Below, in pieces: positions 1 through 64,000 of a DNA stretch of 64,000 bases. Below the pieces are notes generated by a model that was not told the DNA's origin, ran no database searches, and saw nothing but the letters and a program-made list of their open reading frames with translations. The stretch comes from Actinomycetes bacterium. GTDB taxonomy: Bacteria; Actinomycetota; Acidimicrobiia; Acidimicrobiales; Ilumatobacteraceae. Position 1 is the stretch's first letter. Each line of letters starts with the position of its first letter. A program made the position numbers and the translations under genes. The stretch is from positions 682,001 to 746,000 of the forward strand of contig JAKOUY010000016.1 in assembly GCA_029782355.1 (NCBI GenBank). Reading direction: 5' to 3'.

Positions 1-1
1 C

Positions 2-271
2 TGCGTGGCGGCCTGCCCGAACGGTGCGGCCAACCTGTTCACCTCGGCCAAGATCGCCCACCTCAACCTGCTGCCGCAGGGCCAGGCCGAGCGCTACAGC
101 CGGGTCGAGGCGATGGTCGACACGATGGACCAGTACTTCGGTTCGTGCACCAACCATGGCGAGTGCGAGGCGGCGTGCCCCAAGGGCATCTCCATCGACT
201 TCATCGCGATGATGAACCAGGACTACCGCAAGGCCAAGTTCAAGAACCGCAAGGCCCTGGCCCGCACCTGA
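2..271 (+). CDS. sdhB: Succinate dehydrogenase/fumarate reductase iron-sulfur subunit, C-terminal part
   Basis: This is the last 89 codons of an SdhB/FrdB subunit that starts outside the window. SdhB carries electrons from the flavoprotein subunit to the membrane quinone site through three Fe-S clusters. The visible part begins with a CVAACP motif and has a second cysteine group, CTNHGECEAACPKG, followed by a helix ending in a basic tail. These are the ligands of the last two clusters. The C-x5-C-x3-CPKGI spacing resembles the SdhB of the non-classical fumarate reductase type found in many actinobacteria and Bacteroidetes. The gene ends at TGA 269-271. A strong hairpin follows before the convergent GH2 gene. 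The family call is secure; succinate versus fumarate direction cannot be told from this fragment. Confidence 0.88.
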   Translation, partial: CVAACPNGAANLFTSAKIAHLNLLPQGQAERYSRVEAMVDTMDQYFGSCTNHGECEAACPKGISIDFIAMMNQDYRKAKFKNRKALART

Positions 272-308
272 CCAGGAGCTGACCACTCCGCCGCCCGCCC
301 AACCCGGC

Positions 309-356
309 TCCATGCGTGCGCAAACCTCCGCAATCGGCGGTTTGCGCACGCATGGA
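309..356. terminator. Perfect 18-bp inverted repeat, likely bidirectional terminator
   Basis: The left arm at 309-326 (TCCATGCGTGCGCAAACC) is perfectly complementary to 339-356. The 12-nt loop contains a further CCG/CGG pairing around CAAT. It lies between the convergent ends of sdhB and the GH2 gene, where a two-way transcription stop is expected. There is no T-tract, so a classical intrinsic terminator is not certain. The stem is unusually long and perfect. Confidence 0.55.
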
Positions 357-362
357 ACTTGG

Positions 363-416
363 TTGCCCGGTTGCCCGGTTGCCCGGTGCCCGGTTGCCCG
401 GTGGGAGTTTGCCCGG
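363..416. repeat. Short tandem repeat of TTGCCCGG
   Basis: The octamer TTGCCCGG occurs at 363-370, 371-378, 379-386, 394-401 and 409-416, with a one-base-shorter copy at 387-393. It fills the rest of the gap between the hairpin and the stop codon of the GH2 gene. There is no coding evidence in it. Confidence 0.8.
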
Positions 417-428
417 GGTTCGAGCGGG

Positions 429-2510
429 TCAGGTCGGGCGGGCGATGATGCTGACGTAGCGGTTGCTGGCGGCCACGTCCGGGCTCTCCAGGGTGACGTC
501 GAGCCACAGCTCGCCGGGGGCGTCGGCCACGACCAGTTGCACCGTGCCGATGCGCGCCACGCTGTCGGCCTCGACGTCGCCCTCGAACGCCCAGCGATGA
601 CTGCCGCCGGGCCACCGCAGGGTGGCGGTGCAGCGGGCCCCGGCGATGGTCCGGCGCTCGTCGTTGACCACGTGGATGTCGACGGCGTGCATGGAACCGG
701 CGGTGACCTCGGCGGGCAGCCGGTCGGCGACCACGATGACCCGCCGGCAGGCGTCGGTCACCGCCTGGTAGGCGGCCTTCGGCGCGCGATGGACGTCGAG
801 GATACCGAAGCCGATCTCGTCGATCGGGTCGAACAGGTGGCTGAAGCACAGCCCGCCGGTCGGCCGGTACTTCAACCGACGAAGGGTCTCGATCTGGGTG
901 CGGAGCAGCTCGGCCTGGTAGCGCTGGGTGGCCTCGACCCACGCTTCCGGCCGGGCGTAGCGATCGGGTGGGACGTGGTCGGCGAAGGGGGCCAGATCGG
1001 GGCGGTCGGAGCTGCCGGCGCGCGCCTGGGCCGGGTTGGCGGCCGACGGCGCACCGAAGTCGCTGACGAAGCGGACCATCCGTGGCACGGCTGAGGCGAA
1101 CCCGCCGAGGTCGGCCGCGGCACCGTGGTACCAGCCGAAGAACAGGTGGGTGTCCCCGCCGGAGAACAGCGGCGGCCGGGGGACGTGGTCGCTGTGGGCG
1201 ATGGCCGGACGGGTCTCGTCGGCCCGTTCGAAGGCCCGCTTGATCCACGGGTCGAGCAGCAGCTCGTTCCACGACGGCCGTTGCTCGCGCAGCATGTGGT
1301 GGGCGATCCCGCCCCCGAGCGCCAAGGCCCGGGTGTCGCGCAACTCGAGCGGTTCATTGTGCCCGCACCACACCAGGATCGACGGGTGGTGACCGAGCAG
1401 GTCGACCAGCTCGCCCGCCTGGCGAACGGCCTGGCGGCGAACGCTGCGCTGGTACCCCCACTGCAGCGGCATGTCCTGCCACACCAACATGCCCAGCTCG
1501 TCGGCGGCGTCGTACAGCGCCGGGTGGCTGACGTGGCCCTGGACCCGCACCAGGTTCAGCCCGGCCTCCTTGGCCAGTTGCAGATCGTGGCGGAGGAGCT
1601 CGGGCGTGGCGTTGGCCAGGTCGAGGCGGGCCGGCGCCAGGTTGGCCCCGAGGAGGAACAGCGACTCGCCGTTGACGGTGAACGTCCAGTGATCCATGGC
1701 GACCTGGCGCAGGCCGGTGCGCACCGTGCGCCCGTCGCTGCACTCGTCGCCGACGAACACCTCGACGGTCACGTCGGTGAGCTGCTGGTCGCCCAGGCCC
1801 CACGGCCACCACAGCGCCGGCTCTGGCACGTCGACATCCCAGTCGACCTCGTTCAGTCCGGTGGCCAGGGAGAACTCGCGCTGGGCGAGGGGGCGGCCAT
1901 CGACGGTGGTGCGGACCTCGACCCGGGTCGGGGCGGCGCTGTCCAGCCGGGCGTGGAGGCGCAGGTGGGCGTGGTCCTCGGCCACGTCACGGCACAGGAC
2001 CCGCAGCCGGTCGAGCCGCACCGTCCCGGTGGTCTCCAACCGGACCGGCCGCCAGATGCCGCCGGGGTTCCACTCCGGGCCGCCGAGCTCGTGGTGCTGG
2101 AACGCCCCGGTCAGGTTGCGCTTGTCGGTCTTGTCGCGCTGCGGGCTGCACGACACTTCGACGGCCAGGACGTGATCCGACGTCAGCTTGGCCAACTCGG
2201 TGATGTCGAAGGCATGGGCGACGAAGTACCCCTCCGGATCGCCGAGGTAGGCGCCGTCCAGCCACACGTCGGCCTGGTAGAAGACCCCGTCGAGCACGAT
2301 CCAGGCCCGCTGCCCCGGGCGCGGCTGGGGCACGCTGAAGCGGGTCCGGTAGAGCAGCGGGGCGTCGTTGTCGGCGAAGGCGGGCGTGGTCCGCCAGTGC
2401 CCGGGGACGTCGACCACGGTCCAGGCGCGGTCGTCGGTGTCCAACCCGATCCCCGTCCGGCGGAGGTCGTCGGTGGCCACGATCGCCCGCCACGGGCCGG
2501 GGAGTTCCAT
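429..2510 (-). CDS. Glycoside hydrolase family 2 protein (beta-mannosidase/beta-galactosidase-like)
   Basis: The 693-residue product has the GH2 order: an N-terminal jelly-roll sugar-binding domain (about 1-170), an Ig-like domain (about 175-280), a TIM barrel (about 290-570) and a C-terminal beta domain. GH2 enzymes remove non-reducing beta-linked mannose, galactose or glucuronic acid. The acid/base region is clear: WCGHNEP at about residue 380. At the nucleophile position, where mannosidases have SEYG or SEFG, this protein reads SDFGAPS (about 484), with Asp in place of Glu. There is no signal peptide, so the enzyme is probably cytoplasmic. The ATG at 2510 follows a TACCAT box by 8 nt, consistent with a leaderless mRNA. 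The substrate is unknown, and the Glu to Asp change may weaken or alter activity. Confidence 0.75.
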   Translation of the reverse strand: MELPGPWRAIVATDDLRRTGIGLDTDDRAWTVVDVPGHWRTTPAFADNDAPLLYRTRFSVPQPRPGQRAWIVLDGVFYQADVWLDGAYLGDPEGYFVAHAFDITELAKLTSDHVLAVEVSCSPQRDKTDKRNLTGAFQHHELGGPEWNPGGIWRPVRLETTGTVRLDRLRVLCRDVAEDHAHLRLHARLDSAAPTRVEVRTTVDGRPLAQREFSLATGLNEVDWDVDVPEPALWWPWGLGDQQLTDVTVEVFVGDECSDGRTVRTGLRQVAMDHWTFTVNGESLFLLGANLAPARLDLANATPELLRHDLQLAKEAGLNLVRVQGHVSHPALYDAADELGMLVWQDMPLQWGYQRSVRRQAVRQAGELVDLLGHHPSILVWCGHNEPLELRDTRALALGGGIAHHMLREQRPSWNELLLDPWIKRAFERADETRPAIAHSDHVPRPPLFSGGDTHLFFGWYHGAAADLGGFASAVPRMVRFVSDFGAPSAANPAQARAGSSDRPDLAPFADHVPPDRYARPEAWVEATQRYQAELLRTQIETLRRLKYRPTGGLCFSHLFDPIDEIGFGILDVHRAPKAAYQAVTDACRRVIVVADRLPAEVTAGSMHAVDIHVVNDERRTIAGARCTATLRWPGGSHRWAFEGDVEADSVARIGTVQLVVADAPGELWLDVTLESPDVAASNRYVSIIARPT

Positions 2511-2518
2511 CGCCGTGC

Positions 2519-2568
2519 ATGGTAGGCCGGGGCCCGAGCAGCGCCCCCGGCGGGTCGCTCGATAGGGT
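2519..2568. promoter_or_regulatory. Divergent leaderless promoters (GH2 gene / AAA ATPase gene)
   Basis: On the minus strand TACCAT (2524-2519) ends 8 nt before the GH2 start. On the plus strand TAGGGT (2563-2568) ends 7 nt before the ATG of the AAA gene. Both match the TANNNT -10 pattern seen before many genes in this window, with no Shine-Dalgarno sequence in between. Confidence 0.5.
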
Positions 2569-2575
2569 CGGCGCC

Positions 2576-3994
2576 ATGCACGAGCACCCTGCGACGTTGT
2601 CCGAGCTGCGCCGCTCCGGGTGGACCTCGGTGCCGGTCAAGGAGGAGATCCGGCGCAACGCCGTGGCCCGGATCATGGCCGGCCGGCCGCTGTTCGACGG
2701 CGTGATCGGCTACGAGGACACGGTGATGCCGCAGCTGGAGAACGCCCTCCTGGCCGGGCACGACGTGATCTTCCTGGGCGAGCGGGGCCAGGCCAAGACC
2801 CGGATGATCCGCTCGCTCATCGGCCTGCTCGACGAGTGGATGCCCGTCGTCGCCGGCAGCGAGATCCACGACGACCCCTACCATCCGGTGTCCGCGCACG
2901 CCCGCCACCTGGTGGCCGATCAGGGCGACGACACCCCGATCGACTGGGTGCACCGCAGCCGGCGCTACGGCGAGAAGCTGGCGACGCCGGACACGTCCAT
3001 CGCCGACCTGATCGGCGAGGTCGACCCGATCAAGGTCGCCGAGGGCCGCTACCTGTCCGACGAGTTGACCCTGCACTACGGGTTGGTGCCGCGGACCAAC
3101 CGGGGGATCTTCGCCATCAACGAGATCCCCGACCTCAGCGAGCGGATCCAGGTCGGGCTGCTGAACGTGCTGGAGGAGCGCGACGTCCAGATCCGCGGCT
3201 ACCAGATCAGCCTGCCACTCGACCTGCTCCTCGTCGCCAGCGCCAACCCGGAGGACTACACCAATCGCGGCCGGATCATCACCCCGCTGAAGGACCGCTT
3301 CGGCAGCCAGATCCGCACCCATTACCCACTCGACGCCGACACCGAGATCGACATCATGCGGCAAGAGGCCCGGCCGCTGACGGTGGGCGAGGTCGGTGTC
3401 AACGTCCCCCACTACCTCGAGCGGGTCATCGCCACGTTCAGCCAGCTGGCCCGGGGCAGTTCGCAGGTCAACCAACGCAGCGGGGTCAGCGTGCGTCTCA
3501 GCGTCAGCAACGTCGAGGTCGTCGGGGCCAACGCCCTGCGCCGCGGCCTGCGCTCGGGTGAGCAGCGCGCCGTGGCCCGGGTGAGCGATCTGGAGGCGTT
3601 GCCGGCGGCCACCAGCGGCAAGATCGAGATCGAGTCGTTCGAGGAGGGTCGCGATGGCGAGATCCTCGAGCATCTGGTCAAGTCGGCCACGCTGACCGTG
3701 TTCCGCGAGGTTGCCGACCCGGTGCGGCTCACCGACGTGGTCACCGCGTTCGAGGCCGGGGCCAGCGCCCGAGCGGGCGAGGGGGTCGCCTCCGCCGATC
3801 TGGCCGCGGTGGCCAGCTCGATCCCGGCCCTGGCCGAGGCCGCCGACGCGCTGATCGCCGGTGACGGCTCGACCGGCACGCCCGGCCAGGCCGACATCGC
3901 CGCCGCCGTCGAGTTCCTGCTCGAAGGGCTGCATCTGTCGAAGCGGTTGAACAAGGACGCCGACACCTACCGGGCGAGGAAGTCGCCGCGCTGA
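2576..3994 (+). CDS. MoxR/magnesium-chelatase-type AAA+ ATPase
   Basis: This 472-residue AAA+ protein is of the chelatase I / MoxR type. The Walker A motif GERGQAKT is at 68-75, and a Walker B-like segment FAINEIPDLSERIQ lies near 178-191, followed by the arginine-rich sensor region around SANPEDYTNRGRI. Such ATPases work with a VWA-domain partner to insert metals or remodel protein complexes. The likely partner is the VWA gene starting near 5508; the pair matches the mycobacterial Rv0958/Rv0959 arrangement. Here two minus-strand genes sit between the partners. The ATG at 2576 was chosen over upstream codons because it begins the conserved region and lies 7 nt after a TAGGGT box. The physiological substrate is unknown. 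Confidence 0.82.
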   Translation: MHEHPATLSELRRSGWTSVPVKEEIRRNAVARIMAGRPLFDGVIGYEDTVMPQLENALLAGHDVIFLGERGQAKTRMIRSLIGLLDEWMPVVAGSEIHDDPYHPVSAHARHLVADQGDDTPIDWVHRSRRYGEKLATPDTSIADLIGEVDPIKVAEGRYLSDELTLHYGLVPRTNRGIFAINEIPDLSERIQVGLLNVLEERDVQIRGYQISLPLDLLLVASANPEDYTNRGRIITPLKDRFGSQIRTHYPLDADTEIDIMRQEARPLTVGEVGVNVPHYLERVIATFSQLARGSSQVNQRSGVSVRLSVSNVEVVGANALRRGLRSGEQRAVARVSDLEALPAATSGKIEIESFEEGRDGEILEHLVKSATLTVFREVADPVRLTDVVTAFEAGASARAGEGVASADLAAVASSIPALAEAADALIAGDGSTGTPGQADIAAAVEFLLEGLHLSKRLNKDADTYRARKSPR

Positions 3995-4020
3995 GCCACG
4001 ACCGGTCGCCCGGCCGTGGC
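3995..4020. terminator. Hairpin between convergent genes
   Basis: Arms 3995-4005 (GCCACGACCGG) and 4010-4020 pair with one mismatch around the loop TCGC. The hairpin fills nearly the whole gap between the stop codons of the AAA gene and the convergent gene at 4023. It is a plausible bidirectional terminator without a T-tract. Confidence 0.5.
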
Positions 4021-4022
4021 CG

Positions 4023-4904
4023 TCAGCCGAGTTCCGTGAGCAGGCCGACCGGCAGTTCGCCGGCCACCACGGCCACCTCGTCGCGCATCCGGGCCGTGGC
4101 CTCGGCCCGCTCGGCGTCGGAGCCGGCCGGAGCCCGGTAGGTCAGCGCCAGCGGGCGCGGTGGGCCCATCTCGGCGGTGCGGTGGAGCACGGCCTCGACC
4201 TGCCCACGGCAGGCCACGCCGAGCACGTCGCAGGCACCGGCCAGATCGGCCAGCTCGACGTCGGCCCGCCCGGGGATCGCCACCTCGCCCGTGGTCAAGC
4301 CATGCAGCCAGGTGAACCAGCGCATCGCGTCCTCTCGCCGGGCGGCGTCGAGGTGCGGCTGGCTGTCGGTCATCGCCGGGCGGACCACGGCGACATCGAG
4401 GGCGGTGGCCACCGGGGGACCGCCGCGCAGGATCCGCCAGGCGTCCCGCCACGCCACCACCAGGCGGTGCAGCACCTCGCCCTGGCGGCGAGCGTCGCCG
4501 GGTGCGCTGCGCACGGTCACGGCGTACGGCGCTTCCATCGGTACCCACCCGTCGACGACGTCTCCGACCGCCTCGGCCGCCCGCTCCACCCAGCGCGGCC
4601 AGGCGCGCGCCGCGGCCCGATCGTCGGTGAACGCCCCGTCGTTGTCGAACCACGTCGGGACGGTCGGCTGGAGCAGGCGGAGCCACACGCCCAACCTGCG
4701 CTCGTGGGCCATCGCCGCGGCCTGACGCAGCTGCTCGATCCGCTGGCCGTCCAGGCGACCGGCGGTGGGCTCGGTGCTGGCCCAGGCCAGATCGGTGCGG
4801 ACGAAGCCGTAGCCCTCCGCGACCGCAGCCTCGCAGTCGTCCGCCCAGCGATCGGGAAGGAGCGCCAGGTGGCGACCCCGGACCGGTCCGTCGGGTTGGC
4901 TCAC
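4023..4904 (-). CDS. GH1-like (beta/alpha)8 barrel protein, probably non-catalytic
   Basis: The 293-residue protein resembles the N-terminal half of family 1 glycosidases. It has GYGFVRTDLAWASTEPT, the counterpart of the GH1 strand ending in W-S-R-I-E-P, and then a segment VPTWF matching LPxWL. At the acid/base site, GH1 enzymes have W-x-T-x-N-E-P; here the text is WVPMEAP, so Asn and Pro are lost while Glu remains. No nucleophile motif (I/V-T-E-N-G) is visible, and the protein is shorter than the usual ~450 residues. It starts with GTG 9 nt after the cyclase stop, so the two are probably co-transcribed. A sugar-binding or structural role is possible, but the function is unknown. Confidence 0.5.
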   Translation of the reverse strand: MSQPDGPVRGRHLALLPDRWADDCEAAVAEGYGFVRTDLAWASTEPTAGRLDGQRIEQLRQAAAMAHERRLGVWLRLLQPTVPTWFDNDGAFTDDRAAARAWPRWVERAAEAVGDVVDGWVPMEAPYAVTVRSAPGDARRQGEVLHRLVVAWRDAWRILRGGPPVATALDVAVVRPAMTDSQPHLDAARREDAMRWFTWLHGLTTGEVAIPGRADVELADLAGACDVLGVACRGQVEAVLHRTAEMGPPRPLALTYRAPAGSDAERAEATARMRDEVAVVAGELPVGLLTELG

Positions 4905-4913
4905 CGGCTCACG

Positions 4914-5465
4914 TCACAGGGAGAACGGTGCCCGGGTCCACAGCTCGGCGGTGTCGCCGTTGCCGATGTTCGCCGGCCGGCCGTTCAGCGCCACCACGCT
5001 GATGTGCCCGGGGAAGCCGCGCAACTCGATCTCGCCGTGGGGGACCGCCAGCACCCCGGCGGGGAGGTGGTCGATCTGCATGGCCGGCATGAGCACCTCA
5101 CCCGGACCGGCGAGGTCGCACAACCGCGAGGCCATGTTGACCGCCGAGCCGATGTAGTCGTCGCCCTCGAACAGCAGCGCATACCCGCTGGCGATGCCGG
5201 CGTGCAACGACAGGGGGGCGCACAGCGGTGCCGAGCGATGCCACAGCTCCATGACGAAGCTGATGGCGTTCTCGTGGTCGACGGCCACGACCATGCACCC
5301 GTCACCCAGCCACTTGGCGATGCGCACCCCGGTCTCGCTGGCCACCTCGCGCGTCAGGGTCCGGAAGGCACTGAGCAGTCGCCCGGCGGCGTCGTCGCCG
5401 AAGGCCGCGGTGTAGTTGGTGAACCCGGAGAGGTCGATGAAGACGAACGAGCGCGGCACTCTCAT
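4914..5465 (-). CDS. Class III adenylate/guanylate cyclase catalytic domain protein
   Basis: This 183-residue protein is a stand-alone class III nucleotidyl cyclase domain. The two metal-binding aspartates are present, D11 in FIDLSGFT and D55 in KWLGDG. The transition-state pair N110/R114 is in VNMASRL, and the purine-selecting Lys (K51) and Asp (D103) are consistent with adenylate cyclase, so cAMP is the likely product. There is no membrane segment or sensor domain. ATG 5465 has GGAGGT three bases upstream and a TAGCCT box 9 nt upstream. It is divergent from the VWA gene and precedes the GH1-like gene in what looks like a two-gene operon. Activity is likely because every key residue is kept. 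Confidence 0.8.
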   Translation of the reverse strand: MRVPRSFVFIDLSGFTNYTAAFGDDAAGRLLSAFRTLTREVASETGVRIAKWLGDGCMVVAVDHENAISFVMELWHRSAPLCAPLSLHAGIASGYALLFEGDDYIGSAVNMASRLCDLAGPGEVLMPAMQIDHLPAGVLAVPHGEIELRGFPGHISVVALNGRPANIGNGDTAELWTRAPFSL

Positions 5466-5474
5466 GACACCTCC

Positions 5475-5501
5475 AGGCTATGCCGGGGCGTTGGGTAGAT
5501 T
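5475..5501. promoter_or_regulatory. Divergent -10 boxes for cyclase and VWA genes
   Basis: Minus-strand TAGCCT (5480-5475) precedes the cyclase ATG by 9 nt. Plus-strand TAGATT (5496-5501) precedes ATC 5508 by 6 nt; its TAG is also the in-frame stop that bounds the VWA reading frame. The region carries both promoters within about 30 bp. Confidence 0.45.
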
Positions 5502-5507
5502 GCGGGC

Positions 5508-7451
5508 ATCCGCCGACTGTTCACCTACACGAAATGGGACGGCTCCCAGGCCGGGTTCGATCTCGACGCAGCGTCACTGTTCGACCACTTGACCGACGAG
5601 CTGCTGTACCACGGTGACCTCGACACCGCCCTGCGGCGGATGATGCAGCGCGGCCTCCGCACCCCAGCCGGCGGACGTCTCGAGGGGCTGGCGGACCTGC
5701 TGAAGCGGGTGCGGGCCAAGCGGGAGGAGATCCTCGAGCGCCACGACCTGGGCGTCTACGAGGAGATCGCCGACGCCCTCGACCAGATCGTGGCCACCGA
5801 GCGGGAGGCCCTCGACGAGACCGACCCGCGTGCCACCCAACTCGACCTGCTGCCCGACGACCTGGCCGGGCGGGTCGGGGAGCTGAGCCGCTACGACTTC
5901 GCCTCGCCGGACGCCGCAGCCGCCTTCGCCGAGCTGGTCGAGCAGCTGCGCGAGCAGCTGGTGCGCCAGGCGGCCGAGCAGATGTCGTCGGCGATGCAGG
6001 AGATGACCCCGGAGTCCATCGCCCGGATGACGGCGATGATGGCCGAGCTCAACGAGATGATCGCCCGGCGGGATCGGGGCGAGGACCCTCGCTTCGAGCG
6101 GTTCATGCACGAGTACGGCGACTTCTTCCCCGAACGACCGCAGAGCCTCGACGAGCTGCTCGAACAGCTGGCCCGGCGGATGGCCGCGGCGCAGGCGCTG
6201 CTCGACTCGATGACGCCCGAACAGCGCGCCCAGCTTCGCGAGCTGTCCGACCAGCTGCTCGGCGACCTCGACCTGCGCTGGCAGATGGACCAGCTCGGAC
6301 GATCGATGCAGTCGATGATGCCGCAGCTGTTCGGGTCCGGCTACGACTTCCGCGGCGAGCAGCCGCTGGGGATGGACGGGGCGATGCAGGCGATGCGCGA
6401 CCTCGGCGAACTCGACCGCCTCGAGCATCTCCTGCGCACCGCCACCTCCCCGGGGCAGCTCAGCGAGGCCGACCTCGACCGCGTCGGTGACCTGCTCGGC
6501 GAGGACGCCGCCCGCTCGATGGAGCAGCTCGCCGAGCTGAGCCGGATGCTGGAGGATGCCGGGCTGGCCCGCCGCGACGGCACCCGGCTGCAGCTCACCC
6601 CGAAGGGCCTGCGCCAGATCGGCAACGCCTCGTTGCGTGACCTGTTCCGCAAGCTGAGCGCCGACAAGGCCGGTCAGCACGAGCTCGACCGGATCGGGCA
6701 CGGCCACGAGCGCAGCTTCCAGACCAAGCCGTACGAGTTCGGCGACCCGTTCCACCTCGACCTGCAGCGGACGATCCGCAACGCCCTGGCCAGAGGCGGA
6801 CCCGGCACCCCGATCCGGCTGCATCCGGACGACTTCGAGGTCGAGCAGACCGAGCAGCTGACCCGCTCGGCCACGGTGGTGATGCTCGACCTGTCCCAGA
6901 GCATGCCGTTGCGCGACAACTTCCTGCCGGCCAAGAAGGTGGCCATGGCGCTGCACGCCCTGATCACCTCGCAGTTCCCCCGCGACTACCTCGGGCTGAT
7001 CGGCTTCGCCTCGCTGGCCCGGCCGATCACCGCCGCCATGCTGCCCGAGGTCACCTGGGATGCGCAGTACGGCACGAACATGCAGCACGGATTCTCCCTG
7101 GCTCGCCAGATGCTGGCCGGCCAGACGGGGACCAAGCAGGTGATCATGATCACCGATGGCGAGCCGACCGCTCACCTCGACGCCGACGGTCGATCGGTCT
7201 TCCACTACCCGCCGGTCACCGAGACGATCGAGGCGACGATGCGTGAGGTGCTCCGCTGCACGCGCGCCGGCATCCGCATCAACAGCTTCGTGCTCGACGT
7301 CAACGACTACCTGCGCGCCTTCATCGAGCGGATGGCGGCGATCAATCGCGGCCGGGTGTTCTACACCACGCCCGACACGCTGGGCGACTACGTCCTGGTC
7401 GACTTCCTCGAGCATCGCCAGCGCGCCCAGCGCTCCCGTCGAACCGGGTGA
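5508..7451 (+). CDS. VWA-domain protein, partner of the MoxR-type ATPase; probable ATC start
   Basis: The ~647-residue protein ends in a von Willebrand factor A domain. The MIDAS motif DLSQS lies near residue 461, with a downstream TDGEPT. The central part is charged and helical. It corresponds to the mycobacterial Rv0959 family, which is found with a chelatase-type ATPase (here 2576-3994). Conserved coding sequence (RRLFTYTKWDGSQAGFDLD) lies upstream of the first in-frame ATG at 5589, and the frame is closed by TAG at 5496. No ATG, GTG or TTG is in frame between. ATC 5508 sits exactly 6 nt after a TAGATT box, as in the leaderless genes nearby, so ATC initiation is the best reading; ATT 5499 is the alternative. 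Confidence 0.78.
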   Translation: MRRLFTYTKWDGSQAGFDLDAASLFDHLTDELLYHGDLDTALRRMMQRGLRTPAGGRLEGLADLLKRVRAKREEILERHDLGVYEEIADALDQIVATEREALDETDPRATQLDLLPDDLAGRVGELSRYDFASPDAAAAFAELVEQLREQLVRQAAEQMSSAMQEMTPESIARMTAMMAELNEMIARRDRGEDPRFERFMHEYGDFFPERPQSLDELLEQLARRMAAAQALLDSMTPEQRAQLRELSDQLLGDLDLRWQMDQLGRSMQSMMPQLFGSGYDFRGEQPLGMDGAMQAMRDLGELDRLEHLLRTATSPGQLSEADLDRVGDLLGEDAARSMEQLAELSRMLEDAGLARRDGTRLQLTPKGLRQIGNASLRDLFRKLSADKAGQHELDRIGHGHERSFQTKPYEFGDPFHLDLQRTIRNALARGGPGTPIRLHPDDFEVEQTEQLTRSATVVMLDLSQSMPLRDNFLPAKKVAMALHALITSQFPRDYLGLIGFASLARPITAAMLPEVTWDAQYGTNMQHGFSLARQMLAGQTGTKQVIMITDGEPTAHLDADGRSVFHYPPVTETIEATMREVLRCTRAGIRINSFVLDVNDYLRAFIERMAAINRGRVFYTTPDTLGDYVLVDFLEHRQRAQRSRRTG

Positions 7452-7553
7452 CCGCGCCGGATCGGCGTCGACCGGTCGCGCGAAGGCACTGCTCAGACGG
7501 TTCCGAAATCCCCCCTTGCGCAACGTGGATGTGATAGTGGAGAATGACGGCAC

Positions 7554-7565
7554 TGTAATTACAAT
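7554..7565 (+). promoter_or_regulatory. Palindrome overlapping a -10 box upstream of whiB
   Basis: The 10-bp perfect palindrome TGTAATTACA (7554-7563) overlaps TACAAT (7560-7565), a good -10 candidate about 50 nt before the whiB start. The surrounding sequence is the most AT-rich in this part of the window. A dimeric regulator could act here. No -35 element is obvious. Confidence 0.35.
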
Positions 7566-7615
7566 GGCGTTTCTTGCCCCGGCGGTGCGCGGGCAGGGGA
7601 GCGCAGGAGGCCGCC

Positions 7616-7882
7616 GTGAGCATCGACATCAGCGTGGAACCGCCGAACTGGCAGGACGAGGCCAACTGCCTCGGCGTCGACCCGGACCTGTTCTTCCCCG
7701 AGCGGGGAGCGTCGACGCGCGAAGCCAAGGAAGTGTGCCGCGGCTGCGTGGTGCGGTTGGAGTGCCTCGAGTACGCCCTCGCGAGTGGCGAGAAGTTCGG
7801 CATCTGGGGTGGCCTGAGCGAGCGTGAGCGACGCCGGTTGCGCCGCCAGCGAGCCCTGGCAACCCGCCGCAGCACGGCGTGA
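7616..7882 (+). CDS. WhiB-family iron-sulfur transcriptional regulator
   Basis: The 88-residue product has the four cysteines of the WhiB [4Fe-4S] domain, C18, C41, C44 and C50 (CRGCVVRLEC), followed by the G(I/V)WGG turn (GIWGG, 62-66) and a basic C-terminal tail for DNA contact. WhiB proteins sense redox state or nitric oxide and act with the primary sigma factor in actinobacteria. GTG 7616 was chosen because AGGAGG lies 5 nt upstream and the longer frame adds only a non-conserved stretch. It has a leader, unlike many neighbours. Which WhiB subclass it belongs to cannot be fixed by eye. Confidence 0.9.
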   Translation: MSIDISVEPPNWQDEANCLGVDPDLFFPERGASTREAKEVCRGCVVRLECLEYALASGEKFGIWGGLSERERRRLRRQRALATRRSTA

Positions 7883-7923
7883 TCGGCCTCGCCCGGCGCC
7901 GCCGCGCGCCGTCGATCCAGTGG

Positions 7924-7929
7924 TACCCT
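7924..7929 (+). promoter_or_regulatory. -10 box of leaderless tatA
   Basis: TACCCT ends 7 nt before the tatA ATG at 7937. There is no ribosome-binding site, so a leaderless transcript is likely. Confidence 0.5.
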
Positions 7930-7936
7930 GCCGGCC

Positions 7937-8173
7937 ATGCTCGCATTTGATCTCGGCCCGACCGAACTGATCATCCTGATCGTTCTGGTGCTCGTGCTGT
8001 TCGGTGGCGCCCAGCTCCCCAAGCTGGCCAAGAACCTCGGCAAGGCCCAGAAGGAGTTCCGCGACAGCCTGGAAGAGGGCAAGGGCAAGAGCACCGACAC
8101 CACGGCCACGCCGGCACCGGCGCAGCCGGTCCAGCCGACACAGCCCACGTCCACCGATCTCGGCAACGGCTGA
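7937..8173 (+). CDS. tatA: Sec-independent protein translocase subunit TatA
   Basis: The 78-residue protein has the TatA plan: a short N-terminus, one membrane helix (about 8-23), an FGG hinge (LFGGAQLPKLAKNLGKA), an amphipathic helix and a disordered Pro/Thr/Gln-rich tail. TatA oligomerises to let folded proteins with twin-arginine signals cross the cytoplasmic membrane together with TatC. The FGGAQLPKL segment is closer to TatA than TatB. It is not next to tatB or tatC here. The acdS gene begins 9 nt after the stop, so the two may be co-transcribed by read-through. Confidence 0.9.
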   Translation: MLAFDLGPTELIILIVLVLVLFGGAQLPKLAKNLGKAQKEFRDSLEEGKGKSTDTTATPAPAQPVQPTQPTSTDLGNG

Positions 8174-8182
8174 GCCGGCGGC

Positions 8183-9196
8183 GTGGCCGGCCTCGGCGAC
8201 TTCCCACGCCATCCGCTCACCTTCGGTCCCTCACCAATCCACCCCCTGGCGCGACTGAGCGCCCACCTCGGCGGGAAGGTCGAGATCTGGGCCAAGCGCG
8301 AGGACTGCAACTCCGGCATCGCCTTCGGCGGCAACAAGGTCCGCAAGCTCGAGTACCTGATCCCCGAGGCCCTGGCCCAGGGCTGCGACACGCTGGTGTC
8401 GATCGGCGGGGTGCAGTCCAATCACACCCGCGCCGTCACCGGGGTCGCCGCCCATCTCGGACTGCGAGCGGTCACCGTGCAGGAGCACTGGGTCGACTGG
8501 CCGGACGTCACCTACGACCGAGTCGGCAACATCCAGCTCTCCCGGATCATGGGCGGCGACGTCCGGCTGGATCCGGCCGGGTTCGACATCGGCCTGCGTG
8601 ACAGCTGGCAGCGGGCCATCGACTCCGTCGTCGAGTCCGGTGGGCGTCCGTACGCCATCCCCGCCGGGGCCAGCGACCACCCGCTCGGCGGGCTGGGCTT
8701 CGCCAACTGGGCGGTCGAGGTGGCCGACCAGGAGCGCCAGCTCGGGACCTTCTTCGACCACGTCCTCGTCTGCACCGTCACCGGGTCGACCCATGCCGGG
8801 ATGATCGCCGGATTCGCCCTGGAGGGCCGCGCCGACCGCCGGGTGATCGGCGTCGATGCGTCGGCCACCCTCGACGCCACGGTCGATCAGGTGACCCGCA
8901 TCGCTCGCCGCACCGCAGCCATGATCGGCGTCGAGCGGGAGCTGCGCGCCGATGAGATCGTCGTGGTCGACGGGTACTCGGCCGGGATCTACGGCATCCC
9001 GGACGACCAGACCCTCGACGCCATCCGCACCTGCGCGCGGCTGGAGGGGATGATCACCGACCCGGTCTACGAGGGCAAGTCCATGGCCGGGCTGATCGGC
9101 ATGATCCGCTCCGGGGAGATCCCTGCCGGATCACGGGTGCTGTACGCCCACCTCGGCGGGCAACTGTGCCTGTCGGCCTACGCCGGCGTGCTCTGA
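8183..9196 (+). CDS. acdS: 1-aminocyclopropane-1-carboxylate deaminase
   Basis: The 337-residue PLP enzyme would convert ACC, the plant ethylene precursor, to 2-oxobutyrate and ammonia. The PLP lysine K52 lies in [10 protein letters not shown], the nucleophilic serine S79 in GGVQSNHTR, and the specificity residues Y296 and E297 in DPVYEGKS. The leucine expected after AHLGG is kept (L330). Related D-cysteine desulfhydrases lack this YE pair, which favours true AcdS. Length equals the family norm (~338). The start is GTG 8183, 9 nt after tatA. In a free-living bacterium the role may be nitrogen scavenging or plant association. D-cysteine desulfhydrase remains the main alternative. Confidence 0.87.
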
Positions 9197-9212
9197 GCGC
9201 ACCCCAGAACGG

Positions 9213-9521
9213 TCACGTGACCGGCTCGACGGCGAGGTGACCCCTCGGCGAGACGGCGATCTTGCGGCGCTTCAGGATCCGGCGGCGCTCCCGCTCGCTG
9301 CAGCCGCCCCACACGCCGTGCTCGATGCGCTGCTCGAGGGCGTACTCCAGGCAGGTGCCGGCGACCGGGCAGTCCTTGCAGATCTTCCGGGCCCGGTCGA
9401 CGCCGACGCCGTCCGAGGGGAAGAACATGGCCGGCGGATAGTTGCGGCAGGTGCCATCGGCCATCCAGGCGGTGGCGTACTCGGGATCGATGTGGTTCGG
9501 CTGCTCGACTCGTTCGTCCAT
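9213..9521 (-). CDS. WhiB-family iron-sulfur transcriptional regulator (second copy)
   Basis: The 102-residue protein has cluster cysteines C25, C48, C51 and C57 (CKDCPVAGTC), GVWGG at 69-73 and the basic SERERRRILKRRK tail that binds DNA. The layout (NYPPAMFFPSDG before the second cysteine) resembles the WhiB1/WhiB2 developmental group more than WhiB7. ATG 9521 is preceded by AAGGAG at 9 nt spacing, itself only 1-4 nt downstream of a 9-bp hairpin in the leader. It is convergent with acdS (16-bp gap) and divergent from the gene at 9738. Redox-linked control of cell division or development is inferred from the family. Confidence 0.9.
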   Translation of the reverse strand: MDERVEQPNHIDPEYATAWMADGTCRNYPPAMFFPSDGVGVDRARKICKDCPVAGTCLEYALEQRIEHGVWGGCSERERRRILKRRKIAVSPRGHLAVEPVT

Positions 9522-9530
9522 CTTCCGGTG

Positions 9531-9563
9531 CTCCTTGTCGGACGGCAGCCGCTACTGCCGTCC
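9531..9563 (-). promoter_or_regulatory. Leader hairpin next to the whiB ribosome-binding site
   Basis: On the minus strand GGACGGCAG (9563-9555) pairs perfectly with CTGCCGTCC (9548-9540) around the loop TAGCGG. The Shine-Dalgarno AAGGAG follows within a few bases. The position suggests control of translation or mRNA stability rather than termination, because no T-tract follows. Confidence 0.45.
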
Positions 9564-9672
9564 CCTTGTGCGCCCGCATCAAGCCCGAGACGTGGGCGCT
9601 GGGCCTGCGGTCACGGACGAGAGTCGGTGTGGGGGTTCACCCGCTACAGACGTCGGTCGTGGCCGGTTGGTT

Positions 9673-9706
9673 CCAGCGCTGGGGAACTTTCTACCACGGG
9701 TTCCCC
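9673..9706. promoter_or_regulatory. Nested palindromes between whiB and the gene at 9738
   Basis: CCAGCGCTGG (9673-9682) is a perfect palindrome. It abuts GGGGAAC (9681-9687), which is complementary to GTTCCCC (9700-9706). This lies in the 216-bp divergent region and may hold operators for whiB. The rest of the region shows nothing recognisable apart from the whiB leader and the -10 box at 9723. Confidence 0.3.
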
Positions 9707-9722
9707 CGCGCGGGCGTGCAGG

Positions 9723-9728
9723 TAGGCT
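9723..9728 (+). promoter_or_regulatory. -10 box upstream of the gene at 9738
   Basis: TAGGCT ends 9 nt before ATG 9738, with no ribosome-binding site between them. Confidence 0.4.
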
Positions 9729-9737
9729 GGAATCTCT

Positions 9738-10001
9738 ATGACCGACCTCGCCAGCGAACCGCCCCGGGCACACGCCCGCATCGTGTACCTCGGACCCGTC
9801 TCGCCGCACTGGGAGGTCTACGGGGGCTACGGCGAGCGCACCGTGCTGGAGGAGTTCCGCGCCCGGGTGCTGGCCCGGCTGGTGCTGCTGCCGCGCGACG
9901 ACCCGCAGTTCCGCCGCAACCGCGAGCGCATCGTCCGGGACGCCGAGCGTGAGCGGATCACGCTCGAGTGGGATCTCGGCCTGCCGGACGGCGACGACTG
10001 A
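9738..10001 (+). CDS. Conserved hypothetical protein, 87 residues
   Basis: I do not recognise this small soluble protein. It starts with a short disordered stretch, then a hydrophobic strand ARIVYLGPVSPHWEVYG, and continues as a long charged helix rich in Arg and Glu (LEEFRARVLARL, RRNRERIVRDAERERI) before an acidic end. There is no membrane segment, cysteine or known motif. It is a separate unit with its own likely leaderless promoter, followed 62 bp later by ppk on the same strand. Codon use is typical of the window, so it is a real gene. A link with polyphosphate metabolism is only suggested by position. Confidence 0.65.
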   Translation: MTDLASEPPRAHARIVYLGPVSPHWEVYGGYGERTVLEEFRARVLARLVLLPRDDPQFRRNRERIVRDAERERITLEWDLGLPDGDD

Positions 10002-10050
10002 GCCCGACCCGGCCCGCCGCCGGGCACTGACGGGGGTCATCGGGGACGAG

Positions 10051-10056
10051 TAGCCT
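10051..10056 (+). promoter_or_regulatory. -10 box of leaderless ppk
   Basis: TAGCCT ends 7 nt before the ppk ATG at 10064, with no ribosome-binding site. Confidence 0.5.
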
Positions 10057-10063
10057 GCGCTCG

Positions 10064-12133
10064 ATGCCCGACGAGCTGCTCAATCGGGAACTGAGCTGGC
10101 TGCGGTTCAACCGCCGGGTGCTGGCGCTGGCCGACGAGCCGGGCATCCCGCTGCTGGAACGGCTGAAGTTCTGCGCCATCGCCTCGTCGAACCTCGACGA
10201 GTTCTACCAGGTGCGCGTCGCCGCCCTGAAGGACCAGCGGGCCGCCGGACTGGCGGTGCGCAGCGCCGATGGGCTGACCCCGGTCGAGCAGCTCGAAGCG
10301 ATCGCCGCCGAGGTCGACGCCTTCGTCGAGCGCCAGGAGCACACGGTCTTCGACGAGCTGCTCCCCGCCCTGGCTGGCGCCGGCATCGAACTGGTCGGGA
10401 TCACCCAGCTGAGCGATGCCGAGCGCAAGCACGTCGACGAGGTCTTCCACGAGGTGATCTTCCCGGTGCTCACCCCGCTGGCGGTGGATCCGGCCCATCC
10501 GTTCCCGTACATCTCCAACCTGGCCCTCAACCTGGCGTTGATGGTGAGTGATCCCGACACCGGGGAGCGGCGCTTCGCCCGGGTCAAGGTCCCCAACGTG
10601 TTCCCCCGGCTCATCCGCCTGCCCGAGGACGGTGCCGAGGGCGAGGCCCACTTCCGCTTCGCCGTCGCCGAGGAGGTCATCGCCGCCAACCTGGCGTCGA
10701 TGTTCGTCGGGATGATCGTCGAGGAGCACGCCTACTTCCGGGTGACGCGCAACGCCGACCTGACCCTCGAGGAGGAGGAGGCCGACGACCTGCTGGCCGC
10801 GGTGGAGCTCGAGCTGCGCCGCCGTCGCTTCGGCCGGGCGGTGCGCCTCGAGGTGCGCGAGGGGATGAGCGAGGAGATGCTCGACCTGCTCGTCCACGAG
10901 CTCGACGTCGATCGGGCCGACGTCTTCACGATGCGCGGCCCGCTCGATCTCACCGCCCTGTTCCAGCTTGCCGGCCTGGACGTCGCCGAGCTGCGCGACG
11001 CCCCGTGGCCACCGGTCACCGCCGGGCGGATCCACAACGCCCAGGCCGCCGGGCGGGGGATGTTCAGCGTCATGCAGGAGCGGGCGATGCTCGTGCACCA
11101 CCCCTACGAGAGCTTCGCCAGCAGCGTCGAGGCCTTCTTGGCCGAGGCCGCCGACGATCCTCGGGTGCAGTCGATCAAGATGACCATGTACCGCGCCGGT
11201 GGCGACAGCCCGATCGCCCGCAGCCTGATGCGCGCCGCCGAGCGCGGCGTGCAGGTGGCGGTGCTCGTCGAGCTGAAGGCCCGCTTCGACGAGGCCACCA
11301 ACGTGTCCTGGGCCAAAGCCCTGGAGCGTGCCGGCGTCCACGTCGTCTACGGGCTGGTCGGATTGAAGACCCACGCCAAGACCACGTTGGTGGTCCGCCA
11401 GGACGACGACGGCCTGCGTCGCTACTGCCACATCGGCACCGGCAACTACAACACCCGGACGGCCCGGCTGTACGAGGACCTCGGCGTGATGACCTGCGAC
11501 CCGCGCGTCGGCGCCGACGTCTCCCAGCTGTTCAACCACCTGACCGGGTTCAGCCGGGCTCACGAGTTCGGCTCGCTGGTCGTCGCCCCGCGGGACATGC
11601 GCAACCAGCTCTACGACCTGATCGAGCGGGAGGCCTCCTACGGGCCCGACGGCCACGTGGTGGCCAAGTTGAACTCGATCGCCGACCCGGGGATGATCGA
11701 GGCGCTGTACCGGGCCAGCCAGGCCGGGGTGCGCATCGACCTGATCGTCCGGGGCATCTGCTGCCTACGGCCCGGCGTCGAGGGGCTCAGCGAGACGATC
11801 CGGGTCCGCTCGATCCTGGGCCGCTACCTGGAGCACAGCCGGGTGATCCGCTTCGCCCACGGGGACGCCGAGAACACCCCGCTGTTCCTGGTGGGCAGCG
11901 CCGACTGGATGGAGCGCAACCTCGACCGGCGGATCGAGGTGATGGTGCCCATCACCCACCCCAAGCACCAGGACTGGTTGGATCAGGTGCTGGAGTTCGA
12001 CCTGTCCGACGACGCCGTGCGCTGGGAGTTGGGTCCCGACGGCGACTGGCAGCGCCGCGGTCCGGACGACTTCGTCGTCGGCGACGCCCAGTCGTGGCTG
12101 TACCGCTGGGTGGAGAGCCGCCAGAAGCGCTGA
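10064..12133 (+). CDS. ppk1: Polyphosphate kinase 1
   Basis: The 689-residue enzyme reversibly transfers the gamma phosphate of ATP to polyphosphate. It begins with the PPK1 N-domain motif LNRELSWLRFNRRVL and SSNLDEFYQVRV, continues through the head domain and ends in two phospholipase-D-like C domains. The phosphohistidine region HIGTGNYN (His near 455) and the second domain motif with NLDRRIEVM are present. Length matches the family. A leaderless TAGCCT box precedes the ATG. It lies about 2.4 kb upstream of the PHO-regulated pst operon, so phosphate storage and uptake genes are close together; no PHO box was found directly before ppk itself. Confidence 0.96.
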   Translation: MPDELLNRELSWLRFNRRVLALADEPGIPLLERLKFCAIASSNLDEFYQVRVAALKDQRAAGLAVRSADGLTPVEQLEAIAAEVDAFVERQEHTVFDELLPALAGAGIELVGITQLSDAERKHVDEVFHEVIFPVLTPLAVDPAHPFPYISNLALNLALMVSDPDTGERRFARVKVPNVFPRLIRLPEDGAEGEAHFRFAVAEEVIAANLASMFVGMIVEEHAYFRVTRNADLTLEEEEADDLLAAVELELRRRRFGRAVRLEVREGMSEEMLDLLVHELDVDRADVFTMRGPLDLTALFQLAGLDVAELRDAPWPPVTAGRIHNAQAAGRGMFSVMQERAMLVHHPYESFASSVEAFLAEAADDPRVQSIKMTMYRAGGDSPIARSLMRAAERGVQVAVLVELKARFDEATNVSWAKALERAGVHVVYGLVGLKTHAKTTLVVRQDDDGLRRYCHIGTGNYNTRTARLYEDLGVMTCDPRVGADVSQLFNHLTGFSRAHEFGSLVVAPRDMRNQLYDLIEREASYGPDGHVVAKLNSIADPGMIEALYRASQAGVRIDLIVRGICCLRPGVEGLSETIRVRSILGRYLEHSRVIRFAHGDAENTPLFLVGSADWMERNLDRRIEVMVPITHPKHQDWLDQVLEFDLSDDAVRWELGPDGDWQRRGPDDFVVGDAQSWLYRWVESRQKR

Positions 12134-12170
12134 GCCGGCGGGCCTGGCCACCGGCCGGGGGTGCCGGAGG

Positions 12171-12560
12171 TCAGTGGGCGACGCCGGACGCGGCGCGCAG
12201 TCGAGCGGCCTCGGCACCGTCGATGCGCAGGATCTCGGCGATGTCGGACGCCGAGACGCCGTCCAACGTCAGGCGGTACACCGCTTCGGCCAGCAGGGCG
12301 GCCTGGTCGCCCTCGCCGGTGCGCCGGCCGTGGTGGTACAGCAGGACGTCGTAGTCGGTGTCCTGGCCGAACACGTAACGGCGACGGAATCGGTACGACC
12401 CGGGCTCCTTGCCGGCCTGATCGGCCATCGCCGCGGTCGCCAGGGCCTCGGCCCGGGCCAACGATCGCGCCGTGGTCCGCAGGCCGCAGTGGCGGACCTC
12501 CACGTGCCAGACGCCGCGCAGCGGTTCGAGCCGAAGGACGTAGGTGGGCCGCGATGCCAT
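12171..12560 (-). CDS. Hypothetical protein with C-terminal helix-turn-helix-like segment
   Basis: The 129-residue protein starts with a beta-rich region (YVLRLEPLRGVWHVEVRHCG) similar in pattern to HicB-like antitoxin domains. It ends with a segment LDGVSASDIAEILRIDGAEA that has helix-turn-helix spacing. A regulatory role is possible but not shown. The longer upstream frame was rejected because it lacks conserved character and TAACGT lies 7 nt before ATG 12560. It converges on ppk and diverges from the ECF sigma gene, with only 60 bp between those starts. No partner toxin gene is visible. Confidence 0.6.
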   Translation of the reverse strand: MASRPTYVLRLEPLRGVWHVEVRHCGLRTTARSLARAEALATAAMADQAGKEPGSYRFRRRYVFGQDTDYDVLLYHHGRRTGEGDQAALLAEAVYRLTLDGVSASDIAEILRIDGAEAARLRAASGVAH

Positions 12561-12567
12561 GGCGGTC

Positions 12568-12573
12568 ACGTTA
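12568..12573 (-). promoter_or_regulatory. -10 box of the gene at 12560
   Basis: Minus-strand TAACGT ends 7 nt before ATG 12560. No ribosome-binding site is seen. Confidence 0.45.
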
Positions 12574-12620
12574 GGCGCCGGGCGCGCAACCCGCGGCGCG
12601 GTTGCGTCGTGTGTGCTGTC

Positions 12621-13133
12621 ATGAAGGTGGTGACCACCGCCGACGTGGGCAGCTTCGAGTCGCTGTACCGCGTCGAACTGCGGCCGATCACGGCGCTGGC
12701 GTCGTCGATGACCGGGAGCCGCGAACTCGGTCGGGACATCGCCCACGAGGCGCTGCTGCGGGCGTACCGCGACTGGGCGCGGGTGGCCACACTGGACAAC
12801 CCGGGTGCCTGGGTCCGCCGGGTCGCGGTCAACCTGGCGATCGACGTCCAGCGCCGCCGGGCGCGCGAGCGCATCGCCGTGGCTCGCGCCGGGTCACGGC
12901 TGGCGGCCGCACCGGTGGACGACCCGCTCGCCGACGCCACCAGCACCCGCTTCTGGGCCTTGGTCCGGGCGCTGCCCGACCAGCAACGGGCCGTCGTCGC
13001 CCTGCGCTACCTCGACGACCTGGCGGTCCAGGAGATCGCCGAGATCCTGGCCATCCCGGTGGGCACGGTCAAGTCCCAACTGTTCAAGGCCCGCCATGCG
13101 CTGGCCACCGCCCTCAGCAAGGAGCCGGCGTGA
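12621..13133 (+). CDS. ECF-family RNA polymerase sigma factor
   Basis: The 170-residue protein has sigma region 2 (FESLYRVELRPITALASS through YRDWARV, about 12-55) and region 4 (VALRYLDDLAVQEIAEILAI then VGTVKSQLFKARHAL, about 115-160). This is the two-domain ECF plan that directs RNA polymerase to stress or envelope promoters. The start is ATG 12621; upstream codons in the same frame are unrelated to the family. The next gene begins at ATG 13133, overlapping the TGA, and encodes a protein with one membrane helix after a charged N-terminus, which fits an anti-sigma factor. The signal sensed is unknown. Confidence 0.87.
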   Translation: MKVVTTADVGSFESLYRVELRPITALASSMTGSRELGRDIAHEALLRAYRDWARVATLDNPGAWVRRVAVNLAIDVQRRRARERIAVARAGSRLAAAPVDDPLADATSTRFWALVRALPDQQRAVVALRYLDDLAVQEIAEILAIPVGTVKSQLFKARHALATALSKEPA

Positions 13134-14377
13134 TGATCGACGAGATGCGGTTCGAGCGGATCGCCCGCACTGCCGCGGCGGCGGCGCTGGCCGACGTCGA
13201 GGCCACGATCGACGTGGAGGCGGCGTGGCACCGGTTTCGTTCGTCGGCCGACGCCATCGCCACCGTGCGTGCCGCCGCTCGGGCCCCTCGCCGCCCGGCA
13301 CGAACCTGGTTGGCGTGGTCGGCCGCGGCCGTGGTGGCCGTCGGGGCGGCGGTGGCCGTGATCGGCTCGTCCGGCGGGGATCGACGCCTGCGTGCCACCA
13401 CGGCGTCGCCCGGCACGCTGCTCGGACCCGCCGGGTCGACGACGCCAGGCACCGGTCTCCCACCCGGCTCGGCGGCGAAGGTCGCCCCACCGGACCAGCC
13501 GCTCGACCCCGGAGCGCTGCTCGACCGGCTGGGGGCCACCCAACTCGTGCTGCGCAGCACCGACCAGGTCGAGGCCGTGACGCCGTCGTCCACGGCTCGG
13601 ATCCCCGTGCCGGGGGATCGAGTCCGCTGGGTGGGCGGGTTCGTCGTCACCGAGACGGTTCAGGGCGACGTGGTGAGCAGCACGGCCTTCGACATTCGCG
13701 GCAGGCGGGTGTGCAGCGCCGACGGGCTGGTCTACCGCCTGCGGGTCAACGCCGCCGGCTCCGGACTGGTCGCCTCGGTGACCCGGCCGTGGACCATGAC
13801 CGCACCGATCGGCGAGGTGCCGAGCTTCGCCGTCGACTGCCGCAGCGGGAACAGCACGGCCATCGCTCCGGCGCAGACGCGCTCCGAGGGCGGTTCGACC
13901 GCCACCGACTACCTCGGCAACCGCAGCTATCACGTGGCGTTCAGCGCCGACGGCAACGCCCGGATCACCGACGATCAGCACGTCGACGTCCTCGGCGGCG
14001 ACGCCGCCGTGACCTACGTGTTCGACGATCGCGGCACGGCAATCGCCTATGGCGTGCTGACCGACAACCCGCAGGTGACCGACACGGTCGCCGTGCGCGA
14101 CCTGGCCGCCTCGGACATCCCCCGGTGGCGGGTCGCCGTCGGCGGATCCGTCGGGGCGCTGTGGTGGGTGGGCGATCGAGTCGTCGTGGCCGTGTCCGGC
14201 GACCTCACCCACCCCGAACGGACCAGCCGGCTGGTGGTCCTCGACGGCTCCACCGGCCAGGTGGTCGACGCCGTCGACTCCTCGCTGCCGGTCGTCGCGG
14301 TCAGCGCCGCCGACCCGTCGACCGACCCGTCGACCACACCGCCGACGGCCATTCCGGGCGCTCCGTCCACGGGCTGA
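13133..14377 (+). CDS. Single-pass membrane protein, putative anti-sigma factor
   Basis: The 414-residue protein overlaps the sigma gene by one base (TGATG) and is surely co-translated with it. A cytoplasmic N-terminus of about 58 residues precedes one hydrophobic helix (TWLAWSAAAVVAVGAAVAVIG). A Pro/Gly/Thr-rich linker and an extracellular domain of about 300 residues with beta-rich pattern follow, ending in a Thr/Asp/Pro-rich tail. No zinc-binding HxxxCxxC motif of ZAS anti-sigma factors is visible, so the anti-sigma role rests on gene order and topology. The outer domain has two cysteines (RVCSADG and FAVDCRS) that may pair. It ends about 130 bp before pstS. Confidence 0.6.
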   Translation: MIDEMRFERIARTAAAAALADVEATIDVEAAWHRFRSSADAIATVRAAARAPRRPARTWLAWSAAAVVAVGAAVAVIGSSGGDRRLRATTASPGTLLGPAGSTTPGTGLPPGSAAKVAPPDQPLDPGALLDRLGATQLVLRSTDQVEAVTPSSTARIPVPGDRVRWVGGFVVTETVQGDVVSSTAFDIRGRRVCSADGLVYRLRVNAAGSGLVASVTRPWTMTAPIGEVPSFAVDCRSGNSTAIAPAQTRSEGGSTATDYLGNRSYHVAFSADGNARITDDQHVDVLGGDAAVTYVFDDRGTAIAYGVLTDNPQVTDTVAVRDLAASDIPRWRVAVGGSVGALWWVGDRVVVAVSGDLTHPERTSRLVVLDGSTGQVVDAVDSSLPVVAVSAADPSTDPSTTPPTAIPGAPSTG

Positions 14378-14416
14378 GGTCGGCACCCGCCGGCGATCGC
14401 GCAGGGTTGGCCGGCT

Positions 14417-14449
14417 GTTCACCTGGCGTTCATCCGCGGTCAGGTTGGG
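14417..14449 (+). promoter_or_regulatory. PHO box (PhoP/RegX3-type direct repeats) upstream of pstS
   Basis: Two adjacent 11-bp units, GTTCACCTGGC (14417-14427) and GTTCATCCGCG (14428-14438), match the actinobacterial PhoP repeat G(T/G)TCAYYYR(G/C)G. A weaker third unit follows (14439-14449). A -10 candidate TACGGT lies at 14465-14470, so the repeats cover the expected -35 position, typical of activation at low phosphate. The cognate regulator is probably the response regulator at 20366. Confidence 0.75.
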
Positions 14450-14509
14450 CGTCGATCGGGTTCCCTACGGTCCGGGGTGCTTGCGAACCCCCAACCGAGG
14501 AGCATCCAC

Positions 14510-15718
14510 GTGAACCCATCCAAGCGCAGTCTGCTGGTCGCAGCAGCCCTGCTGTCCGGACCGCTGGCCGTCGTCGCCACGACGACCGCGGTCTCCGCTA
14601 CCACGACGACCGCCCCGCCGACCACCACCGACTGTGGCGGACCGAAGGCCACCCCGGCCCCGGCGAAGCCTGCCGCCGGCGGCTCGACGACCTCGACGGC
14701 AGCGCCCGCTTCTCCGGCGTCGACCGCCGCAGCCGGTGGCGATCAGGCTCCCGCTTCGGCGGAGATCGACGGCTCCGGGGCCACGTTCCCGAAGGTCTTC
14801 TACCAGGAGATGATCGCCGCCTACACGGAGAAGAATCCCGGGGTGACGATCACCTACGGCGGCGGAGGCTCCGGCAAGGGGCGCCAGGACCTGGCCGACC
14901 AGATCGTCCAGTGGGCCGGGACCGACGGCGTGATCAAGGATGCCGACAAGGGCAAGTTCCAGGGTGGCGAGGTGCTGTACTTCCCCACGGTGGTGGCGCC
15001 GATCACCGTGGCGTTCAACCTCGACGGCATCGACTCGCTCAAGCTGAGCCCGGCCACGATCGCCAAGATCTTCCAGCGGGAGATCACCAACTGGAACGAT
15101 CCGGCCATCGCCGCCGACAACGCCGACCTCAAGCTGCCCGACCAGCCGATCACCGTCGCTCGTCGCAGCGACTCGTCGGGCACGACCGGCAACTTCACCA
15201 AGTTCCTGGAGAAGTCCGAGGGCAAGGACAACGGGTGCGTGTGGAAGCTGGGCACCGACTCGACCATCGAGTGGCCGAAGGACACCCAAGCCGGTGAGGG
15301 CAACAACGGGGTGGCCCAGATCGTGCAGAGCACGCCCGGCGCGATCGGCTACGTCGACCTGTCCGACGCGGTGGACGCCAAGCTGACCTTCGCCGACGTC
15401 CAGAACAAGGCCGGCAAGTTCGTCAAGGCCGATGCCAACGGCGCCGCCGCTGCGGCGGCCGGGGCCAAGGTGGCCGACGACCTGACCTACTCGGCCATCT
15501 GGGCCGACGGCGATGGGGCCTACCCGATCACCGCCCAAACGTGGATCATCGTCTACCAGAAGCAGACCGACAAGGCCCAGGGAGAGGCGATCAAGTCGTT
15601 CCTCCAGTACGTCCTCACCGACGGTCAGCTGGCCGCCATCGACCTGAACTTCGCCCCGCTCCCCGAGGAGCTGGCCAAGCGGGCCCTGGCTCACCTGAAC
15701 GACCTGCAGATCGGCTGA
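14510..15718 (+). CDS. pstS: Phosphate ABC transporter substrate-binding protein PstS
   Basis: The 402-residue secreted phosphate-binding protein captures inorganic phosphate for the PstCAB transporter. A signal peptide (SKRSLLVAAALLSGPLAVVA) is followed by a Thr/Pro/Ala-rich linker, then the binding fold beginning IDGSGATFPKVFYQEM. The typical segments GGGGSGKG, NLDGI, ITNWNDPAIA and RRSDSSGTTGNFTKFL line the phosphate site. The linker replaces a lipobox (no cysteine at the cleavage site), so it may be anchored differently from lipoprotein PstS. GTG 14510 was chosen because GAGGAG lies 8 nt upstream. It is the first gene of a seven-gene operon behind a PHO box. Confidence 0.93.
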   Translation: MNPSKRSLLVAAALLSGPLAVVATTTAVSATTTTAPPTTTDCGGPKATPAPAKPAAGGSTTSTAAPASPASTAAAGGDQAPASAEIDGSGATFPKVFYQEMIAAYTEKNPGVTITYGGGGSGKGRQDLADQIVQWAGTDGVIKDADKGKFQGGEVLYFPTVVAPITVAFNLDGIDSLKLSPATIAKIFQREITNWNDPAIAADNADLKLPDQPITVARRSDSSGTTGNFTKFLEKSEGKDNGCVWKLGTDSTIEWPKDTQAGEGNNGVAQIVQSTPGAIGYVDLSDAVDAKLTFADVQNKAGKFVKADANGAAAAAAGAKVADDLTYSAIWADGDGAYPITAQTWIIVYQKQTDKAQGEAIKSFLQYVLTDGQLAAIDLNFAPLPEELAKRALAHLNDLQIG

Positions 15719-15721
15719 TCC

Positions 15722-16738
15722 ATGCCGCCGTGGCGCAAGCCCTGGGTGGAGCTCACCCCCGGCCCATCGGGGCCCGTCGCCACCTCCGGCGAGTCCCTCC
15801 CGTCGCTCCAGGCGACGGGAGGGACCGCCGATCGGTCGTTCGGCTTGCTGACCCGGATCGCCGCCGGTCTGGTGCTGGCAGTGCTGGGCCTGATCGCCGT
15901 CACCATGTTGAAGCGCAGCACCTCCGTGCTGCGGGCGATGGGCCTGGACTACTTCACCACCCGCCGCTGGGCACCACCGAGCCAGCTGTACGGGATCCTC
16001 TCGTTCATCTGGGGCACGACCTTCACGGCGCTGATCGCCCTGACGATCGCCGTGCCGATCAGCCTGGGCATCGCCTTGTTCATCACCCAGATCGCCCCGC
16101 CGTGGCTGCGCCGGGCGATGGTGTACGTCATCGACCTGCTGGCCGTGGTCCCGTCGGTGGTGTTCGGCCTGTGGGGCGTGCTGGTGCTGGCGCCCAAGCT
16201 GCGCACCGGCTACGCCTGGTTGTCGCGCACGTTCGACGGCTGGCCGGTGCTCGGCTCGCTCTTCGGGCCCAACCCACAGGTCCGCTCGTTCCTGACAGCC
16301 GGCATCGTCCTGGCGATCATGGTCACGCCGATCATCGTGTCGATCTCCCGTGAGGTCATCGAGACCACCCCGCAGAACGAGAAGGAAGCGGCGCTCGGCC
16401 TCGGCGCCACGAAGTGGGAGATGATCCGCGGGGCGGTCATCCCCCACGCCAAGGGCGGACTGGTGGGCGCGGTCATGCTGGGTCTCGGCCGGGCGATGGG
16501 CGAGACCATTGCCGTCGCCCTGACCATCGGTTCGGCCCTCGGTCAGGTGACCGTCAACGCCCTGGCGTCGGGCAACTCGATGCCGGCGATGATCACCGCC
16601 GAGTGGGGTGAGGCCGACTCGTTGAAGAAGTCGGCGCTGGTGGCCATGGCGATGACCCTGTTCGTCATCACCATCCTGATCAACATGGTGGCCACCGCCG
16701 TGGTCAACCGCTCGATGAAGAAGTCACGGGGCTCGTGA
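15722..16738 (+). CDS. pstC: Phosphate ABC transporter permease PstC
   Basis: The 338-residue protein is one of the two membrane permeases of the phosphate importer. It has a cytoplasmic N-terminus of about 40 residues and six predicted helices, starting with [21 protein letters not shown]. The ABC permease EAA loop is [20 protein letters not shown]. It starts 3 nt after pstS and overlaps pstA by one to four bases, so translation is coupled. Expression should follow the PHO box upstream of pstS. Confidence 0.94.
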
Positions 16739-17667
16739 TGGCCAGCGTCACCACCGAGCTGACCCCGTCGTCGCCCAGGCCCACGACCGCGCTCACCGCC
16801 GACGACCTGCGCGCCCAGCGCGGCAGGCGCTCGGTGGTCAACGCGGTCATGATCGGCCTGATGGCGCTGGCGTTCGTGGCCATCGTCGTCCCCCTCGTGT
16901 TCGTCATCGGCACGGTCGTCGGGCGTGGCGCGGGCGTGGTGTTCCGCGACTTCCCGGCGTGGTTCACCAAGACCGTGCCGATCTCCGAGCGGCGGTTCGG
17001 GCCCGGCATGGGTCCGGCGATCATCGGCACCCTGGTGATCACCGGGTGCGCCTCGGCACTGGCGATCCCGCTCGGCATCCTCGGCGCCGTGTACCTGCAC
17101 GAGTACGGGAAGAACCGTGGCTTCGCCAGAGTCGTGCGCTTCTTCGCCACCGTCATGACCGGCGTGCCCTCGATCGTGATGGGCCTGTTCGTCTACCTGG
17201 TGTTCACCCTGTACTTCAAGCTGTCCGGGATGGGCGGTGCGCTGGCCCTGGCGTGCCTGATGCTGCCGGTGGTGATCCGCTCGACCGAGGAGATGCTCCG
17301 GCTGGTTCCCGACCACCTGCGCGAGGCCAGCTACGCGCTGGGCACCCGCAAGAGCCGCACGATCATGGGCGTGGTCCTCCCGGCGGCGCTGCCCGGCATC
17401 GTCAGCGGCTGCCTGCTGGCCGTGGCCCGAGCCGCCGGGGAGACCGCCCCGCTCCTGTTCACCATCGGCGCAGCCACCAAGTTCCGGACCAACCCGTTCC
17501 GCGGCTCGATGACCGCGCTGCCCCTGCAGATCTTCAACAACGCCACCAGCAGCAAACCGGCCGCCATCGAGCGCGGCTGGGGAGCGGCGCTGACCCTGGT
17601 GGCGATCACCTTCCTGTTCACGGTCGTCGCCCGGATGGTGACGGCCGCCTACCAGAAGCGGCGATGA
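16738..17667 (+). CDS. pstA: Phosphate ABC transporter permease PstA
   Basis: The 309-residue second permease of the Pst importer shows six hydrophobic helices and the EAA motif [20 protein letters not shown]. Either GTG 16735 or ATG 16738 may be used; both overlap the pstC stop. It forms a heterodimer with PstC in the cytoplasmic membrane and is driven by PstB. The segment [17 protein letters not shown] is characteristic of PstA. Confidence 0.94.
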
Positions 17668-18554
17668 TGGAGACCGCCAGCATGATGGACGACGCCCACA
17701 CCATGGAGAGCACCATGCCCACAGCCAGCCGCACCGTCGAGGATGCCGGCGGAGCCACCACCACTCGGGCACCGGCGATCCTCCGCCTGGAGAACCTGGA
17801 AGTCCACTACGGCGCGTTCCGCGCCGTGCACGACGTGACGATGGACATCCGCGCCCACGAGATCACCTCGTTCATCGGCCCGTCCGGATGCGGCAAGACC
17901 ACGGTGCTGCGCTGCCTGAACCGGATGAACGACGTCATCCCCTCGGCCCGGGTGAGCGGCAAGGTGCTGTACCACGGCATCGACCTGTACGGGCCCGACG
18001 TCTCCGCCGCCCAGGTCCGCCGGCGGGTCGGGATGGTGTTCCAGAAGCCCAACCCGTTCCCCAAGAGCATCTACGACAACGTCGCCTACGGTCCGCGGAT
18101 CAGTGGGATGAAGAAGCGTGCCGATCTGGACGAGGTGGTCGAGCGCTCGCTGCGCGGGGCCGCCCTGTGGGACGAGGTCAAGGACCGGTTGAAGTCGTCC
18201 GGTCTCGGGTTGTCCGGCGGTCAGCAGCAGCGACTGTGCATCGCCCGGGCGATCGCCGTCGAGCCCGAGGTGATCCTGATGGACGAGCCGTGCTCGGCCC
18301 TCGACCCGATCGCCACGGCGCGCATCGAGGAGCTGATGCAGGAGATCAAGCAGCGCTACACGATCGTCATCGTCACCCACAACATGCAGCAGGCCGCCCG
18401 GGTCAGCGACGACGTCGCCTTCTTCACCACCGAGGTCAACCCGGACAGCGATCGGCGCACCGGCGTGCTGGTCGAGTACGCCTCGTCGAAGACGATCTTC
18501 AGCAACCCGCGCGACGAACGCACCGAGGCCTACATCACCGGGAGGTTCGGCTGA
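17664..18554 (+). CDS. pstB: Phosphate ABC transporter ATP-binding protein PstB
   Basis: The ATPase that powers the Pst importer. Walker A is GPSGCGKTT, followed by the PstB-specific LRCLNRMND and the Q-loop [20 protein letters not shown]. The signature is [14 protein letters not shown], Walker [12 protein letters not shown], and the switch histidine is in [11 protein letters not shown]. The N-terminus carries several in-frame methionines (17664, 17667 and further ones) before the conserved core, giving an unusually long, Met/Thr-rich leader of about 35 residues. The true start is therefore uncertain. It overlaps pstA and phoU by four and one bases. Confidence 0.95.
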
Positions 18555-19300
18555 TGGGCGGCGACCTGCGCAAGGGCTTCCACCAGGAGATCGAGCAGGC
18601 CCGCGACGAGCTGATGCGTCTTGCCGCGGCCGTGACCGAGCGGATCCCGCGGGCCACGGCCGTGCTGCTCGACGGCGACCTGGAGGGGGCCGACTACCTG
18701 ATCCGCGCCGACGACGAGCTCGATGCCCGCTCGCTCGATCTCGAAGAGCTGTGCCTGAACATCCTCGCCCTGCAGTCACCGGTGGCCCGCGACCTGCGCC
18801 AGGTGGTGGCGCTGATGAAGATGAACGCCGAGGTCGAGCGGTCCGGCGACCTGGTGTGCAACATCTGCAAGGCCGCCCGGCGGATCTACGGTCACCCGCT
18901 CGATCCCAAGCTGCGCGGGGTCATCACCCGCATGGGCGAGCAGGCCCAACAGCTCTACAGCTCGGCCATCGAGAGCTTCGTCGAGAACGACGCCTCCAAA
19001 GCGGCGGCCCTCGACGACATGGACTCGTTCCTCGACGGGCTGCAGAAGCAGTTCATCCAGGCGATCTTCGAGAGCCACGCCGCCGGGCGGATCGACCTGC
19101 AGGTCGCCGTGCAGCTGGCCGTGGTCGCCCGCTTCTACGAGCGCATCGGCGATCATGCGGTCAACCTGGGGGAGCGGGTCCGCTACGTCGTGACCGGGTG
19201 GCTTCCCGAGCACAGCGGTGCCGATCGCTATCGCACCCGTCGCGACGACAGCGCCGGTCACCCACGACCGATCGAGCTCCACGAAGGCACCGACGGCTGA
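18554..19300 (+). CDS. phoU: Phosphate-specific transport regulator PhoU
   Basis: The 248-residue protein has two PhoU three-helix repeats with the metal-binding pattern E-x-x-x-D-x-x-x-N: MNAEVERSGDLVCNI in the first half and VARFYERIGDHAVNLGERV in the second. PhoU links the Pst transporter to the histidine kinase and keeps the PHO response off when phosphate is plentiful. Here it sits between pstB and the kinase gene with one-base overlaps on both sides. The C-terminal tail (about 25 residues, polar) is not part of the repeats. Confidence 0.94.
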   Translation: MGGDLRKGFHQEIEQARDELMRLAAAVTERIPRATAVLLDGDLEGADYLIRADDELDARSLDLEELCLNILALQSPVARDLRQVVALMKMNAEVERSGDLVCNICKAARRIYGHPLDPKLRGVITRMGEQAQQLYSSAIESFVENDASKAAALDDMDSFLDGLQKQFIQAIFESHAAGRIDLQVAVQLAVVARFYERIGDHAVNLGERVRYVVTGWLPEHSGADRYRTRRDDSAGHPRPIELHEGTDG

Positions 19301-20358
19301 TGCGCGTCGCCCGCCACGACCAGCTGGCATCGCTGCAGCGCGACCTCGCCGCCTCGGCGGCGCGGCTCTCGGTCTCGCAGACCGAGCTGCACCGCCTCCG
19401 CCGGGCCCTCGACGCCCTCCCGGTGGGCGTCGTGCTGGTCGACGACCACGGCCAGGTCCAGGTGCGCAACACGGCGGCCTCGGCCTACGAGGGTCACGGT
19501 CGGGTGCTCGTCTGGGAGGCCGTCGAGCGCCACCTGCGCCGAGCGGTGACCGGGCGCAGCAGCGGGCAGCTGCTCGAACTGTTCGGGCCGCCGCGCACCT
19601 CGCTGCAGATCGACGCCGTCCCGCTGCGCGACGGGGGAGCGCTGGCCACGATCGAGGACGTCAGCGAGCGCGCTCGCGTCGATCGGGTCCGCACCGACTT
19701 CGTCGCCAACATCAGCCACGAGTTGAAGACACCCGTCGGGGCGATGGCCGTGCTGGCCGAGGCCCTGGCCGAGGCCGACGAGCCCGAGATCGTCGAGCGG
19801 CTGGCGGCACGCATCTCCGCCGAGGCCCATCGAGCGGCACGGACGATCGACGATCTGCTGGAGCTGTCGCGCATCGAGCTGGGTGGGCCGGCGTTGCGCG
19901 AGGCGGTCGATGTCGACACGGTCGTCGCCGAGGCGGTCGAGCGCACCGCGACGGCCGCCGAGCACCGCGAGGTGTCGGTACGCCGGGCCGGGACGCCCGG
20001 CCTGTCGGTGTGGGGCGACGCCCGCCAGCTGACCTCGGCGGTGGCCAACCTGGTCGACAATGCCGTCAAGTACAGCGAGGACGGGGCCGAGGTCGTCGTG
20101 GCCGCCCGGGCCGAGGACCGCACCGTCCTCGTCGAGGTGATCGACCACGGCATCGGGATCCCGGCCACGGACCTGGACCGCGTCTTCGAACGCTTCTATC
20201 GGGTCGACCAGGCCCGCAGTCGGGCCACCGGTGGCACCGGGCTCGGTCTCTCGATCGTCCGCCACGTCGCCGCCAACCACGCCGGCCGGGTGACGGTGGT
20301 CTCCCGCGAGGGCGAGGGCAGTACGTTCACCATCCACCTCCCGGCGTTCGACGAGTGA
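19300..20358 (+). CDS. Sensor histidine kinase of the phosphate response (SenX3/PhoR-like, no membrane segment)
   Basis: The 352-residue kinase starts with a coiled-coil-like stretch (SLQRDLAASAARLSVSQTEL), then a PAS-like domain (about 40-125). HisKA has the phospho-accepting histidine in NISHELKTP (about 140), and the HATPase_c domain contains NLVDNAVKYS, DHGIGIP and GGTGLGLSIV. Mycobacterial SenX3 and E. coli PhoR are membrane-anchored, but no hydrophobic helix is visible here, so it should be cytoplasmic and may take its signal through PhoU and PstB. It overlaps the phoU stop by one base; the response regulator follows 7 nt downstream. Confidence 0.88.
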   Translation: MRVARHDQLASLQRDLAASAARLSVSQTELHRLRRALDALPVGVVLVDDHGQVQVRNTAASAYEGHGRVLVWEAVERHLRRAVTGRSSGQLLELFGPPRTSLQIDAVPLRDGGALATIEDVSERARVDRVRTDFVANISHELKTPVGAMAVLAEALAEADEPEIVERLAARISAEAHRAARTIDDLLELSRIELGGPALREAVDVDTVVAEAVERTATAAEHREVSVRRAGTPGLSVWGDARQLTSAVANLVDNAVKYSEDGAEVVVAARAEDRTVLVEVIDHGIGIPATDLDRVFERFYRVDQARSRATGGTGLGLSIVRHVAANHAGRVTVVSREGEGSTFTIHLPAFDE

Positions 20359-20365
20359 GCCGGCG

Positions 20366-21073
20366 ATGACCACCCAACCCGTCGTCCTGGTCGTCGAGGA
20401 CGAAGCGAGCTTCCTCGAAGCGCTGACCGTCGGTCTGCAGCGCGAGGGTTTCCGCATCCACACCGCCGTCGATGGCATGGAGGCCCTGACCCGCTTCGAC
20501 GCCGTCAAGCCGGACATCGTCCTGCTCGACGTGATGCTGCCGAAGATCAGTGGGATCGACGTCTGCCGTCAGCTGCGCAAGCGCAGCCAGGTGCCGATCA
20601 TCATGGTCACGGCCAAGGGATCGGAGATCGACACCGTCGTCGGCCTGGAGGTGGGCGCCGACGACTACGTGACCAAGCCGTACCGGATCCGCGAACTCGT
20701 CGCCCGGATGCGCGCCGTCATGCGCCGGTTGCCCGACGGTGCCGGCGCCGACTCGGTGGGCACGGACCTGGTCGCCGTCGGCCCGGTGGCCCTCGACCCG
20801 ATGGAGCATCGCGTCACCCTCCACGGCGAACCGCTGAGCCTGCCGTTGAAGGAGTTCGACCTGCTCCACCTCCTGCTGGCCAATGCCGGCCGGGTGGTGC
20901 CGCGCGAGACGCTGATCGACCGGGTGTGGGGCACCGACTACGTGGGCGACACCAAGACGCTCGACGTGCACATCAAGCGCCTGCGGGCCAAGATCGAGGA
21001 CGATCCGGCCGCGCCGACGCGCATCTCCACGATCCGCGGCCTCGGCTACCGCTACGAGCGGACCTCGGCCTGA
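20366..21073 (+). CDS. OmpR/PhoB-family response regulator (RegX3/PhoP-like)
   Basis: The 235-residue regulator has a receiver domain with the acidic pocket E11/D12, phospho-acceptor D55 (LLDVMLP), T82 and K104 (TKPYRIRE). A winged helix-turn-helix DNA-binding domain follows, with TKTLDVHIKRLRAKIEDDP and the closing TIRGLGYRYE. It is the last gene of the pst-phoU-kinase operon and the most likely protein to bind the PHO box at 14417. Expression from that operon would give positive autoregulation at low phosphate. Confidence 0.93.
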   Translation: MTTQPVVLVVEDEASFLEALTVGLQREGFRIHTAVDGMEALTRFDAVKPDIVLLDVMLPKISGIDVCRQLRKRSQVPIIMVTAKGSEIDTVVGLEVGADDYVTKPYRIRELVARMRAVMRRLPDGAGADSVGTDLVAVGPVALDPMEHRVTLHGEPLSLPLKEFDLLHLLLANAGRVVPRETLIDRVWGTDYVGDTKTLDVHIKRLRAKIEDDPAAPTRISTIRGLGYRYERTSA

Positions 21074-21142
21074 GCGGGCCGCGAACCAGGACGGCCGGGC
21101 ACTCGTACCAGGGCCCATCCGAACCGTGAAAGACTGGAGACC

Positions 21143-21931
21143 ATGTCCACGCCACCTCCTCCTCCGCCGAGCGTTCCGAACCAGGGTGGTGCGGTGAACC
21201 CGCAGCCCACCGTTGCCTTCCAACCGATGCAGCCCGTCGGTGGCCCGCCGCCCGCGGCGGCGCCGGCCGGTCGCAAGAAGGGTCTGATGGCCCTGCTCGC
21301 ACTCCTGGTGCTGGCCGCACTGGGAGTCGGCGCGTTCTTCCTGTTCTTCAACAAGGACGACGACAAGGGCGGCGGCAACCTCGACACCAAGGCCGCCTCG
21401 GCCAGCCTCAAGCAGGTGCTCGACGCGGCGCAGACCTCCGGAGCCCCCGGGCAGTGCCCGTTCGCCGATCTCGACGCGCTGGCCGCCAAGGCGCCGAAGT
21501 CGCTCGACGCCGTCGCCGCTGCCAAGGGCACCGAGACGACCAGCTTCCAGACCCTGGCCGACAAGCGCATGCTCACCTGCGTGGCCACCGGCACCCCGAC
21601 CTCGATCCGCATCCTGGCCGCCGAGCCGGTCGACGGCACGTTCCAGGACGTGTGGACCAAGGCCCTCTCCGGGTTCCAGATCGACTTCAAGAAGGCCGAG
21701 GCACTGCGCGGCGGGACGATCCAGTCGTACTGCGCCACGGCAGCGCAGACCAACGAGCGGTCCTGCGCCGTGCAGTGGTTCGACGGTGACCTGCGTCTCG
21801 GTGCGGTGTCGACCGCCAAGGACGCCAACGCCACCGACGTCCAGACGTGGCTGACCGACATCCTCGACGACCTCGTCGCCGGGGTGCAGAAGGCGGTCGG
21901 CGCAACCTCGGGGAGCACCCCGGGCACCTGA
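21143..21931 (+). CDS. Membrane-anchored protein with four-cysteine extracellular domain (copy 1)
   Basis: The 262-residue protein has a cytoplasmic Pro-rich N-terminus with the motif NPQPTVAFQPMQP, then one membrane helix (MALLALLVLAALGVGAFFLFF). An extracellular domain follows with four cysteines (GQCPF, LTCVA, SYCAT, RSCAV) and a C-terminal helix LTDILDDLVAGVQKA. A paralogue at 34506-35339 has the same plan, the same four cysteines and the same N-terminal motif. I recognise no named family. The cysteines probably form two disulfides outside the cell. The likely -10 is AAGACT 7 nt before the ATG, matching CAGACT before the paralogue. Function unknown. Confidence 0.7.
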   Translation: MSTPPPPPPSVPNQGGAVNPQPTVAFQPMQPVGGPPPAAAPAGRKKGLMALLALLVLAALGVGAFFLFFNKDDDKGGGNLDTKAASASLKQVLDAAQTSGAPGQCPFADLDALAAKAPKSLDAVAAAKGTETTSFQTLADKRMLTCVATGTPTSIRILAAEPVDGTFQDVWTKALSGFQIDFKKAEALRGGTIQSYCATAAQTNERSCAVQWFDGDLRLGAVSTAKDANATDVQTWLTDILDDLVAGVQKAVGATSGSTPGT

Positions 21932-21964
21932 GCCGCACCGGCGGCGACGTCCTACGATGCCCTC

Positions 21965-23308
21965 GTGAGCGAACCGCTGCGTCCTGACGCTGTCTCGCAC
22001 GGCCGGCCGCGCCCGACACCAACGGCGCGCCGGCCGGCGACGGCGCCGGTCAGCCCGTTCCAGCGACTGGCGTGGACCCACGCCCTGATGACCGCCGGCG
22101 ACGTCGCCCTGGTGGTCGCTCTGGCCAACTCGTTCCTCTCCCTCGACGCCCACGCGGCGCGCGGCAAGGTCCTGCTGTACCTGCTGATCAGCTTCGCCCC
22201 GTTCGCCGTGGTGGCGCCGCTGATCGGCCCGCTCGTCGACCGCATCGCCGGTGGGCGGCGGATGATGGTGATCATCACCGGCGCCGGCCGGGCCGTGGCC
22301 TACGCCCTCCTGCTGGTCGCCCTGGACTCCATCGCCATGTTCCCGCTGGCGTTCGTCGTGCTGGTCCTGCAGAAGACCTACGCGGTCTCCAAGTCCGCCA
22401 TCGTCCCGTCGGTGGTCCGCAGCAACCAGGAGCTGGTCGAGGCCAACTCCAAGCTCGGCGTGCTGGCCGGACTCTCCGGCGGGCTGGCGGCGATCCCGCT
22501 CGGGATCCTGGCGGTGATCAGCTCGAAGGCCGCCCTGGTCGGCGGCATCGCCGTGTTCGTCGCCGCGGTGATCAGCGCCACCCGGCTGCCGCGTGACGTG
22601 GTGGCTGCGAGCCAGGCCGATCCCACCGAGCGCGAGGAGCTGCGCCAGCCGGAGCTGCTGCTGGCGGCAACGGCCTTCGCCCTGATCCGCGGCACCCTCG
22701 GCTTCCTCTTCTTCCACCTGTTCTTCTGGATCCGCACCGAGCACTTCCCGACGTACTGGCTGGGTCTGGCGGTGGCGTCCGTGACCATCGGCGTACTGGT
22801 CGGCAACTCGATCGCCCCCCTCCTGCGCCGGCTGCTCAGCGAGCGGCTGATGATCGTTGTCGCCCTGTCGATCGTGGCCGTCTCGGGCATCCTGGCCGCG
22901 GTGGCCCACGGCGTCGGCGCCGCGGTCGGGCTGTCGATCATGGTCAACGTGGCCTCCGCCGTGGCCCGGATGGCCTTCGAGTCCATCGTCCAACGCACCG
23001 CACCGGACGCCAACCAGGGCCGGGCCTTTGCCACCTTCGAGACCCGCTTCCAGCTCTCCTGGGCGCTGGCCGGGGTGATCCCCACGCTGTTCACCCTGCC
23101 GGGATGGGTCGGGTTCCTCATCGTCGGGTTGGTGGGGGCCTTCGGCGTGGCGTCGTACCTGGCCGGTGGGGCCGGGGTGCTCAGAGCTCGAGCCGGGCTA
23201 CCCACAGTCCAGGAGCTGCGAGCTCGGCGGCCGTGGGCAGGGCGGCGGGGCGGCTCAGCAGCTCGGTCACCCGCGGTTCGCCCACCCGATCCACCACACC
23301 GGCAATGA
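21965..23308 (+). CDS. MFS-like multi-pass membrane transporter
   Basis: The 447-residue protein has about 12 hydrophobic helices after a 35-residue Arg/Pro-rich cytoplasmic N-terminus. The loop LIGPLVDRIAGGRRMM between helices 2 and 3 is a variant of the MFS motif G-x-x-x-D-R-x-G-R-R. No substrate-defining motif was recognised; drug or metabolite export is possible. GTG 21965 follows TACGAT by 6 nt. The last ~42 codons overlap the convergent gene at 23181, encode an Arg/Pro-rich tail (RPWAGRRGGSAARSP) and may be non-essential. Confidence 0.78.
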   Translation: MSEPLRPDAVSHGRPRPTPTARRPATAPVSPFQRLAWTHALMTAGDVALVVALANSFLSLDAHAARGKVLLYLLISFAPFAVVAPLIGPLVDRIAGGRRMMVIITGAGRAVAYALLLVALDSIAMFPLAFVVLVLQKTYAVSKSAIVPSVVRSNQELVEANSKLGVLAGLSGGLAAIPLGILAVISSKAALVGGIAVFVAAVISATRLPRDVVAASQADPTEREELRQPELLLAATAFALIRGTLGFLFFHLFFWIRTEHFPTYWLGLAVASVTIGVLVGNSIAPLLRRLLSERLMIVVALSIVAVSGILAAVAHGVGAAVGLSIMVNVASAVARMAFESIVQRTAPDANQGRAFATFETRFQLSWALAGVIPTLFTLPGWVGFLIVGLVGAFGVASYLAGGAGVLRARAGLPTVQELRARRPWAGRRGGSAARSPAVRPPDPPHRQ

Positions 23309-24377
23309 ACGCCTTGCCCCGCTGGACCTGGGCTTGGGTCAGGTTCAGCCCGAGCAGCCGCTGGACGTAGACGTCGTCGGGCGTGGTCTCCAGCCGCCGG
23401 CGGCGGATCGCCTCGGCGATGGTCAGCGCATCGCCGCCGATCAGGCGCACGGCCACCGCATCGGCCAGATAGTCGACCAGGCCGACGATGGCGGTGAACG
23501 CCGCGTCCAGCTGCGGGTGCAGTGCCCGTTGCTCCTCGGACTCCACGGCGCCCAGCATGACGGCCGGATCGGACATCATCTGGCGGATCGCCGCCATCGG
23601 GTCGGCGTCGGCGTCGCCGAGCTCCACCGTGCTGAGGTGGTCGGCCAGCGCCTGGGGATCGGGGCGGAACCCACCGGCATGGCGGCGGACGAGGGCGGTC
23701 AGGTCGTCGCACACCGTGCCGAGCCCGAACACCGCCCCGCCGATCAGCTCCTGGCTGAGGACCCAGAGGCGCAGCTCGTCGACGGGTAGCTGCCAGGCTC
23801 CGGCGAAGGCGTCGATGGTCGCCGGAACGACCAGGAGCTCGGCGCGCTGGCGGGGGATCGGCAGGTCGTACTGGCCGAACGCCCGCCGGGCCATCCGTCC
23901 GACCATCGAACCGATGGCCATGCCCATGGTGGTCGGGGCCATCATCCGGCTCAGCCCGGCCAGCATCGACATCATCGGGTCCACCCCTCCGGCCTCGCCG
24001 TCCGCTGACGCCGCGGCGGCGTCCGAGCGCGGCCCGAGCGAGGTGGCCAGCTCGGTGAACAGCGGGCGGTAGGCGTCGAGGGTTCGCTGGGCCCACACAC
24101 CAGGGGTCACCGCGGCGATCGAACCGGCGGTGACCGGGGTGGCCATGACGTCGGCGACGTGCATCGCGGCGATGCCGGCCAGCTGCTCCAGGGCGATGCG
24201 CTGGGCCGGCTCGACGTTGGCATCCGTGCCGTCCTCGGTCGCGGCCATGGCGGCGAACTGGCGGGCCGCGTCCCAGTTCAGCGGGCCCTGACCGGCCAGC
24301 GCCTTGGCCAGATCGCCGAACATCGGCAGGTTGGCGAACGGGTTGTCCGGATCACCGCTCGGGACGTCGGCGGGCAT
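23181..24377 (-). CDS. DUF2342/zincin-like family protein lacking the HExxH histidines
   Basis: The 398-residue protein resembles the actinobacterial DUF2342 family (also annotated as F420-associated or putative hydrolase), predicted zinc metallopeptidases. The N-terminus NPFANLPMFGDLAKAL and the middle region GRMARRAFGQYDLPIPR fit the family. Where family members carry a helix with HExxH, this protein has LWVLSQELIGGAVF near residues 205-218: the first His is Gln and the second is Gly, with only Glu kept. It therefore probably lacks zinc and peptidase activity. ATG 24377 lies 7 nt after TAGGCT. Its 3' end overlaps the MFS gene on the other strand by 128 bp. Family assignment is moderately sure. 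Confidence 0.6.
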   Translation of the reverse strand: MPADVPSGDPDNPFANLPMFGDLAKALAGQGPLNWDAARQFAAMAATEDGTDANVEPAQRIALEQLAGIAAMHVADVMATPVTAGSIAAVTPGVWAQRTLDAYRPLFTELATSLGPRSDAAAASADGEAGGVDPMMSMLAGLSRMMAPTTMGMAIGSMVGRMARRAFGQYDLPIPRQRAELLVVPATIDAFAGAWQLPVDELRLWVLSQELIGGAVFGLGTVCDDLTALVRRHAGGFRPDPQALADHLSTVELGDADADPMAAIRQMMSDPAVMLGAVESEEQRALHPQLDAAFTAIVGLVDYLADAVAVRLIGGDALTIAEAIRRRRLETTPDDVYVQRLLGLNLTQAQVQRGKAFIAGVVDRVGEPRVTELLSRPAALPTAAELAAPGLWVARLEL

Positions 24378-24384
24378 GCCGGCC

Positions 24385-24421
24385 AGCCTACGGGCGGGGA
24401 TCGGAGGGCGGGCGATAACGT
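24385..24421. promoter_or_regulatory. Divergent -10 boxes (DUF2342 gene / epimerase gene)
   Basis: Minus-strand TAGGCT (24390-24385) ends 7 nt before ATG 24377. Plus-strand TAACGT (24416-24421) ends 6 nt before ATC 24428; its TAA is the in-frame stop that closes the epimerase frame upstream. Confidence 0.45.
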
Positions 24422-24427
24422 CGGGCC

Positions 24428-25444
24428 ATCATCGTCGACAGCAGCTCGCCCGGCGCGTCCGCCACCGATCAGCCGGCGCCACCGGTCACCGGCCGGTCGG
24501 TGTGGATCCGCGGTGCCAGCGCGGCGCTCGACGTCCGCCTCGGCCGCCTGTTCGAGGAGGCCGGCTGGCGGGTCCAGGAGCAACCGGCCCACGCCACCAC
24601 CATCGTCTGGGCCGCGGCCACCGATCCGGAACGGATCGTTGCCCGGCGGGCCCGTCCGGCCGCCGAACTGGCCGAGGCGCTGGTCGCCGCCCAGGGGGCG
24701 GCCAACCTGGTGCTCGTCTCCTCGGCGATGGTCTACGGAGCATGGGCCAACAACCCGGTGCCGCTCACCGAGGACGCCGCGCTGCGCCCGACCGTCGACT
24801 TCGCCTACGCCCGCCGTCTGGGCGCGCTGGAGCAGACCGCCGACGACTGGCGGGTCGCCGTGCCCGGCCGGCGGGTGACCGTGCTCCGCCCGGTGGTGAC
24901 GATGGCCGAGGACGCCAGCAGCCCGCTGGCCATGGCCCTCGCCGCCGGGATGGGCCAGCGGCGCGGCGAGGACGATCCGCCGGCACAGTTCGTCCATCTC
25001 GACGATCTCGCCGCGGCCGTGGTGCTGGCCGTCTCCCGACGGCTGGACGGCGTCTACAACGTGGCGCCCGACGGGTGGGTGGCCGGCGAGCGGGTCCGGG
25101 CCCTGGCCGGCGGGGTGCCGCGCATCAAGCTGCCGGCCCGCGTCCGGGAGGTGCTCGACGACGTCCGCTGGCGGTTGACCCGCGGACCGATCCCACCCGG
25201 GATGTCGGCCTACACCCGCTGGCCGTGGCTGGTGGCCAACGACCGGCTGAAGGCTGCCGGGTGGCGGCCAACGGTGACCAACGAGCAGGCCTACGTCGAG
25301 GGGACCGAGCAACGATGGTGGACGATGGTCTCGCCCAAGCGTCGCCAGGAGCTGGCGCTCGGGGGGCTCGGGGTCGGGATCGGGGCACTGCTGGGCGCGA
25401 TCGTCGTCGCCGTTCGCCGGGCCCGCCGGCGGCGCACCGGCTGA
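24428..25444 (+). CDS. NAD(P)-dependent epimerase/dehydratase-like (extended SDR) protein; possible ATC start
   Basis: The protein (338 residues from ATC 24428, or 314 from GTG 24500) resembles extended SDR epimerases. An N-terminal strand-turn VWIRGASAALDVRLGRLFEE holds a degenerate dinucleotide-binding loop, and LVLVSSAMVYGAW matches the S-S-x-x-x-Y-G active-site region, although the usual YxxxK is altered to YARRL. A hydrophobic helix near the C-terminus (LGVGIGALLGAIVVAV) ending in RRARRRR suggests a membrane anchor, unusual for the family. The start is uncertain: no canonical codon lies between the TAA at 24416 and GTG 24500, and the intervening codons are strongly G/C at third positions. 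Substrate unknown. Confidence 0.62.
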   Translation: MIVDSSSPGASATDQPAPPVTGRSVWIRGASAALDVRLGRLFEEAGWRVQEQPAHATTIVWAAATDPERIVARRARPAAELAEALVAAQGAANLVLVSSAMVYGAWANNPVPLTEDAALRPTVDFAYARRLGALEQTADDWRVAVPGRRVTVLRPVVTMAEDASSPLAMALAAGMGQRRGEDDPPAQFVHLDDLAAAVVLAVSRRLDGVYNVAPDGWVAGERVRALAGGVPRIKLPARVREVLDDVRWRLTRGPIPPGMSAYTRWPWLVANDRLKAAGWRPTVTNEQAYVEGTEQRWWTMVSPKRRQELALGGLGVGIGALLGAIVVAVRRARRRRTG

Positions 25445-25457
25445 GTCGGCTCAGCCG
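25438..25457. terminator. Hairpin spanning both stop codons of convergent genes
   Basis: CGGCTGAG (25438-25445) pairs perfectly with CTCAGCCG (25450-25457) around the tetraloop TCGG. The arms contain the TGA of the epimerase gene and, on the other strand, the TGA of the gene at 25451. It is a compact candidate bidirectional terminator. Confidence 0.5.
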
Positions 25458-26767
25458 CCGGTGGGCTGGGTCGCGGCGCTGCCCCGTGCGGCGTCGCTGA
25501 GCTGGTTGATGGCGTCGACCAGCACGACCCGGGCACCGGTGGCGTCGGCGACACAGAACCCGACCAGCCGGGCTCGGCTGTTGACCACCGGCGCGCCGGA
25601 GCGGCACGACGGGACGGAGAGGCGGGTCTGGCCACGGCGGGTGGACGTGACGGTCGCCTCGGTGAGCTCGGCGGCACCGACGATGCGGACGCGGTCGCCG
25701 CGCCGCGGCGGGGCGCCGGTGCGGGCCGTGCGGGCAGCCGGGGCGTCGAGCTTGACCAGCGCCACCCCCTCGTCGCTGACCAGCAGGACCTGCCCGTGCG
25801 CCGGGCCGTCGGCCAGCACGACCTCGACCTCGCCGCCCGTGGGCAGCTCGTCGGCGCTGACCACCACGATCCGCCCGTCGAGGATGGGCACCGCCACCGC
25901 CGGGTCCGGGCCCGACCCGACGGCGACCAGCGCGGTGGGCAAGGTGAGGGTGTTCGGGTTGCTGGTGTCCGGGGTGAGCGTGTCCGGGGTGAGCGTGTCC
26001 GGGGTGAGGGCGGGGGTGAGGGCGGGGGTGAGGGTGGGGGTGAGGGTGGGGGTGAGGGTCGTCGGGGGGACCGGCTCGAGTGGGGTGGCCATCGTCGCGT
26101 CCGTGGCCGCGACCGCCGGCTCGGTGCCCGGAAGCGTGCTCCCCGCCGGATCGTCGGGCGGGGCGGTCGCGTCGGGCACGACGGCGGGTGGCGTCAGGTC
26201 CGGGACGACGGCGGGAGCCGTCCCGGCGGCCGAGGTGCCGGCCGGCGCCGTCGCCGAGGGCCCGACCCCCGCCACCGCGGTGGCGGCCGTCCTCGGCGTG
26301 GCGGGCTCCGTGCCGGCCATCACCAGGACGGTCCCGCTGGGCTCGGCGGTGACGACGAGGACCGCCGCCGAGCTCGCCGGCGTGGCGGGCACGGCACCGG
26401 GAGGCGTGGTGGCCCCGTGACGCTGGAGGGCGGCCCCGGTCGTGGCGGGCGTGGCCGGCGAGGCCTCGGCGGTGGCGAGCGGCTGCGCCGCCGGCGGGCG
26501 GGCCGGGAGGAACGAGCTGAACGGCGAACCGCCCGCCCGGCGCGCCGCGGTGCCGGCGTCGGTGGCCAAGACCGCCCAGAGCACACCGGTGGCCAGGAGG
26601 ACGCCCACCACGCAGGCCGAGGTCAGCAGGCCGCGGCCGATCGCCATCGGTGGTTCGCTGCTGCGCCAGGTGGCCTGGCCGACCTCGGAGGGATGCCGCC
26701 AGGTCCGTTCGTGGGGCGGAATGGGCGCGGCCGGATAGCGGTCGTCGGGGCCCTCTCTCCGCTCCAC
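25451..26767 (-). CDS. Single-pass membrane protein with degenerate trypsin-like domain
   Basis: The ~438-residue protein has a short cytoplasmic N-terminus (with HERTWRHPSEVG), one membrane helix (GLLTSACVVGVLLATGVLWAV), and a ~200-residue Ala/Pro/Thr linker including tandem LTPDT and LTPA/LTPT repeats. A C-terminal beta domain of about 150 residues ends CRSGAPVVNSRARLVGFCV. That segment matches G-N-S-G-G-P-L-x-D-x-x-G-x-V-V-G of HtrA-like proteases, and Ser is present, but no His/Asp pair is evident and no PDZ domain follows. It may be a binding protein rather than a protease. GTG 26767 is favoured because a TAGGGT box lies 9 nt upstream; GTG 26776 touches that box. Confidence 0.6.
   Translation of the reverse strand: MERREGPDDRYPAAPIPPHERTWRHPSEVGQATWRSSEPPMAIGRGLLTSACVVGVLLATGVLWAVLATDAGTAARRAGGSPFSSFLPARPPAAQPLATAEASPATPATTGAALQRHGATTPPGAVPATPASSAAVLVVTAEPSGTVLVMAGTEPATPRTAATAVAGVGPSATAPAGTSAAGTAPAVVPDLTPPAVVPDATAPPDDPAGSTLPGTEPAVAATDATMATPLEPVPPTTLTPTLTPTLTPALTPALTPDTLTPDTLTPDTSNPNTLTLPTALVAVGSGPDPAVAVPILDGRIVVVSADELPTGGEVEVVLADGPAHGQVLLVSDEGVALVKLDAPAARTARTGAPPRRGDRVRIVGAAELTEATVTSTRRGQTRLSVPSCRSGAPVVNSRARLVGFCVADATGARVVLVDAINQLSDAARGSAATQPTGG
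25965..26057 (-). repeat. In-frame tandem repeats encoding LTPDT and LTP(A/T)
   Basis: Three 15-bp units starting GTGTCCGGGGTGAG (25965-26009) are followed by four 12-bp units G(C/T)GGGGGTGAGG (26010-26057). Read on the minus strand they encode four LTPA/LTPT and then three LTPDT repeats in the linker of the membrane protein. Copy number is likely to vary between strains by slippage. Confidence 0.85.
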
Positions 26768-26776
26768 AGGGGCCAC

Positions 26777-26842
26777 ACCCTAGTGATCGTCACCCGCCGG
26801 TGGGCATCGGCCCGTGCGGGCTCGGGGGCCGACGGCTACGCT
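26777..26842. promoter_or_regulatory. Divergent -10 boxes (trypsin-like gene / moaE)
   Basis: Minus-strand TAGGGT (26782-26777) precedes the gene ending at 25451. Plus-strand TACGCT (26837-26842) ends 8 nt before the moaE GTG at 26851. Confidence 0.4.
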
Positions 26843-26850
26843 GTGCCGTC

Positions 26851-27336
26851 GTGCAGCCACCCGAGGGCGGCCGGCAATGGCTGGCCCTGACCGAACGACC
26901 GATCGACGTCGGTGCCGTCCATGCATGGTGCGTGCAGCCCGGCTGCGGGGCGGTGGTGCTGTTCTCCGGGACCGTCCGTGACCATGCAGTGGAGGGTGAG
27001 GTGACCCGTGACGGGGTCGCCGCCTTGGACTACGAGGCGTACGACGGGCCGTGCCAGGCAGTCTTCGCCGAGATCGAGGCCGAGGCCCGCCGCCGGTGGC
27101 CGGTCGTCGAGCGGATCGCCATCGTCCACCGGGTCGGCCGGGTGGGTCTCGGCGAGTCGTCCGTCGTGGTCGCCGTCGGCGCTCCGCACCGCCCCGAGGC
27201 CTTCGAGGCCGGCCGGTGGGTCATCGACGCAGTGAAGGCCTCGGCGCCGATCTGGAAGCACGAGCAGTGGTCGGCCGGAGCCGGCTGGGGCACGGGCGCC
27301 GCACCGGTTCGCCGGCCCCACGAGGTCGGTCGGTGA
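26851..27336 (+). CDS. moaE: Molybdopterin synthase catalytic subunit MoaE
   Basis: The 161-residue protein is the large subunit of molybdopterin synthase, which adds two sulfurs from MoaD thiocarboxylate to cyclic pyranopterin monophosphate. Family motifs are FSGTVRDH, LDYEAYDGPCQAVFAEIE, HRVGRVGLGESSVVVAV and the catalytic lysines K129 and K136 in VKASAPIWKHEQW. The start is GTG 26851, 8 nt after a TACGCT box. No moaD is adjacent; instead it is followed by a small membrane protein and mreB with overlapping reading frames, an unusual partnership. Confidence 0.93.
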   Translation: MQPPEGGRQWLALTERPIDVGAVHAWCVQPGCGAVVLFSGTVRDHAVEGEVTRDGVAALDYEAYDGPCQAVFAEIEAEARRRWPVVERIAIVHRVGRVGLGESSVVVAVGAPHRPEAFEAGRWVIDAVKASAPIWKHEQWSAGAGWGTGAAPVRRPHEVGR

Positions 27337-27533
27337 TGGTCTGGGTCATCGTCGCTGCCGCCGTGGTCGTCGTGGGGCTCGCCGTCCTGCTGGTGCGGTC
27401 CCGCCGACCACGCCTCGATCACGGGTTGGACAGCTGGCGGCGGCACATCGACGCCCTCTCACCGGAGGCCCGCCGCCAGGTGATCGACCGGGTCCGCGGT
27501 AGCGAACCGCCGGCCGACCAAGATGATCGCTGA
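27336..27533 (+). CDS. Small single-pass membrane protein, 65 residues
   Basis: The product begins with a hydrophobic helix (VWVIVAAAVVVVGLAVLLV) followed by a basic stretch RSRRPRLDHG and a short amphipathic helix WRRHIDALSPEARRQVIDRV, then an acidic end. The N-out, C-in topology follows from the positive residues after the helix. ATG 27336 overlaps the moaE stop (GTG 27333 is possible) and its own stop overlaps the mreB start, so it is translated with both. It could be a membrane tether for MreB, but this is only position-based inference. I do not recognise a named family. Confidence 0.65.
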   Translation: MVWVIVAAAVVVVGLAVLLVRSRRPRLDHGLDSWRRHIDALSPEARRQVIDRVRGSEPPADQDDR

Positions 27534-28537
27534 TGGCACGCGACCTGGCGATCGATCTGGGCACGGCGAACACGCTCGTGTACATGAAGGGCAAGGGCAT
27601 CGTGCTGAACGAGCCCTCGGTCATCGCCCTCAACCGCCAGACCGGCGAGGTGCTGGCCACCGGACGTGAGGCGTGGCAGATGATCGGGCGCACGCCCGGC
27701 TACATCGTCGCCGTGCGCCCACTGCGTGGCGGGGCGATCACCGACTTCGAGATCACCGAGCGGATGATCCGCCTGCTGTTGCAGCGCGTCGGCGTCAGCC
27801 GGTTCACCCGCCCGAAGGTGGTGATCTGCGTGCCGTCGGCCATCACCGAGGTCGAGCGCCGAGCGGTCACCGACGCCGCCCGCCGCGCCGGTGCGGCCGA
27901 CGCCCAGCTGATCGAGCAGCCGATGGCCGCGGCCATCGGCGCCGACCTGCCGATCGACGAGCCGGTCGGCAACATGGTCATCGACATCGGTGGCGGCACC
28001 AGCGAGACCGCGGTGATCAGCCTCGGCGGGATCGTCGCCCTGGAGGCGGTGCGCGTCGGCAGCTTTGACATCGATGCGGCCATCCAGGCCTACGTCCGCC
28101 GGGAGCACGGCATCGCCATCGGCGAGCGCACCGCCGAGGAGGTCAAGGTGGCCATCGGCTACGCCGACACCGCCGAGGACGACAGCCAGGCCGAGGTGCG
28201 CGGGCGCGACCTGATGACCGGCCTCCCCAAGACCGTCGTGCTGAGTCCCGACGAGATCCGCTGGGCGATCGACGACGTGGTCTCGAGCATCGTCTCCTCC
28301 GTCGTCCGCTGCCTGGCCAAGGCCCCGCCGGAGCTGGCCCAGGACTTCTTGAAGCGCGGCATGTTCCTGGTGGGTGGCGGCGGCCTGCTGCGCGGCCTGG
28401 CGCAGCGGATCGAGAAGGAGACCCAGGTCCCGGTGAAGATGTCGAACATGCCGCTCGAAGCCGTGGTGATGGGCGCCGGGCACTGCATCGAGCACTACGA
28501 CGCCCTGAAGAAGATGTTCATGGGCGCCAGGCGGTGA
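27533..28537 (+). CDS. mreB: Rod-shape-determining actin homologue MreB/Mbl
   Basis: The 334-residue protein is a bacterial actin that forms membrane-bound filaments guiding cell-wall synthesis. The ATP-binding motifs are in place: phosphate-1 DLGTANTLVYMKGKGIV (8-24), connect-1 region IEQPMAAAIGADLPI, phosphate-2 VIDIGGGTSETAVISL and adenosine motif LVGGGGLLRGL. Length matches MreB. The usual mreC and mreD genes do not follow; instead the next gene, overlapping by 4 nt, encodes an RNB nuclease. It may be the second MreB-like copy of the genome, or this lineage has split the cluster. Confidence 0.92.
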   Translation: MARDLAIDLGTANTLVYMKGKGIVLNEPSVIALNRQTGEVLATGREAWQMIGRTPGYIVAVRPLRGGAITDFEITERMIRLLLQRVGVSRFTRPKVVICVPSAITEVERRAVTDAARRAGAADAQLIEQPMAAAIGADLPIDEPVGNMVIDIGGGTSETAVISLGGIVALEAVRVGSFDIDAAIQAYVRREHGIAIGERTAEEVKVAIGYADTAEDDSQAEVRGRDLMTGLPKTVVLSPDEIRWAIDDVVSSIVSSVVRCLAKAPPELAQDFLKRGMFLVGGGGLLRGLAQRIEKETQVPVKMSNMPLEAVVMGAGHCIEHYDALKKMFMGARR

Positions 28538-29919
28538 GATCGCTCGTCGACTCGGGCGGGGCGCTCGGCGCCGGCCTGACGGCGATCCGCCAGCAGTTCC
28601 ACCTGCCCAGCGCTTTTCCGGCCGAGGTCGAGGCCGCTGCGGCCGAGGCGGCCCGTCGAGCGCCCGACCAGCACGTCGACCGCACCGCCTGGGCCTTCGC
28701 CACCCTCGACCCGGCGACGTCGACCGATCTCGACCAGGCGTTCTTCATCGAGGCCAGTGGCCCGGACCTGCTGTTGCACTACGCCATCGCCGATGTCGGC
28801 TGGTTCGTCGACGCCGGTGGGGTGATCGACGCCGAGGCGTGGCGGCGCGGCGAGAGCCAGTACCTGCCGGACGGCAAGACGCCGCTGTATCCGACGGTGC
28901 TGTGCGAGGCAGCCGCCAGCCTGCTGCCCGACGGGCCTCGCCCGGCGGTGGTCTTCCACGTGCGCGTCGGGACCGACGGTGACGCCACGCTCGACGGCGT
29001 GGAGCGCGCCGTGATCCGCAGCCGGGCCAAGCTGGCCTACGACACGGTCGGTCCCTCCGACGTCGGCCCGCAGTTCCTCGAGCTGTGGCGGCGGGTGACC
29101 GCGGCCGAGGAGCGCCGCGGTGCGGCACGAGTCGATCCGGCCGAGCAGGAGGTGGTTGCCAGGGCCGACGGCAGCTACGCCCTGACGTTCACCGACCGGC
29201 TCGACTCCGAGGACCAGAACGCGGCGATGTCGCTGGCCACCAACCTGGCCGTCGCCCAGACCCTGCTGCACGCCAGGACCGGGTTGTTCCGGGTGATGCC
29301 GGCGCCGGACGAGCGAGCGGTGGCACGCCTCCGCCACACCGCCCGGGCCGTCGGCGTGAGCTGGCCGGAGCGCCAGTCCCTGACCGACTTCGAGCGGACC
29401 TTGCATCCCGACGACCCCGGCCAGGCGGCGATGATGCTGGAGATCCGCCGCAGCGGGGGCCGGGCCAGCTACGCCCCGTACCAGGAGGGCGTGGTGCCGT
29501 GGCATAGCGCCGTGGCCGCCACCTACGCCCACGCCACCGCGCCACTGCGCCGGCTGGCCGACCGCTACGTGGTCGGTGCGGCGTTGGCCGTGGCCAACGG
29601 GTCTGCGGTGCCCGACGAGATCGCCGCGGCGTTCGCCCGCCTGCCCGAGGTGATGGCCGAGGCCGATGCCCTCGGCGGACAGATCGATCGAGCCGTGGTC
29701 GACCTGGCCGAGGCGGTGACGATGCAGTCACACATCGGGGAGGTCTTCGCCGCAGTGGTCACGGATCTCGACCAGCGTGGGGCGCGCATCCAGCTCGGCG
29801 ATGTCCCGGTGGTCGGCCGGGTTGACGCCCACGGGGTGCGACCCGGCGACGACGTCCAGGTCCGGCTCACGGCAGCCGACCCGGCCCAGCGAACCGTCAC
29901 CTTCCAGCGAACCGGCTGA
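28534..29919 (+). CDS. RNB-domain (RNase II/R family) exoribonuclease
   Basis: The 461-residue protein is a short RNase II-type enzyme with little beyond the catalytic RNB domain and a C-terminal S1-like beta region (VDAHGVRPGDDVQVRLTA). The active-site segment is DPATSTDLDQAF, near residue 60; three of the four aspartates known in RNase II are present and the last is Gln, as commonly seen in this actinobacterial subgroup. The partner arginine region is in ATYAHATAPLRRLADRYV. It should degrade RNA 3' to 5', unless the Asp to Gln change reduces activity. The GTG start overlaps mreB by four bases. Confidence 0.85.
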   Translation: MRSLVDSGGALGAGLTAIRQQFHLPSAFPAEVEAAAAEAARRAPDQHVDRTAWAFATLDPATSTDLDQAFFIEASGPDLLLHYAIADVGWFVDAGGVIDAEAWRRGESQYLPDGKTPLYPTVLCEAAASLLPDGPRPAVVFHVRVGTDGDATLDGVERAVIRSRAKLAYDTVGPSDVGPQFLELWRRVTAAEERRGAARVDPAEQEVVARADGSYALTFTDRLDSEDQNAAMSLATNLAVAQTLLHARTGLFRVMPAPDERAVARLRHTARAVGVSWPERQSLTDFERTLHPDDPGQAAMMLEIRRSGGRASYAPYQEGVVPWHSAVAATYAHATAPLRRLADRYVVGAALAVANGSAVPDEIAAAFARLPEVMAEADALGGQIDRAVVDLAEAVTMQSHIGEVFAAVVTDLDQRGARIQLGDVPVVGRVDAHGVRPGDDVQVRLTAADPAQRTVTFQRTG

Positions 29920-29956
29920 GCGGCCGATCACCCTCGGCGGTCGCGGCGGTCGGCGG

Positions 29957-31099
29957 TCAGGCCGGGCGGAGGGCGTAGACCCCGTCGGGCATGCTCAGGG
30001 CATAGACCGTGCCGTCGGGGCCGTCGACCACCGCACTGACCGCCTGGGCGCTGGCCAGGACGGCTTCGTCGTCGACCGTCGTGCCGGTGACGTGCAGGGC
30101 GCGGATCGAGCCCGAGCAGTAGTCGCTGTACACGTACCACCCGTCGAGGCCGGCGAGGTGGGTGTCGTGGGCGACCACCCCGCCGGAGATCGAGCAGCCG
30201 CGCTCGCCGTGCTGGTACTCGTACACCGGCATGGTGACGCCTGCGGTCGGCACGTCGGTGTTGAACGGGTGCGTGCCCTCGAAGGCGCTCCACCCGAAGT
30301 TCAGGCCGCGTCCGGCACCGTCGGCGGCGCGGGCGACGTCGACCTCCTCCCAGCTGCCTTGTCCAACGTCGGCGATCCACAGGTCGCCGGTGGGCCGGTC
30401 GAAGCTGACCCGCCACGGGTTGCGCAACCCGAGTGACCAGATCTCGCCGCGGGCACCGGCGGTGCCGACGAACGGGTTGTCGGCGGGGATGGTGTACGGC
30501 GTGCCGTCGGGCGACGGGGTCGGGTCGATGCGGATGATCTTGCCCAGCAGCGTGTCGAGCTTCATCGCTCGCCGTTCCGGGTCACCGGCGGCGCCGCCGT
30601 CGCCGAAGGTGACGTACAGCATCCGGTCGGGACCGACCAGCAGGTCGCCGCCGTTGTGGTTGGGGTACGGCTGCTCCTGGGTGAGCAGGACGCGCTGGTT
30701 GGAGAAGGCGCCGGACGGATCGACGGCGTACTCGGCCACCACCGTGTTGCCATCGGGATCGGTGAAGTCGACGTAGGCCTTGGTGCCGCTGGCATCGAAG
30801 GCCAGGCCGAGCAGGCCGCGCTCACCGCCCGTGGAGATGTCCGGTCCGAGGTCCAGCACCGGCTCGCCGACGATGCCGTCTCGCACCGGAACCACCTGAC
30901 CGGTCTGGCGGACCGTGAACAGGGTGGTGTCGCCGGTCCGCCACGCCAGGTCGACCACGTCGGGGATCTCGGCGATCAGCTCGAGGTTGACGGGAGCCGG
31001 GCCGGCCGGTGCGCTCGCTGCGGCCGTGGCGGATCCGGCCAGCGCGGGCGCAGCGAGCAGGACGGTGAGGGCGGCGACGGCGCTTCGGCGCAAGATCAT
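29957..31099 (-). CDS. PQQ-dependent sugar dehydrogenase (glucose/sorbosone dehydrogenase family), secreted
   Basis: The 380-residue protein has a Sec signal peptide (RRSAVAALTVLLAAPALAGSATA) and a six-bladed beta-propeller of the soluble GSDH family. Key segments are GERGLLGLAFD, PYPNHNGGDLLVGPDRMLYVTFGDGG, GKIIRIDP, GEIWSLGLRNPWRVSFD and GWSAFEGTHPF. The His in NHNGG aligns with the catalytic base, and the Arg in LRNPWR with the PQQ contact. It would oxidise aldose sugars outside the membrane using PQQ; no PQQ synthesis genes are in view. ATG 31099 overlaps the tesB stop by four bases. Confidence 0.88.
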   Translation of the reverse strand: MILRRSAVAALTVLLAAPALAGSATAAASAPAGPAPVNLELIAEIPDVVDLAWRTGDTTLFTVRQTGQVVPVRDGIVGEPVLDLGPDISTGGERGLLGLAFDASGTKAYVDFTDPDGNTVVAEYAVDPSGAFSNQRVLLTQEQPYPNHNGGDLLVGPDRMLYVTFGDGGAAGDPERRAMKLDTLLGKIIRIDPTPSPDGTPYTIPADNPFVGTAGARGEIWSLGLRNPWRVSFDRPTGDLWIADVGQGSWEEVDVARAADGAGRGLNFGWSAFEGTHPFNTDVPTAGVTMPVYEYQHGERGCSISGGVVAHDTHLAGLDGWYVYSDYCSGSIRALHVTGTTVDDEAVLASAQAVSAVVDGPDGTVYALSMPDGVYALRPA

Positions 31100-31947
31100 C
31101 GGCCCAACCTAACGAGTCCCTCCTGTACCACGCTGACCACCAGCGTTCCGTCGCGGGTGAAGATGTTGCCAGCGGCCAGCCCACGTGCCGAGCCGGTGGA
31201 CACCGACAGCTGGTCGTACAGCAGCCAGTCATCGGCGCGGAACGGGCGGTGGAACCACATCGCATGGTCGAGGCTGGCCATCTGCAGGCCGGGCGAGTCG
31301 TAGCTGAGGCCGAACGGGAGCACGGTCGTGTCGAGCAGCGTCATGTCGCTGGCGTAGGTCAGGACACAGGCGTGCAGGGTGGGGTCGTCGGGCAGGGTGT
31401 CGACGGCCTTCATCCACACCTGCTGGCCGGTGTGCGACTGCCCCTGGCGCTCCAGGGGATGCGGCCCCACGTAGCGCAGGTCGATGGGCCGGGGACGGTC
31501 GTAGAGCTCGCCGAGCAGGTGCCGGTACGGCTCCATCCGTTCGCGGAAGCTGGGCAGCGAGTCGGGGTCGGGGACACCCTCGGGCATCGGCCGCTGGGAG
31601 TCGTCGCCGGGCTCGTGGACGTGGAAGCTGGCCTGCAGGTTGAAGATCGCCTTGCCGTGCTGGATGGCCACGACTCGCCGGGTCGTGAAGCTGCGCCCGT
31701 CGCGGATCCGATCGACCTCGTACAGGATCGGCACGCTCGGATCCCCGGGTCGGAGGAAGTAGGCGTGCAGCGAATGCACCATGCGGCCGGGCTCGTCGAC
31801 CGTGCGGCTGGCGGCCACCAGGGCCTGACCGGCGACCTGCCCGCCGAAGACCCGCTGGCGACGCTCGTCCGGCGAGCGGCCGCGGAACAGGTTGACCTCG
31901 ATCGGTTCGAGATGCAGGATCTGGACGAGATCGTCGAGGGGGATCAC
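31096..31947 (-). CDS. tesB: Acyl-CoA thioesterase II
   Basis: The 283-residue protein is a double hot-dog TesB thioesterase that hydrolyses medium- and long-chain acyl-CoA to free acid and CoA. Typical segments are RVFGGQVAGQALVAAS, VHSLHAYFLRPGDPSVPILYEV, RRVVAIQHGKAIF in the first fold, and LTYASDMTLLDT, SLDHAMWFHRPF and the last strand with the active Gln region in the second. The GTG start at 31947 is 24 nt after the stop of the membrane gene upstream, and the sugar dehydrogenase follows with a 4-nt overlap. Confidence 0.93.
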   Translation of the reverse strand: MIPLDDLVQILHLEPIEVNLFRGRSPDERRQRVFGGQVAGQALVAASRTVDEPGRMVHSLHAYFLRPGDPSVPILYEVDRIRDGRSFTTRRVVAIQHGKAIFNLQASFHVHEPGDDSQRPMPEGVPDPDSLPSFRERMEPYRHLLGELYDRPRPIDLRYVGPHPLERQGQSHTGQQVWMKAVDTLPDDPTLHACVLTYASDMTLLDTTVLPFGLSYDSPGLQMASLDHAMWFHRPFRADDWLLYDQLSVSTGSARGLAAGNIFTRDGTLVVSVVQEGLVRLGR

Positions 31948-31971
31948 CGGGCGAGTTTCGCAGACGGGCGG

Positions 31972-33549
31972 TCAGCGTGTCACCGGGCATCGGGCCGGGT
32001 CCGCCGACATCCGCAGCAGCAGGCCGTTCGGCACCTCCAGGACCGGGTCGAGGTGGACCACGGCCGCCAGGTCCGGGCGGGTGGTGCGCGGGTCGCTCGG
32101 CGGATCCCCGGGCCGGACGAACCACGCCAGGTAGGCCTCGGGGCGGCAGGCCAGGGCGACGGTGTCGGCCAGGCTGCGCGGGTACACGCTGTTGCCGGGG
32201 CGCGGCCGGGTGAACCCGAAGTAGGTCGGTTCGCGGCGATCGAACCACCACACCCGGTGCGGGTTGTTGGTCATCACCACCGCGTCGGCGGGGAGCGCGG
32301 CGACGGCGTCGTACAGCGCTTCGGAGAACTGCGCCCGGTTGTCCAGGCTGGCGCCGAGCGTGGCGGGGAAGCGGTCGACCTCGGCCACCCCGGCGCGCAC
32401 CCAGGCCGCGCCGAGCAGCCCCGCGGCCACGGCAAAGGCCAGCGGGCCGGCGGCTCCGGCCCAACGCGCCGTCCCGCGGCGCAGGGCGACGACCGCGCCG
32501 TACACGAGCGGCAGGACCGTCGGGGACATGACCCGGAACTCGATGTCGTTGGACGTGGCCATCCGCGCGACCACGGGCAGGACCACGCAGCCGGCGGCGT
32601 AGGCGGCCATGCCGAGATCGGCGATTCCGGTGAGCGGCAGGGCCCGGGTCGTCCGCCGCCAGCGACGAGCGACGGCCACCAGGGTGGCGGCTCCGGCGAG
32701 GCCGATCAGGATGACGACCAGCCAGCCGATCTGGCGACGCTGGTCGAGCGTGGCCCGCCGCCCGCCCAGCAGCTCGCCGAGGGCGCGGGCCACCAGATCG
32801 GCGAGGTCGCCGAGCGAGTTCGTCGACCCGCCCTCGAAGCGTGGCCCCAGCGGCTGGCCGGTCAGGACCACGTTGCGCAGCACCCACAGGGCGATCGGTG
32901 CGGCGACCCCGCCGGCGAACCAACTGCGCACCCGCCACGGGTGTGGTCGTCCGGCGGTTGCCGCCAGGACGACCACGGCGGCGGCCGCCACCAGACCGGC
33001 GCCGGCGTAGCGGGTCAGGAACCCGAGCGCAGCGAGCAGCCCGCCGGCCGCCGCCCACCACCGGTTGAGCGGGGTGCGGCACAGCACGGCCAGCGTCGCC
33101 GCGGAGATGGCCACGTAGGGCGCCTCGCTCCAGACCGTGGCGCTGACGCGGATCAGTCCGGGGCTCAGCGCCAGGGCCACACCGGCCACCAACCCGGCGG
33201 CGAGGCCCGCCCGGCGGCGGACCACGGCGACCAGGCACCACGCGGCGACACCGAGGCTGGCTGCCAGGACCACCCGGGCCCAGCCCAGCGCCGCGCCGCC
33301 CGGGGTGAGCAGCAGCGGGAACACCGGCGGGAACACGGTCAGCGGCAGGCCGGTGAGGTCCTCGATGCCGTGGAGGTGGCGGATGTGCTGGGCGGTGGCC
33401 AGGTAGGTGACCGAGTCCGGCGACATCATCGGGTCGCGCCGGGTGGCCAGCAGCACGACCACCGCCCCGAGGATCGCGACCGCACCGCCGATCACGACGT
33501 CGCTCGAAGGCCGCACCCCGCGCCGCCGGGCGTTGGGCGGTGCGGCCAT
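31972..33549 (-). CDS. Multi-pass membrane protein, GT-C glycosyltransferase-like (dolichyl-phosphate-mannose-protein mannosyltransferase fold)
   Basis: The 525-residue protein has 10-12 hydrophobic helices. An early loop DPMMSPDSVTYLATAQHIR contains the acidic residue expected of GT-C lipid-sugar-dependent glycosyltransferases, and a C-terminal extracytoplasmic domain of about 130 residues follows the last helix. It therefore probably transfers a sugar from a polyprenyl phosphate donor outside the membrane, onto protein or lipid. The ATG at 33549 has CATACT six bases upstream. tesB and the sugar dehydrogenase follow on the same strand. The exact substrate is unknown. Confidence 0.65.
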   Translation of the reverse strand: MAAPPNARRRGVRPSSDVVIGGAVAILGAVVVLLATRRDPMMSPDSVTYLATAQHIRHLHGIEDLTGLPLTVFPPVFPLLLTPGGAALGWARVVLAASLGVAAWCLVAVVRRRAGLAAGLVAGVALALSPGLIRVSATVWSEAPYVAISAATLAVLCRTPLNRWWAAAGGLLAALGFLTRYAGAGLVAAAAVVVLAATAGRPHPWRVRSWFAGGVAAPIALWVLRNVVLTGQPLGPRFEGGSTNSLGDLADLVARALGELLGGRRATLDQRRQIGWLVVILIGLAGAATLVAVARRWRRTTRALPLTGIADLGMAAYAAGCVVLPVVARMATSNDIEFRVMSPTVLPLVYGAVVALRRGTARWAGAAGPLAFAVAAGLLGAAWVRAGVAEVDRFPATLGASLDNRAQFSEALYDAVAALPADAVVMTNNPHRVWWFDRREPTYFGFTRPRPGNSVYPRSLADTVALACRPEAYLAWFVRPGDPPSDPRTTRPDLAAVVHLDPVLEVPNGLLLRMSADPARCPVTR

Positions 33550-33571
33550 CCCCCGAGTATGGCGGCTGTGA

Positions 33572-34501
<930 letters not shown>

Positions 34502-34505
34502 GCCC

Positions 34506-35339
34506 ATGTCCAGCCTGCCCCCGCCGCCGCCACCCCCCGGGGTCCCGGTCCCGCCGCCGGGTCCGGCCACGGCGCCGCCGGCGCCCGCAACCCCCTCGCT
34601 CGGCTCGCCCGACAACCCACGCCCGACCGTCCCGTTCCAACCGCTCCCGCCTACGGCACCGGCCACCTCCCGGTCGCGCACGCCGTTGTACGCCGCGCTG
34701 CTCGCCCTGGTCCTGGCGGCGGGGGGCGCGGGGGCCTTCGTCGCCACCCGTGACCGTGGGAGCGACTCGCCGGCCATCGACGTCGCCCCGCTGACCCAGC
34801 AGATCACCAAGCTGGTGACGGCCGTCGGGGCCCTGCCGAACCAGGCCAGCGCGACCTGCCCCATCGGCGACATCGACGACTTCGCCCAGCTGGCCCCGGA
34901 GGGCACCAAGGCCGTGACCACGGCACGCAGCGCCGAACGGTCGGGCATGCTGATGCAAGGGTCGGGCAAGGCCATCGTCTGCGGGGCGGCCGATGCCACC
35001 GGAGCCCACCGCATCGCCGTGTTCGCCGGCGAGCCGTTCGGCAACCCACCCGAGCGGTCGGTGATCGACGGCTCGCAGCGGACGGTGACCGTGTCCCCGC
35101 TCAGCGACTTCCGCGGCGGGAAGCTGGCCACGATCTGCGGGCCGCGCACCGACAACGCCAACGACGTGCTCTGCGACGCCATCTGGTTCCGCAACGGCTT
35201 CCAGGCCGGGGTGCTGCTGAAGGGCGGCACCGAAGTCACCGCGGCGCTCGCCGAAACGTGGTTGAAGGCCGCATTGGACGACATCGTCGCCGGCGTCCAG
35301 CACGCCGATCCGACCACGGTGGCGGCCCCGGCCGGCTGA
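34506..35339 (+). CDS. Membrane-anchored protein with four-cysteine extracellular domain (copy 2)
   Basis: The 277-residue protein is a paralogue of the one at 21143. It has a Pro-rich cytoplasmic start with NPRPTVPFQPLPP, one membrane helix (LYAALLALVLAAGGAGAFVA), an outer domain with four cysteines (ATCPI, IVCGA, TICGP, VLCDA) and an end helix LKAALDDIVAGVQHA. The conserved cytoplasmic NPxPTVxFQP motif suggests a common partner inside the cell; its Thr-x-x-Phe pattern could be a phosphothreonine or FHA-type docking site, but this is speculation. CAGACT lies 6 nt before the ATG. The cysteine spacing differs slightly between copies. Confidence 0.7.
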   Translation: MSSLPPPPPPPGVPVPPPGPATAPPAPATPSLGSPDNPRPTVPFQPLPPTAPATSRSRTPLYAALLALVLAAGGAGAFVATRDRGSDSPAIDVAPLTQQITKLVTAVGALPNQASATCPIGDIDDFAQLAPEGTKAVTTARSAERSGMLMQGSGKAIVCGAADATGAHRIAVFAGEPFGNPPERSVIDGSQRTVTVSPLSDFRGGKLATICGPRTDNANDVLCDAIWFRNGFQAGVLLKGGTEVTAALAETWLKAALDDIVAGVQHADPTTVAAPAG

Positions 35340-35361
35340 CGGCGGTGATCGTCGGCGCCGC

Positions 35362-36858
35362 TCAGGTGTGGCGCAGCATCGCCACGCCGAGCACCGTGTC
35401 GACCCGGTGGTAGTTGGCCGCCAGCGCTGCGCCGACGCGCCCGCTGCGGTCGCAGGCGTCCGGCGACTGGTACACAGCGACGAACGTGGGGGCGCTCGGC
35501 CCGGCCAGCAGGTCGGCCAGCTGCTGTATGGCGCCGGGGATGTCCTGGATGTTCAGGAACCACAGGTAGGGGTACGGCGCGTTGCTGTCGATGTCGCCGT
35601 AGAGGCCGGCGCTGGCGCACATCGCATAGACCGCCTGGCTGCTGTCGGTGCGGTGCTGGCGGACCCAGTCGGCCACGGCGGCGTCGGCGGCGAACCGCCC
35701 GTCACCGCTCAGCTCGGGGCCGACCCGGTCGCGCGGCAGGCGGACGGCGCTGACGGTCTCCAGCAGCGGGACGAGCACCATCAGACCGGCGACGGCCAGC
35801 GGCGCCCACGGTGGGCGGCGCAGTGCGCTGACGGCGACGCCCAGCGCGGCGCCGAGCGGGAACATCAACAGCACCCAGTAGTGGCGGTGGAACAGCCCGC
35901 CGGCGAGGAAGGCGACGACTGCCGCGGCCAGCCAGGCCCCGAGCACGGCCAGGCCGCGGGCGGCCAGCGTCCGCCGGGCGGCGACGGCGGCGACGATCCC
36001 GAGGACGACGGCCGGTCCGACGATGGGGCGGACGATGCCGAAGGTCTCGCGGAACTTGGCCCAGTCGGCGGTCTCCAGCACGCTGCGATGCCCGAGGCGG
36101 TACCCGGCCACGGCGAACCACCATCGTGACCAGCCGGTCAGGGCGCCGTGCAGAGCGGCCAGTCCGAGCATGACGGCGACGCCGCCGGCGTAGGCGGCGA
36201 GCCGCCGAACGGCTCCTGGGCGGCGGGTGACCGCCTGGAGGATCAGGACCACGCCGGCGGCCGCCACGGTGTCGAAGGCGCTCTGCTTGACCAGCAGGGC
36301 GAACCCGGACACCGCTCCGGCACCCGCCAACCAGGCGGCCCGGCGGGCCGGTGCCCGCCACACCGCGGCGAGGACCATGGCCAGGCCGGTGGCGCCGATC
36401 GCCCCGCTGAGCAGCTCGGCATTGGCGATGAACCCCTCGTACTGCGGGACGGAGAGCAGGACGCCGGTGAGCAGCGCCGCGGGCAGGACGGCCCGCCGCC
36501 CGGCCAGGGTTCCGGCGATGTGGGCGCAGGCGGCAGTGCCGAGCAGCGCCGCGGCGATGGCCAGCAGGCGGACCCCGACCGTGGTGCCCAGCCCGACGAC
36601 GTGCAGGGCCCGGTACAGGAGCAGGAGCCCCTGGGGACGGTCGACCCACGCCTCGCGGTACAGGGTGGCGCCGCGCGACCAGTAGCGGGCGACGGAGAGG
36701 TACCCGCCCTCGTCGGACGTGATCGGCGTCCACAGGAAGCGCAGGCGCATCGCGACCACCAGCGCGCCGATGAGCAGATGCCCGAGGTGGCCGCCCAACC
36801 AGGCGCGCCACGACGCCGCCCGGTGCGGCGGTGCGGACCGCTCAGCCGCGGAGGCCAT
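35362..36858 (-). CDS. Polyprenyl-phosphate-dependent glycosyltransferase (GT39/ArnT-like), membrane
   Basis: The 498-residue protein has about ten membrane helices and a C-terminal extracytoplasmic domain of about 140 residues. The first outer loop contains ITSDEGGYLSVARYWSRG, a D-E pair at about 48-50 typical of GT39/GT83 enzymes, followed by REAWVDRPQGLLLLYRA, where the R-P-P/R-P-Q segment is also characteristic. It would take a sugar from a polyprenyl-phosphate donor on the outer face. It is the last gene of the four-gene operon 39951-35362, two bases after the toroid gene. Confidence 0.75.
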   Translation of the reverse strand: MASAAERSAPPHRAASWRAWLGGHLGHLLIGALVVAMRLRFLWTPITSDEGGYLSVARYWSRGATLYREAWVDRPQGLLLLYRALHVVGLGTTVGVRLLAIAAALLGTAACAHIAGTLAGRRAVLPAALLTGVLLSVPQYEGFIANAELLSGAIGATGLAMVLAAVWRAPARRAAWLAGAGAVSGFALLVKQSAFDTVAAAGVVLILQAVTRRPGAVRRLAAYAGGVAVMLGLAALHGALTGWSRWWFAVAGYRLGHRSVLETADWAKFRETFGIVRPIVGPAVVLGIVAAVAARRTLAARGLAVLGAWLAAAVVAFLAGGLFHRHYWVLLMFPLGAALGVAVSALRRPPWAPLAVAGLMVLVPLLETVSAVRLPRDRVGPELSGDGRFAADAAVADWVRQHRTDSSQAVYAMCASAGLYGDIDSNAPYPYLWFLNIQDIPGAIQQLADLLAGPSAPTFVAVYQSPDACDRSGRVGAALAANYHRVDTVLGVAMLRHT

Positions 36859-36860
36859 GG

Positions 36861-37889
36861 TCAGTCGTCGATGACGGCCGGGACGAACAGTCCGCTGGCC
36901 GGCGAGGCCCGGGTGATGGCATCGGCCGCCAGGATGACGGCTGCGGCGGTGTACGCCGAGGTCTCCTGGAAGGGGAAGATCTCCCCGCTCGGGTAGACGA
37001 TGCCGGTCCAGTAGGCGCCGTCGGCGCGGCGATGGGTGCGGGTCCAGCGCAACAGGTCCGTGGCCGTGGTGGTGTCGCCGATGGCGGTGTAGGCCAGCGC
37101 GCACTCGGCGGTCTCGGACGCGGTGATCCACGGCTCATCGCTCACGCACCGTATCCCCAGGCCCTCCATGGCGAACGTCGCCCACCCGTCGTGCAGGCGG
37201 GCCTTGGCGCGCGGGCCGGTCAGGGCCCCGGACAGCACCGGGTAGTACCAGTCCATCGCCCAGCGGTGCTTGGGCTCGAAGCACAGCGGGAACTCGTCGA
37301 TCAGGTACGCCAGCCGGTCGGCCGCGGCCAGCCAGTCGGGACGCGGCTCGTGGACCAGGTCGGCCAGGTGCGATCCGCAGCGCAGGGCGTGGCTGATGCT
37401 GGCGCTGCCGGTCAGCAGGGCGTAGTCCCACGGCGTGTCGTCGGCCGTCCTGGCCCACAGGATCGTGCCGTCGTCGCGGCGCATCGACAGCACCCAGTCG
37501 AGGGCCCGCTGGACGGTGGGCCACAGGTGGTCGACGAACGCCCGATCCCAGGTGCACAGCCAGTGGTGCCAGACGCCCGTGGCCACGTAGGCGCACACGT
37601 TGGTGTCCAGCTTGGCCTCCTCGACGGAACCGTCGGGCAGGTAGTAGTTCCACCAGCTGCCGTCGGCGAGCTGGATGTCGACCAACCACTCGTAGGCCCG
37701 CTCGGCGTGGTCGTGGAGTCCGGCGACGTCGAGGGCCATGGCGGTCTCCACATGGTTCCACGGGTCGCAGTGACCGCCGGCGAACCACGGGATCATCCCG
37801 CTCTCGAGCTGCAGGCCGGCGATGTGCTCGGCGCTGGTCAGCAACTCCTCGGCGCTGATCACCTCGGCCAGGTCAGGCAGCCGCGTCAC
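36861..37889 (-). CDS. Prenyltransferase/squalene-oxidase-repeat (alpha-alpha toroid) protein
   Basis: The 342-residue protein shows repeated helical units with aromatic and Gly-rich turns: SGMIPWFAGGHCDPWNHVE, IQLADGSWWNYY, RDDGTILWART, RRADGAYWTGIVYPSG. These match the alpha-alpha toroid of prenyltransferase and terpene cyclase families, often labelled prenyltransferase. No DCTAE or DxDD motif is visible, so it is probably not a squalene-hopene cyclase; a glycan-processing toroid is equally possible. GTG 37889 overlaps the methyltransferase stop by 4 nt. It belongs to the glycan operon. Confidence 0.65.
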   Translation of the reverse strand: MTRLPDLAEVISAEELLTSAEHIAGLQLESGMIPWFAGGHCDPWNHVETAMALDVAGLHDHAERAYEWLVDIQLADGSWWNYYLPDGSVEEAKLDTNVCAYVATGVWHHWLCTWDRAFVDHLWPTVQRALDWVLSMRRDDGTILWARTADDTPWDYALLTGSASISHALRCGSHLADLVHEPRPDWLAAADRLAYLIDEFPLCFEPKHRWAMDWYYPVLSGALTGPRAKARLHDGWATFAMEGLGIRCVSDEPWITASETAECALAYTAIGDTTTATDLLRWTRTHRRADGAYWTGIVYPSGEIFPFQETSAYTAAAVILAADAITRASPASGLFVPAVIDD

Positions 37890-38626
37890 GGGTCCTCGCG
37901 GTGGGACTGGGCCGGCTTGGTGGCGTAGACGATGAGGCTCTTGCCCAGCACGGGCGACAGGGCCCGCTCGAGGATCGCCATGCCGCGCGGCTGGCGAACG
38001 ATCTCCCACTCGAGCAACTGGCGGTAACGGCGCACCAGTGGATGGTCGTCGTTGCGCGGCCCGACGGCGCACTTCAGCCACCAGTACGGCGAGTGCAGCG
38101 CATGGGCGTGGTGCGAGCCGGTGACGGTCAGCCCGGCGGCGCGCAGCTTGGCCTTCAGCTCGATGGCCGAGTAGATCCGCACGTGCCCGCCGGCCGCGGC
38201 CGGTGCGTGGTACTCGTCGCTGAGCATCCAGTTGATCGCCTCCGGGAGCCAGGTGGGCACCGTGGCGGCGAAGGTCCCGCCGGGCTTGAGCACCCGGACC
38301 AGCTCGGCGATGGCCGCGGTGTCGGCCTGGATGTGCTCGAGCACCTCGCTGGTGATCACTCGGTCGAAGCTGGCGTCGGCGAACGGCAGGGCCGTGGCGT
38401 CGCCGCGGAGCACGCCGACGTAGCGCGCCGCGTCGATCTGGCCGGCGTCGATCATCCCGCCGAAGGTGGCCCGGGTGGCCACCACCTCGTCGGCGGCGTA
38501 GTCCAGGGCGACGACGTCGCAACCGTGCAGCGCCAGCCCGAAGGCGTGCCGGCCGAACCCGGCCCCGGCGTCCAGCACGACGTCCCCGGGGCGGGCCCCG
38601 AGACGATCGAAGCGGATCGTCTGCAT
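37886..38626 (-). CDS. Class I SAM-dependent methyltransferase (Methyltransf_11)
   Basis: The 246-residue protein has motif I VVLDAGAGFGRHAFGLA, motif II VVALDYA, VLRGDATALPFADASFDRVI (motif IV region) and ELVRVLKPGGTFAATVP. This is the standard small-molecule methyltransferase layout, close to UbiE-like enzymes. In this operon it may methylate a sugar or lipid intermediate. ATG 38626 overlaps the glycosyltransferase stop by one base (TAATG), and its own stop overlaps the next gene. Confidence 0.85.
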   Translation of the reverse strand: MQTIRFDRLGARPGDVVLDAGAGFGRHAFGLALHGCDVVALDYAADEVVATRATFGGMIDAGQIDAARYVGVLRGDATALPFADASFDRVITSEVLEHIQADTAAIAELVRVLKPGGTFAATVPTWLPEAINWMLSDEYHAPAAAGGHVRIYSAIELKAKLRAAGLTVTGSHHAHALHSPYWWLKCAVGPRNDDHPLVRRYRQLLEWEIVRQPRGMAILERALSPVLGKSLIVYATKPAQSHREDP

Positions 38627-39951
38627 TACCGCCGGCCGTTCCGGCGCAGCTTGGCCTGGTTCTGCGGCATGGCCAGGACCTCCCGGTACTGCTCGACGGT
38701 GAGCTGGGCGCAGTGCCGCCAGCTCCACCGCTCGACCACCCGGCGGCGTCCGGCGGCGCCGACCCGGGCGCGCAGGTCGGCGTCGTCGAGACCGCGACGG
38801 ATGGCCGCGGCGAGGGCTTCGGCGTCGCCCGCCGGGCACTGCAGCACCGTCTCCCCGTCGGTTCCGGTCACCTCGGGCAGGGCCCCGCCGTCGGTGGCCA
38901 CCAGGCAGGTCCCGGTGGCCATGGCCTCGATGGCGGGGAGGCTGAACCCCTCGTACAGGCTGGGCACCACGGCCAGCTCGGCTTCGGCGTACAGCTCGAC
39001 GATGCGCTCGTCGGACACGCCGGAGACGAAGGTGATGAACGGGCGCAGGCCGAGACGGTCGATCAGGTCGGCGCTCGCTCCCTGCTTGGGCCGACCGATG
39101 ATCGTCAGGGTGACGTCGCGCTCGGTGCGCAGTCGGGCCATGGCCTCCAGCAGGTAGCCGAGGCCCTTGAGGGCCACGTCGGCCGAGGCGGTGGTGATCA
39201 GCCGGCCCGGCTGGCGGGCGACGCTGGGCATCGGGGCGAACAGGTCGGGGTCGACGCCGACGGGCACGAGGCGCATCCGCTCGTAGTCGACGCCCATGTC
39301 CTCGTGGATGTCCTTGATGCTGTTCTCGCTGACCACCACGATGCGCGGCATCCGGCTGGCCACCCGGCCCTGCATCTTCACGAAGCGGTACCAGCGACCG
39401 ATCTGGCGACGCTTGCGGCGGTTCGGGGTGTGCTGCATCTCCAGTGCCCGGTCACGGGTGATCGGGTGATGGAGGGTGACGATGGTGGGCAGCATGCGCT
39501 CGATGGCCAGGATGCCGTAGCCCAGGCACTGGTTGTCGTGCACCAGGTCGAAGTCGCCGAGGCGGCGCTTCAACTGGTCGCGGACGCGCACGCTGAACGC
39601 CAGCGGCTCGCCGAAGGTCCCGCTGACGTGGCTGAGCGTCTCGACGACGTCGCCGGCGGTCTTCAGCTCCCAGTACGCCGGCAGGCGCCCGGGGTAGTGG
39701 TCGTTCCACAGGTCGAGGCTCGGTAGCTGGTGCAGGGCGACGCGCGGGTCGAGCACCGGGTACGGCTGGCCGCTGTACACCTCGACGTCGTGGCCGAGAT
39801 CGGCGAGCGCCTTGGTCAGGTGGCGGGTGTAGACGCCCTGGCCGCCGACGTGCGGCTTGCCACGGTAGGTCAGGTAGGCGATGCGCAGCGGGGCGTCGGG
39901 GTCGAGCACCCCGGGGCGGGCGCCGGACGTGTTCGCCGGCTCGGCAGACAT
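38626..39951 (-). CDS. Glycosyltransferase family 4 (GT-B fold)
   Basis: The 441-residue cytoplasmic enzyme begins with the acceptor-side glycine loop GKPHVGGQGVYTRHL and ends in the donor-binding half with SLYEGFSLPAIEAMATGTCLV, where the E-x7-E motif binds the sugar nucleotide. It also has VPVGVDPDLF and SADVALKGLGYLLEA. This is a retaining GT4 enzyme using a nucleotide sugar. It starts the four-gene operon GT4, methyltransferase, toroid, GT39. TAGCGT lies 8 nt before the ATG. The donor sugar cannot be told. Confidence 0.9.
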   Translation of the reverse strand: MSAEPANTSGARPGVLDPDAPLRIAYLTYRGKPHVGGQGVYTRHLTKALADLGHDVEVYSGQPYPVLDPRVALHQLPSLDLWNDHYPGRLPAYWELKTAGDVVETLSHVSGTFGEPLAFSVRVRDQLKRRLGDFDLVHDNQCLGYGILAIERMLPTIVTLHHPITRDRALEMQHTPNRRKRRQIGRWYRFVKMQGRVASRMPRIVVVSENSIKDIHEDMGVDYERMRLVPVGVDPDLFAPMPSVARQPGRLITTASADVALKGLGYLLEAMARLRTERDVTLTIIGRPKQGASADLIDRLGLRPFITFVSGVSDERIVELYAEAELAVVPSLYEGFSLPAIEAMATGTCLVATDGGALPEVTGTDGETVLQCPAGDAEALAAAIRRGLDDADLRARVGAAGRRRVVERWSWRHCAQLTVEQYREVLAMPQNQAKLRRNGRR

Positions 39952-39959
39952 GGCCGAGA

Positions 39960-39965
39960 ACGCTA
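39960..39965 (-). promoter_or_regulatory. -10 box of the GT4 operon
   Basis: Minus-strand TAGCGT ends 8 nt before ATG 39951, with no ribosome-binding site. It is the only clear promoter for the four-gene operon. Confidence 0.45.
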
Positions 39966-40042
39966 CCGGGGCGCGGTTACTGGCCAGTAGCCGTCACGCG
40001 CTTGTCACAGCGACCACGCAGGGCGCTCGCCGCGCCACCGGG

Positions 40043-40813
40043 TCACGACCAGGCCCAGGTCATCTGCCGGGTCAGCGTCTCGCCCGGGGCGAGGACGTGG
40101 ACACAGCCGAGGTGCACGGCGTCGGGCGGGGCGGTCTGCGGCTCGACGCACACGGCGTAGTCGCGCTCGGTGAACACCACCCAGTGGCTGCAGTCGCTGG
40201 TGATCTCCAGGCGGACGGGACCGCTGCGCAGCCGCGGTGGATGCTCGGGGTGGACGAAGCAGTCGTCCCACGGCGGTGGTGGCGGGGGGACCACCCGCCC
40301 GTCGGGCAGCCCGTCCGATCCCTTGGCGTACATGCCGACGAAGGCCACGTCGAGCTCGACCGGGCGGCGGAACCAGGGGTGCCAGCCGAGGCTGACCGGC
40401 ATGGACCGCCGGCCGGCGGTGGCCGACAGCTCCCAGGTCAGGGTGGCCTCGCCGAGGCGGATGACGCTGCCCGCCGACCCACCGAGCGGCCAGTCGAGCG
40501 GGCAGGTCAGCTCCACGGACGTCCCGTCGGCGCCGACCACGTCCCAGGGTCGCCGGAAGGCCGTGCCGTGGATGGCGTGCGGGGCGAACAGCGGGTCGAG
40601 GTGGATCTCCTCGCCCTCCCAGACGAAGCGGGCGTTGCCCAACCGACCGGCCCACGGGACCATCGGGTAGCACCCCCACTCGGTGGGTCCGCCGCGCGGC
40701 CCGCCCGTCGGGTCGTCCCACAGCAGGTCGTGCCCGTCGATGGTCAGCTGGGCGATCCGCCCGCCGTCGGCGGGGGCCACCTGTACCACCGTGTCCGCCA
40801 CACGCAGCTCCAT
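40043..40813 (-). CDS. Aldose 1-epimerase (galactose mutarotase) family protein
   Basis: The 256-residue protein has the beta-sandwich of mutarotases: [33 protein letters not shown] and [14 protein letters not shown] with catalytic His in [18 protein letters not shown] follows, with the second His, and [16 protein letters not shown], where E is the catalytic Glu of the E-P-x-T pattern. It would interconvert alpha and beta anomers of a hexose. The ATG at 40813 lies 9 nt after TACAGT, in a promoter region shared with dtd on the other strand. It is convergent with the GT4 operon promoter region upstream. Confidence 0.87.
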
Positions 40814-40822
40814 GAGGGCCGG

Positions 40823-40832
40823 ACTGTACCGT
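40823..40832. promoter_or_regulatory. Overlapping face-to-face -10 boxes (aldose epimerase / dtd)
   Basis: Plus-strand TACCGT (40827-40832) ends 6 nt before the dtd GTG. Minus-strand TACAGT (40828-40823) ends 9 nt before the epimerase ATG. They share the central TA, so RNA polymerase can hardly melt both at once. Confidence 0.5.
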
Positions 40833-40838
40833 GGCCCC

Positions 40839-41279
40839 GTGCGCGCCGTCGTCCAGCGGGTCAGCCGTGCCCAGGTCAGCGTGGCCGGCGAGGTGGTCGG
40901 CCGGATCGGGCCTGGGTTGTGCGTGTTGGTCGGCGTGACCCACGCCGACACGCCGGCCGTGGCCGACAGGCTGGCCGGCAAGCTGTTCCACCTGCGGATC
41001 CTCGACGACGAGGCCGGGGTGATGAACCGCAGCGTCGCCGACACCGGCGCCGAGATCCTGGTGGTGAGCCAGTTCACGCTGTACGGCGACACCTCCGGCG
41101 GACGGCGCCCGAGCTGGATCGCTGCGGCCCGCCCGGAGCAGGCCGAACCGTTGGTCGACCGGTTGGTCGGCGAGCTAGGCGCCCTGGGCGCCCGGGTCGC
41201 CACCGGCCGGTTCCGCACCGAGATGGCGGTCGAGCTGGTCAACGACGGCCCGGTCACCGTGCTGCTCGACCTGCCCTGA
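40839..41279 (+). CDS. dtd: D-aminoacyl-tRNA deacylase
   Basis: The 146-residue enzyme removes D-amino acids mis-attached to tRNA. Key motifs are [12 protein letters not shown] at the start, [20 protein letters not shown] with the S-Q-x-T active-site motif, and the cross-subunit NDGPVT motif with Gly-Pro ([10 protein letters not shown]). The GTG at 40839 follows TACCGT by 6 nt. Its last 105 bases overlap the 3' end of the lnt gene on the other strand. Conservation of the NDGPVT end shows this side of the overlap is under real coding constraint. Confidence 0.94.
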
Positions 41280-42797
41280 CCCGACGGTGACGGTCCCGCC
41301 CGCGGCGCAGCGGCGCCGGCGGCGGATCGCCGGGCCGGCCAGACCGCACACGGCGACAGCGAGGGGCAGACCGACGAACGGCAGGTTGCCCCACCTGGAG
41401 TACCAGGTCCGCCCGGCGTAGAGCTCGACCGTGGCGCGGATCACCGCGGCCGCGCCGATGGTCGTGCGCTGGTGGACGCCGCCGGCCGGATCGACGAAGG
41501 CGCTGAACCCGGTGGGTGCGGCCTGGATCACCCAGCGGCCCTGCTCGACGGCGCGCAGCCGGGACGACGCCACCTGCTGGGTCTGCAGGACGGTCCAGGT
41601 GTAGCTCGACCCGTTGGTGGGGTTGACCACCGCCTGCCCGCCGTGGGCGACGCCCTCGTTGACCCGCCCACCGAAGAACACCTCCCAGGAGATCGCCACG
41701 CCGAGGCGGGTCGCACCGGGAAGGCGCAGCACCGCCGGGGTGGTGCCGGCGACGGCGTCGCGCGGGACGAGATCGGTGGGGGCCCCGAGGGCGTGCAGCA
41801 GGCCGCGCAGCGGCATGAACTCGCCGAACGGCACCCGGCGGACCTTGTCGTAGCGGCTGATCACCCGGCCGTCGGGCGTGACCACGACCTGGGCGTTGGA
41901 GAAGCGGTCACCCGGCGCGTCTTCGGTGATGCTGACGATCATCGGCACGTCCAGGCGGCGGGCCTCGGCCACCACGGTGGCGAGCTGCGGGCTGCCGGCG
42001 AAGGTGGCGACGTCGATGATGTTCTCTGGCCACAGCACGGCGTCGACCTCGCCTCGGCGGATGGTCCGGGTCCCGGCCAGGTGGCGGTCGAGGACCACCT
42101 GCGGATCGGAGTGGATCGCCCGGGTGCCCTGCGGTCCACCACCCTGGACCACCGCCAGGCGCAGGCCACCGAGGTCCCAGGTGCGCCCGTCCGGGGCGGC
42201 GAAGCCGAGGGCGATGACGATGACGCAGGCGGCGGCCGCGAGCCCCAGGGCGGCGGGTGGTCGGACGGCCGGAGTGTCGCCTCGGCGAGCCCACACCCGG
42301 CCGCTCACGTCGCCGACCACGCAGCAGAGTTGCAGCACGGTCCAGGTGATCAGCAGCACCCCGCCCACCCGCCCGATCCAGATCAGCGGGGTGGCTGCGG
42401 CGGTGATGCCGAGCGACGCCAGTGGCACGCCTCCGAACGGGAAGCAGAAGCGGACCGCCTCGGCGACCGTGTGCGTGGCCGGACGGACGACCACCGACCA
42501 CGTCGTGCGCGCCACCACGGCCTCGGCCGCGGCGTGCAGCCCGGCGAACACCGCGACCGCAGCCACGTACCCCGGCACCGAGAGGAACCACATCCACACC
42601 ATCCCCAGGCCCAGCCACCCGGCGGCGAACCACCACCCGGCGGCGGCCCGGCCCCGAGCGGCCAGCGGGTCGGCCAGCCGGTGGAGCCAGGCGATGCCCA
42701 CCACGGCCAGCGGCCACCAGCCCCACGGCGGCAGCGACAACCCGACGCAGACCCCGGCGGCCAACGCCCGCACGGCCCGGGGCGGGCGGTGGGTCAC
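41175..42797 (-). CDS. lnt: Apolipoprotein N-acyltransferase (Lnt) family, catalytic Cys replaced by Ser
   Basis: The 540-residue protein has the Lnt plan: six or seven N-terminal helices, a nitrilase-like outer domain (about 215-450) and a final helix. Lnt adds a third fatty acid to lipoproteins. The triad glutamate is in LWPENII (near 255) and the lysine in [15 protein letters not shown] (near 316). At the nucleophile, Lnt has C-(Y/F/W)-E; here it is AISWEVFF, so Ser (near 368) takes the place of Cys. This is either inactive or uses serine. The last ~35 codons overlap dtd and are Arg/Gly/Val-rich, probably not conserved. It overlaps the sortase stop by 4 nt. Confidence 0.82.
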
Positions 42798-43507
42798 GGC
42801 GCGAAACGCAGGTGGACGATGATCCGCTGGCTGGTCGAGCCCTTCGGGTGGCAGGCGAACAGCGTGGCCAGGTAGGCCCGGTGCTGCTCGACGACGTGCA
42901 CGTCCAGCGGATCGATGATCTCCGTCGACTCGACCAGATAGGTGAACCGCTGGGTGCCGATGGTGAAGATCACCGCGTCACCGGGCACCAGCCGGTCGAT
43001 GTCGAGGAACGGGTGGTCGTGGGAGACACGGTGCCCGCCGACCACGACGTTGCCCAACTGGCCGGGCAGGGCCGAACCCGGCAGGTGCCCGGGCCCGAGG
43101 TCCAGGGTGCCGAGGGCGGCGCCCTCCATGAGCGGCTTGGCGATGCCGATGGCGGGGATCTCGATCGTGCCGAGTTGCACCCGTGGCTCGACGGCGTCGG
43201 CCTCGGGGAAGGGCAGGAGCAGCGGCACGGTGCCGGGATCGTCGACGATCGGCGCGGCATCGGTGGGTGGCAGCGAGTCGGGCGGTGCGTCGTCGAGGGA
43301 TGGAGCGGCCGGAGAGGTGCCCACCGGCGTGCTGGGCGCGACGGTGTTCGGCGTAGTGGGTCCCGGGGCGACCCTGGCCGGGCCGCCGGCTCCGAGCGCG
43401 CCGCCGACCACGCCGATCACGGCGGCGACCACGGCGGCGCTCACCACGGCTGCGGCGCCCGCCGGGGACGGGCCGGCCGGGCGACGACTGGTCCGGCCGC
43501 GGCGCAT
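42794..43507 (-). CDS. Sortase family protein (class D/E-like)
   Basis: The 237-residue protein has one N-terminal membrane helix (AVVSAAVVAAVIGVVGGALG), a Pro/Thr-rich linker and a sortase beta-barrel. The catalytic His is in VVVGGHRVSHDHPF (near 158) and Cys in LFACHPKGSTSQRIIVHLR (near 218), with the final Arg of the triad in that segment. Sortases join secreted proteins to the cell wall or to each other. There are no LPxTG substrates next to it. It overlaps lnt by 4 nt and follows hemY by 29 bp, so it may be part of the heme operon transcript. Confidence 0.85.
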   Translation of the reverse strand: MRRGRTSRRPAGPSPAGAAAVVSAAVVAAVIGVVGGALGAGGPARVAPGPTTPNTVAPSTPVGTSPAAPSLDDAPPDSLPPTDAAPIVDDPGTVPLLLPFPEADAVEPRVQLGTIEIPAIGIAKPLMEGAALGTLDLGPGHLPGSALPGQLGNVVVGGHRVSHDHPFLDIDRLVPGDAVIFTIGTQRFTYLVESTEIIDPLDVHVVEQHRAYLATLFACHPKGSTSQRIIVHLRFAP

Positions 43508-43536
43508 CGGCTCAGTGTGCCAGGGTGCCACCCGGG

Positions 43537-44865
43537 TCAGGCGGCAGCCACCGCAGCCTGACCGGAGCGGATGCAGGCCGGGACGCCGATGCCGTGGTAG
43601 CTGGCACCGGCCAGCGCCAGGCCGTGCGGCAGCTGGGTGGCAATCGTGGCCACCGTGGCGGCGTGGTGCGGCCGGTACTGCGGGAAGGCCCGCGGCCAGC
43701 GAGTGACCCGCGTCGCGGTGGGGGCCAGGTCGGTTCCCAGGTGGGTGCTCAACTCGGCGACGGCTGCTCCGATGAGCGTGTCGTCGTCGAGGTGGAGGAC
43801 CGGCAGCCCGTCGCGGCCGAGGGAGACGCGGACGATCACCTGCCGGCCGTCGTCCCAGTGCGGCCACTTCTGCGACCCGAACGAGGCCGCCGTGACCAGG
43901 CGCTGCTGAGGCTTGGGCACCAGGTACCCGCTGCGCGAGCGGCAGCGGTCCGGCCACTGCTCGGTGGGGATCGCCACGCTGACCATGGCCACGTCGGCGC
44001 CCGGCAGCGCGGCCAGGCCGCGGGCCGCGTCCGGGGCGACGGCGCCCAGCAGGCGGGCGGCCGCCGGGGCCGGGCAGGCCAGCACGACCCGATCGGCGAC
44101 GGCCCCGTCGACCCGCCACTGCTCGCCGTCGGCGCGCAGCTCCCAGACCGGTGCGCCACGGCGCAGGTCCGCTCCGGCGGCGATGGTCGCCTCGGCGACC
44201 CGCCGGGCGAGGTCGCCCATGCCGCGCCGGGGGGCGAAGAACACCGGTCCGGGCGGTGCCGGCGGCCGGCGCCGCCCGGCCAGCAGCACGCTGCGCGTCG
44301 AGGCGGCCAGCTCGGCCAGCTGGGGCACGGCCGCCAGGCTGAAGTGGTCGGTGTCGGCGGCGTAGATGCTGCCCACCAGCGGATCGACCAGGCGCTCGTG
44401 GACCTGCGTGCCGAAGCGGTCACGGACCCACCGACCGACGGCATCGTGGTCGGTCGAGGTGCGCGGCAAGAACGGCTCCAGAGCGGCGCGCAGCTTGCCC
44501 GGCCAGGTCAGCAGGCGAGTGGTGACCATCGCCCGCACGCCGGTGGGCAACCCGAGCAGCAGCCCGCCGGGGATGGCGTGCATCCGCTCCCACCACACCC
44601 AGGCCGCGCCGGTCTGCGGCGAGACCAGCTCCTCGCCCAGGCCGACCTGGCGGGCCAGGGCGGTGCCCCACGGGAGCCGGGCCAGGAAGGCATCGGGGCC
44701 CTCGTCGACCGCGTCGAGCCCGGCGAACGGGGTGCTGAGCAGCTTGCCCCCGAGGCGATCGTCGGCCTCCAGCAGGGTGACCTGATGGCCCGCGGTTGCC
44801 GCGGCGTGGGCCGCGGCGAGACCGGCGATCCCGCCGCCGACGATGACCACCCGCCGTCCGGTCAC
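43537..44865 (-). CDS. hemY: Protoporphyrinogen/coproporphyrinogen oxidase (HemY/CgoX)
   Basis: The 442-residue flavoenzyme has an N-terminal FAD-binding loop GRRVVIVGGGIAGLAAAHAA, LLEADDRLGGKL and the C-terminal FAD contact LALAGASYHGIGVPACIRSG. In actinobacteria this enzyme oxidises coproporphyrinogen III to coproporphyrin III before iron insertion, so CgoX is the more accurate role. Segments LVDPLVGSIYAADTD and FFAPRRGMGDLARRV are typical. The start GTG 44865 overlaps the hemH stop by 4 nt, giving the order hemE-hemH-hemY. Confidence 0.94.
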   Translation of the reverse strand: MTGRRVVIVGGGIAGLAAAHAAATAGHQVTLLEADDRLGGKLLSTPFAGLDAVDEGPDAFLARLPWGTALARQVGLGEELVSPQTGAAWVWWERMHAIPGGLLLGLPTGVRAMVTTRLLTWPGKLRAALEPFLPRTSTDHDAVGRWVRDRFGTQVHERLVDPLVGSIYAADTDHFSLAAVPQLAELAASTRSVLLAGRRRPPAPPGPVFFAPRRGMGDLARRVAEATIAAGADLRRGAPVWELRADGEQWRVDGAVADRVVLACPAPAAARLLGAVAPDAARGLAALPGADVAMVSVAIPTEQWPDRCRSRSGYLVPKPQQRLVTAASFGSQKWPHWDDGRQVIVRVSLGRDGLPVLHLDDDTLIGAAVAELSTHLGTDLAPTATRVTRWPRAFPQYRPHHAATVATIATQLPHGLALAGASYHGIGVPACIRSGQAAVAAA

Positions 44866-45767
44866 GGCGTGGCCTCGACGATCCGCTGGGCCAGCGCGGC
44901 CATGACCGACGGATCGGCGTTGATGCACGCTCCACGATCGAAGGCGATGCCAGCGGCTCGCGCCCGGCCGGCCGCCTCGATGTCGAGGTCGTAGAGGACT
45001 TCGAGGTGATCGCTGGTGAACCCGACGGCCGACACCAGCACCCCGGGAACCCCACGCCCGGCGAGGTCATCGATGACCTCCAGCAGGTCGGGACCGAGCC
45101 ACGGCTCGGGCGTCCGTCCCGCCGACTGCCAGGCAGTGGACCACTGCGCCGGCTCCAGGCCGAGTCGGTCGCTGACCGCGACGGCCGTGGCCCGGACCTC
45201 GGCCGGGTACGGGTCGCCCATCGCCTCGATCCGCTGTGGCAGCGAGTGGGCGGTGAACACCACCTGGGTGCCGGGCGGCATGGCGGCGAGGCGGATGCGC
45301 AGGTCGGCGGCGATCGCTTCGACGAACGCCGGCTCGGTAGCCCACGAGGTGATCTCCCCGACCGGGAACCCGTCCGGCACGGCCGATCGCAACTCCGCCA
45401 GGTAGGTGCCCACCGAGAGCGCCGAGTAGTGCGGGGCGAGGACCAGACCGACGACGGCGCGGTGGTCGGCGGCAGCGCGCGCCGTGGCGTCGGCGACCCG
45501 TGGCGAGGTGTGCTTGTAGCCGAGGATCACGTCGTAGGTGTCAGCGGCCAGCGTGTCGAGTGCCTCCTGCAGGGCTGCGGCCTGGGCCTCGGTCCGCTGG
45601 CGCAGTGGGGACACCCCACCGATGGCGTCGTAGCGGCGGACCAGGTCGGCGAGCTGCTCGGGGGTCGGCGGTCGACCTCGGCGGATGTCGGTGTAGTAGT
45701 CGACGATCTCCTCCGGTGAGGCCGGCGACCCGTAGGCCATCGTCACCACGGCCACCGGACGGGTCAT
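44862..45767 (-). CDS. hemH: Ferrochelatase (coproporphyrin ferrochelatase, CpfC type)
   Basis: The 301-residue enzyme inserts iron into porphyrin. The metal-binding His is in VFTAHSLPQRI (near 172) and the Glu in FTSDHLEVLYDLDIEA (near 255). The N-terminus MAYGSPASPEEIVDYYTDIRRG is typical of actinobacterial enzymes, which act on coproporphyrin III. No C-terminal extension or [2Fe-2S] cysteines are present, in contrast to some actinobacterial ferrochelatases; a single Cys (GACINADP) remains. It overlaps hemE and hemY by four bases each. Confidence 0.94.
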   Translation of the reverse strand: MTRPVAVVTMAYGSPASPEEIVDYYTDIRRGRPPTPEQLADLVRRYDAIGGVSPLRQRTEAQAAALQEALDTLAADTYDVILGYKHTSPRVADATARAAADHRAVVGLVLAPHYSALSVGTYLAELRSAVPDGFPVGEITSWATEPAFVEAIAADLRIRLAAMPPGTQVVFTAHSLPQRIEAMGDPYPAEVRATAVAVSDRLGLEPAQWSTAWQSAGRTPEPWLGPDLLEVIDDLAGRGVPGVLVSAVGFTSDHLEVLYDLDIEAAGRARAAGIAFDRGACINADPSVMAALAQRIVEATP

Positions 45768-46798
45768 CGGCGGGTGGCCTCGTGGACCTGCTCGACCACC
45801 GCGGCCAGCACCCCGGGATCGCTGGTCGGCTGGACCCCGTGGCCGAGGTTGAAGACGTGCCCGGGATGCCCGCCGTTGTCGGCCAGCACGGCGGCGGTGC
45901 CCGCCCGGGCCGCCTCCGCCCCGGCCAGCACCAGCGCCGGATCGAGATTGCCCTGGACCACCAGGTCGGCGCCCATCCGCCGGCGGGCGGCGGCGATCGG
46001 GGTTCGCCAGTCGAGGCCGAGGATCCGCGGCCCGGCGGCCAGCATCGACTCGAGCAGGTGGTCGCAGCCGATGCCGAAGTGGATGCCGGGGACGTCGGGG
46101 AACCGCTCGGCGAGCGCGGCGAAGACCGTGCGCGAGTGCGGGAGCACGAAACGGTCGTACTCGTCCCGGCTCAGCGCCCCGGCCCACGAGTCGAACAGCT
46201 GGAAGGCCCGCGCCCCATGGGCCAGCTGCATGCCGATGAACGTGGCCGCCGACGTCGCCAGGCGCTCCATCAACCGGTGCCACAGCTCCGGGGCGGTGTG
46301 CATCATCGCCTTGGCGTGCTCGTAGGTCCGGCTCGGTCGGCCTTCGACCAGGTAGCTGGCCACGGTGAACGGGGCCCCGGCGAAGGCCAGCAGCGGGACG
46401 GAGTCGGGCAGCTCGCCGACCAGCAGGTCCACCGTGGCGGCGACGTAGTCGACGTCCTCCTCGACGAGTGGGCGCAGCCGGGCCAGGTCGGCCTCGCTGC
46501 GCAGTGGTTCGGCCGCCACCGGGCCGGTTCCGGGGGCCACGTCGATGCCGAAGCCGACGGCGTGGGCCGGCACGACGATGTCGCTGTACAGCACGGCGGC
46601 ATCGACGCCGTAGCGGCGAACCGGCTGGAGGGTGATCTCGGCGGCCAGCGTCGGCTGCTTGATGGCGTCGAGGATGCTGCCCGCGCCGCGCACGGCACGG
46701 TACTCGGGCAGGCTGCGCCCGGCCTGGCGCATGAACCACACCGGGGTGTGCGAGGTGATCCGGCCGGCGGCCGCGTCGAGCAGGGGGATGGCAGCCAT
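45764..46798 (-). CDS. hemE: Uroporphyrinogen decarboxylase
   Basis: The 344-residue enzyme decarboxylates uroporphyrinogen III to coproporphyrinogen III. Motifs are PVWFMRQAGRSLPEYR at the N-terminus with the substrate-binding Arg, LLAFAGAPFTVASYLVEG, HFGIGCDHLLESM and the C-terminal FNLGHGVQP. It is the first gene of the heme cluster, preceded by TAGCGT 9 nt upstream. The ATG at 46798 gives the usual family length. Confidence 0.96.
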   Translation of the reverse strand: MAAIPLLDAAAGRITSHTPVWFMRQAGRSLPEYRAVRGAGSILDAIKQPTLAAEITLQPVRRYGVDAAVLYSDIVVPAHAVGFGIDVAPGTGPVAAEPLRSEADLARLRPLVEEDVDYVAATVDLLVGELPDSVPLLAFAGAPFTVASYLVEGRPSRTYEHAKAMMHTAPELWHRLMERLATSAATFIGMQLAHGARAFQLFDSWAGALSRDEYDRFVLPHSRTVFAALAERFPDVPGIHFGIGCDHLLESMLAAGPRILGLDWRTPIAAARRRMGADLVVQGNLDPALVLAGAEAARAGTAAVLADNGGHPGHVFNLGHGVQPTSDPGVLAAVVEQVHEATRR

Positions 46799-46807
46799 GA
46801 TCGGGTC

Positions 46808-46898
46808 ACGCTACCGGGCGGTCGGCGGTGCGCCGGGGGTGGCCGATCGGGTGAACGGGCGGGGGCCGCGAGCAATCCCCGGAGGGCGCTCGTAGGCT
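46808..46898. promoter_or_regulatory. Divergent promoters hemE / helD-like gene
   Basis: Minus-strand TAGCGT (46813-46808) ends 9 nt before the hemE ATG. Plus-strand TAGGCT (46893-46898) lies 15 nt before ATG 46914, a little farther than in leaderless genes. Between them the G-rich sequence shows nothing else. Confidence 0.4.
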
Positions 46899-46913
46899 TG
46901 GACGACCCTGGAT

Positions 46914-49076
46914 ATGACCCATCAGCATCCCGACCTGACCGACGAACAGGCCCACATCGACCACGCCTACGACTGCCTGGAGCGCAGCCGGGACGATGCC
47001 TGGAAGTTGCACGACATCCACGAGGGCACCCTCGGTGGCACCATGCAGGCCCGGTACGAGCGCGACGTGTTCGACGAGGCGATGGTCAACCGGTTGACCA
47101 AGCTCGATCTCGGGGACGCCGCCCTGGTGTTCGGGCGGATCGATCGGCTCGACGGTGCCGACCCCCGGTCGGCCGACGGGGAGCCCCTCGTCGAGTCGTT
47201 CCACATCGGCCGCCTGGCGGTGGCCGACCAGCAGGCCAACCCGGTGGTCATCGACTGGCGGGCACCCGTGGCCGAACCCTTCTACCGGGCCACGGGACGG
47301 GAGCCGATGGGCCTGGCCCGCCGCCGGCACTTCGCCGTCCACGGGCGCGAACTGCTCGGCATCGAGGACGAACTGTTCGGCGAGGGCCACCTCGGCGTGG
47401 ACAACGAGGACCTCGACGGGACGCCCGTGGGCGGGGTGTCGAAGTCCGGGCTGCGCGGCTACAGCACCTTGATCACCGCGCTGACCCGCCATCGCACGGG
47501 CCAGCTCGGCGACATCGTCGGCACGATCCAGGCCGAGCAGGACGCGATCATCCGCTCGCCCCAGCACGGCGTGCTCGTGGTCCAGGGTGGGCCGGGGACC
47601 GGCAAGACCGTCGTCGCCCTGCATCGCGCCGCCTACCTGCTGTACACCTACCGGTTCCCGCTGGAGGACCAGGGCGTCCTGGTGGTCGGTCCCAACCGGG
47701 TGTTCCTGCGCTACATCGAACGGGTCCTGCCGTCGCTCGGCGAGGCCGGCGTCGAGCAGGTCGTCCTGGCCGATCTGGTGCCCGACGTGCAGTGGGCCCG
47801 CGCGGGTGACGACCCCGCCGAGTCGGCCCTGACCGCCCGGGTCAAGGGCGACGCACGGATGGCCCTGGTGATCGACCAGGCCGTCACCGATCGGGAGCGG
47901 CCGCTGCGCGACGACCTCGTCGTCCCGTTCCGGACCGGGTTCCTGCGGCTGCGCGCCGCCGACACCCAGCGGATCGTCAAGGCCGCCCAGCGCCGCTTCC
48001 GCCGGCACAACGCCGCCCGCAAGTTCGTCGAGAGCGAGGTCTGGGCGGCGATGGCGGCCGGATGGCGAGAGGCGCCGGTCAGCGCCACCGAGGTGCGCGA
48101 CGCGGTGCGCGCCCTGCCGGAGGTCCGTCAGGCGTTGGAGCGGATGTGGCCGGTGCTCAGCCCGGCCGAGCTGCTCCACGACCTGTTCGGCTCGAAGGCC
48201 CTGCTGCGCCTGGCCGGGTCGCGCCACCTCGCCGAGGCCGAGTACGCCGCCCTGTACCGGCAGCGGTCGCACGACGTCGCCGATGTTCGCTTCAGCGAGC
48301 ACGACGTCGCCCTGCTCGACGAGGCGCGCAGCTACCTCGGCCCGCGGCCGGTGCGCGGCAAGGTCGACGACGCCGACGAGATCCGCACCTACGGCCACCT
48401 CGTGGTCGACGAGGTCCAGGACCTCACCCCGATGCAGTTGCGGATGATCGCCCGGCGCTCGCTGAACGGGTCGATGACCGTCGTCGGGGACATCGCCCAG
48501 GCCACCGGGGCGCTGGCCCCGGGTAGCTGGGACGACGTCCTCGCCCACCTGCCCGCGGTGCGCCCGCCCCGGGTGATCGGGCTGAGCGTCGGCTACCGCA
48601 TCCCCGCCCAGATCATGGAGCTGGCCAACCGGGTGATGGCGGCGGCGACCCCCGGTCTGCGCGCCCCGCTCAGCGTTCGCCAGGGCGATGCCGGCCCGGT
48701 GCTGGTCGAGGCCGCACCAGCCGACCTGCTGGCCGAGGTCGCTCGCCAGACCCAGGTCCTGCAGGGGCAGCTGGGCGACGGCAACATCGCCGTCGTCTGC
48801 CCCGACCCGATGGTCGAGGCGGTGGCCAAGTGCCTGGCCGACGCCGGGGTCGAGCACGGCCGGGCCAGCCGCAACGGGTTGGACATGGGCGTCACCGTGG
48901 TCCCGGTCAGCGTGGTCAAGGGCTTGGAGCTCGACGGCGTGGTGGTGGTCGAGCCGGCGCGCATCGTGGCCGACGAGCAGCAGGGCCTGCGCGCCCTGTA
49001 CGTCGCCCTGACGCGCAGCACCCGGCGCCTCACCGTGGTCCACAGCGAGCCGCTGCCACCGTCGATGCGCCCCTGA
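46914..49076 (+). CDS. HelD-like UvrD/Rep-family ATPase (RNA polymerase recycling motor)
   Basis: The 720-residue protein is a superfamily 1 ATPase of the HelD/HelR type, which pulls RNA polymerase from stalled complexes and in actinobacteria can confer rifamycin tolerance. Its N-terminal coiled helix hairpin is followed by FGRIDRLDG and IDWRAPVAEPFYRATG, a signature of HelD proteins. Walker A is GGPGTGKTVVALHR (about 224-237), Walker B VVDEVQDLTPMQLRM (about 498), and the last motif has RALYVALTRSTRRLTVVH. The stop codon falls in the first unit of a 14-bp tandem repeat. A DNA helicase role is the alternative. Confidence 0.88.
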   Translation: MTHQHPDLTDEQAHIDHAYDCLERSRDDAWKLHDIHEGTLGGTMQARYERDVFDEAMVNRLTKLDLGDAALVFGRIDRLDGADPRSADGEPLVESFHIGRLAVADQQANPVVIDWRAPVAEPFYRATGREPMGLARRRHFAVHGRELLGIEDELFGEGHLGVDNEDLDGTPVGGVSKSGLRGYSTLITALTRHRTGQLGDIVGTIQAEQDAIIRSPQHGVLVVQGGPGTGKTVVALHRAAYLLYTYRFPLEDQGVLVVGPNRVFLRYIERVLPSLGEAGVEQVVLADLVPDVQWARAGDDPAESALTARVKGDARMALVIDQAVTDRERPLRDDLVVPFRTGFLRLRAADTQRIVKAAQRRFRRHNAARKFVESEVWAAMAAGWREAPVSATEVRDAVRALPEVRQALERMWPVLSPAELLHDLFGSKALLRLAGSRHLAEAEYAALYRQRSHDVADVRFSEHDVALLDEARSYLGPRPVRGKVDDADEIRTYGHLVVDEVQDLTPMQLRMIARRSLNGSMTVVGDIAQATGALAPGSWDDVLAHLPAVRPPRVIGLSVGYRIPAQIMELANRVMAAATPGLRAPLSVRQGDAGPVLVEAAPADLLAEVARQTQVLQGQLGDGNIAVVCPDPMVEAVAKCLADAGVEHGRASRNGLDMGVTVVPVSVVKGLELDGVVVVEPARIVADEQQGLRALYVALTRSTRRLTVVHSEPLPPSMRP

Positions 49077-49119
49077 CGATGCACCCCTGACGATGCGCCC
49101 ATGACGATGCGCCCCTGAC
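49064..49119. repeat. Four tandem 14-bp repeats at the end of the HelD gene
   Basis: GATGCGCCCCTGAC occurs at 49064-49077 and 49106-49119, with one-base variants at 49078-49091 and 49092-49105. Each unit carries a TGA, so the gene ends in the first copy and the rest repeats the stop. The region lies before the convergent stop at 49129. Confidence 0.9.
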
Positions 49120-49128
49120 GGAGGTCGT

Positions 49129-49557
49129 TCAGGCGGGGTGGGCCGCCAGGTAGGCGTCGGCCATCGCCCGCATCGCCTTGCCGGCCTTGGTGGCGTAGGC
49201 CAGCTGCTTGCTGGCCACGGCGCGCTGTGCCAGGCGGACCGCAGCCTCGAACCCGGCCAGCATGGCCGGCTCGACCGAGCCGACCTGGGCGCGCACCGCG
49301 TTCCACAGGTTGGTGATCCGCTGGCCGGCGGCGGTGATGTCCCCGTGGTCGAAGATCACCTGCTCCAACGCTTGGGTCTCGGCGGCCAACGCCGGGAGCA
49401 GCTCGGCCGGCGTGCCGGTGGGCAGCGTCGTCGTGGTGGTGACGGCCGGGTCGGTCGACCGGACCTCGGTCGGGTCGTAGGTGGTGGCGCACCCGCCGGC
49501 GGCCAGCCCGGCCAGACCGGTCGCCACCAGGCGGCCGATCCGCCGCCGGGCGTTCAT
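49129..49557 (-). CDS. Small lipoprotein, hypothetical
   Basis: The 142-residue protein has a basic N-terminus, a short hydrophobic stretch and a lipobox-like LAAGGC, so lipidation at Cys 23 is likely. A Thr-rich stretch follows (TTTTTLPTGTPAELL), then helical sequence without further cysteines and a C-terminal SKQLAYATKAGKAMRAMADAYL. I recognise no family. ATG 49557 overlaps the DtxR-family stop by 4 nt, so it is co-expressed with that regulator and may be a metal-linked surface protein. Confidence 0.65.
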   Translation of the reverse strand: MNARRRIGRLVATGLAGLAAGGCATTYDPTEVRSTDPAVTTTTTLPTGTPAELLPALAAETQALEQVIFDHGDITAAGQRITNLWNAVRAQVGSVEPAMLAGFEAAVRLAQRAVASKQLAYATKAGKAMRAMADAYLAAHPA

Positions 49558-50213
49558 ACGCTGACCAGGATCCGCTCGCAGGCGAAGGCGCCGACCCCCA
49601 CCTGGCGTCCGTCGAGGCGAACCATGCGGGCCCCATCGGGCGACGACGCGGTGACCACCCCGCTGTTGCCCGGCTGCAGCCCGGAGGTCTCCAGGAACTC
49701 GAGCACCCCGGGTTCGAACTCCAAGGCCTCCGGGATCCGGGTGACGATGAACTCGGTGCCGATGGCCAACTCCGAGAGGGACACCACCGCCGGCTCCCGA
49801 TAGGTCGAGCCCGGGATCGGGTTGCCGTGCGGGCAGGTGGTCGGGCTGCCGAGCACCCGGTCGAGGGCGGCCTCCACCTCCGGGCTCATGACGTGCTCCC
49901 ACTTGCCGGCCTCGTGGTGGGCCTGGGCCCAGGACAGGCCGAGGATGTCGGTCAGGAACCGTTCGGCGAGGCGATGGCGGCGGACCACCTGATGAGCCAG
50001 GCCCTCGCCGGCGGCGGTCAGGCGGATGCCTCCGTCAGTGGTGATCAGGCCCTCGGCCTCCAACCGACGGATCATCTCGCTGACCGCCGGGCGGCTGATC
50101 TGCAGGCGGTCGGCGATGCGTGCCTGGATGACGTCGACGTCGTCCTCGGCCAGCTCGTAGATGCACTCGCAGTACTCCTCGAACGCCGGGTGGTGTTCGC
50201 CGGATGCGGGCAT
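49554..50213 (-). CDS. DtxR/MntR-family metal-dependent transcriptional regulator
   Basis: The 219-residue repressor has a helix-turn-helix (ARIADRLQISRPAVSEMIRRLEAEGL), a dimerisation and metal domain (about 75-135) and an SH3/FeoA-like C-terminus. Compared with DtxR, H80, E84, H99, E106 and H107 align with ligands H79, E83, H98, E105 and H106, but the Cys102 equivalent is Gly103, and the Met10 equivalent is an acidic residue, more like MntR. It is preceded by TAGCCT 6 nt before the ATG. Iron or manganese is likely, but the specificity cannot be assigned. Confidence 0.88.
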   Translation of the reverse strand: MPASGEHHPAFEEYCECIYELAEDDVDVIQARIADRLQISRPAVSEMIRRLEAEGLITTDGGIRLTAAGEGLAHQVVRRHRLAERFLTDILGLSWAQAHHEAGKWEHVMSPEVEAALDRVLGSPTTCPHGNPIPGSTYREPAVVSLSELAIGTEFIVTRIPEALEFEPGVLEFLETSGLQPGNSGVVTASSPDGARMVRLDGRQVGVGAFACERILVSV

Positions 50214-50219
50214 GCGGCC

Positions 50220-50225
50220 AGGCTA
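50220..50225 (-). promoter_or_regulatory. -10 box of the DtxR-family gene
   Basis: Minus-strand TAGCCT ends 6 nt before ATG 50213. No DtxR-type 19-bp palindrome was recognised around it. Confidence 0.45.
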
Positions 50226-50267
50226 TCCGGGCGCCGCGGAACCACCCGGCGGAACCGCTCGGCGGCT

Positions 50268-51119
50268 TCAGCCCAGACCGCGACGTCGGAGGAGCAGGCG
50301 CTCGGCACTCGCGAAGCACACGGCGTCGACGAGCACCCCGATCGCCAGGATGATCAACATCCAGCAGATCAGGCCGGGTGCATCGGCAAACTCTCGCTCG
50401 AAGGCCAGGCGCGTGCCGATCGACGGCTTGTTGGCGATGATCACGATGAGTTCGCCAGCCATCAGACTGCGCCAGACGAAGGCCCATCCCTGTTTGAGTC
50501 CGGCGACGAAGGCGGGCAAGGCCGCCGGGACGAGTACATGGCGGTAGGTCGACAGGCCCCGTGCGCCGAGCACTCGCCCGGCCCGCAGCAGGAGCGGTGG
50601 GGTCTGGTCGATCCCGGCGATCAGCCCGTTGGCGATCGACGGTGCGGCTCCCAGGACGACGACGAACAGAATCGCCGCCTCGCTGATCCTGAACAGGAGC
50701 AACGCCAACGGGAACCAGGCGATGGACGGCATGGTCTGGAGCCCGGTGATCAGTGAGCCGACGGCGGCTCGCACCACTTGGAAGCGGGCAACGGCGAGCC
50801 CGACGGCTCCTCCCACCGCGGTTGCAACGGCGAAGCCGACTGCGGCCCGTCGCATCGTCGTCTGGATCGCCCGCCAGGTGATCGGCTTGCCCAACTCGTG
50901 CCACAGCCGAGGGAGGACCTGACCGGGGCCTGGCAGAACGTGTCGCGGACGCCACCCGCTCGAAGCGATCAGGTGCCAGATCAACATCCCCAGGGCGATC
51001 CCGGCCAGCTTCGGCCAGAGCACCGACCACCACCGTGTAGCCGCTGGCGTCACTCGAGGCTCGGCCTCCAGCGCGTCCAGGCCGGACAGCTCGCTCATGG
51101 TCCGCTCAGCGACGGGCAT
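50268..51119 (-). CDS. ABC transporter permease (SsuC/TauC/NrtB family)
   Basis: The 283-residue permease has about six helices and an EAA-like motif LLLRAGRVLGARGLSTYRHVLVPAALPAF. The family imports sulfonates, taurine, nitrate or related anions with an SsuB/TauB-type ATPase. ATG 51119 was chosen because GAGGAGG lies 9 nt upstream, inside the ATPase gene end; ATG 51098 is possible. It overlaps the ATPase gene by 14 nt. The binding protein lies beyond the IclR gene. Confidence 0.88.
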   Translation of the reverse strand: MPVAERTMSELSGLDALEAEPRVTPAATRWWSVLWPKLAGIALGMLIWHLIASSGWRPRHVLPGPGQVLPRLWHELGKPITWRAIQTTMRRAAVGFAVATAVGGAVGLAVARFQVVRAAVGSLITGLQTMPSIAWFPLALLLFRISEAAILFVVVLGAAPSIANGLIAGIDQTPPLLLRAGRVLGARGLSTYRHVLVPAALPAFVAGLKQGWAFVWRSLMAGELIVIIANKPSIGTRLAFEREFADAPGLICWMLIILAIGVLVDAVCFASAERLLLRRRGLG

Positions 51120-51861
51120 GGCCGGCCACCTCCTCGCGCAGTCGGCGGGTGATCGCCGCCGCCAGCTCGGCGACGTCGGCGTCCTCGATGCGCCGCGGCC
51201 GGGATAGAGCGACGTCGAACTTGGCGGCGATCGTGCCGGGTCGGCTGGTGAACAAGACCACCTCGTCGCCGAGCCGCACCGCCTCGCGAACGTTGTGGGT
51301 GACGAAGACCACCGTCTTTGCAGAGCGCGTCCAGATTGCCTCGAGCTCGTCGTGCATGACGTCTCGGGTCATCGCGTCGAGGGCGCCGAACGGCTCGTCC
51401 ATCAGCAGGATGTCAGCGTCCTGCGCGAACGCCCGCGCCAGGGCGACGCGCTGGCGCATTCCCCCAGAGAGTTCGTGGGGGCGCTTGCCGGCAGCGTCTC
51501 CGAGCTGAACCAGGTCGAGCAGCTCGGCGGAGCGCCGCCGGCGCTCGGCGCGCCGTATGCCGGCGAGGCGCATCGGCAGTTCGACGTTGGCCACCACGGT
51601 CAGCCAGGGGAACAGGGCGGCATCCTGGAACATCAGGGCGGTACGCCCGCTGGTGAGGAGCGCTCCGGCGCTCGGCCGTTCGAGGCCAGCGATCAGATTG
51701 AGCAGGGTGGACTTGCCGCAGCCAGAGGCGCCGACCACGCAGACGAACGATCCACGAGAAATCTCCAGAGTGATGCCGTCGAGAGCCTGCGTCGTCGTTC
51801 GACCGGCCTGGAACGACTTGCCGAGCTGCTCAATGCGGACGCAGGTTGGTTCTGGGTTCAC
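51106..51861 (-). CDS. ABC transporter ATP-binding protein (SsuB/TauB/NrtD family)
   Basis: The 251-residue ATPase has Walker A VGASGCGKSTLLNLIAGL, Q-loop MFQDAALFPWLTV, signature LSGGMRQRVALARAFA, Walker B LLMDEPFGALDAMTR and the H-loop FVTHNVREAVRLGDEV. This is the standard subfamily for sulfonate, taurine and nitrate importers. The start is GTG 51861; no ATG lies between it and the promoter. A -10 candidate TAGACT sits at 51911-51906 on the minus strand, next to the palindromic operator at 51930-51944. Confidence 0.92.
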   Translation of the reverse strand: MNPEPTCVRIEQLGKSFQAGRTTTQALDGITLEISRGSFVCVVGASGCGKSTLLNLIAGLERPSAGALLTSGRTALMFQDAALFPWLTVVANVELPMRLAGIRRAERRRRSAELLDLVQLGDAAGKRPHELSGGMRQRVALARAFAQDADILLMDEPFGALDAMTRDVMHDELEAIWTRSAKTVVFVTHNVREAVRLGDEVVLFTSRPGTIAAKFDVALSRPRRIEDADVAELAAAITRRLREEVAGHARR

Positions 51862-51910
51862 GTGTCGGCCGGGACGATCGAAGCGAAGGGGAATGGCACG
51901 TCGGGAGTCT

Positions 51911-51949
51911 ATCAATTCATGAAATACCGTTTCGTCATGTGAAATTGAT
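51911..51949. promoter_or_regulatory. Palindromic operator region between ABC ATPase and IclR genes
   Basis: The core TTTCGTCATGTGAAA (51930-51944) has inverted TTTC and GAAA ends. An outer inverted pair ATCAATT (51911-51917) and AATTGAT (51943-51949) surrounds it, and a second half-site ATGAAATACCGTTTCGT covers 51919-51935. Its centre is near -38 of the ATPase promoter. A matching core lies upstream of the binding-protein gene. The IclR protein encoded next to it is the obvious candidate ligand. Confidence 0.6.
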
Positions 51950-51992
51950 GGAGGGAATGCGTCGATCACGAAGCGCGTGCGACAATGACGGA

Positions 51993-52772
51993 GTGGGGAG
52001 CGCGACCCATCACCGCGGTGGGGCACAGACGGTCGAACGAGCGATCAGCGTGCTTGAGTTGTTCCGTGACGGTCCCGACGACTTCAGTCTGACGGCCATC
52101 GCCAAGGCCACCGGGCTGAACGTGTCGACGGCCTATCGGCTGGTTCGCGCCCTCGTCGACGGTGCGCTGATGGAGCAGGATCCGCGGACCGATCGCTACC
52201 GACTGGGTGCCGGCATGGCCGTCCTCGGTCAACGAGCGATGCGTTCGGTTGGCCTGGACCATGCCAAGCCCATGCTTGACGACCTGGCCGACACGACGGG
52301 CGAGTCGGTCTCGTTGGCCAGCAGGACCGGATCGTCGGTGCGCGTCGTGCTGACCGCCAGCGCGACTCGTGGGCTGCGCTTCGACCACCCGCTTGGCGGC
52401 GCGATCGAGATCCATGCGTCGGCGATGGGCAAGATCCTGCTCGCCTTTGCCGATCGAGGGCCAACCATGACCAGCCTGAGCGACCTCGGCGAACTCATCC
52501 AGTTCACGCGCGCAACCGTTACGTCCCCTCGGGCTCTGTTGCGTGAGCTGGCCACCGTCCGGGCCGAGGGCGTGGCGAGGAATCGCGAGGAGCGCTATCC
52601 GGGGGTCAGCGGTGTAGCCGTTCCGGTCTTGGACCGTCACGGACATGCGCGCTACGCGCTCGGCGTTCAGGGTCCGGCGTTGCGGTTGACCGACGTCCGG
52701 GTCTCCGAGCTGGCCGTGCTCGCCCGCCAGACTGCCGAGGTCCTGGCCGCCACGCTGGCGTCCGAGACCTGA
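51993..52772 (+). CDS. IclR-family transcriptional regulator
   Basis: The 259-residue regulator has an N-terminal winged helix (QTVERAISVLELFRDG, FSLTAIAKATGLNVSTAYRLVRALVDGALM) and a C-terminal effector-binding GAF-like domain, with SASAMGKILLAFA and YPGVSGVAVPVLDRHG. GTG 51993 is preferred, as GACAAT ends 6 nt upstream and the protein then has the usual length; ATG 51957 or 51948 would add a tail inside the operator region. It sits between the two halves of an ABC transporter and probably controls both through the paired operators. Confidence 0.88.
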   Translation: MGSATHHRGGAQTVERAISVLELFRDGPDDFSLTAIAKATGLNVSTAYRLVRALVDGALMEQDPRTDRYRLGAGMAVLGQRAMRSVGLDHAKPMLDDLADTTGESVSLASRTGSSVRVVLTASATRGLRFDHPLGGAIEIHASAMGKILLAFADRGPTMTSLSDLGELIQFTRATVTSPRALLRELATVRAEGVARNREERYPGVSGVAVPVLDRHGHARYALGVQGPALRLTDVRVSELAVLARQTAEVLAATLASET

Positions 52773-52773
52773 T

Positions 52774-53847
52774 TCAACCGTCACGCACCGCTGGTCTGCC
52801 GGCCTCGACCAGCAGTGCATTGAGCGGACCGAGGTCGTAGATCCCTGTCAGGTCTACCGTGTCGAGCAGGCCGACCTCGGTGGCGTGCTCGGCCGAGGCC
52901 CGCAGCGACGACGCAATCGGATCGGCGGTGAAGGTTAGGTGCTGCCACGCAGCGTTGAGCAGTTCCGGCTTCATCTGCTTGCCGGTGATTGCCAGCAGCT
53001 GGGCGTTGACCGCCGCTTGCGATGCCACTGGATCGGCGGCGATGGCGTCGAGCGCGGCCAGATGGCCTCGCAGCAGGCGAGACACGGCATCCGGGTGCTT
53101 GTCCAGGAAGGTGGCGGCGACCACCAGCTGGGTGGTCACGAACTGTCCGCTGGGCCACAGGCTGGCCTCATCGACCAGCACCTTGCCACCACCGTCCTGC
53201 ACCAGCCGAGTCGCCCACGGTTCGGGCACCCAGGCGCCGTCAATGTCGCCGGCGACGAATGCATCCAGCGTGGCAGCGTTGTCCTGGGGGGAAATGGAAA
53301 CGTCACCACCGCCGGACTCGTCGGTCTTCAAGTGGTTCTGCTTGAGCCAGTATCGGAGGGCGACATCCTGGGTGTTTCCCAATTGTGGGGTGGCCAGGTG
53401 CTTGCCGCGGAGGTCAGCCGGGCTGTTGATCTCCGGCTTGACCACGAGGGCGGCGCCACCCGACGTACTGCCGGCGATGATCCGCACCGCTGCCCCATGT
53501 GACTTGGCGAAAGCATTGATCGTCGGGTTCGGTCCCATGTAGACGGCGTCGACCGAGTCAGAGAACAGGGCTTCGACCGCCTCAGGTCCGGCTTTGAAGG
53601 TCGACGGTTGCAGGGTGATGTTGGGACCGAGGGCCTTGGCGAAGATCCCTTGTTGCACGCCGAGCAGAGCCGGCGCATGGGTCACGTTGGGGAAGAAGCC
53701 GAGTCGCAGTGTGAGCTGTTCGGCGGGTGTTGTCCGCGAGGGCGTCGCCGGCAGGCGGGCGTCGGACGATGCCGACATGCCGATGGTGGACAGGACAACC
53801 CCGGCGGCCAGCATCGAGGAGGCGGTTGGGAGGAAGCATCTGCTCAT
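52774..53847 (-). CDS. ABC transporter substrate-binding protein (SsuA/TauA/NrtA-like)
   Basis: The 357-residue secreted protein has an N-terminal signal peptide with no clear lipobox Cys, then a two-lobed binding fold: LRLGFFPNVTHAPALLGVQQGIF, DAVYMGPNPTINAFAK, GGAALVVKPEINSPADLRGKHLATPQLGNTQDVALRYWL and DGAWVPEPWATRLV. These fit the sulfonate/nitrate/taurine family; the exact ligand is unknown. ATG 53847 has AAGGAG 7 nt upstream. It ends one base from the IclR stop. The operator at 53876-53890 covers its promoter. Confidence 0.88.
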   Translation of the reverse strand: MSRCFLPTASSMLAAGVVLSTIGMSASSDARLPATPSRTTPAEQLTLRLGFFPNVTHAPALLGVQQGIFAKALGPNITLQPSTFKAGPEAVEALFSDSVDAVYMGPNPTINAFAKSHGAAVRIIAGSTSGGAALVVKPEINSPADLRGKHLATPQLGNTQDVALRYWLKQNHLKTDESGGGDVSISPQDNAATLDAFVAGDIDGAWVPEPWATRLVQDGGGKVLVDEASLWPSGQFVTTQLVVAATFLDKHPDAVSRLLRGHLAALDAIAADPVASQAAVNAQLLAITGKQMKPELLNAAWQHLTFTADPIASSLRASAEHATEVGLLDTVDLTGIYDLGPLNALLVEAGRPAVRDG

Positions 53848-53864
53848 GGAGCTCCTTTCGCACT

Positions 53865-53890
53865 GTGAAATATCATTTTACATGACAAAA
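53865..53890 (-). promoter_or_regulatory. Palindromic operator and -10 of the substrate-binding protein gene
   Basis: TTTTACATGACAAAA (53876-53890) matches the operator core at 51930-51944 read on the other strand, with C to T on one side balanced by G to A on the other, so the inverted ends stay complementary. A second near-palindrome GTGAAATATCATTTTAC overlaps at 53865-53881. A TAAAAT box (53880-53875) suggests the operator covers the -10. The rest of the 232-bp gap to lhr shows nothing else. Confidence 0.6.
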
Positions 53891-54066
53891 GTCTTGGCGA
53901 CCAGTCGCGGCCAGGATCGAGCGAACCTGTCTCGATGTGCGACTCGACGCGCCACGAGGCCGGAGCGCGTGCGGTTGCCGCCGAACACCCTGGCCTGAGC
54001 CTCTGACCTGCGCCCCCCGACGCGGCCGGCGTGCACGCGGCCGACCACCGCGCCACACCCCTCCCG

Positions 54067-54072
54067 TAACCT
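54067..54072 (+). promoter_or_regulatory. -10 box of leaderless lhr
   Basis: TAACCT ends 7 nt before the lhr GTG at 54080. There is no ribosome-binding site. Confidence 0.5.
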
Positions 54073-54079
54073 GCACACC

Positions 54080-57000
54080 GTGGCCGACCACCCGGTGCTG
54101 GAGCTGTTCTCCCCGGCGGTGCGCGCCTGGTTCTCGGCCTCGTTCCCCGAGCCCACCCCGCCACAGGTCCAGGGATGGCCGGCCATCGCCGGCGGGCAGC
54201 ACACCCTGGTGTGCGCGCCCACGGGGAGCGGCAAGACGCTGACGGCGTTCCTGGCCTCGATCGACCGGCTGGTGACCAGCGAGCCGGCCGCGCCGCGCGC
54301 CGCCACCCGGGTCCTGTACATCTCCCCGCTGCGCGCCCTGGCCTTCGACGTGGAGAAGAACCTGCGCTCGCCGCTGCTCGGCGTCAACCTGGCGGCCGAG
54401 CGGCTGGGCATCGCCCTGCGCATGCCGACGGTGGCGATGCGCACGGGGGACACCCCGTCGAAGGAGCGCCAGGCGCTGATCCGCCGGCCGCCCGACCTGC
54501 TGATCACCACCCCGGAGAGCCTGTACCTCATGCTCACCTCGTCGGCGGCGGCCAGCCTGGTCAACGTCGAGACGGTCATCGTCGACGAGATCCACGCCAT
54601 GGCCACCACCAAACGTGGCGCCCATCTGATGCTGTCGCTCGAGCGGCTGGAGCAGATCACCGCCGCCCCGCCCCAGCGCGTCGGGTTGTCGGCCACCCAG
54701 CGCCCGCTCACCGAGGTGGCCCACTTCCTCGGCGGGCACACCGATGCCGGCCCACCGCGCCCGGTCACCATCGTCGACGCCGGGGTGCGCAAGCCGTTGG
54801 AGCTGGAGGTCGTCGTTCCGGTCGAGGACATGGCCGAGATGGGCCAGCCGGTCACCCGCGAGGGTGGGCCGTCCACGTCGACCGGCGGGTTCGCCGCCCC
54901 GCAGCGCACCAGCATCTGGTCGGAGATCACCCCGCGTCTCCTCCAGCAGGTCCTCGCCCATCGCAGCACGATCATCTTCAGCAACGGCCGCCGCCAGACC
55001 GAGCGGCTGGCCAACCAGCTCAACGAGCTCGCCGCCGAGGCCGGGATCGAGTCGCCCACCGGCGAGCTGGTCCGGGCTCACCACGGCTCGCTGGCCCGAG
55101 AGCAGCGGGTCATCATCGAGGACCAGCTCAAGCGCGGCCAGTTGCGTGGCATCGTCGCCACCTCGTCGCTGGAGCTGGGCATCGACATGGGAGCGGTCGA
55201 TCTGGTCATCCAGGTCGAGTCGCCGCGCTCGGTCGCGCGCGGCCTGCAGCGCATCGGCCGCGCCGGGCATCGCGTCGGTGAGCCCAGTCGCGGCACCGTG
55301 TACCCCAAGCACCGTGGCGACCTGGTCGAGGCCGCCGTGGTGGCCCAGCGGATGATCGCCGGCGAGATCGAGACCACCCGCTTCCTGCGCAACCCCCTGG
55401 ACGTGCTCGCCCAGCAGATCGTCGCCCACGTTGCCGTCCACCCGGACACCACCGTTGCCGCGCTGGCCACGATGATCCGCCGCTGCGCCTGCTTCCATGA
55501 TCTCAGCGACGACCTGCTGGCCAACGTGCTGGACCTGCTGTCCGGCCGCTATCCCAGTGACGAGTTCTCCGAGCTGCGGCCGCGGCTGGTGTGGGACCGG
55601 ATCAACGACACCCTGCGGGCGCGTGACGGCGCCAAGCGGTTGGCCGTGACCAGCGGCGGGACGATCCCCGACCGCGGTCTGTTCGGCGTGTTCCTGCCCG
55701 ACGGCACGCGCGTCGGCGAGCTCGACGAGGAGATGGTCTACGAGAGCCGCCCGGGGGAGACCTTCGTGCTCGGCGCCAGCACCTGGCGGATCGAGGACAT
55801 CACCTTCCAGAAGGTGCTCGTCTCGCCGGCACCCGGCGAGCCGGGGAAGATGCCGTTCTGGCACGGAGACCGCCCCGGCCGGCCGCTGGAGCTCGGCCGG
55901 GCGCTCGGTGCCTTCCAGCGCACCGTGCGCGCCCGGCCCACCGAGGAGGCCGTGGCCGAGCTGGTGGCCGAGCACTCGCTCGACGCCTTCGCGGCGATGA
56001 ACGTGGTCACCTACCTGGACGACCAGGTCCAGGCCACCGGCGTCCTGCCCGACGATCGGACCATCGTCGTCGAACGGTTCCGCGACGAGATCGGCGACTG
56101 GCGGGTGTGCATCCTCAGCCCGTTCGGCGCCTCCGTGCACGCCCCATGGGCGATGGCCATCGAGCGCCGGCTGAGCGAGCGCGACGACATCCCGGTGGAG
56201 ATGATGTACACCGACGACGGCATCGTCCTGCGCCTGCCGGACGCAGCCGAGCGACTCCCCCTGGAGGACCTGGTCATCGACCCGGAGGACGTCGACGAGT
56301 TAGTGGTCGCCGCCCTACCGGGCACCGCGCTGTTCTCGGCCCGGTTCCGCGAGTGTGCCGCCCGTGCGCTGCTGCTGCCACGCCGCCGCCCCGACCAGCG
56401 CACCCCGCTGTGGCAGCAGCGCCAGCGGGCCTCCGACCTGCTGTCGGTGGCCTCCAAGCACCCCACCTTCCCGATCCTGCTGGAGACGTCACGCGAGTGC
56501 CTGCAGGACGTCTTCGACCTGCCCGGGTTGCGCCAGGTGCTCAGCGAGCTGCGCAATCGCACCATCCGGGTCGTGGCCGTCGACACCCCGAAGGCCAGCC
56601 CGTTCGCCCAGAGCCTGCTGTTCAACTGGATCGCCGCCTACATGTACGAGGGTGACGCGCCGCTGGCGGAGCGGCGCGCCGCGGCCCTGGCCCTCGACCG
56701 CGACCTGCTGCGCGACCTGCTCGGTGCCGAGGAGCTGCGCGAGCTGCTCGATCCCGGGGTGGTCGCCGACGTCGAGCTGGAGCTGCAATGCCTGGCCGAG
56801 GGCCGCCGGGCGCGCTCGGCCGACGAGCTGCACGACGTGCTCCGCAAGGTGGGCGACCTGGCCGTGGTCGAAGCCGAGTTGCGCTGCGAGGGTGTCGAGG
56901 CCGTGGCCTGGTTGGAGGAGCTGGTCCGCCAGCGCCGGGCGGTGCTCGTCGGGGTGGCCGGCGAGCAGCGCTACCTGGCCGCCGAGGACGCCGGTCGGTA

Positions 57001-58576
57001 TCGCGACGCGCTCGGTGTCAACCTGCCCCTCGGGTTGCCACAGGCCTTCACCGAGTCCCAGCCGCACCCCCTGGAGTCGCTGGTCGCCCGCTTCGCCCGG
57101 ACCCACGGTCCGTTCGTCGACACCGAGGTCGCCGCCCGGTTGGGCACGACGGTGGAGCGCGTCGCCGGGGCCCTCGTCGCCCTGGAGGCCGAGGATCGCC
57201 TGGTCCGCGGCGAGTTCCGCCCCGGCGGCGCCGACGCCGGGCGGGAGTGGTGCGACGTCGACGTCCTCCGCCAGCTGCGCCGCCGCTCCCTGGCGCTGTT
57301 GCGCCGGGAGATCGAGGCCGTCGAGGCCGACGCCTACGCCCGCTTCCTGCCGGAGTGGCAGGGCATCCCTGGCGAGCGCCGTGGGCTCGACGCACTGCTC
57401 GACGCCCTCGGTCAGCTGCAGGGGGCGGCGCTGGTGGCGTCGGCGGTGGAAGCCGACGTGCTGCCCGCCCGCCTCGCCGGCTACCGGCCCACCGAGCTGG
57501 ACGAGCTGGCGACCGCCGGCGAGCTGGTGTGGACCGGCGCGGGCACGATCGGCGCCAGCGACGGGCGGGTCCGGTTGTACCTGGCCGACCAGTTCGAGCT
57601 GCTCGACGCGGCCTGGGAGCGGGCCGAGGCCCCGTCGGGCGAGATCCACCAGGCGCTGCGCGCCGTGCTCGGCCAACGCGGGGCCAGCTTCTGGCCGCAG
57701 CTGCTGGCGGCCGCGCCGGGCCGCTCGGAGGCCGAAGTGCTCACCGCCCTGTGGGACTTGGTGTGGGCCGGCGAGGTGACCAACGATTCACTCGGCGCCC
57801 TGCGTGCCCAGGTCACCAACGCCCCGGCGCGCAAGGCTGGCGCCGGGCGCGGCGCGCGGGTCCGTCCCGGCCGGCTGACCCGCCTCGGACCGCCGGCCTC
57901 GGCCGGGCGGTGGAGCCTGGTGGAGAGCCTGCGAACCGGCACGGCGACGTCGACCCAGGCGGCCCATGCGGTGGCCCGCCAGCTGCTCGAGCGCTACGGG
58001 GTGGTGACCCGCGAGGCGGTGCTGGCCGAGGGCGTGGTCGGCGGCTACGCCGCGGTGTACCAGGTGCTCAAGGTGCTCGAGGAGCGCGGCCAGGTGCGCC
58101 GCGGATACTTCGTCGCCGGGTTGGGTGCCGCCCAGTTCGCCCTGCCCGGGGCGGTCGACCGGCTGCGCGCGGCGCGCGAGCCGGTCGACGCCGAGTTGCA
58201 CCCCGACCGGGTGCCGGCCCCGGTGGTCCTGGCAGCCACCGATCCGGCCCAGCCGTACGGGTCGGTGCTGGCCTGGCCGGACACGACGGGTCGCCCGGCG
58301 CGGGTGGCCTCGGCCTGGGTCGTGCTGCGCCAGGGCGTCCCACTGGTGTGGCTCGACCGCCGCTCGAGCTCGCTGGTCACCTTCCCGGGCGCCGATGACC
58401 CGGCGTGGGCCGCGGCCCTGGCGGCGTTGGTGCGCGGTGGCTTGGTGCGCACCGTCGAGGTGCGCAAGGTGGATGGCGAGCCCATCGTCGCCGGCCATCC
58501 GGTCACCGCGGCGCTCGGTGCCGCCGGGTTCGTCGAGGGCTACCGCGGCTGGGTGCTGCGGGCCCCGGTCGGTTAG
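54080..58576 (+). CDS. lhr: Large helicase-related protein Lhr (ATP-dependent helicase)
   Basis: The 1498-residue superfamily 2 helicase has a RecA-like pair: Walker A CAPTGSGKTLTAFL (about 46-59), DEIH box VIVDEIHAMATTKRGAHL, motif III VGLSATQRP, LRGIVATSSLELGIDMGAVDLVIQ and motif VI QRIGRAGH. A winged-helix and beta-barrel region (WRIEDITFQKVLVSPAPGE) and a ~600-residue C-terminal region follow, as in full-length bacterial Lhr, which unwinds RNA:DNA hybrids from 3' to 5' in DNA repair. The length matches actinobacterial Lhr (~1500). Its TAG overlaps the stop of the convergent TetR gene. Confidence 0.96.
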   Translation: MADHPVLELFSPAVRAWFSASFPEPTPPQVQGWPAIAGGQHTLVCAPTGSGKTLTAFLASIDRLVTSEPAAPRAATRVLYISPLRALAFDVEKNLRSPLLGVNLAAERLGIALRMPTVAMRTGDTPSKERQALIRRPPDLLITTPESLYLMLTSSAAASLVNVETVIVDEIHAMATTKRGAHLMLSLERLEQITAAPPQRVGLSATQRPLTEVAHFLGGHTDAGPPRPVTIVDAGVRKPLELEVVVPVEDMAEMGQPVTREGGPSTSTGGFAAPQRTSIWSEITPRLLQQVLAHRSTIIFSNGRRQTERLANQLNELAAEAGIESPTGELVRAHHGSLAREQRVIIEDQLKRGQLRGIVATSSLELGIDMGAVDLVIQVESPRSVARGLQRIGRAGHRVGEPSRGTVYPKHRGDLVEAAVVAQRMIAGEIETTRFLRNPLDVLAQQIVAHVAVHPDTTVAALATMIRRCACFHDLSDDLLANVLDLLSGRYPSDEFSELRPRLVWDRINDTLRARDGAKRLAVTSGGTIPDRGLFGVFLPDGTRVGELDEEMVYESRPGETFVLGASTWRIEDITFQKVLVSPAPGEPGKMPFWHGDRPGRPLELGRALGAFQRTVRARPTEEAVAELVAEHSLDAFAAMNVVTYLDDQVQATGVLPDDRTIVVERFRDEIGDWRVCILSPFGASVHAPWAMAIERRLSERDDIPVEMMYTDDGIVLRLPDAAERLPLEDLVIDPEDVDELVVAALPGTALFSARFRECAARALLLPRRRPDQRTPLWQQRQRASDLLSVASKHPTFPILLETSRECLQDVFDLPGLRQVLSELRNRTIRVVAVDTPKASPFAQSLLFNWIAAYMYEGDAPLAERRAAALALDRDLLRDLLGAEELRELLDPGVVADVELELQCLAEGRRARSADELHDVLRKVGDLAVVEAELRCEGVEAVAWLEELVRQRRAVLVGVAGEQRYLAAEDAGRYRDALGVNLPLGLPQAFTESQPHPLESLVARFARTHGPFVDTEVAARLGTTVERVAGALVALEAEDRLVRGEFRPGGADAGREWCDVDVLRQLRRRSLALLRREIEAVEADAYARFLPEWQGIPGERRGLDALLDALGQLQGAALVASAVEADVLPARLAGYRPTELDELATAGELVWTGAGTIGASDGRVRLYLADQFELLDAAWERAEAPSGEIHQALRAVLGQRGASFWPQLLAAAPGRSEAEVLTALWDLVWAGEVTNDSLGALRAQVTNAPARKAGAGRGARVRPGRLTRLGPPASAGRWSLVESLRTGTATSTQAAHAVARQLLERYGVVTREAVLAEGVVGGYAAVYQVLKVLEERGQVRRGYFVAGLGAAQFALPGAVDRLRAAREPVDAELHPDRVPAPVVLAATDPAQPYGSVLAWPDTTGRPARVASAWVVLRQGVPLVWLDRRSSSLVTFPGADDPAWAAALAALVRGGLVRTVEVRKVDGEPIVAGHPVTAALGAAGFVEGYRGWVLRAPVG

Positions 58577-59151
58577 TGCACGGCGCGCAGGCCGGCCCAG
58601 GCCATGTCGGCCACCTGCTGGCCCAGCACGGCCGGATCGAACCGCTCGCCGCGCTCGACCAGGTAGCGGCTGACGCCCTCGGCCAGCCCGACCAGCCCGT
58701 GAGCCAGGGTGCGGCGGTGCTCGGCGTCGATGTCGGCCGAGATCAACGGTTCGATGGCGTGGGCCACGTCGTTGGTGATCCGGCGGATGGCCACGGTGCT
58801 CTCCTCGTCGCGGCTGGCACGTGACCCGAACAGCAGCAGGAAGGCGTCGTGGTCCTCGGCGACCCAGGAGAAGTAGGCCCGGAAGCCCAGTTCGGTGAGG
58901 GCTCGCCCGCCCGTGGCACCGGCCTGGCCGGAGCGGATGGCGGTGAGCATGCGCATGCCGACCTCGTCGAGCAGGGCCAGGTAGAGGTCCTGCTTGCTGT
59001 CGAAGTGCTGGTAGAGCACCGGCTTGGTGACCCCGGCGGCGTCGGCGATGTCGTTCATCGACGAGCCATGGAACCCGTTGCGGGCGAAGACCTGGATGGC
59101 GACGTCGAGGATCTGCTCGCGTCGTTCGGAGGCCGGCAACCGCAGGTTCAT
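58573..59151 (-). CDS. TetR-family transcriptional regulator
   Basis: The 192-residue regulator has the TetR helix-turn-helix at the N-terminus: REQILDVAIQVFARNGFHGSSMNDIADAAGVTKPVLYQHFDSKQDLY broken into the usual three helices, followed by an all-helical ligand-binding domain. ATG 59151 was chosen as the family start; the longer upstream frame is not conserved. TACCCT lies 9 nt upstream. No palindromic operator was recognised. It is convergent with lhr, the stop codons sharing TTAG, so target genes are not indicated by the surroundings. The small membrane protein gene lies just upstream on the same strand. Confidence 0.92.
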   Translation of the reverse strand: MNLRLPASERREQILDVAIQVFARNGFHGSSMNDIADAAGVTKPVLYQHFDSKQDLYLALLDEVGMRMLTAIRSGQAGATGGRALTELGFRAYFSWVAEDHDAFLLLFGSRASRDEESTVAIRRITNDVAHAIEPLISADIDAEHRRTLAHGLVGLAEGVSRYLVERGERFDPAVLGQQVADMAWAGLRAVH

Positions 59152-59191
59152 GGCTACTGGAGGGTAACAACCAGGTCGGGCGGGACGGACA

Positions 59192-59476
59192 TCACAGGCC
59201 GCGCTCACGGTCGTCGCGCTCGGCGGCCTTGACCGCGTAGCCGATGACGATGGTCGGGGCCAGGAGGATCATGCCGGCGACCAGGCAGGCGATCGTGATG
59301 GCGGACACCGCCGTGGTGAACCCGAAGACGAAGCCGAGCACGAAGGTGACGATGGCCACCGCCCACAGCAGGTAGCCGAAGCGGTTGGCGAGGAGCGACC
59401 ACCGGGCGATCTGCCGGCGGCGGGCACGCACCGGGTCGGCGGCGGGCGGCGTGGGGGAGCGGCTGGCGTCGCTCAC
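59192..59476 (-). CDS. Small membrane protein, two helices
   Basis: The 94-residue protein has an N-terminal Pro/Arg-rich cytoplasmic part, then two hydrophobic helices (YLLWAVAIVTFVLGFVFGF and SAITIACLVAGMILLAPTIV) and a charged end AERDDRERGL. GTG 59476 overlaps the sortase stop by 4 nt, so it is translated with the sortase, and may serve with it in the membrane. No named family was recognised. A spacing of 40 bp separates it from the TetR gene start. Confidence 0.7.
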   Translation of the reverse strand: MSDASRSPTPPAADPVRARRRQIARWSLLANRFGYLLWAVAIVTFVLGFVFGFTTAVSAITIACLVAGMILLAPTIVIGYAVKAAERDDRERGL

Positions 59477-60795
59477 AGGCCTGGCGGCAGCAGCCGGTTG
59501 ATGTTCTCGAACCAGAAGTACAGCAGCACGACGAACGGCGCGGCACCCACCACGAGTCCGACCCACACTCGCCGCAGCGAGCGGGCCAGGACGTAGCACG
59601 CCAGGCACCATCCGACGAGCGCTGCGCCCCACAGGGCAACCTGCGGCCAGGCCGTCGGGTCGCTGAACCATCCGGCGCTGAGGGCGTCGCGCTCGGCGGG
59701 GCCGCCGCCGCCGGTGGTGGGCGAACCTGGGGACGTCCCCGTGGTGGCCGGAGCCGAGCCGGCCGGGCTGGTAACTCGGGAGGTGACCGGGGAGGTGGCG
59801 GCGGGCACGGCCGCGCTCGCGCTGGTCACGCCGGGCGAGGGACTCGGCGTGCCGGGAACGGCTACCGGGACGGAGGCCGGCACGGTGGCCGGCGGACGCG
59901 CCGATGGGCCGGTGTCCTCCGATGGCAGGGCGGACACGTCGACCGGGCCGTCGGGGATGTGGAAGGTCGGTTGGCGTGGTGGTGGCGAGTCGTCCAGGAC
60001 GAGGTCGCCGCGCACGGCCAGACGATGGCTGGTCTGGAACTTCGGGTCACAGGTGATCAGCGTGATCGTCGCCTTCGACGGATCGAGCGTCGGGACCAGG
60101 AGGGCGTAATCGGTGGGGAGCACGACGACCTGCTCGGTCGCCCGGTAGTGATACAGCTGGCCGGTCAGGTCGGTGAGGTAGATGTCATCCCCGGGCTGAA
60201 GCTGGTCGAGATCGCCGAACGGAGCACCGTACGTGGTCCGGTGCCCGGCGATGGCCAGGTTGCCGTACTCCCCGGGCAGCACGCTGGAGGGAAAGTGCCC
60301 GGGGCCCTCCTGCAGTTGCGGGCGGTCGACCCCTTGAACCACCGTCCAGTCGAAGTCGGCCCCGAGGCGGGGGATGCGCAGCCGGGCGAAGGCGTCGCCG
60401 CTCGCCGGCGGGGTGTCCAGGCCGAAGCCGAACCCCCCGGGCGGGACCGTGCCCACCGGGAACGTGGCCGGCGAACTCGGCGTCGTGGCGCCCGGCGGCG
60501 GTGTCGTGGCAGCGGTGGTGGTCGCAGCGGCCCGGTTGGCCTCGACGGCCCGCTCGAACTGGCGGTCGAGGCGGTCCTGGGCCCGAGCGGTCTGGATGCC
60601 GGTGCCCCACAGCTGGTAGGCGACGAAGGCGAACATCAACAGCCCGACGGTGATGAGCACCCGGCCAAGCCCGCCGACCCAGTAGCGCCAGTCCTTGGGC
60701 GGTTTGGGGCGATCCCAGCGGCTCACCCGGCGCGCTCGGGACCCGGCCGGATCGGGGGCGTGCGGCACGCTGAAGGACGAGGGACCTGCCGCCAC
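59473..60795 (-). CDS. Class E sortase with C-terminal membrane extension
   Basis: The 440-residue protein has an N-terminal helix (VGGLGRVLITVGLLMFAFVAY), a Thr/Pro-rich linker and the sortase barrel with LAIAGHRTTYGAPF (His near 184) and ITLITCDPKFQTSHRLAVRG (Cys near 248, Arg following). Class E sortases act on LAxTG proteins in high-GC actinobacteria. Unusually, a ~90-residue Ser/Pro/Thr linker and two more helices follow the catalytic domain. GTG 60795 is 8 nt after TACGCT, divergent from ccmA. Confidence 0.88.
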   Translation of the reverse strand: MAAGPSSFSVPHAPDPAGSRARRVSRWDRPKPPKDWRYWVGGLGRVLITVGLLMFAFVAYQLWGTGIQTARAQDRLDRQFERAVEANRAAATTTAATTPPPGATTPSSPATFPVGTVPPGGFGFGLDTPPASGDAFARLRIPRLGADFDWTVVQGVDRPQLQEGPGHFPSSVLPGEYGNLAIAGHRTTYGAPFGDLDQLQPGDDIYLTDLTGQLYHYRATEQVVVLPTDYALLVPTLDPSKATITLITCDPKFQTSHRLAVRGDLVLDDSPPPRQPTFHIPDGPVDVSALPSEDTGPSARPPATVPASVPVAVPGTPSPSPGVTSASAAVPAATSPVTSRVTSPAGSAPATTGTSPGSPTTGGGGPAERDALSAGWFSDPTAWPQVALWGAALVGWCLACYVLARSLRRVWVGLVVGAAPFVVLLYFWFENINRLLPPGL

Positions 60796-60803
60796 GGCCG
60801 GTC

Positions 60804-60881
60804 AGCGTACCCGGGGGTGGTCCGTTCGGGTGGCGCGACGCCGGCGGCGGCAGCCCTCCGGCCGTCCGGCCCCAGTAGCGT
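60804..60881. promoter_or_regulatory. Divergent -10 boxes (sortase / ccm operon)
   Basis: Minus-strand TACGCT (60809-60804) ends 8 nt before the sortase GTG. Plus-strand TAGCGT (60876-60881) ends 8 nt before the ccmA GTG at 60890. Confidence 0.5.
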
Positions 60882-60889
60882 GGCCGGCC

Positions 60890-61537
60890 GTGGCTGACGT
60901 GGTCGACCTGCTCGACGTGGTCGCCGTGATCGGGTCGTTCCCGGCCCTCGCCGGGGCGACGCTGCGCGTCGAACCGGGCGAGATCGTCCTGTTGCGTGGA
61001 CCCAACGGTGCCGGCAAGACCAGCCTGCTGCGGCTGTGCGCCGGGCTGCTGCCGGTGGTCCGCGGCTCGGCGACGGTGTGCGGGGTCGACCTGACCGTCG
61101 ATCGCCGCGCCGTGCGCCGCCGGGTCGGCCTGCTCGGTCACGCCAACGGGCTGTACGCCGACCTCACCGTGGCCGAGAACGTCGCCTTCTGGGGCGCGAC
61201 CGTGGGAGCCACTCGCGACGAGGTCGATGCCGCCCTCGTCCGCCTCGGTGTGGGTGGCCGGTTGGCCGGCGTGCCGGTCGGGCGGTTGTCGGCCGGTCAG
61301 CGGCGGCGCACGGCGCTGGCCTGCCTGGTGGTCCGGCGGGCGACGCTGTGGCTGCTCGACGAACCCCACGCCGGCCTCGATGCCGCCGGGCGCGACGAGC
61401 TCGACGCCACCCTGCGCCAGGCGGTGCAGGCCGGGGCGACGGTCCTGATCGCCAGCCACGAGCTGGAACGAGCCGCCGGGTTGGCGACGCGCACGGTCGA
61501 GGTGGTCGGCGGTCAGGTGGTCGGGGTGGCGCCGTGA
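60890..61537 (+). CDS. ccmA: Heme ABC exporter ATP-binding protein CcmA
   Basis: The 215-residue ATPase has Walker A LRGPNGAGKTSLLRLCAGL, signature RLSAGQRRRTALACLVVRRATLWLLDEPHAGLDAAG and a switch His in IASHELERAA. With CcmB and CcmC it moves heme to CcmE for cytochrome c maturation. The ATPase drives release of holo-CcmE. The start GTG 60890 follows TAGCGT by 8 nt, and the frame overlaps ccmB by 4 nt (GTGA). It opens the ccmABCDEF operon. Confidence 0.93.
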   Translation: MADVVDLLDVVAVIGSFPALAGATLRVEPGEIVLLRGPNGAGKTSLLRLCAGLLPVVRGSATVCGVDLTVDRRAVRRRVGLLGHANGLYADLTVAENVAFWGATVGATRDEVDAALVRLGVGGRLAGVPVGRLSAGQRRRTALACLVVRRATLWLLDEPHAGLDAAGRDELDATLRQAVQAGATVLIASHELERAAGLATRTVEVVGGQVVGVAP

Positions 61538-62226
61538 GCGTGTGGGCCGTGGCCCGGCGGATCGCCGCCAAGGACCTGCGCATCGAGGCCCGCAGTCGGG
61601 TGCTCGTCAACCAGGTGCTGCCCTTCAGCGGCGTCGTCATGGTCCTGTTCGCCTTCGCCCTCGACAAGGCCAGCTCGGACATTCCCCGCCAGGTGGCGCC
61701 CGGCCTGGTCTGGCTGGCCACCGTGTTCAGCCTTCTGGTGATGATCCAACGGGTCTTCGCCGTCGAACGTGACGACGGGGCGCTCGATGCGCTGCGCGTC
61801 GCCGGGGTCACCCCGGCCGGACTGTTCCTCGGCAAGACGATCGGTCTGGCCGTCCAGCTGCTGGCGCTCGACCTCGTGCTGGTGGTGCTGGCGGTGATCC
61901 TGTTCGACACCGCCGTGGCCGGCCTGGCGGCAGCCGGGCTGCTGGCGGTGACCGTGGTGGTCGCGGGCACGGCGCTGGCCGGCGTCGGTACGCTCTACGG
62001 CGGCCTCGCCGCTGGCGCCAAGGGCCGCGACACCCTCCTCCCGCTGCTGATGCTGCCGGTGGTCGTCCCGGTCCTGATCGGTGCGACGCGATCCACCGAG
62101 GCCGCGTTCGGCACAGGAGGCATCGGCATGACGGAAGGTTGGGCGTGGGTCGCGCTGGTCGGCGCCTTCGCCGCCCTGGCCGTCGGGGGTGGCGCGCTGG
62201 CGTTCGGCGCGCTGTTGGAGGAATGA
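61534..62226 (+). CDS. ccmB: Heme exporter membrane protein CcmB
   Basis: The 230-residue protein has six membrane helices and the CcmB segments RRIAAKDLRIEARSR, LVWLATVFSLLVMIQRVFAVERDDGALDALRVAGV and KGRDTLLPLLMLPVVVPVLIGATRSTE. It forms the membrane channel of the CcmAB complex. The start GTG overlaps ccmA by four bases, and its stop overlaps ccmC. The R-D-x-L-L-P-L-L-x-L-P signature supports the family. Confidence 0.93.
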   Translation: MSVWAVARRIAAKDLRIEARSRVLVNQVLPFSGVVMVLFAFALDKASSDIPRQVAPGLVWLATVFSLLVMIQRVFAVERDDGALDALRVAGVTPAGLFLGKTIGLAVQLLALDLVLVVLAVILFDTAVAGLAAAGLLAVTVVVAGTALAGVGTLYGGLAAGAKGRDTLLPLLMLPVVVPVLIGATRSTEAAFGTGGIGMTEGWAWVALVGAFAALAVGGGALAFGALLEE

Positions 62227-62981
62227 TGGGTCGAGCTATGCCCGCGCCGTCGACGACCCGCAACGTGACCGGGACGCGCTTCACCCGCGGCCTGGGCATC
62301 GCCACCCTGGCCTCGATCGGGCTGCTCGCCGTGCTCGGCCTGGTCGTCACCCCGGCCGACGCGGTGCAGCGCAACGGGGTGCGGATCATGTACGTCCACG
62401 TGCCCTCGGTGTGGCTGGCCTACCTGGCCTTCGTGGTCACCGGGGTCGCAAGCGCGGCGTACCTGTGGCCGCGTACCCGCTCGCTGACCTGGGATCGCAT
62501 CGCCGGGGCCAGCGCCGAGATCGGCGTGCTCTACGTCGCCATCACCCTGGTGACCGGCAGCCTGTGGGGCCGGCTGTCGTGGGGGCGCTATTGGGTGTGG
62601 GACGCCCGGCTGACCACCACGGCGCTGCTGTTCGTCACCTACCTCGGCTACCTGGCCGTGCGCGGGTTGGGCGGGACGCACCCGCAGCGAGCCCGGCGCA
62701 GCGCGCTGGTGGCGATGTTCGCCGTCGTCGAGATCCCGCTGGTGCACTTCAGTGTGCAGCGCTGGAACACCCTGCATCAGGAGGAGAGCATCGCCAAGGG
62801 GGAGATCAACGGGCTGATGCTGTTCGCCATCTTCTGGGGGGTCGTCGCCTTCACCCTGCTGTACGTGTGGTTGCTGCTGCACCGCCAGCGGGTGATGGCC
62901 ATGGAGGACGCCGTCGAGGATCGCGGTCTCGACCGGGCGCTGGTGGAACGCCGGGCGGAGGCGTTGGTGGGTCGGACATGA
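62223..62981 (+). CDS. ccmC: Heme exporter protein CcmC
   Basis: The 252-residue integral membrane protein places heme on CcmE. The tryptophan-rich motif is SWGRYWVWDARLTTTALLF, with flanking histidines in MYVHVPSVWLAY (heme ligand) and VHFSVQRWNTLHQEES (second ligand). Six helices are predicted. Three in-frame ATGs occur at 62223, 62226 and 62238; the first gives a 4-nt overlap with ccmB, while GGAGGA lies directly before it. The exact start is open. Confidence 0.93.
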   Translation: MMGRAMPAPSTTRNVTGTRFTRGLGIATLASIGLLAVLGLVVTPADAVQRNGVRIMYVHVPSVWLAYLAFVVTGVASAAYLWPRTRSLTWDRIAGASAEIGVLYVAITLVTGSLWGRLSWGRYWVWDARLTTTALLFVTYLGYLAVRGLGGTHPQRARRSALVAMFAVVEIPLVHFSVQRWNTLHQEESIAKGEINGLMLFAIFWGVVAFTLLYVWLLLHRQRVMAMEDAVEDRGLDRALVERRAEALVGRT

Positions 62982-63109
62982 CCACGACGTTCGTCGTGCT
63001 CAGCTACCTGCTCACCTTCGGGGGCACCGCCGCGCTGGTGGCGGCGATGGTGCACCGTGGCCGGCGTCTGGCCCGCCAGGTGCCGCCGGAGGACCGCCCG
63101 TGGACCTGA
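62978..63109 (+). CDS. ccmD: Heme exporter protein CcmD
   Basis: The 43-residue protein has one helix (FVVLSYLLTFGGTAALVAAMV) followed by a basic stretch HRGRRLARQ, the standard CcmD topology. It stabilises the CcmC-CcmE complex. ATG 62978 overlaps the ccmC stop by four bases and its own stop lies inside the start of ccmE. Identification rests on position and plan, since CcmD is poorly conserved. Confidence 0.8.
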   Translation: MTTTFVVLSYLLTFGGTAALVAAMVHRGRRLARQVPPEDRPWT

Positions 63110-63600
63110 AGCCGCGTGCGCTCGAGCCGCTGGACCCCACCCCGCCGCGCCGGCGTCGGTGGGGAGCGATCCTTGCCCTGGTGCTGGTCCTTGCCGCCGG
63201 CGGGGTGATCGTGGCCAAGTTCCTCACCGACGCCCTCGACTACTACTGCAACGTCGAGGACGTCGGCCACAAGTCGGGCTGCGAGGCCGACCGGCCGATC
63301 CGGATCCAGGGGTTCGTCAAGGAAGGCACCAAGAAGATCGTCGACGGCATCACCACCTTCACGATCGTGTCCACCGAGAACCACCGCGACAGCTACCCGG
63401 TCGAGTACGACGGCGTCCCGGCCAGCGAGATCTTCCAGGACTGCGTGCGGGTCGTGGTCCACGGCCAGCTGCGTGACGGCCGCTTCTTCGGCGACAACGT
63501 CGACGTCAAGCACGACACCAAGTACCAGTCCGCCGACCAGGCCGAACAGAAGAGCGAGCGCAGCGCAGCATGCCTGCAGCTACAACTGCCGCAACCCTGA
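63100..63600 (+). CDS. ccmE: Cytochrome c-type biogenesis heme chaperone CcmE
   Basis: The 166-residue periplasmic-facing chaperone has a basic N-terminus, one helix (WGAILALVLVLAAGGVIVA) and an OB-fold with the heme-binding motif VDVKHDTKY. Heme would attach covalently to H138, and Y142 follows in the HxxxY pattern. Archaeal and some Gram-positive CcmE use CxxxY instead. The protein also has two cysteines (C50 and C61) after the helix, which are unusual. It overlaps ccmD by 10 nt. Its C-terminal 10 codons overlap ccmF. Confidence 0.92.
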   Translation: MDLKPRALEPLDPTPPRRRRWGAILALVLVLAAGGVIVAKFLTDALDYYCNVEDVGHKSGCEADRPIRIQGFVKEGTKKIVDGITTFTIVSTENHRDSYPVEYDGVPASEIFQDCVRVVVHGQLRDGRFFGDNVDVKHDTKYQSADQAEQKSERSAACLQLQLPQP

Positions 63601-64000
63601 ACACCGCCCTCGGGTCGGGGGCGCTGCTGCTCGGGTTGACGGCGTCGCTGCTGGGCGCCGGCGTGCTGGTCACCGGCATCCGCCTGGGCAACGCCCGCCT
63701 GACGCGTGGGGCGGTGACCTACGGATGGATGGTGTTCGGGGCCGCGGTGCTGGCCGTGGTGATGATGGAGCGGGCGCTGATCACCCGCGACTTCTCGGTC
63801 AAGTACGTGCAGCAGGTCGGGTCGGCGGCCACCCCGCCGCTCTTCAACGTGGCCGCGCTCTGGAGCGCGCTGGAGGGCAGCATCCTGCTGTGGATCCTGG
63901 TGCTCAGCGTCTACCTGGCGGCCGTGATCCGCCGGTACCGAAGGCGGATGGACGACCCGCTCATCGCCTGGGCGATGGTGGTCATGTTCGTGGTGTCGGC
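63570..64000 (+). CDS. ccmF: Cytochrome c heme lyase subunit CcmF, N-terminal part
   Basis: The gene starts at ATG 63570, inside the end of ccmE, and runs off the window (143 codons seen). The first helix is GSGALLLGLTASLLGAGVLV. The CcmF signature FSVKYVQQVGSAATPPLFNV, followed by ALWSALEGSILLW, matches SVxYVxx...xxALWxxxEGSLLLW. CcmF joins heme from CcmE to apocytochrome thiols. The usual His/Glu-rich WWD domain lies beyond the edge. The 31-nt overlap with ccmE is larger than others in the operon but no later start fits the conserved helix. Confidence 0.9.
   Translation, partial: MPAATTAATLNTALGSGALLLGLTASLLGAGVLVTGIRLGNARLTRGAVTYGWMVFGAAVLAVVMMERALITRDFSVKYVQQVGSAATPPLFNVAALWSALEGSILLWILVLSVYLAAVIRRYRRRMDDPLIAWAMVVMFVVS

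Follow-up and report, generated by a model that had tools for sequence, protein, structure and literature searches.

The VWA gene and its start region

The window, the whole 64,000-nt stretch of DNA analysed here, carries a gene for a VWA-domain protein that follows a MoxR/ChlI-like ATPase gene and stands back to back with a cyclase-like gene. The features around its start are as follows.

2576..3994, plus strand: MoxR/ChlI-like AAA ATPase gene, upstream of the VWA gene; also leaderless in layout (TAGGGT, 7 nt, ATG 2576)
4914..5465, minus strand: adenylate/guanylate cyclase-like gene, divergent; its TAGCCT lies at 5480-5475 on the minus strand
5496..5501, plus strand: −10 element TAGATT of a predicted leaderless promoter, beginning with the in-frame stop codon TAG
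5502..5507, plus strand: spacer GCGGGC, 6 nt, between the −10 element and the start codon; 123 of the 136 leaderless orthologues share this length
5508..5510, plus strand: ATC in the ATG/GTG start slot; predicted mRNA 5' end and start codon, from the orthologue alignment and the genome scan
5508..7451, plus strand: VWA-domain protein gene, 647 codons plus the stop codon at 7449-7451; PF13519 VWA_2
5517..5519, plus strand: CTG in frame, 9 nt (three codons) past the predicted mRNA 5' end; a competing non-canonical start
5589..5591, plus strand: TTG, the first in-frame canonical start; its use removes 27 codons, including the conserved N-terminus

The VWA protein matched Pfam PF13519 (VWA_2) with 28.3 bits, just above the curated cut-off of 27, and carries the motifs DLSQS, GTN and TDGEP, which we take to be metal-site (MIDAS-like) motifs. 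A sequence search for a solved relative returned none at E 0.01. The frame has no internal stop, and the gene is single-copy in its genome. It was matched in 59 of 61 genomes and in 202 of 221 family genomes, its own genome being counted in both figures. In some family genomes (G030, G210, G217, G169, G174 and others) the match crosses one in-frame stop; in the G030 locus (L014) the frame ends about 30 codons short of most relatives.

Between the MoxR-like gene, whose domain scan used a longer ORF starting at 2519, and the VWA gene lie the cyclase-like gene and another ORF. Within 5475-5501, the VWA gene (TAGATT, plus strand) and the divergent cyclase gene (TAGCCT, minus strand) have −10-like elements that stand back to back, 15 bp apart.

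The initial annotation had proposed that the VWA gene starts at ATC directly after a leaderless −10 box, and the sequence details behind that proposal were borne out. TAG 5496-5498 lies in the VWA frame and closes it, forming the first half of the TAGATT box at 5496-5501. ATC 5508-5510 follows exactly 6 nt past the box, a spacing shared with the orthologues and with the leaderless genes of the same genome, so that, at this distance from the −10 element, the mRNA is predicted to begin with the start codon. No ATG, GTG or TTG stands in frame between TAG 5496 and TTG 5589; the further rare potential starts in this frame are ATT 5499, within the −10 box, and CTG 5517. There is no Shine-Dalgarno sequence before ATC 5508, the letters directly 5' of it being TAGATTGCGGGC (read by eye). 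The stretch between ATC and TTG 5589, which a start at 5589 would drop, contains seven alignment columns (Y, W, D, G, Q, G, F) identical in all 50 proteins compared and four more identical in 48 or 49 of them, as the initial annotation had anticipated when it spoke of lost conserved residues.

The start codon in orthologous genes

To compare the start codon among relatives, we collected 148 whole-genome orthologue start regions from the family and the order, our own included (L001-L030, L077-L097 and L099-L195). They were taken from the listed family matches that had an N-terminus, and the aligned start codon was defined as the codon four places before a conserved aromatic residue, which is ATC in the window. 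The N-terminal motif made 145 of them readable; L095, L149 and L185 were unreadable and were dropped.

This alignment, which had been suggested as a check on the ATC start, gave ATG (125) or GTG (13) at the codon matching ATC in 138 of the 145 readable orthologues. Six others have CCC, GAT, GGT, ACT, GTC or CCG at that codon and start elsewhere. Scored by promoter layout, 136 of the 145 have a TANNNT element 5-8 nt 5' of an ATG (122) or GTG (14), with a spacing of 6 nt in 123, 7 nt in 11 and 8 nt in 2. Seven have ATG or GTG without the element, and two, the window and L027, lack a canonical start within 54 nt. We rejected L027 as a startless case, since by eye a GTG lies 7 nt past a TAGCCT farther upstream. 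None of the other 144 readable orthologues has an ATC-like start codon; the window alone has ATC. The locus L009, from another genus, has an identical TAGATT followed after 6 nt by ATG. These counts indicate that the leaderless layout is conserved and that ATC occupies the position of the start codon; judged from the aligned sequences, the arrangement of −10 element and start at the VWA gene is more than chance.

A named genome collection gave 46 more VWA loci, of which 17 were unreadable and were dropped. Among the 29 readable ones, 13 have TANNNT before ATG or GTG, 15 have a canonical start without the element and one has no canonical start. In the Acidimicrobiia MAG nzgw84 (L036:2850-3060), ATT occupies the VWA start slot, 5 nt past the MoxR stop codon. 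From its sequence, L036 is an independent AUH (AUU, AUC or AUA) case in the VWA family, yet it is not leaderless by the TANNNT criterion; the ATT start beside the MoxR stop codon may reflect translational coupling.

Scan of the genome for non-canonical leaderless starts

The genome that contains the window comprises 3.79 Mb in 40 contigs, with 98% completeness. We scanned 1.46 Mb of it blind, using a codon score trained on the genome itself, which yielded 982 gene-like ORFs. Candidates had to pass a filter on coding gain and on the distance to the next canonical start, and to lack a credible upstream start. Among these ORFs, 107 ATG and 89 GTG codons follow a TANNNT element at a distance of 6-7 nt. 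TTG was never found in this slot at 6-7 nt among the 982 ORFs and occurred twice at 8 nt; its absence agrees with the mycobacterial reporter result (PMC4633059).

Ten non-canonical slot codons passed the filter. Among those without an upstream canonical start, the highest coding gains belonged to ATC 5508 (10.8) and to an ATT at C7:249391 (7.1), for which the next canonical start lies 27 and 15 codons on, respectively. The top gain overall, 22.0, was that of a CGC on C19, above both AUH cases; reading of its ORF showed four canonical starts upstream, and it was rejected, as was a GCG on C7 with canonical starts upstream. TGC, CAC, GGC, two GGG and an ATC at C7:346463 were also rejected, an ATG 5-10 codons on being probably the true start in each. 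A CTG on C7 with a gain of 13.7 failed the filter on account of upstream canonical starts. In all, three CTG codons stand in the leaderless slot and none is supported, owing to upstream canonical starts, an ATG directly after, or a negative coding gain. ATC 728801 of the window's contig (window position 46801, minus strand) is directly followed by ATG and was set aside as an ordinary start. No non-canonical slot codon passed the filter on C1 (419 kb). A 240-kb stretch of contig C35, 20 kb of which is shared with the main scan, has ATG 15 times and GTG 8 times in the slot and gave no AUH case, its 220 kb of new sequence included; its sole high-gain row, a GGC with a gain of 32.7, has canonical starts upstream and was rejected. 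The roughly 1.68 Mb covered, 44% of the genome, thus contain two strong AUH cases, and contig C7 carries both. The second of them and a further candidate from the window are as follows.

C7:249391 (L208:9391), minus strand: OmpR-type response regulator gene P0002, complete; TAGAGT, 7 nt, ATT
24428..25444, plus strand: epimerase-like gene P0003; TAACGT, 6 nt, ATC 24428; no canonical start before GTG 24500

The receiver domain (Response_reg) of the response regulator begins at residue 3, and initiation at the next canonical codon, an ATG, would cost the protein its first 15 residues, among them the acidic ones at 7-11. In 21 of 29 homologous loci, the codon in exact register with the ATT is ATG, GTG or TTG. 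The remaining eight have a non-start codon at this place, and their start is elsewhere or unclear. The homologues are at most 50% identical, and at that distance the loci may be paralogues. The gene is divergent from a tRNA-Gly gene. ATC 24428 is a weak third case, because GTG 24500 is a possible start that keeps the conserved part of the protein and because the N-terminus is variable in homologues, where it differs in length; its coding gain, 0.7, is below the filter.

infC and the initiator tRNA

We also examined infC, a gene with known AUU/AUC/AUA starts. Of 27 infC loci from the family and the order, three (L397, L407 and L413) were unreadable. In all 24 readable genomes the start slot, judged from sequence, holds ATA (19) or ATC (5), and an in-frame stop lies within 66 nt upstream of it in 15 of them. 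The infC gene of our genome (L098, contig C35) has ATA after AGGGAG. The clade therefore appears to start translation at AUA and AUC on leadered mRNA, which suggests that these codons can work with a leader and says nothing of leaderless use.

Initiator tRNAs have a distinctive anticodon stem. The string GGGCTCATAACCC was absent from the assembly even with one mismatch or with a looser pattern. Of the 43 tRNA matches in the genome, two are CAT tRNAs, and neither has an initiator-type anticodon stem. The exact string is absent in 8 of 25 relatives too, and the 43 matches include no Thr(TGT) tRNA; an assembly gap is therefore the simpler reading. We rejected an altered initiator tRNA as an argument, since the missing gene, probably lost in a gap, speaks neither for nor against it.

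Weighing the explanations for the ATC codon

We infer that the VWA gene is leaderless, that ATC has replaced its former ATG (or GTG) start codon in this lineage, and that it is probably initiated, weakly, at a 5'-terminal AUC. The codons of the orthologues, the lack of a canonical start before 5589, the second case with ATT, the AUH starts of infC, the ATT of L036 and the intact frame all favour this reading. Against it stand the reporter rule for mycobacteria (PMC4633059) and the apparent need of E. coli leaderless mRNAs for AUG (PMC5622118), the lack of an AUH codon among the other 144 orthologues, the divergence of the VWA protein and the count of two strong cases only.

That divergence bears on the possibility that the ATC is natural but marks a recent start-loss allele, with proper translation already lost and the gene decaying towards a pseudogene. 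The VWA protein of our genome deviates at 9 of the 161 columns that are invariant in the other 49 proteins, the most among the 50. Among the 11 genomes in which both VWA and IF3 proteins were comparable, its mean identity (0.614) is the lowest, while its IF3, the one control gene, is mid-range (0.738). On these figures the VWA protein evolves unusually fast in this genome, which keeps a decaying allele under consideration; the fast divergence fits a lower expression as well as a relaxed constraint or need. The rule from PMC4633059 that ATC fails on leaderless mRNA also points this way. Nevertheless, the frame runs for 647 codons without a stop, the other 152 of the 161 columns are kept and most of the nine changes are conservative (by eye), the gene is present in nearly all of the genomes compared, and the response regulator with ATT is another gene with a start of this kind. 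We consider a start-loss allele unlikely. Translation from another codon, by leadered or internal initiation, is improbable as well. CTG 5517, ATT 5499 and TTG 5589 are all in frame, and CTG 5517 would retain all conserved residues; however, leaderless CTG failed in M. smegmatis according to PMC4633059, although a 9-nt leader would precede CTG 5517, and the leaderless-slot CTG codons of this genome found no support. ATT 5499 sits within the −10 box, and TTG 5589, besides cutting conserved residues, has no Shine-Dalgarno-like sequence in front of it (by eye). Finally, ATC at 5508 rests on one assembly, and its third base could be a G that was miscalled during sequencing or assembly. This is very unlikely: an independent second AUH case was found blind in the same slot, and an extra hit of this kind among about 200 leaderless starts would, on our own rough estimate, need an error rate of about 1 in 1000, far above the usual consensus quality. 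The uninterrupted VWA frame also argues against an error.

A possible mode of initiation and its consequences

If the VWA gene is leaderless with an ATC start, transcription would begin at or beside A5508, 6 nt past TAGATT, as the conserved layout suggests. The ribosome would then use the ordinary initiator tRNA to start at this 5'-terminal AUC, the first two bases paired and the third mismatched, and the output would probably be below that of AUG. Initiation at a 5' end may tolerate AUC if IF3 proofreading weighs less there. Alternatively, expression might be tied to the IF3 level, as it is for infC, whose expression is controlled by IF3. Excess IF3 inhibits leaderless mRNAs and also initiation at non-canonical codons (PMC2268962), so that a high sensitivity of the AUC start to IF3 is equally conceivable.

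A wider reading is tentative: the ribosomes of this lineage might truly initiate at 5'-terminal AUC and AUU, perhaps on 1% of leaderless messages (VWA, the response regulator and possibly the gene at 24428). If this is true, the rule that leaderless genes use ATG and GTG only would not be general, and such AUC/AUU genes could be set to a low, IF3-sensitive expression. That rule, reported in PMC4633059, comes from reporters, and natural genes with ATC or ATT offer a ready test of its generality, as well as a test of how the initiator tRNA and IF3 act without a leader. Gene callers may clip or miss such genes; calling with ATG, GTG and TTG loses the first 27 codons of the VWA gene.

Comparison with known systems

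MoxR AAA ATPases and VWA proteins form a known family of gene pairs. The VWA gene resembles them in its VWA_2 domain and in the MoxR/ChlI-like ATPase gene nearby, and in L036 the two genes are adjacent. In the window, unlike in such pairs, the VWA gene is separated by two ORFs and has its own predicted leaderless promoter.

Like infC and its AUU, AUC or AUA codons, the VWA gene has an AUH codon in the start slot, backed by its homologues. infC has a leader and usually a Shine-Dalgarno-like motif, whereas the VWA gene has no such motif, the position of its −10 element suggests that it lacks a leader, and its relatives use ATG or GTG. It also resembles the start switches from ATG to AUU described in PMC5622118, in that an ancestral AUG appears to have been replaced by an AUH codon. 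Here, by contrast, the change would be to AUC at a leaderless site; AUC occurs nowhere in that text, which cites work suggesting a requirement for AUG in E. coli leaderless mRNAs.

The closest comparison is with mycobacteria, for which leaderless initiation is one of the main routes of translation. According to Shell et al. (2015; PMC4633059), a 5'-terminal ATG or GTG is required in reporters of mycobacterial leaderless genes and other codons fail, CTG at leaderless positions failing in M. smegmatis and ATC serving as a negative control; ATT was enriched at a leadered position with a Shine-Dalgarno sequence. Our search of open-licence PubMed Central found no paper on leaderless initiation at an AUC start codon, or at AUN codons, and listed two that pair leaderless genes with an AUU start codon. 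The VWA gene shares with the mycobacterial leaderless genes a start at the predicted mRNA 5' end and the lack of a Shine-Dalgarno sequence, and its genome uses ATG and GTG, not TTG, in this position. It differs from the genes described in PMC4633059 in its codon, which is ATC at 5508-5510 (or ATT, in the response regulator) in place of ATG or GTG. If translated, a leaderless gene with an ATC start is, on this comparison of sequences, a new variant of leaderless initiation.
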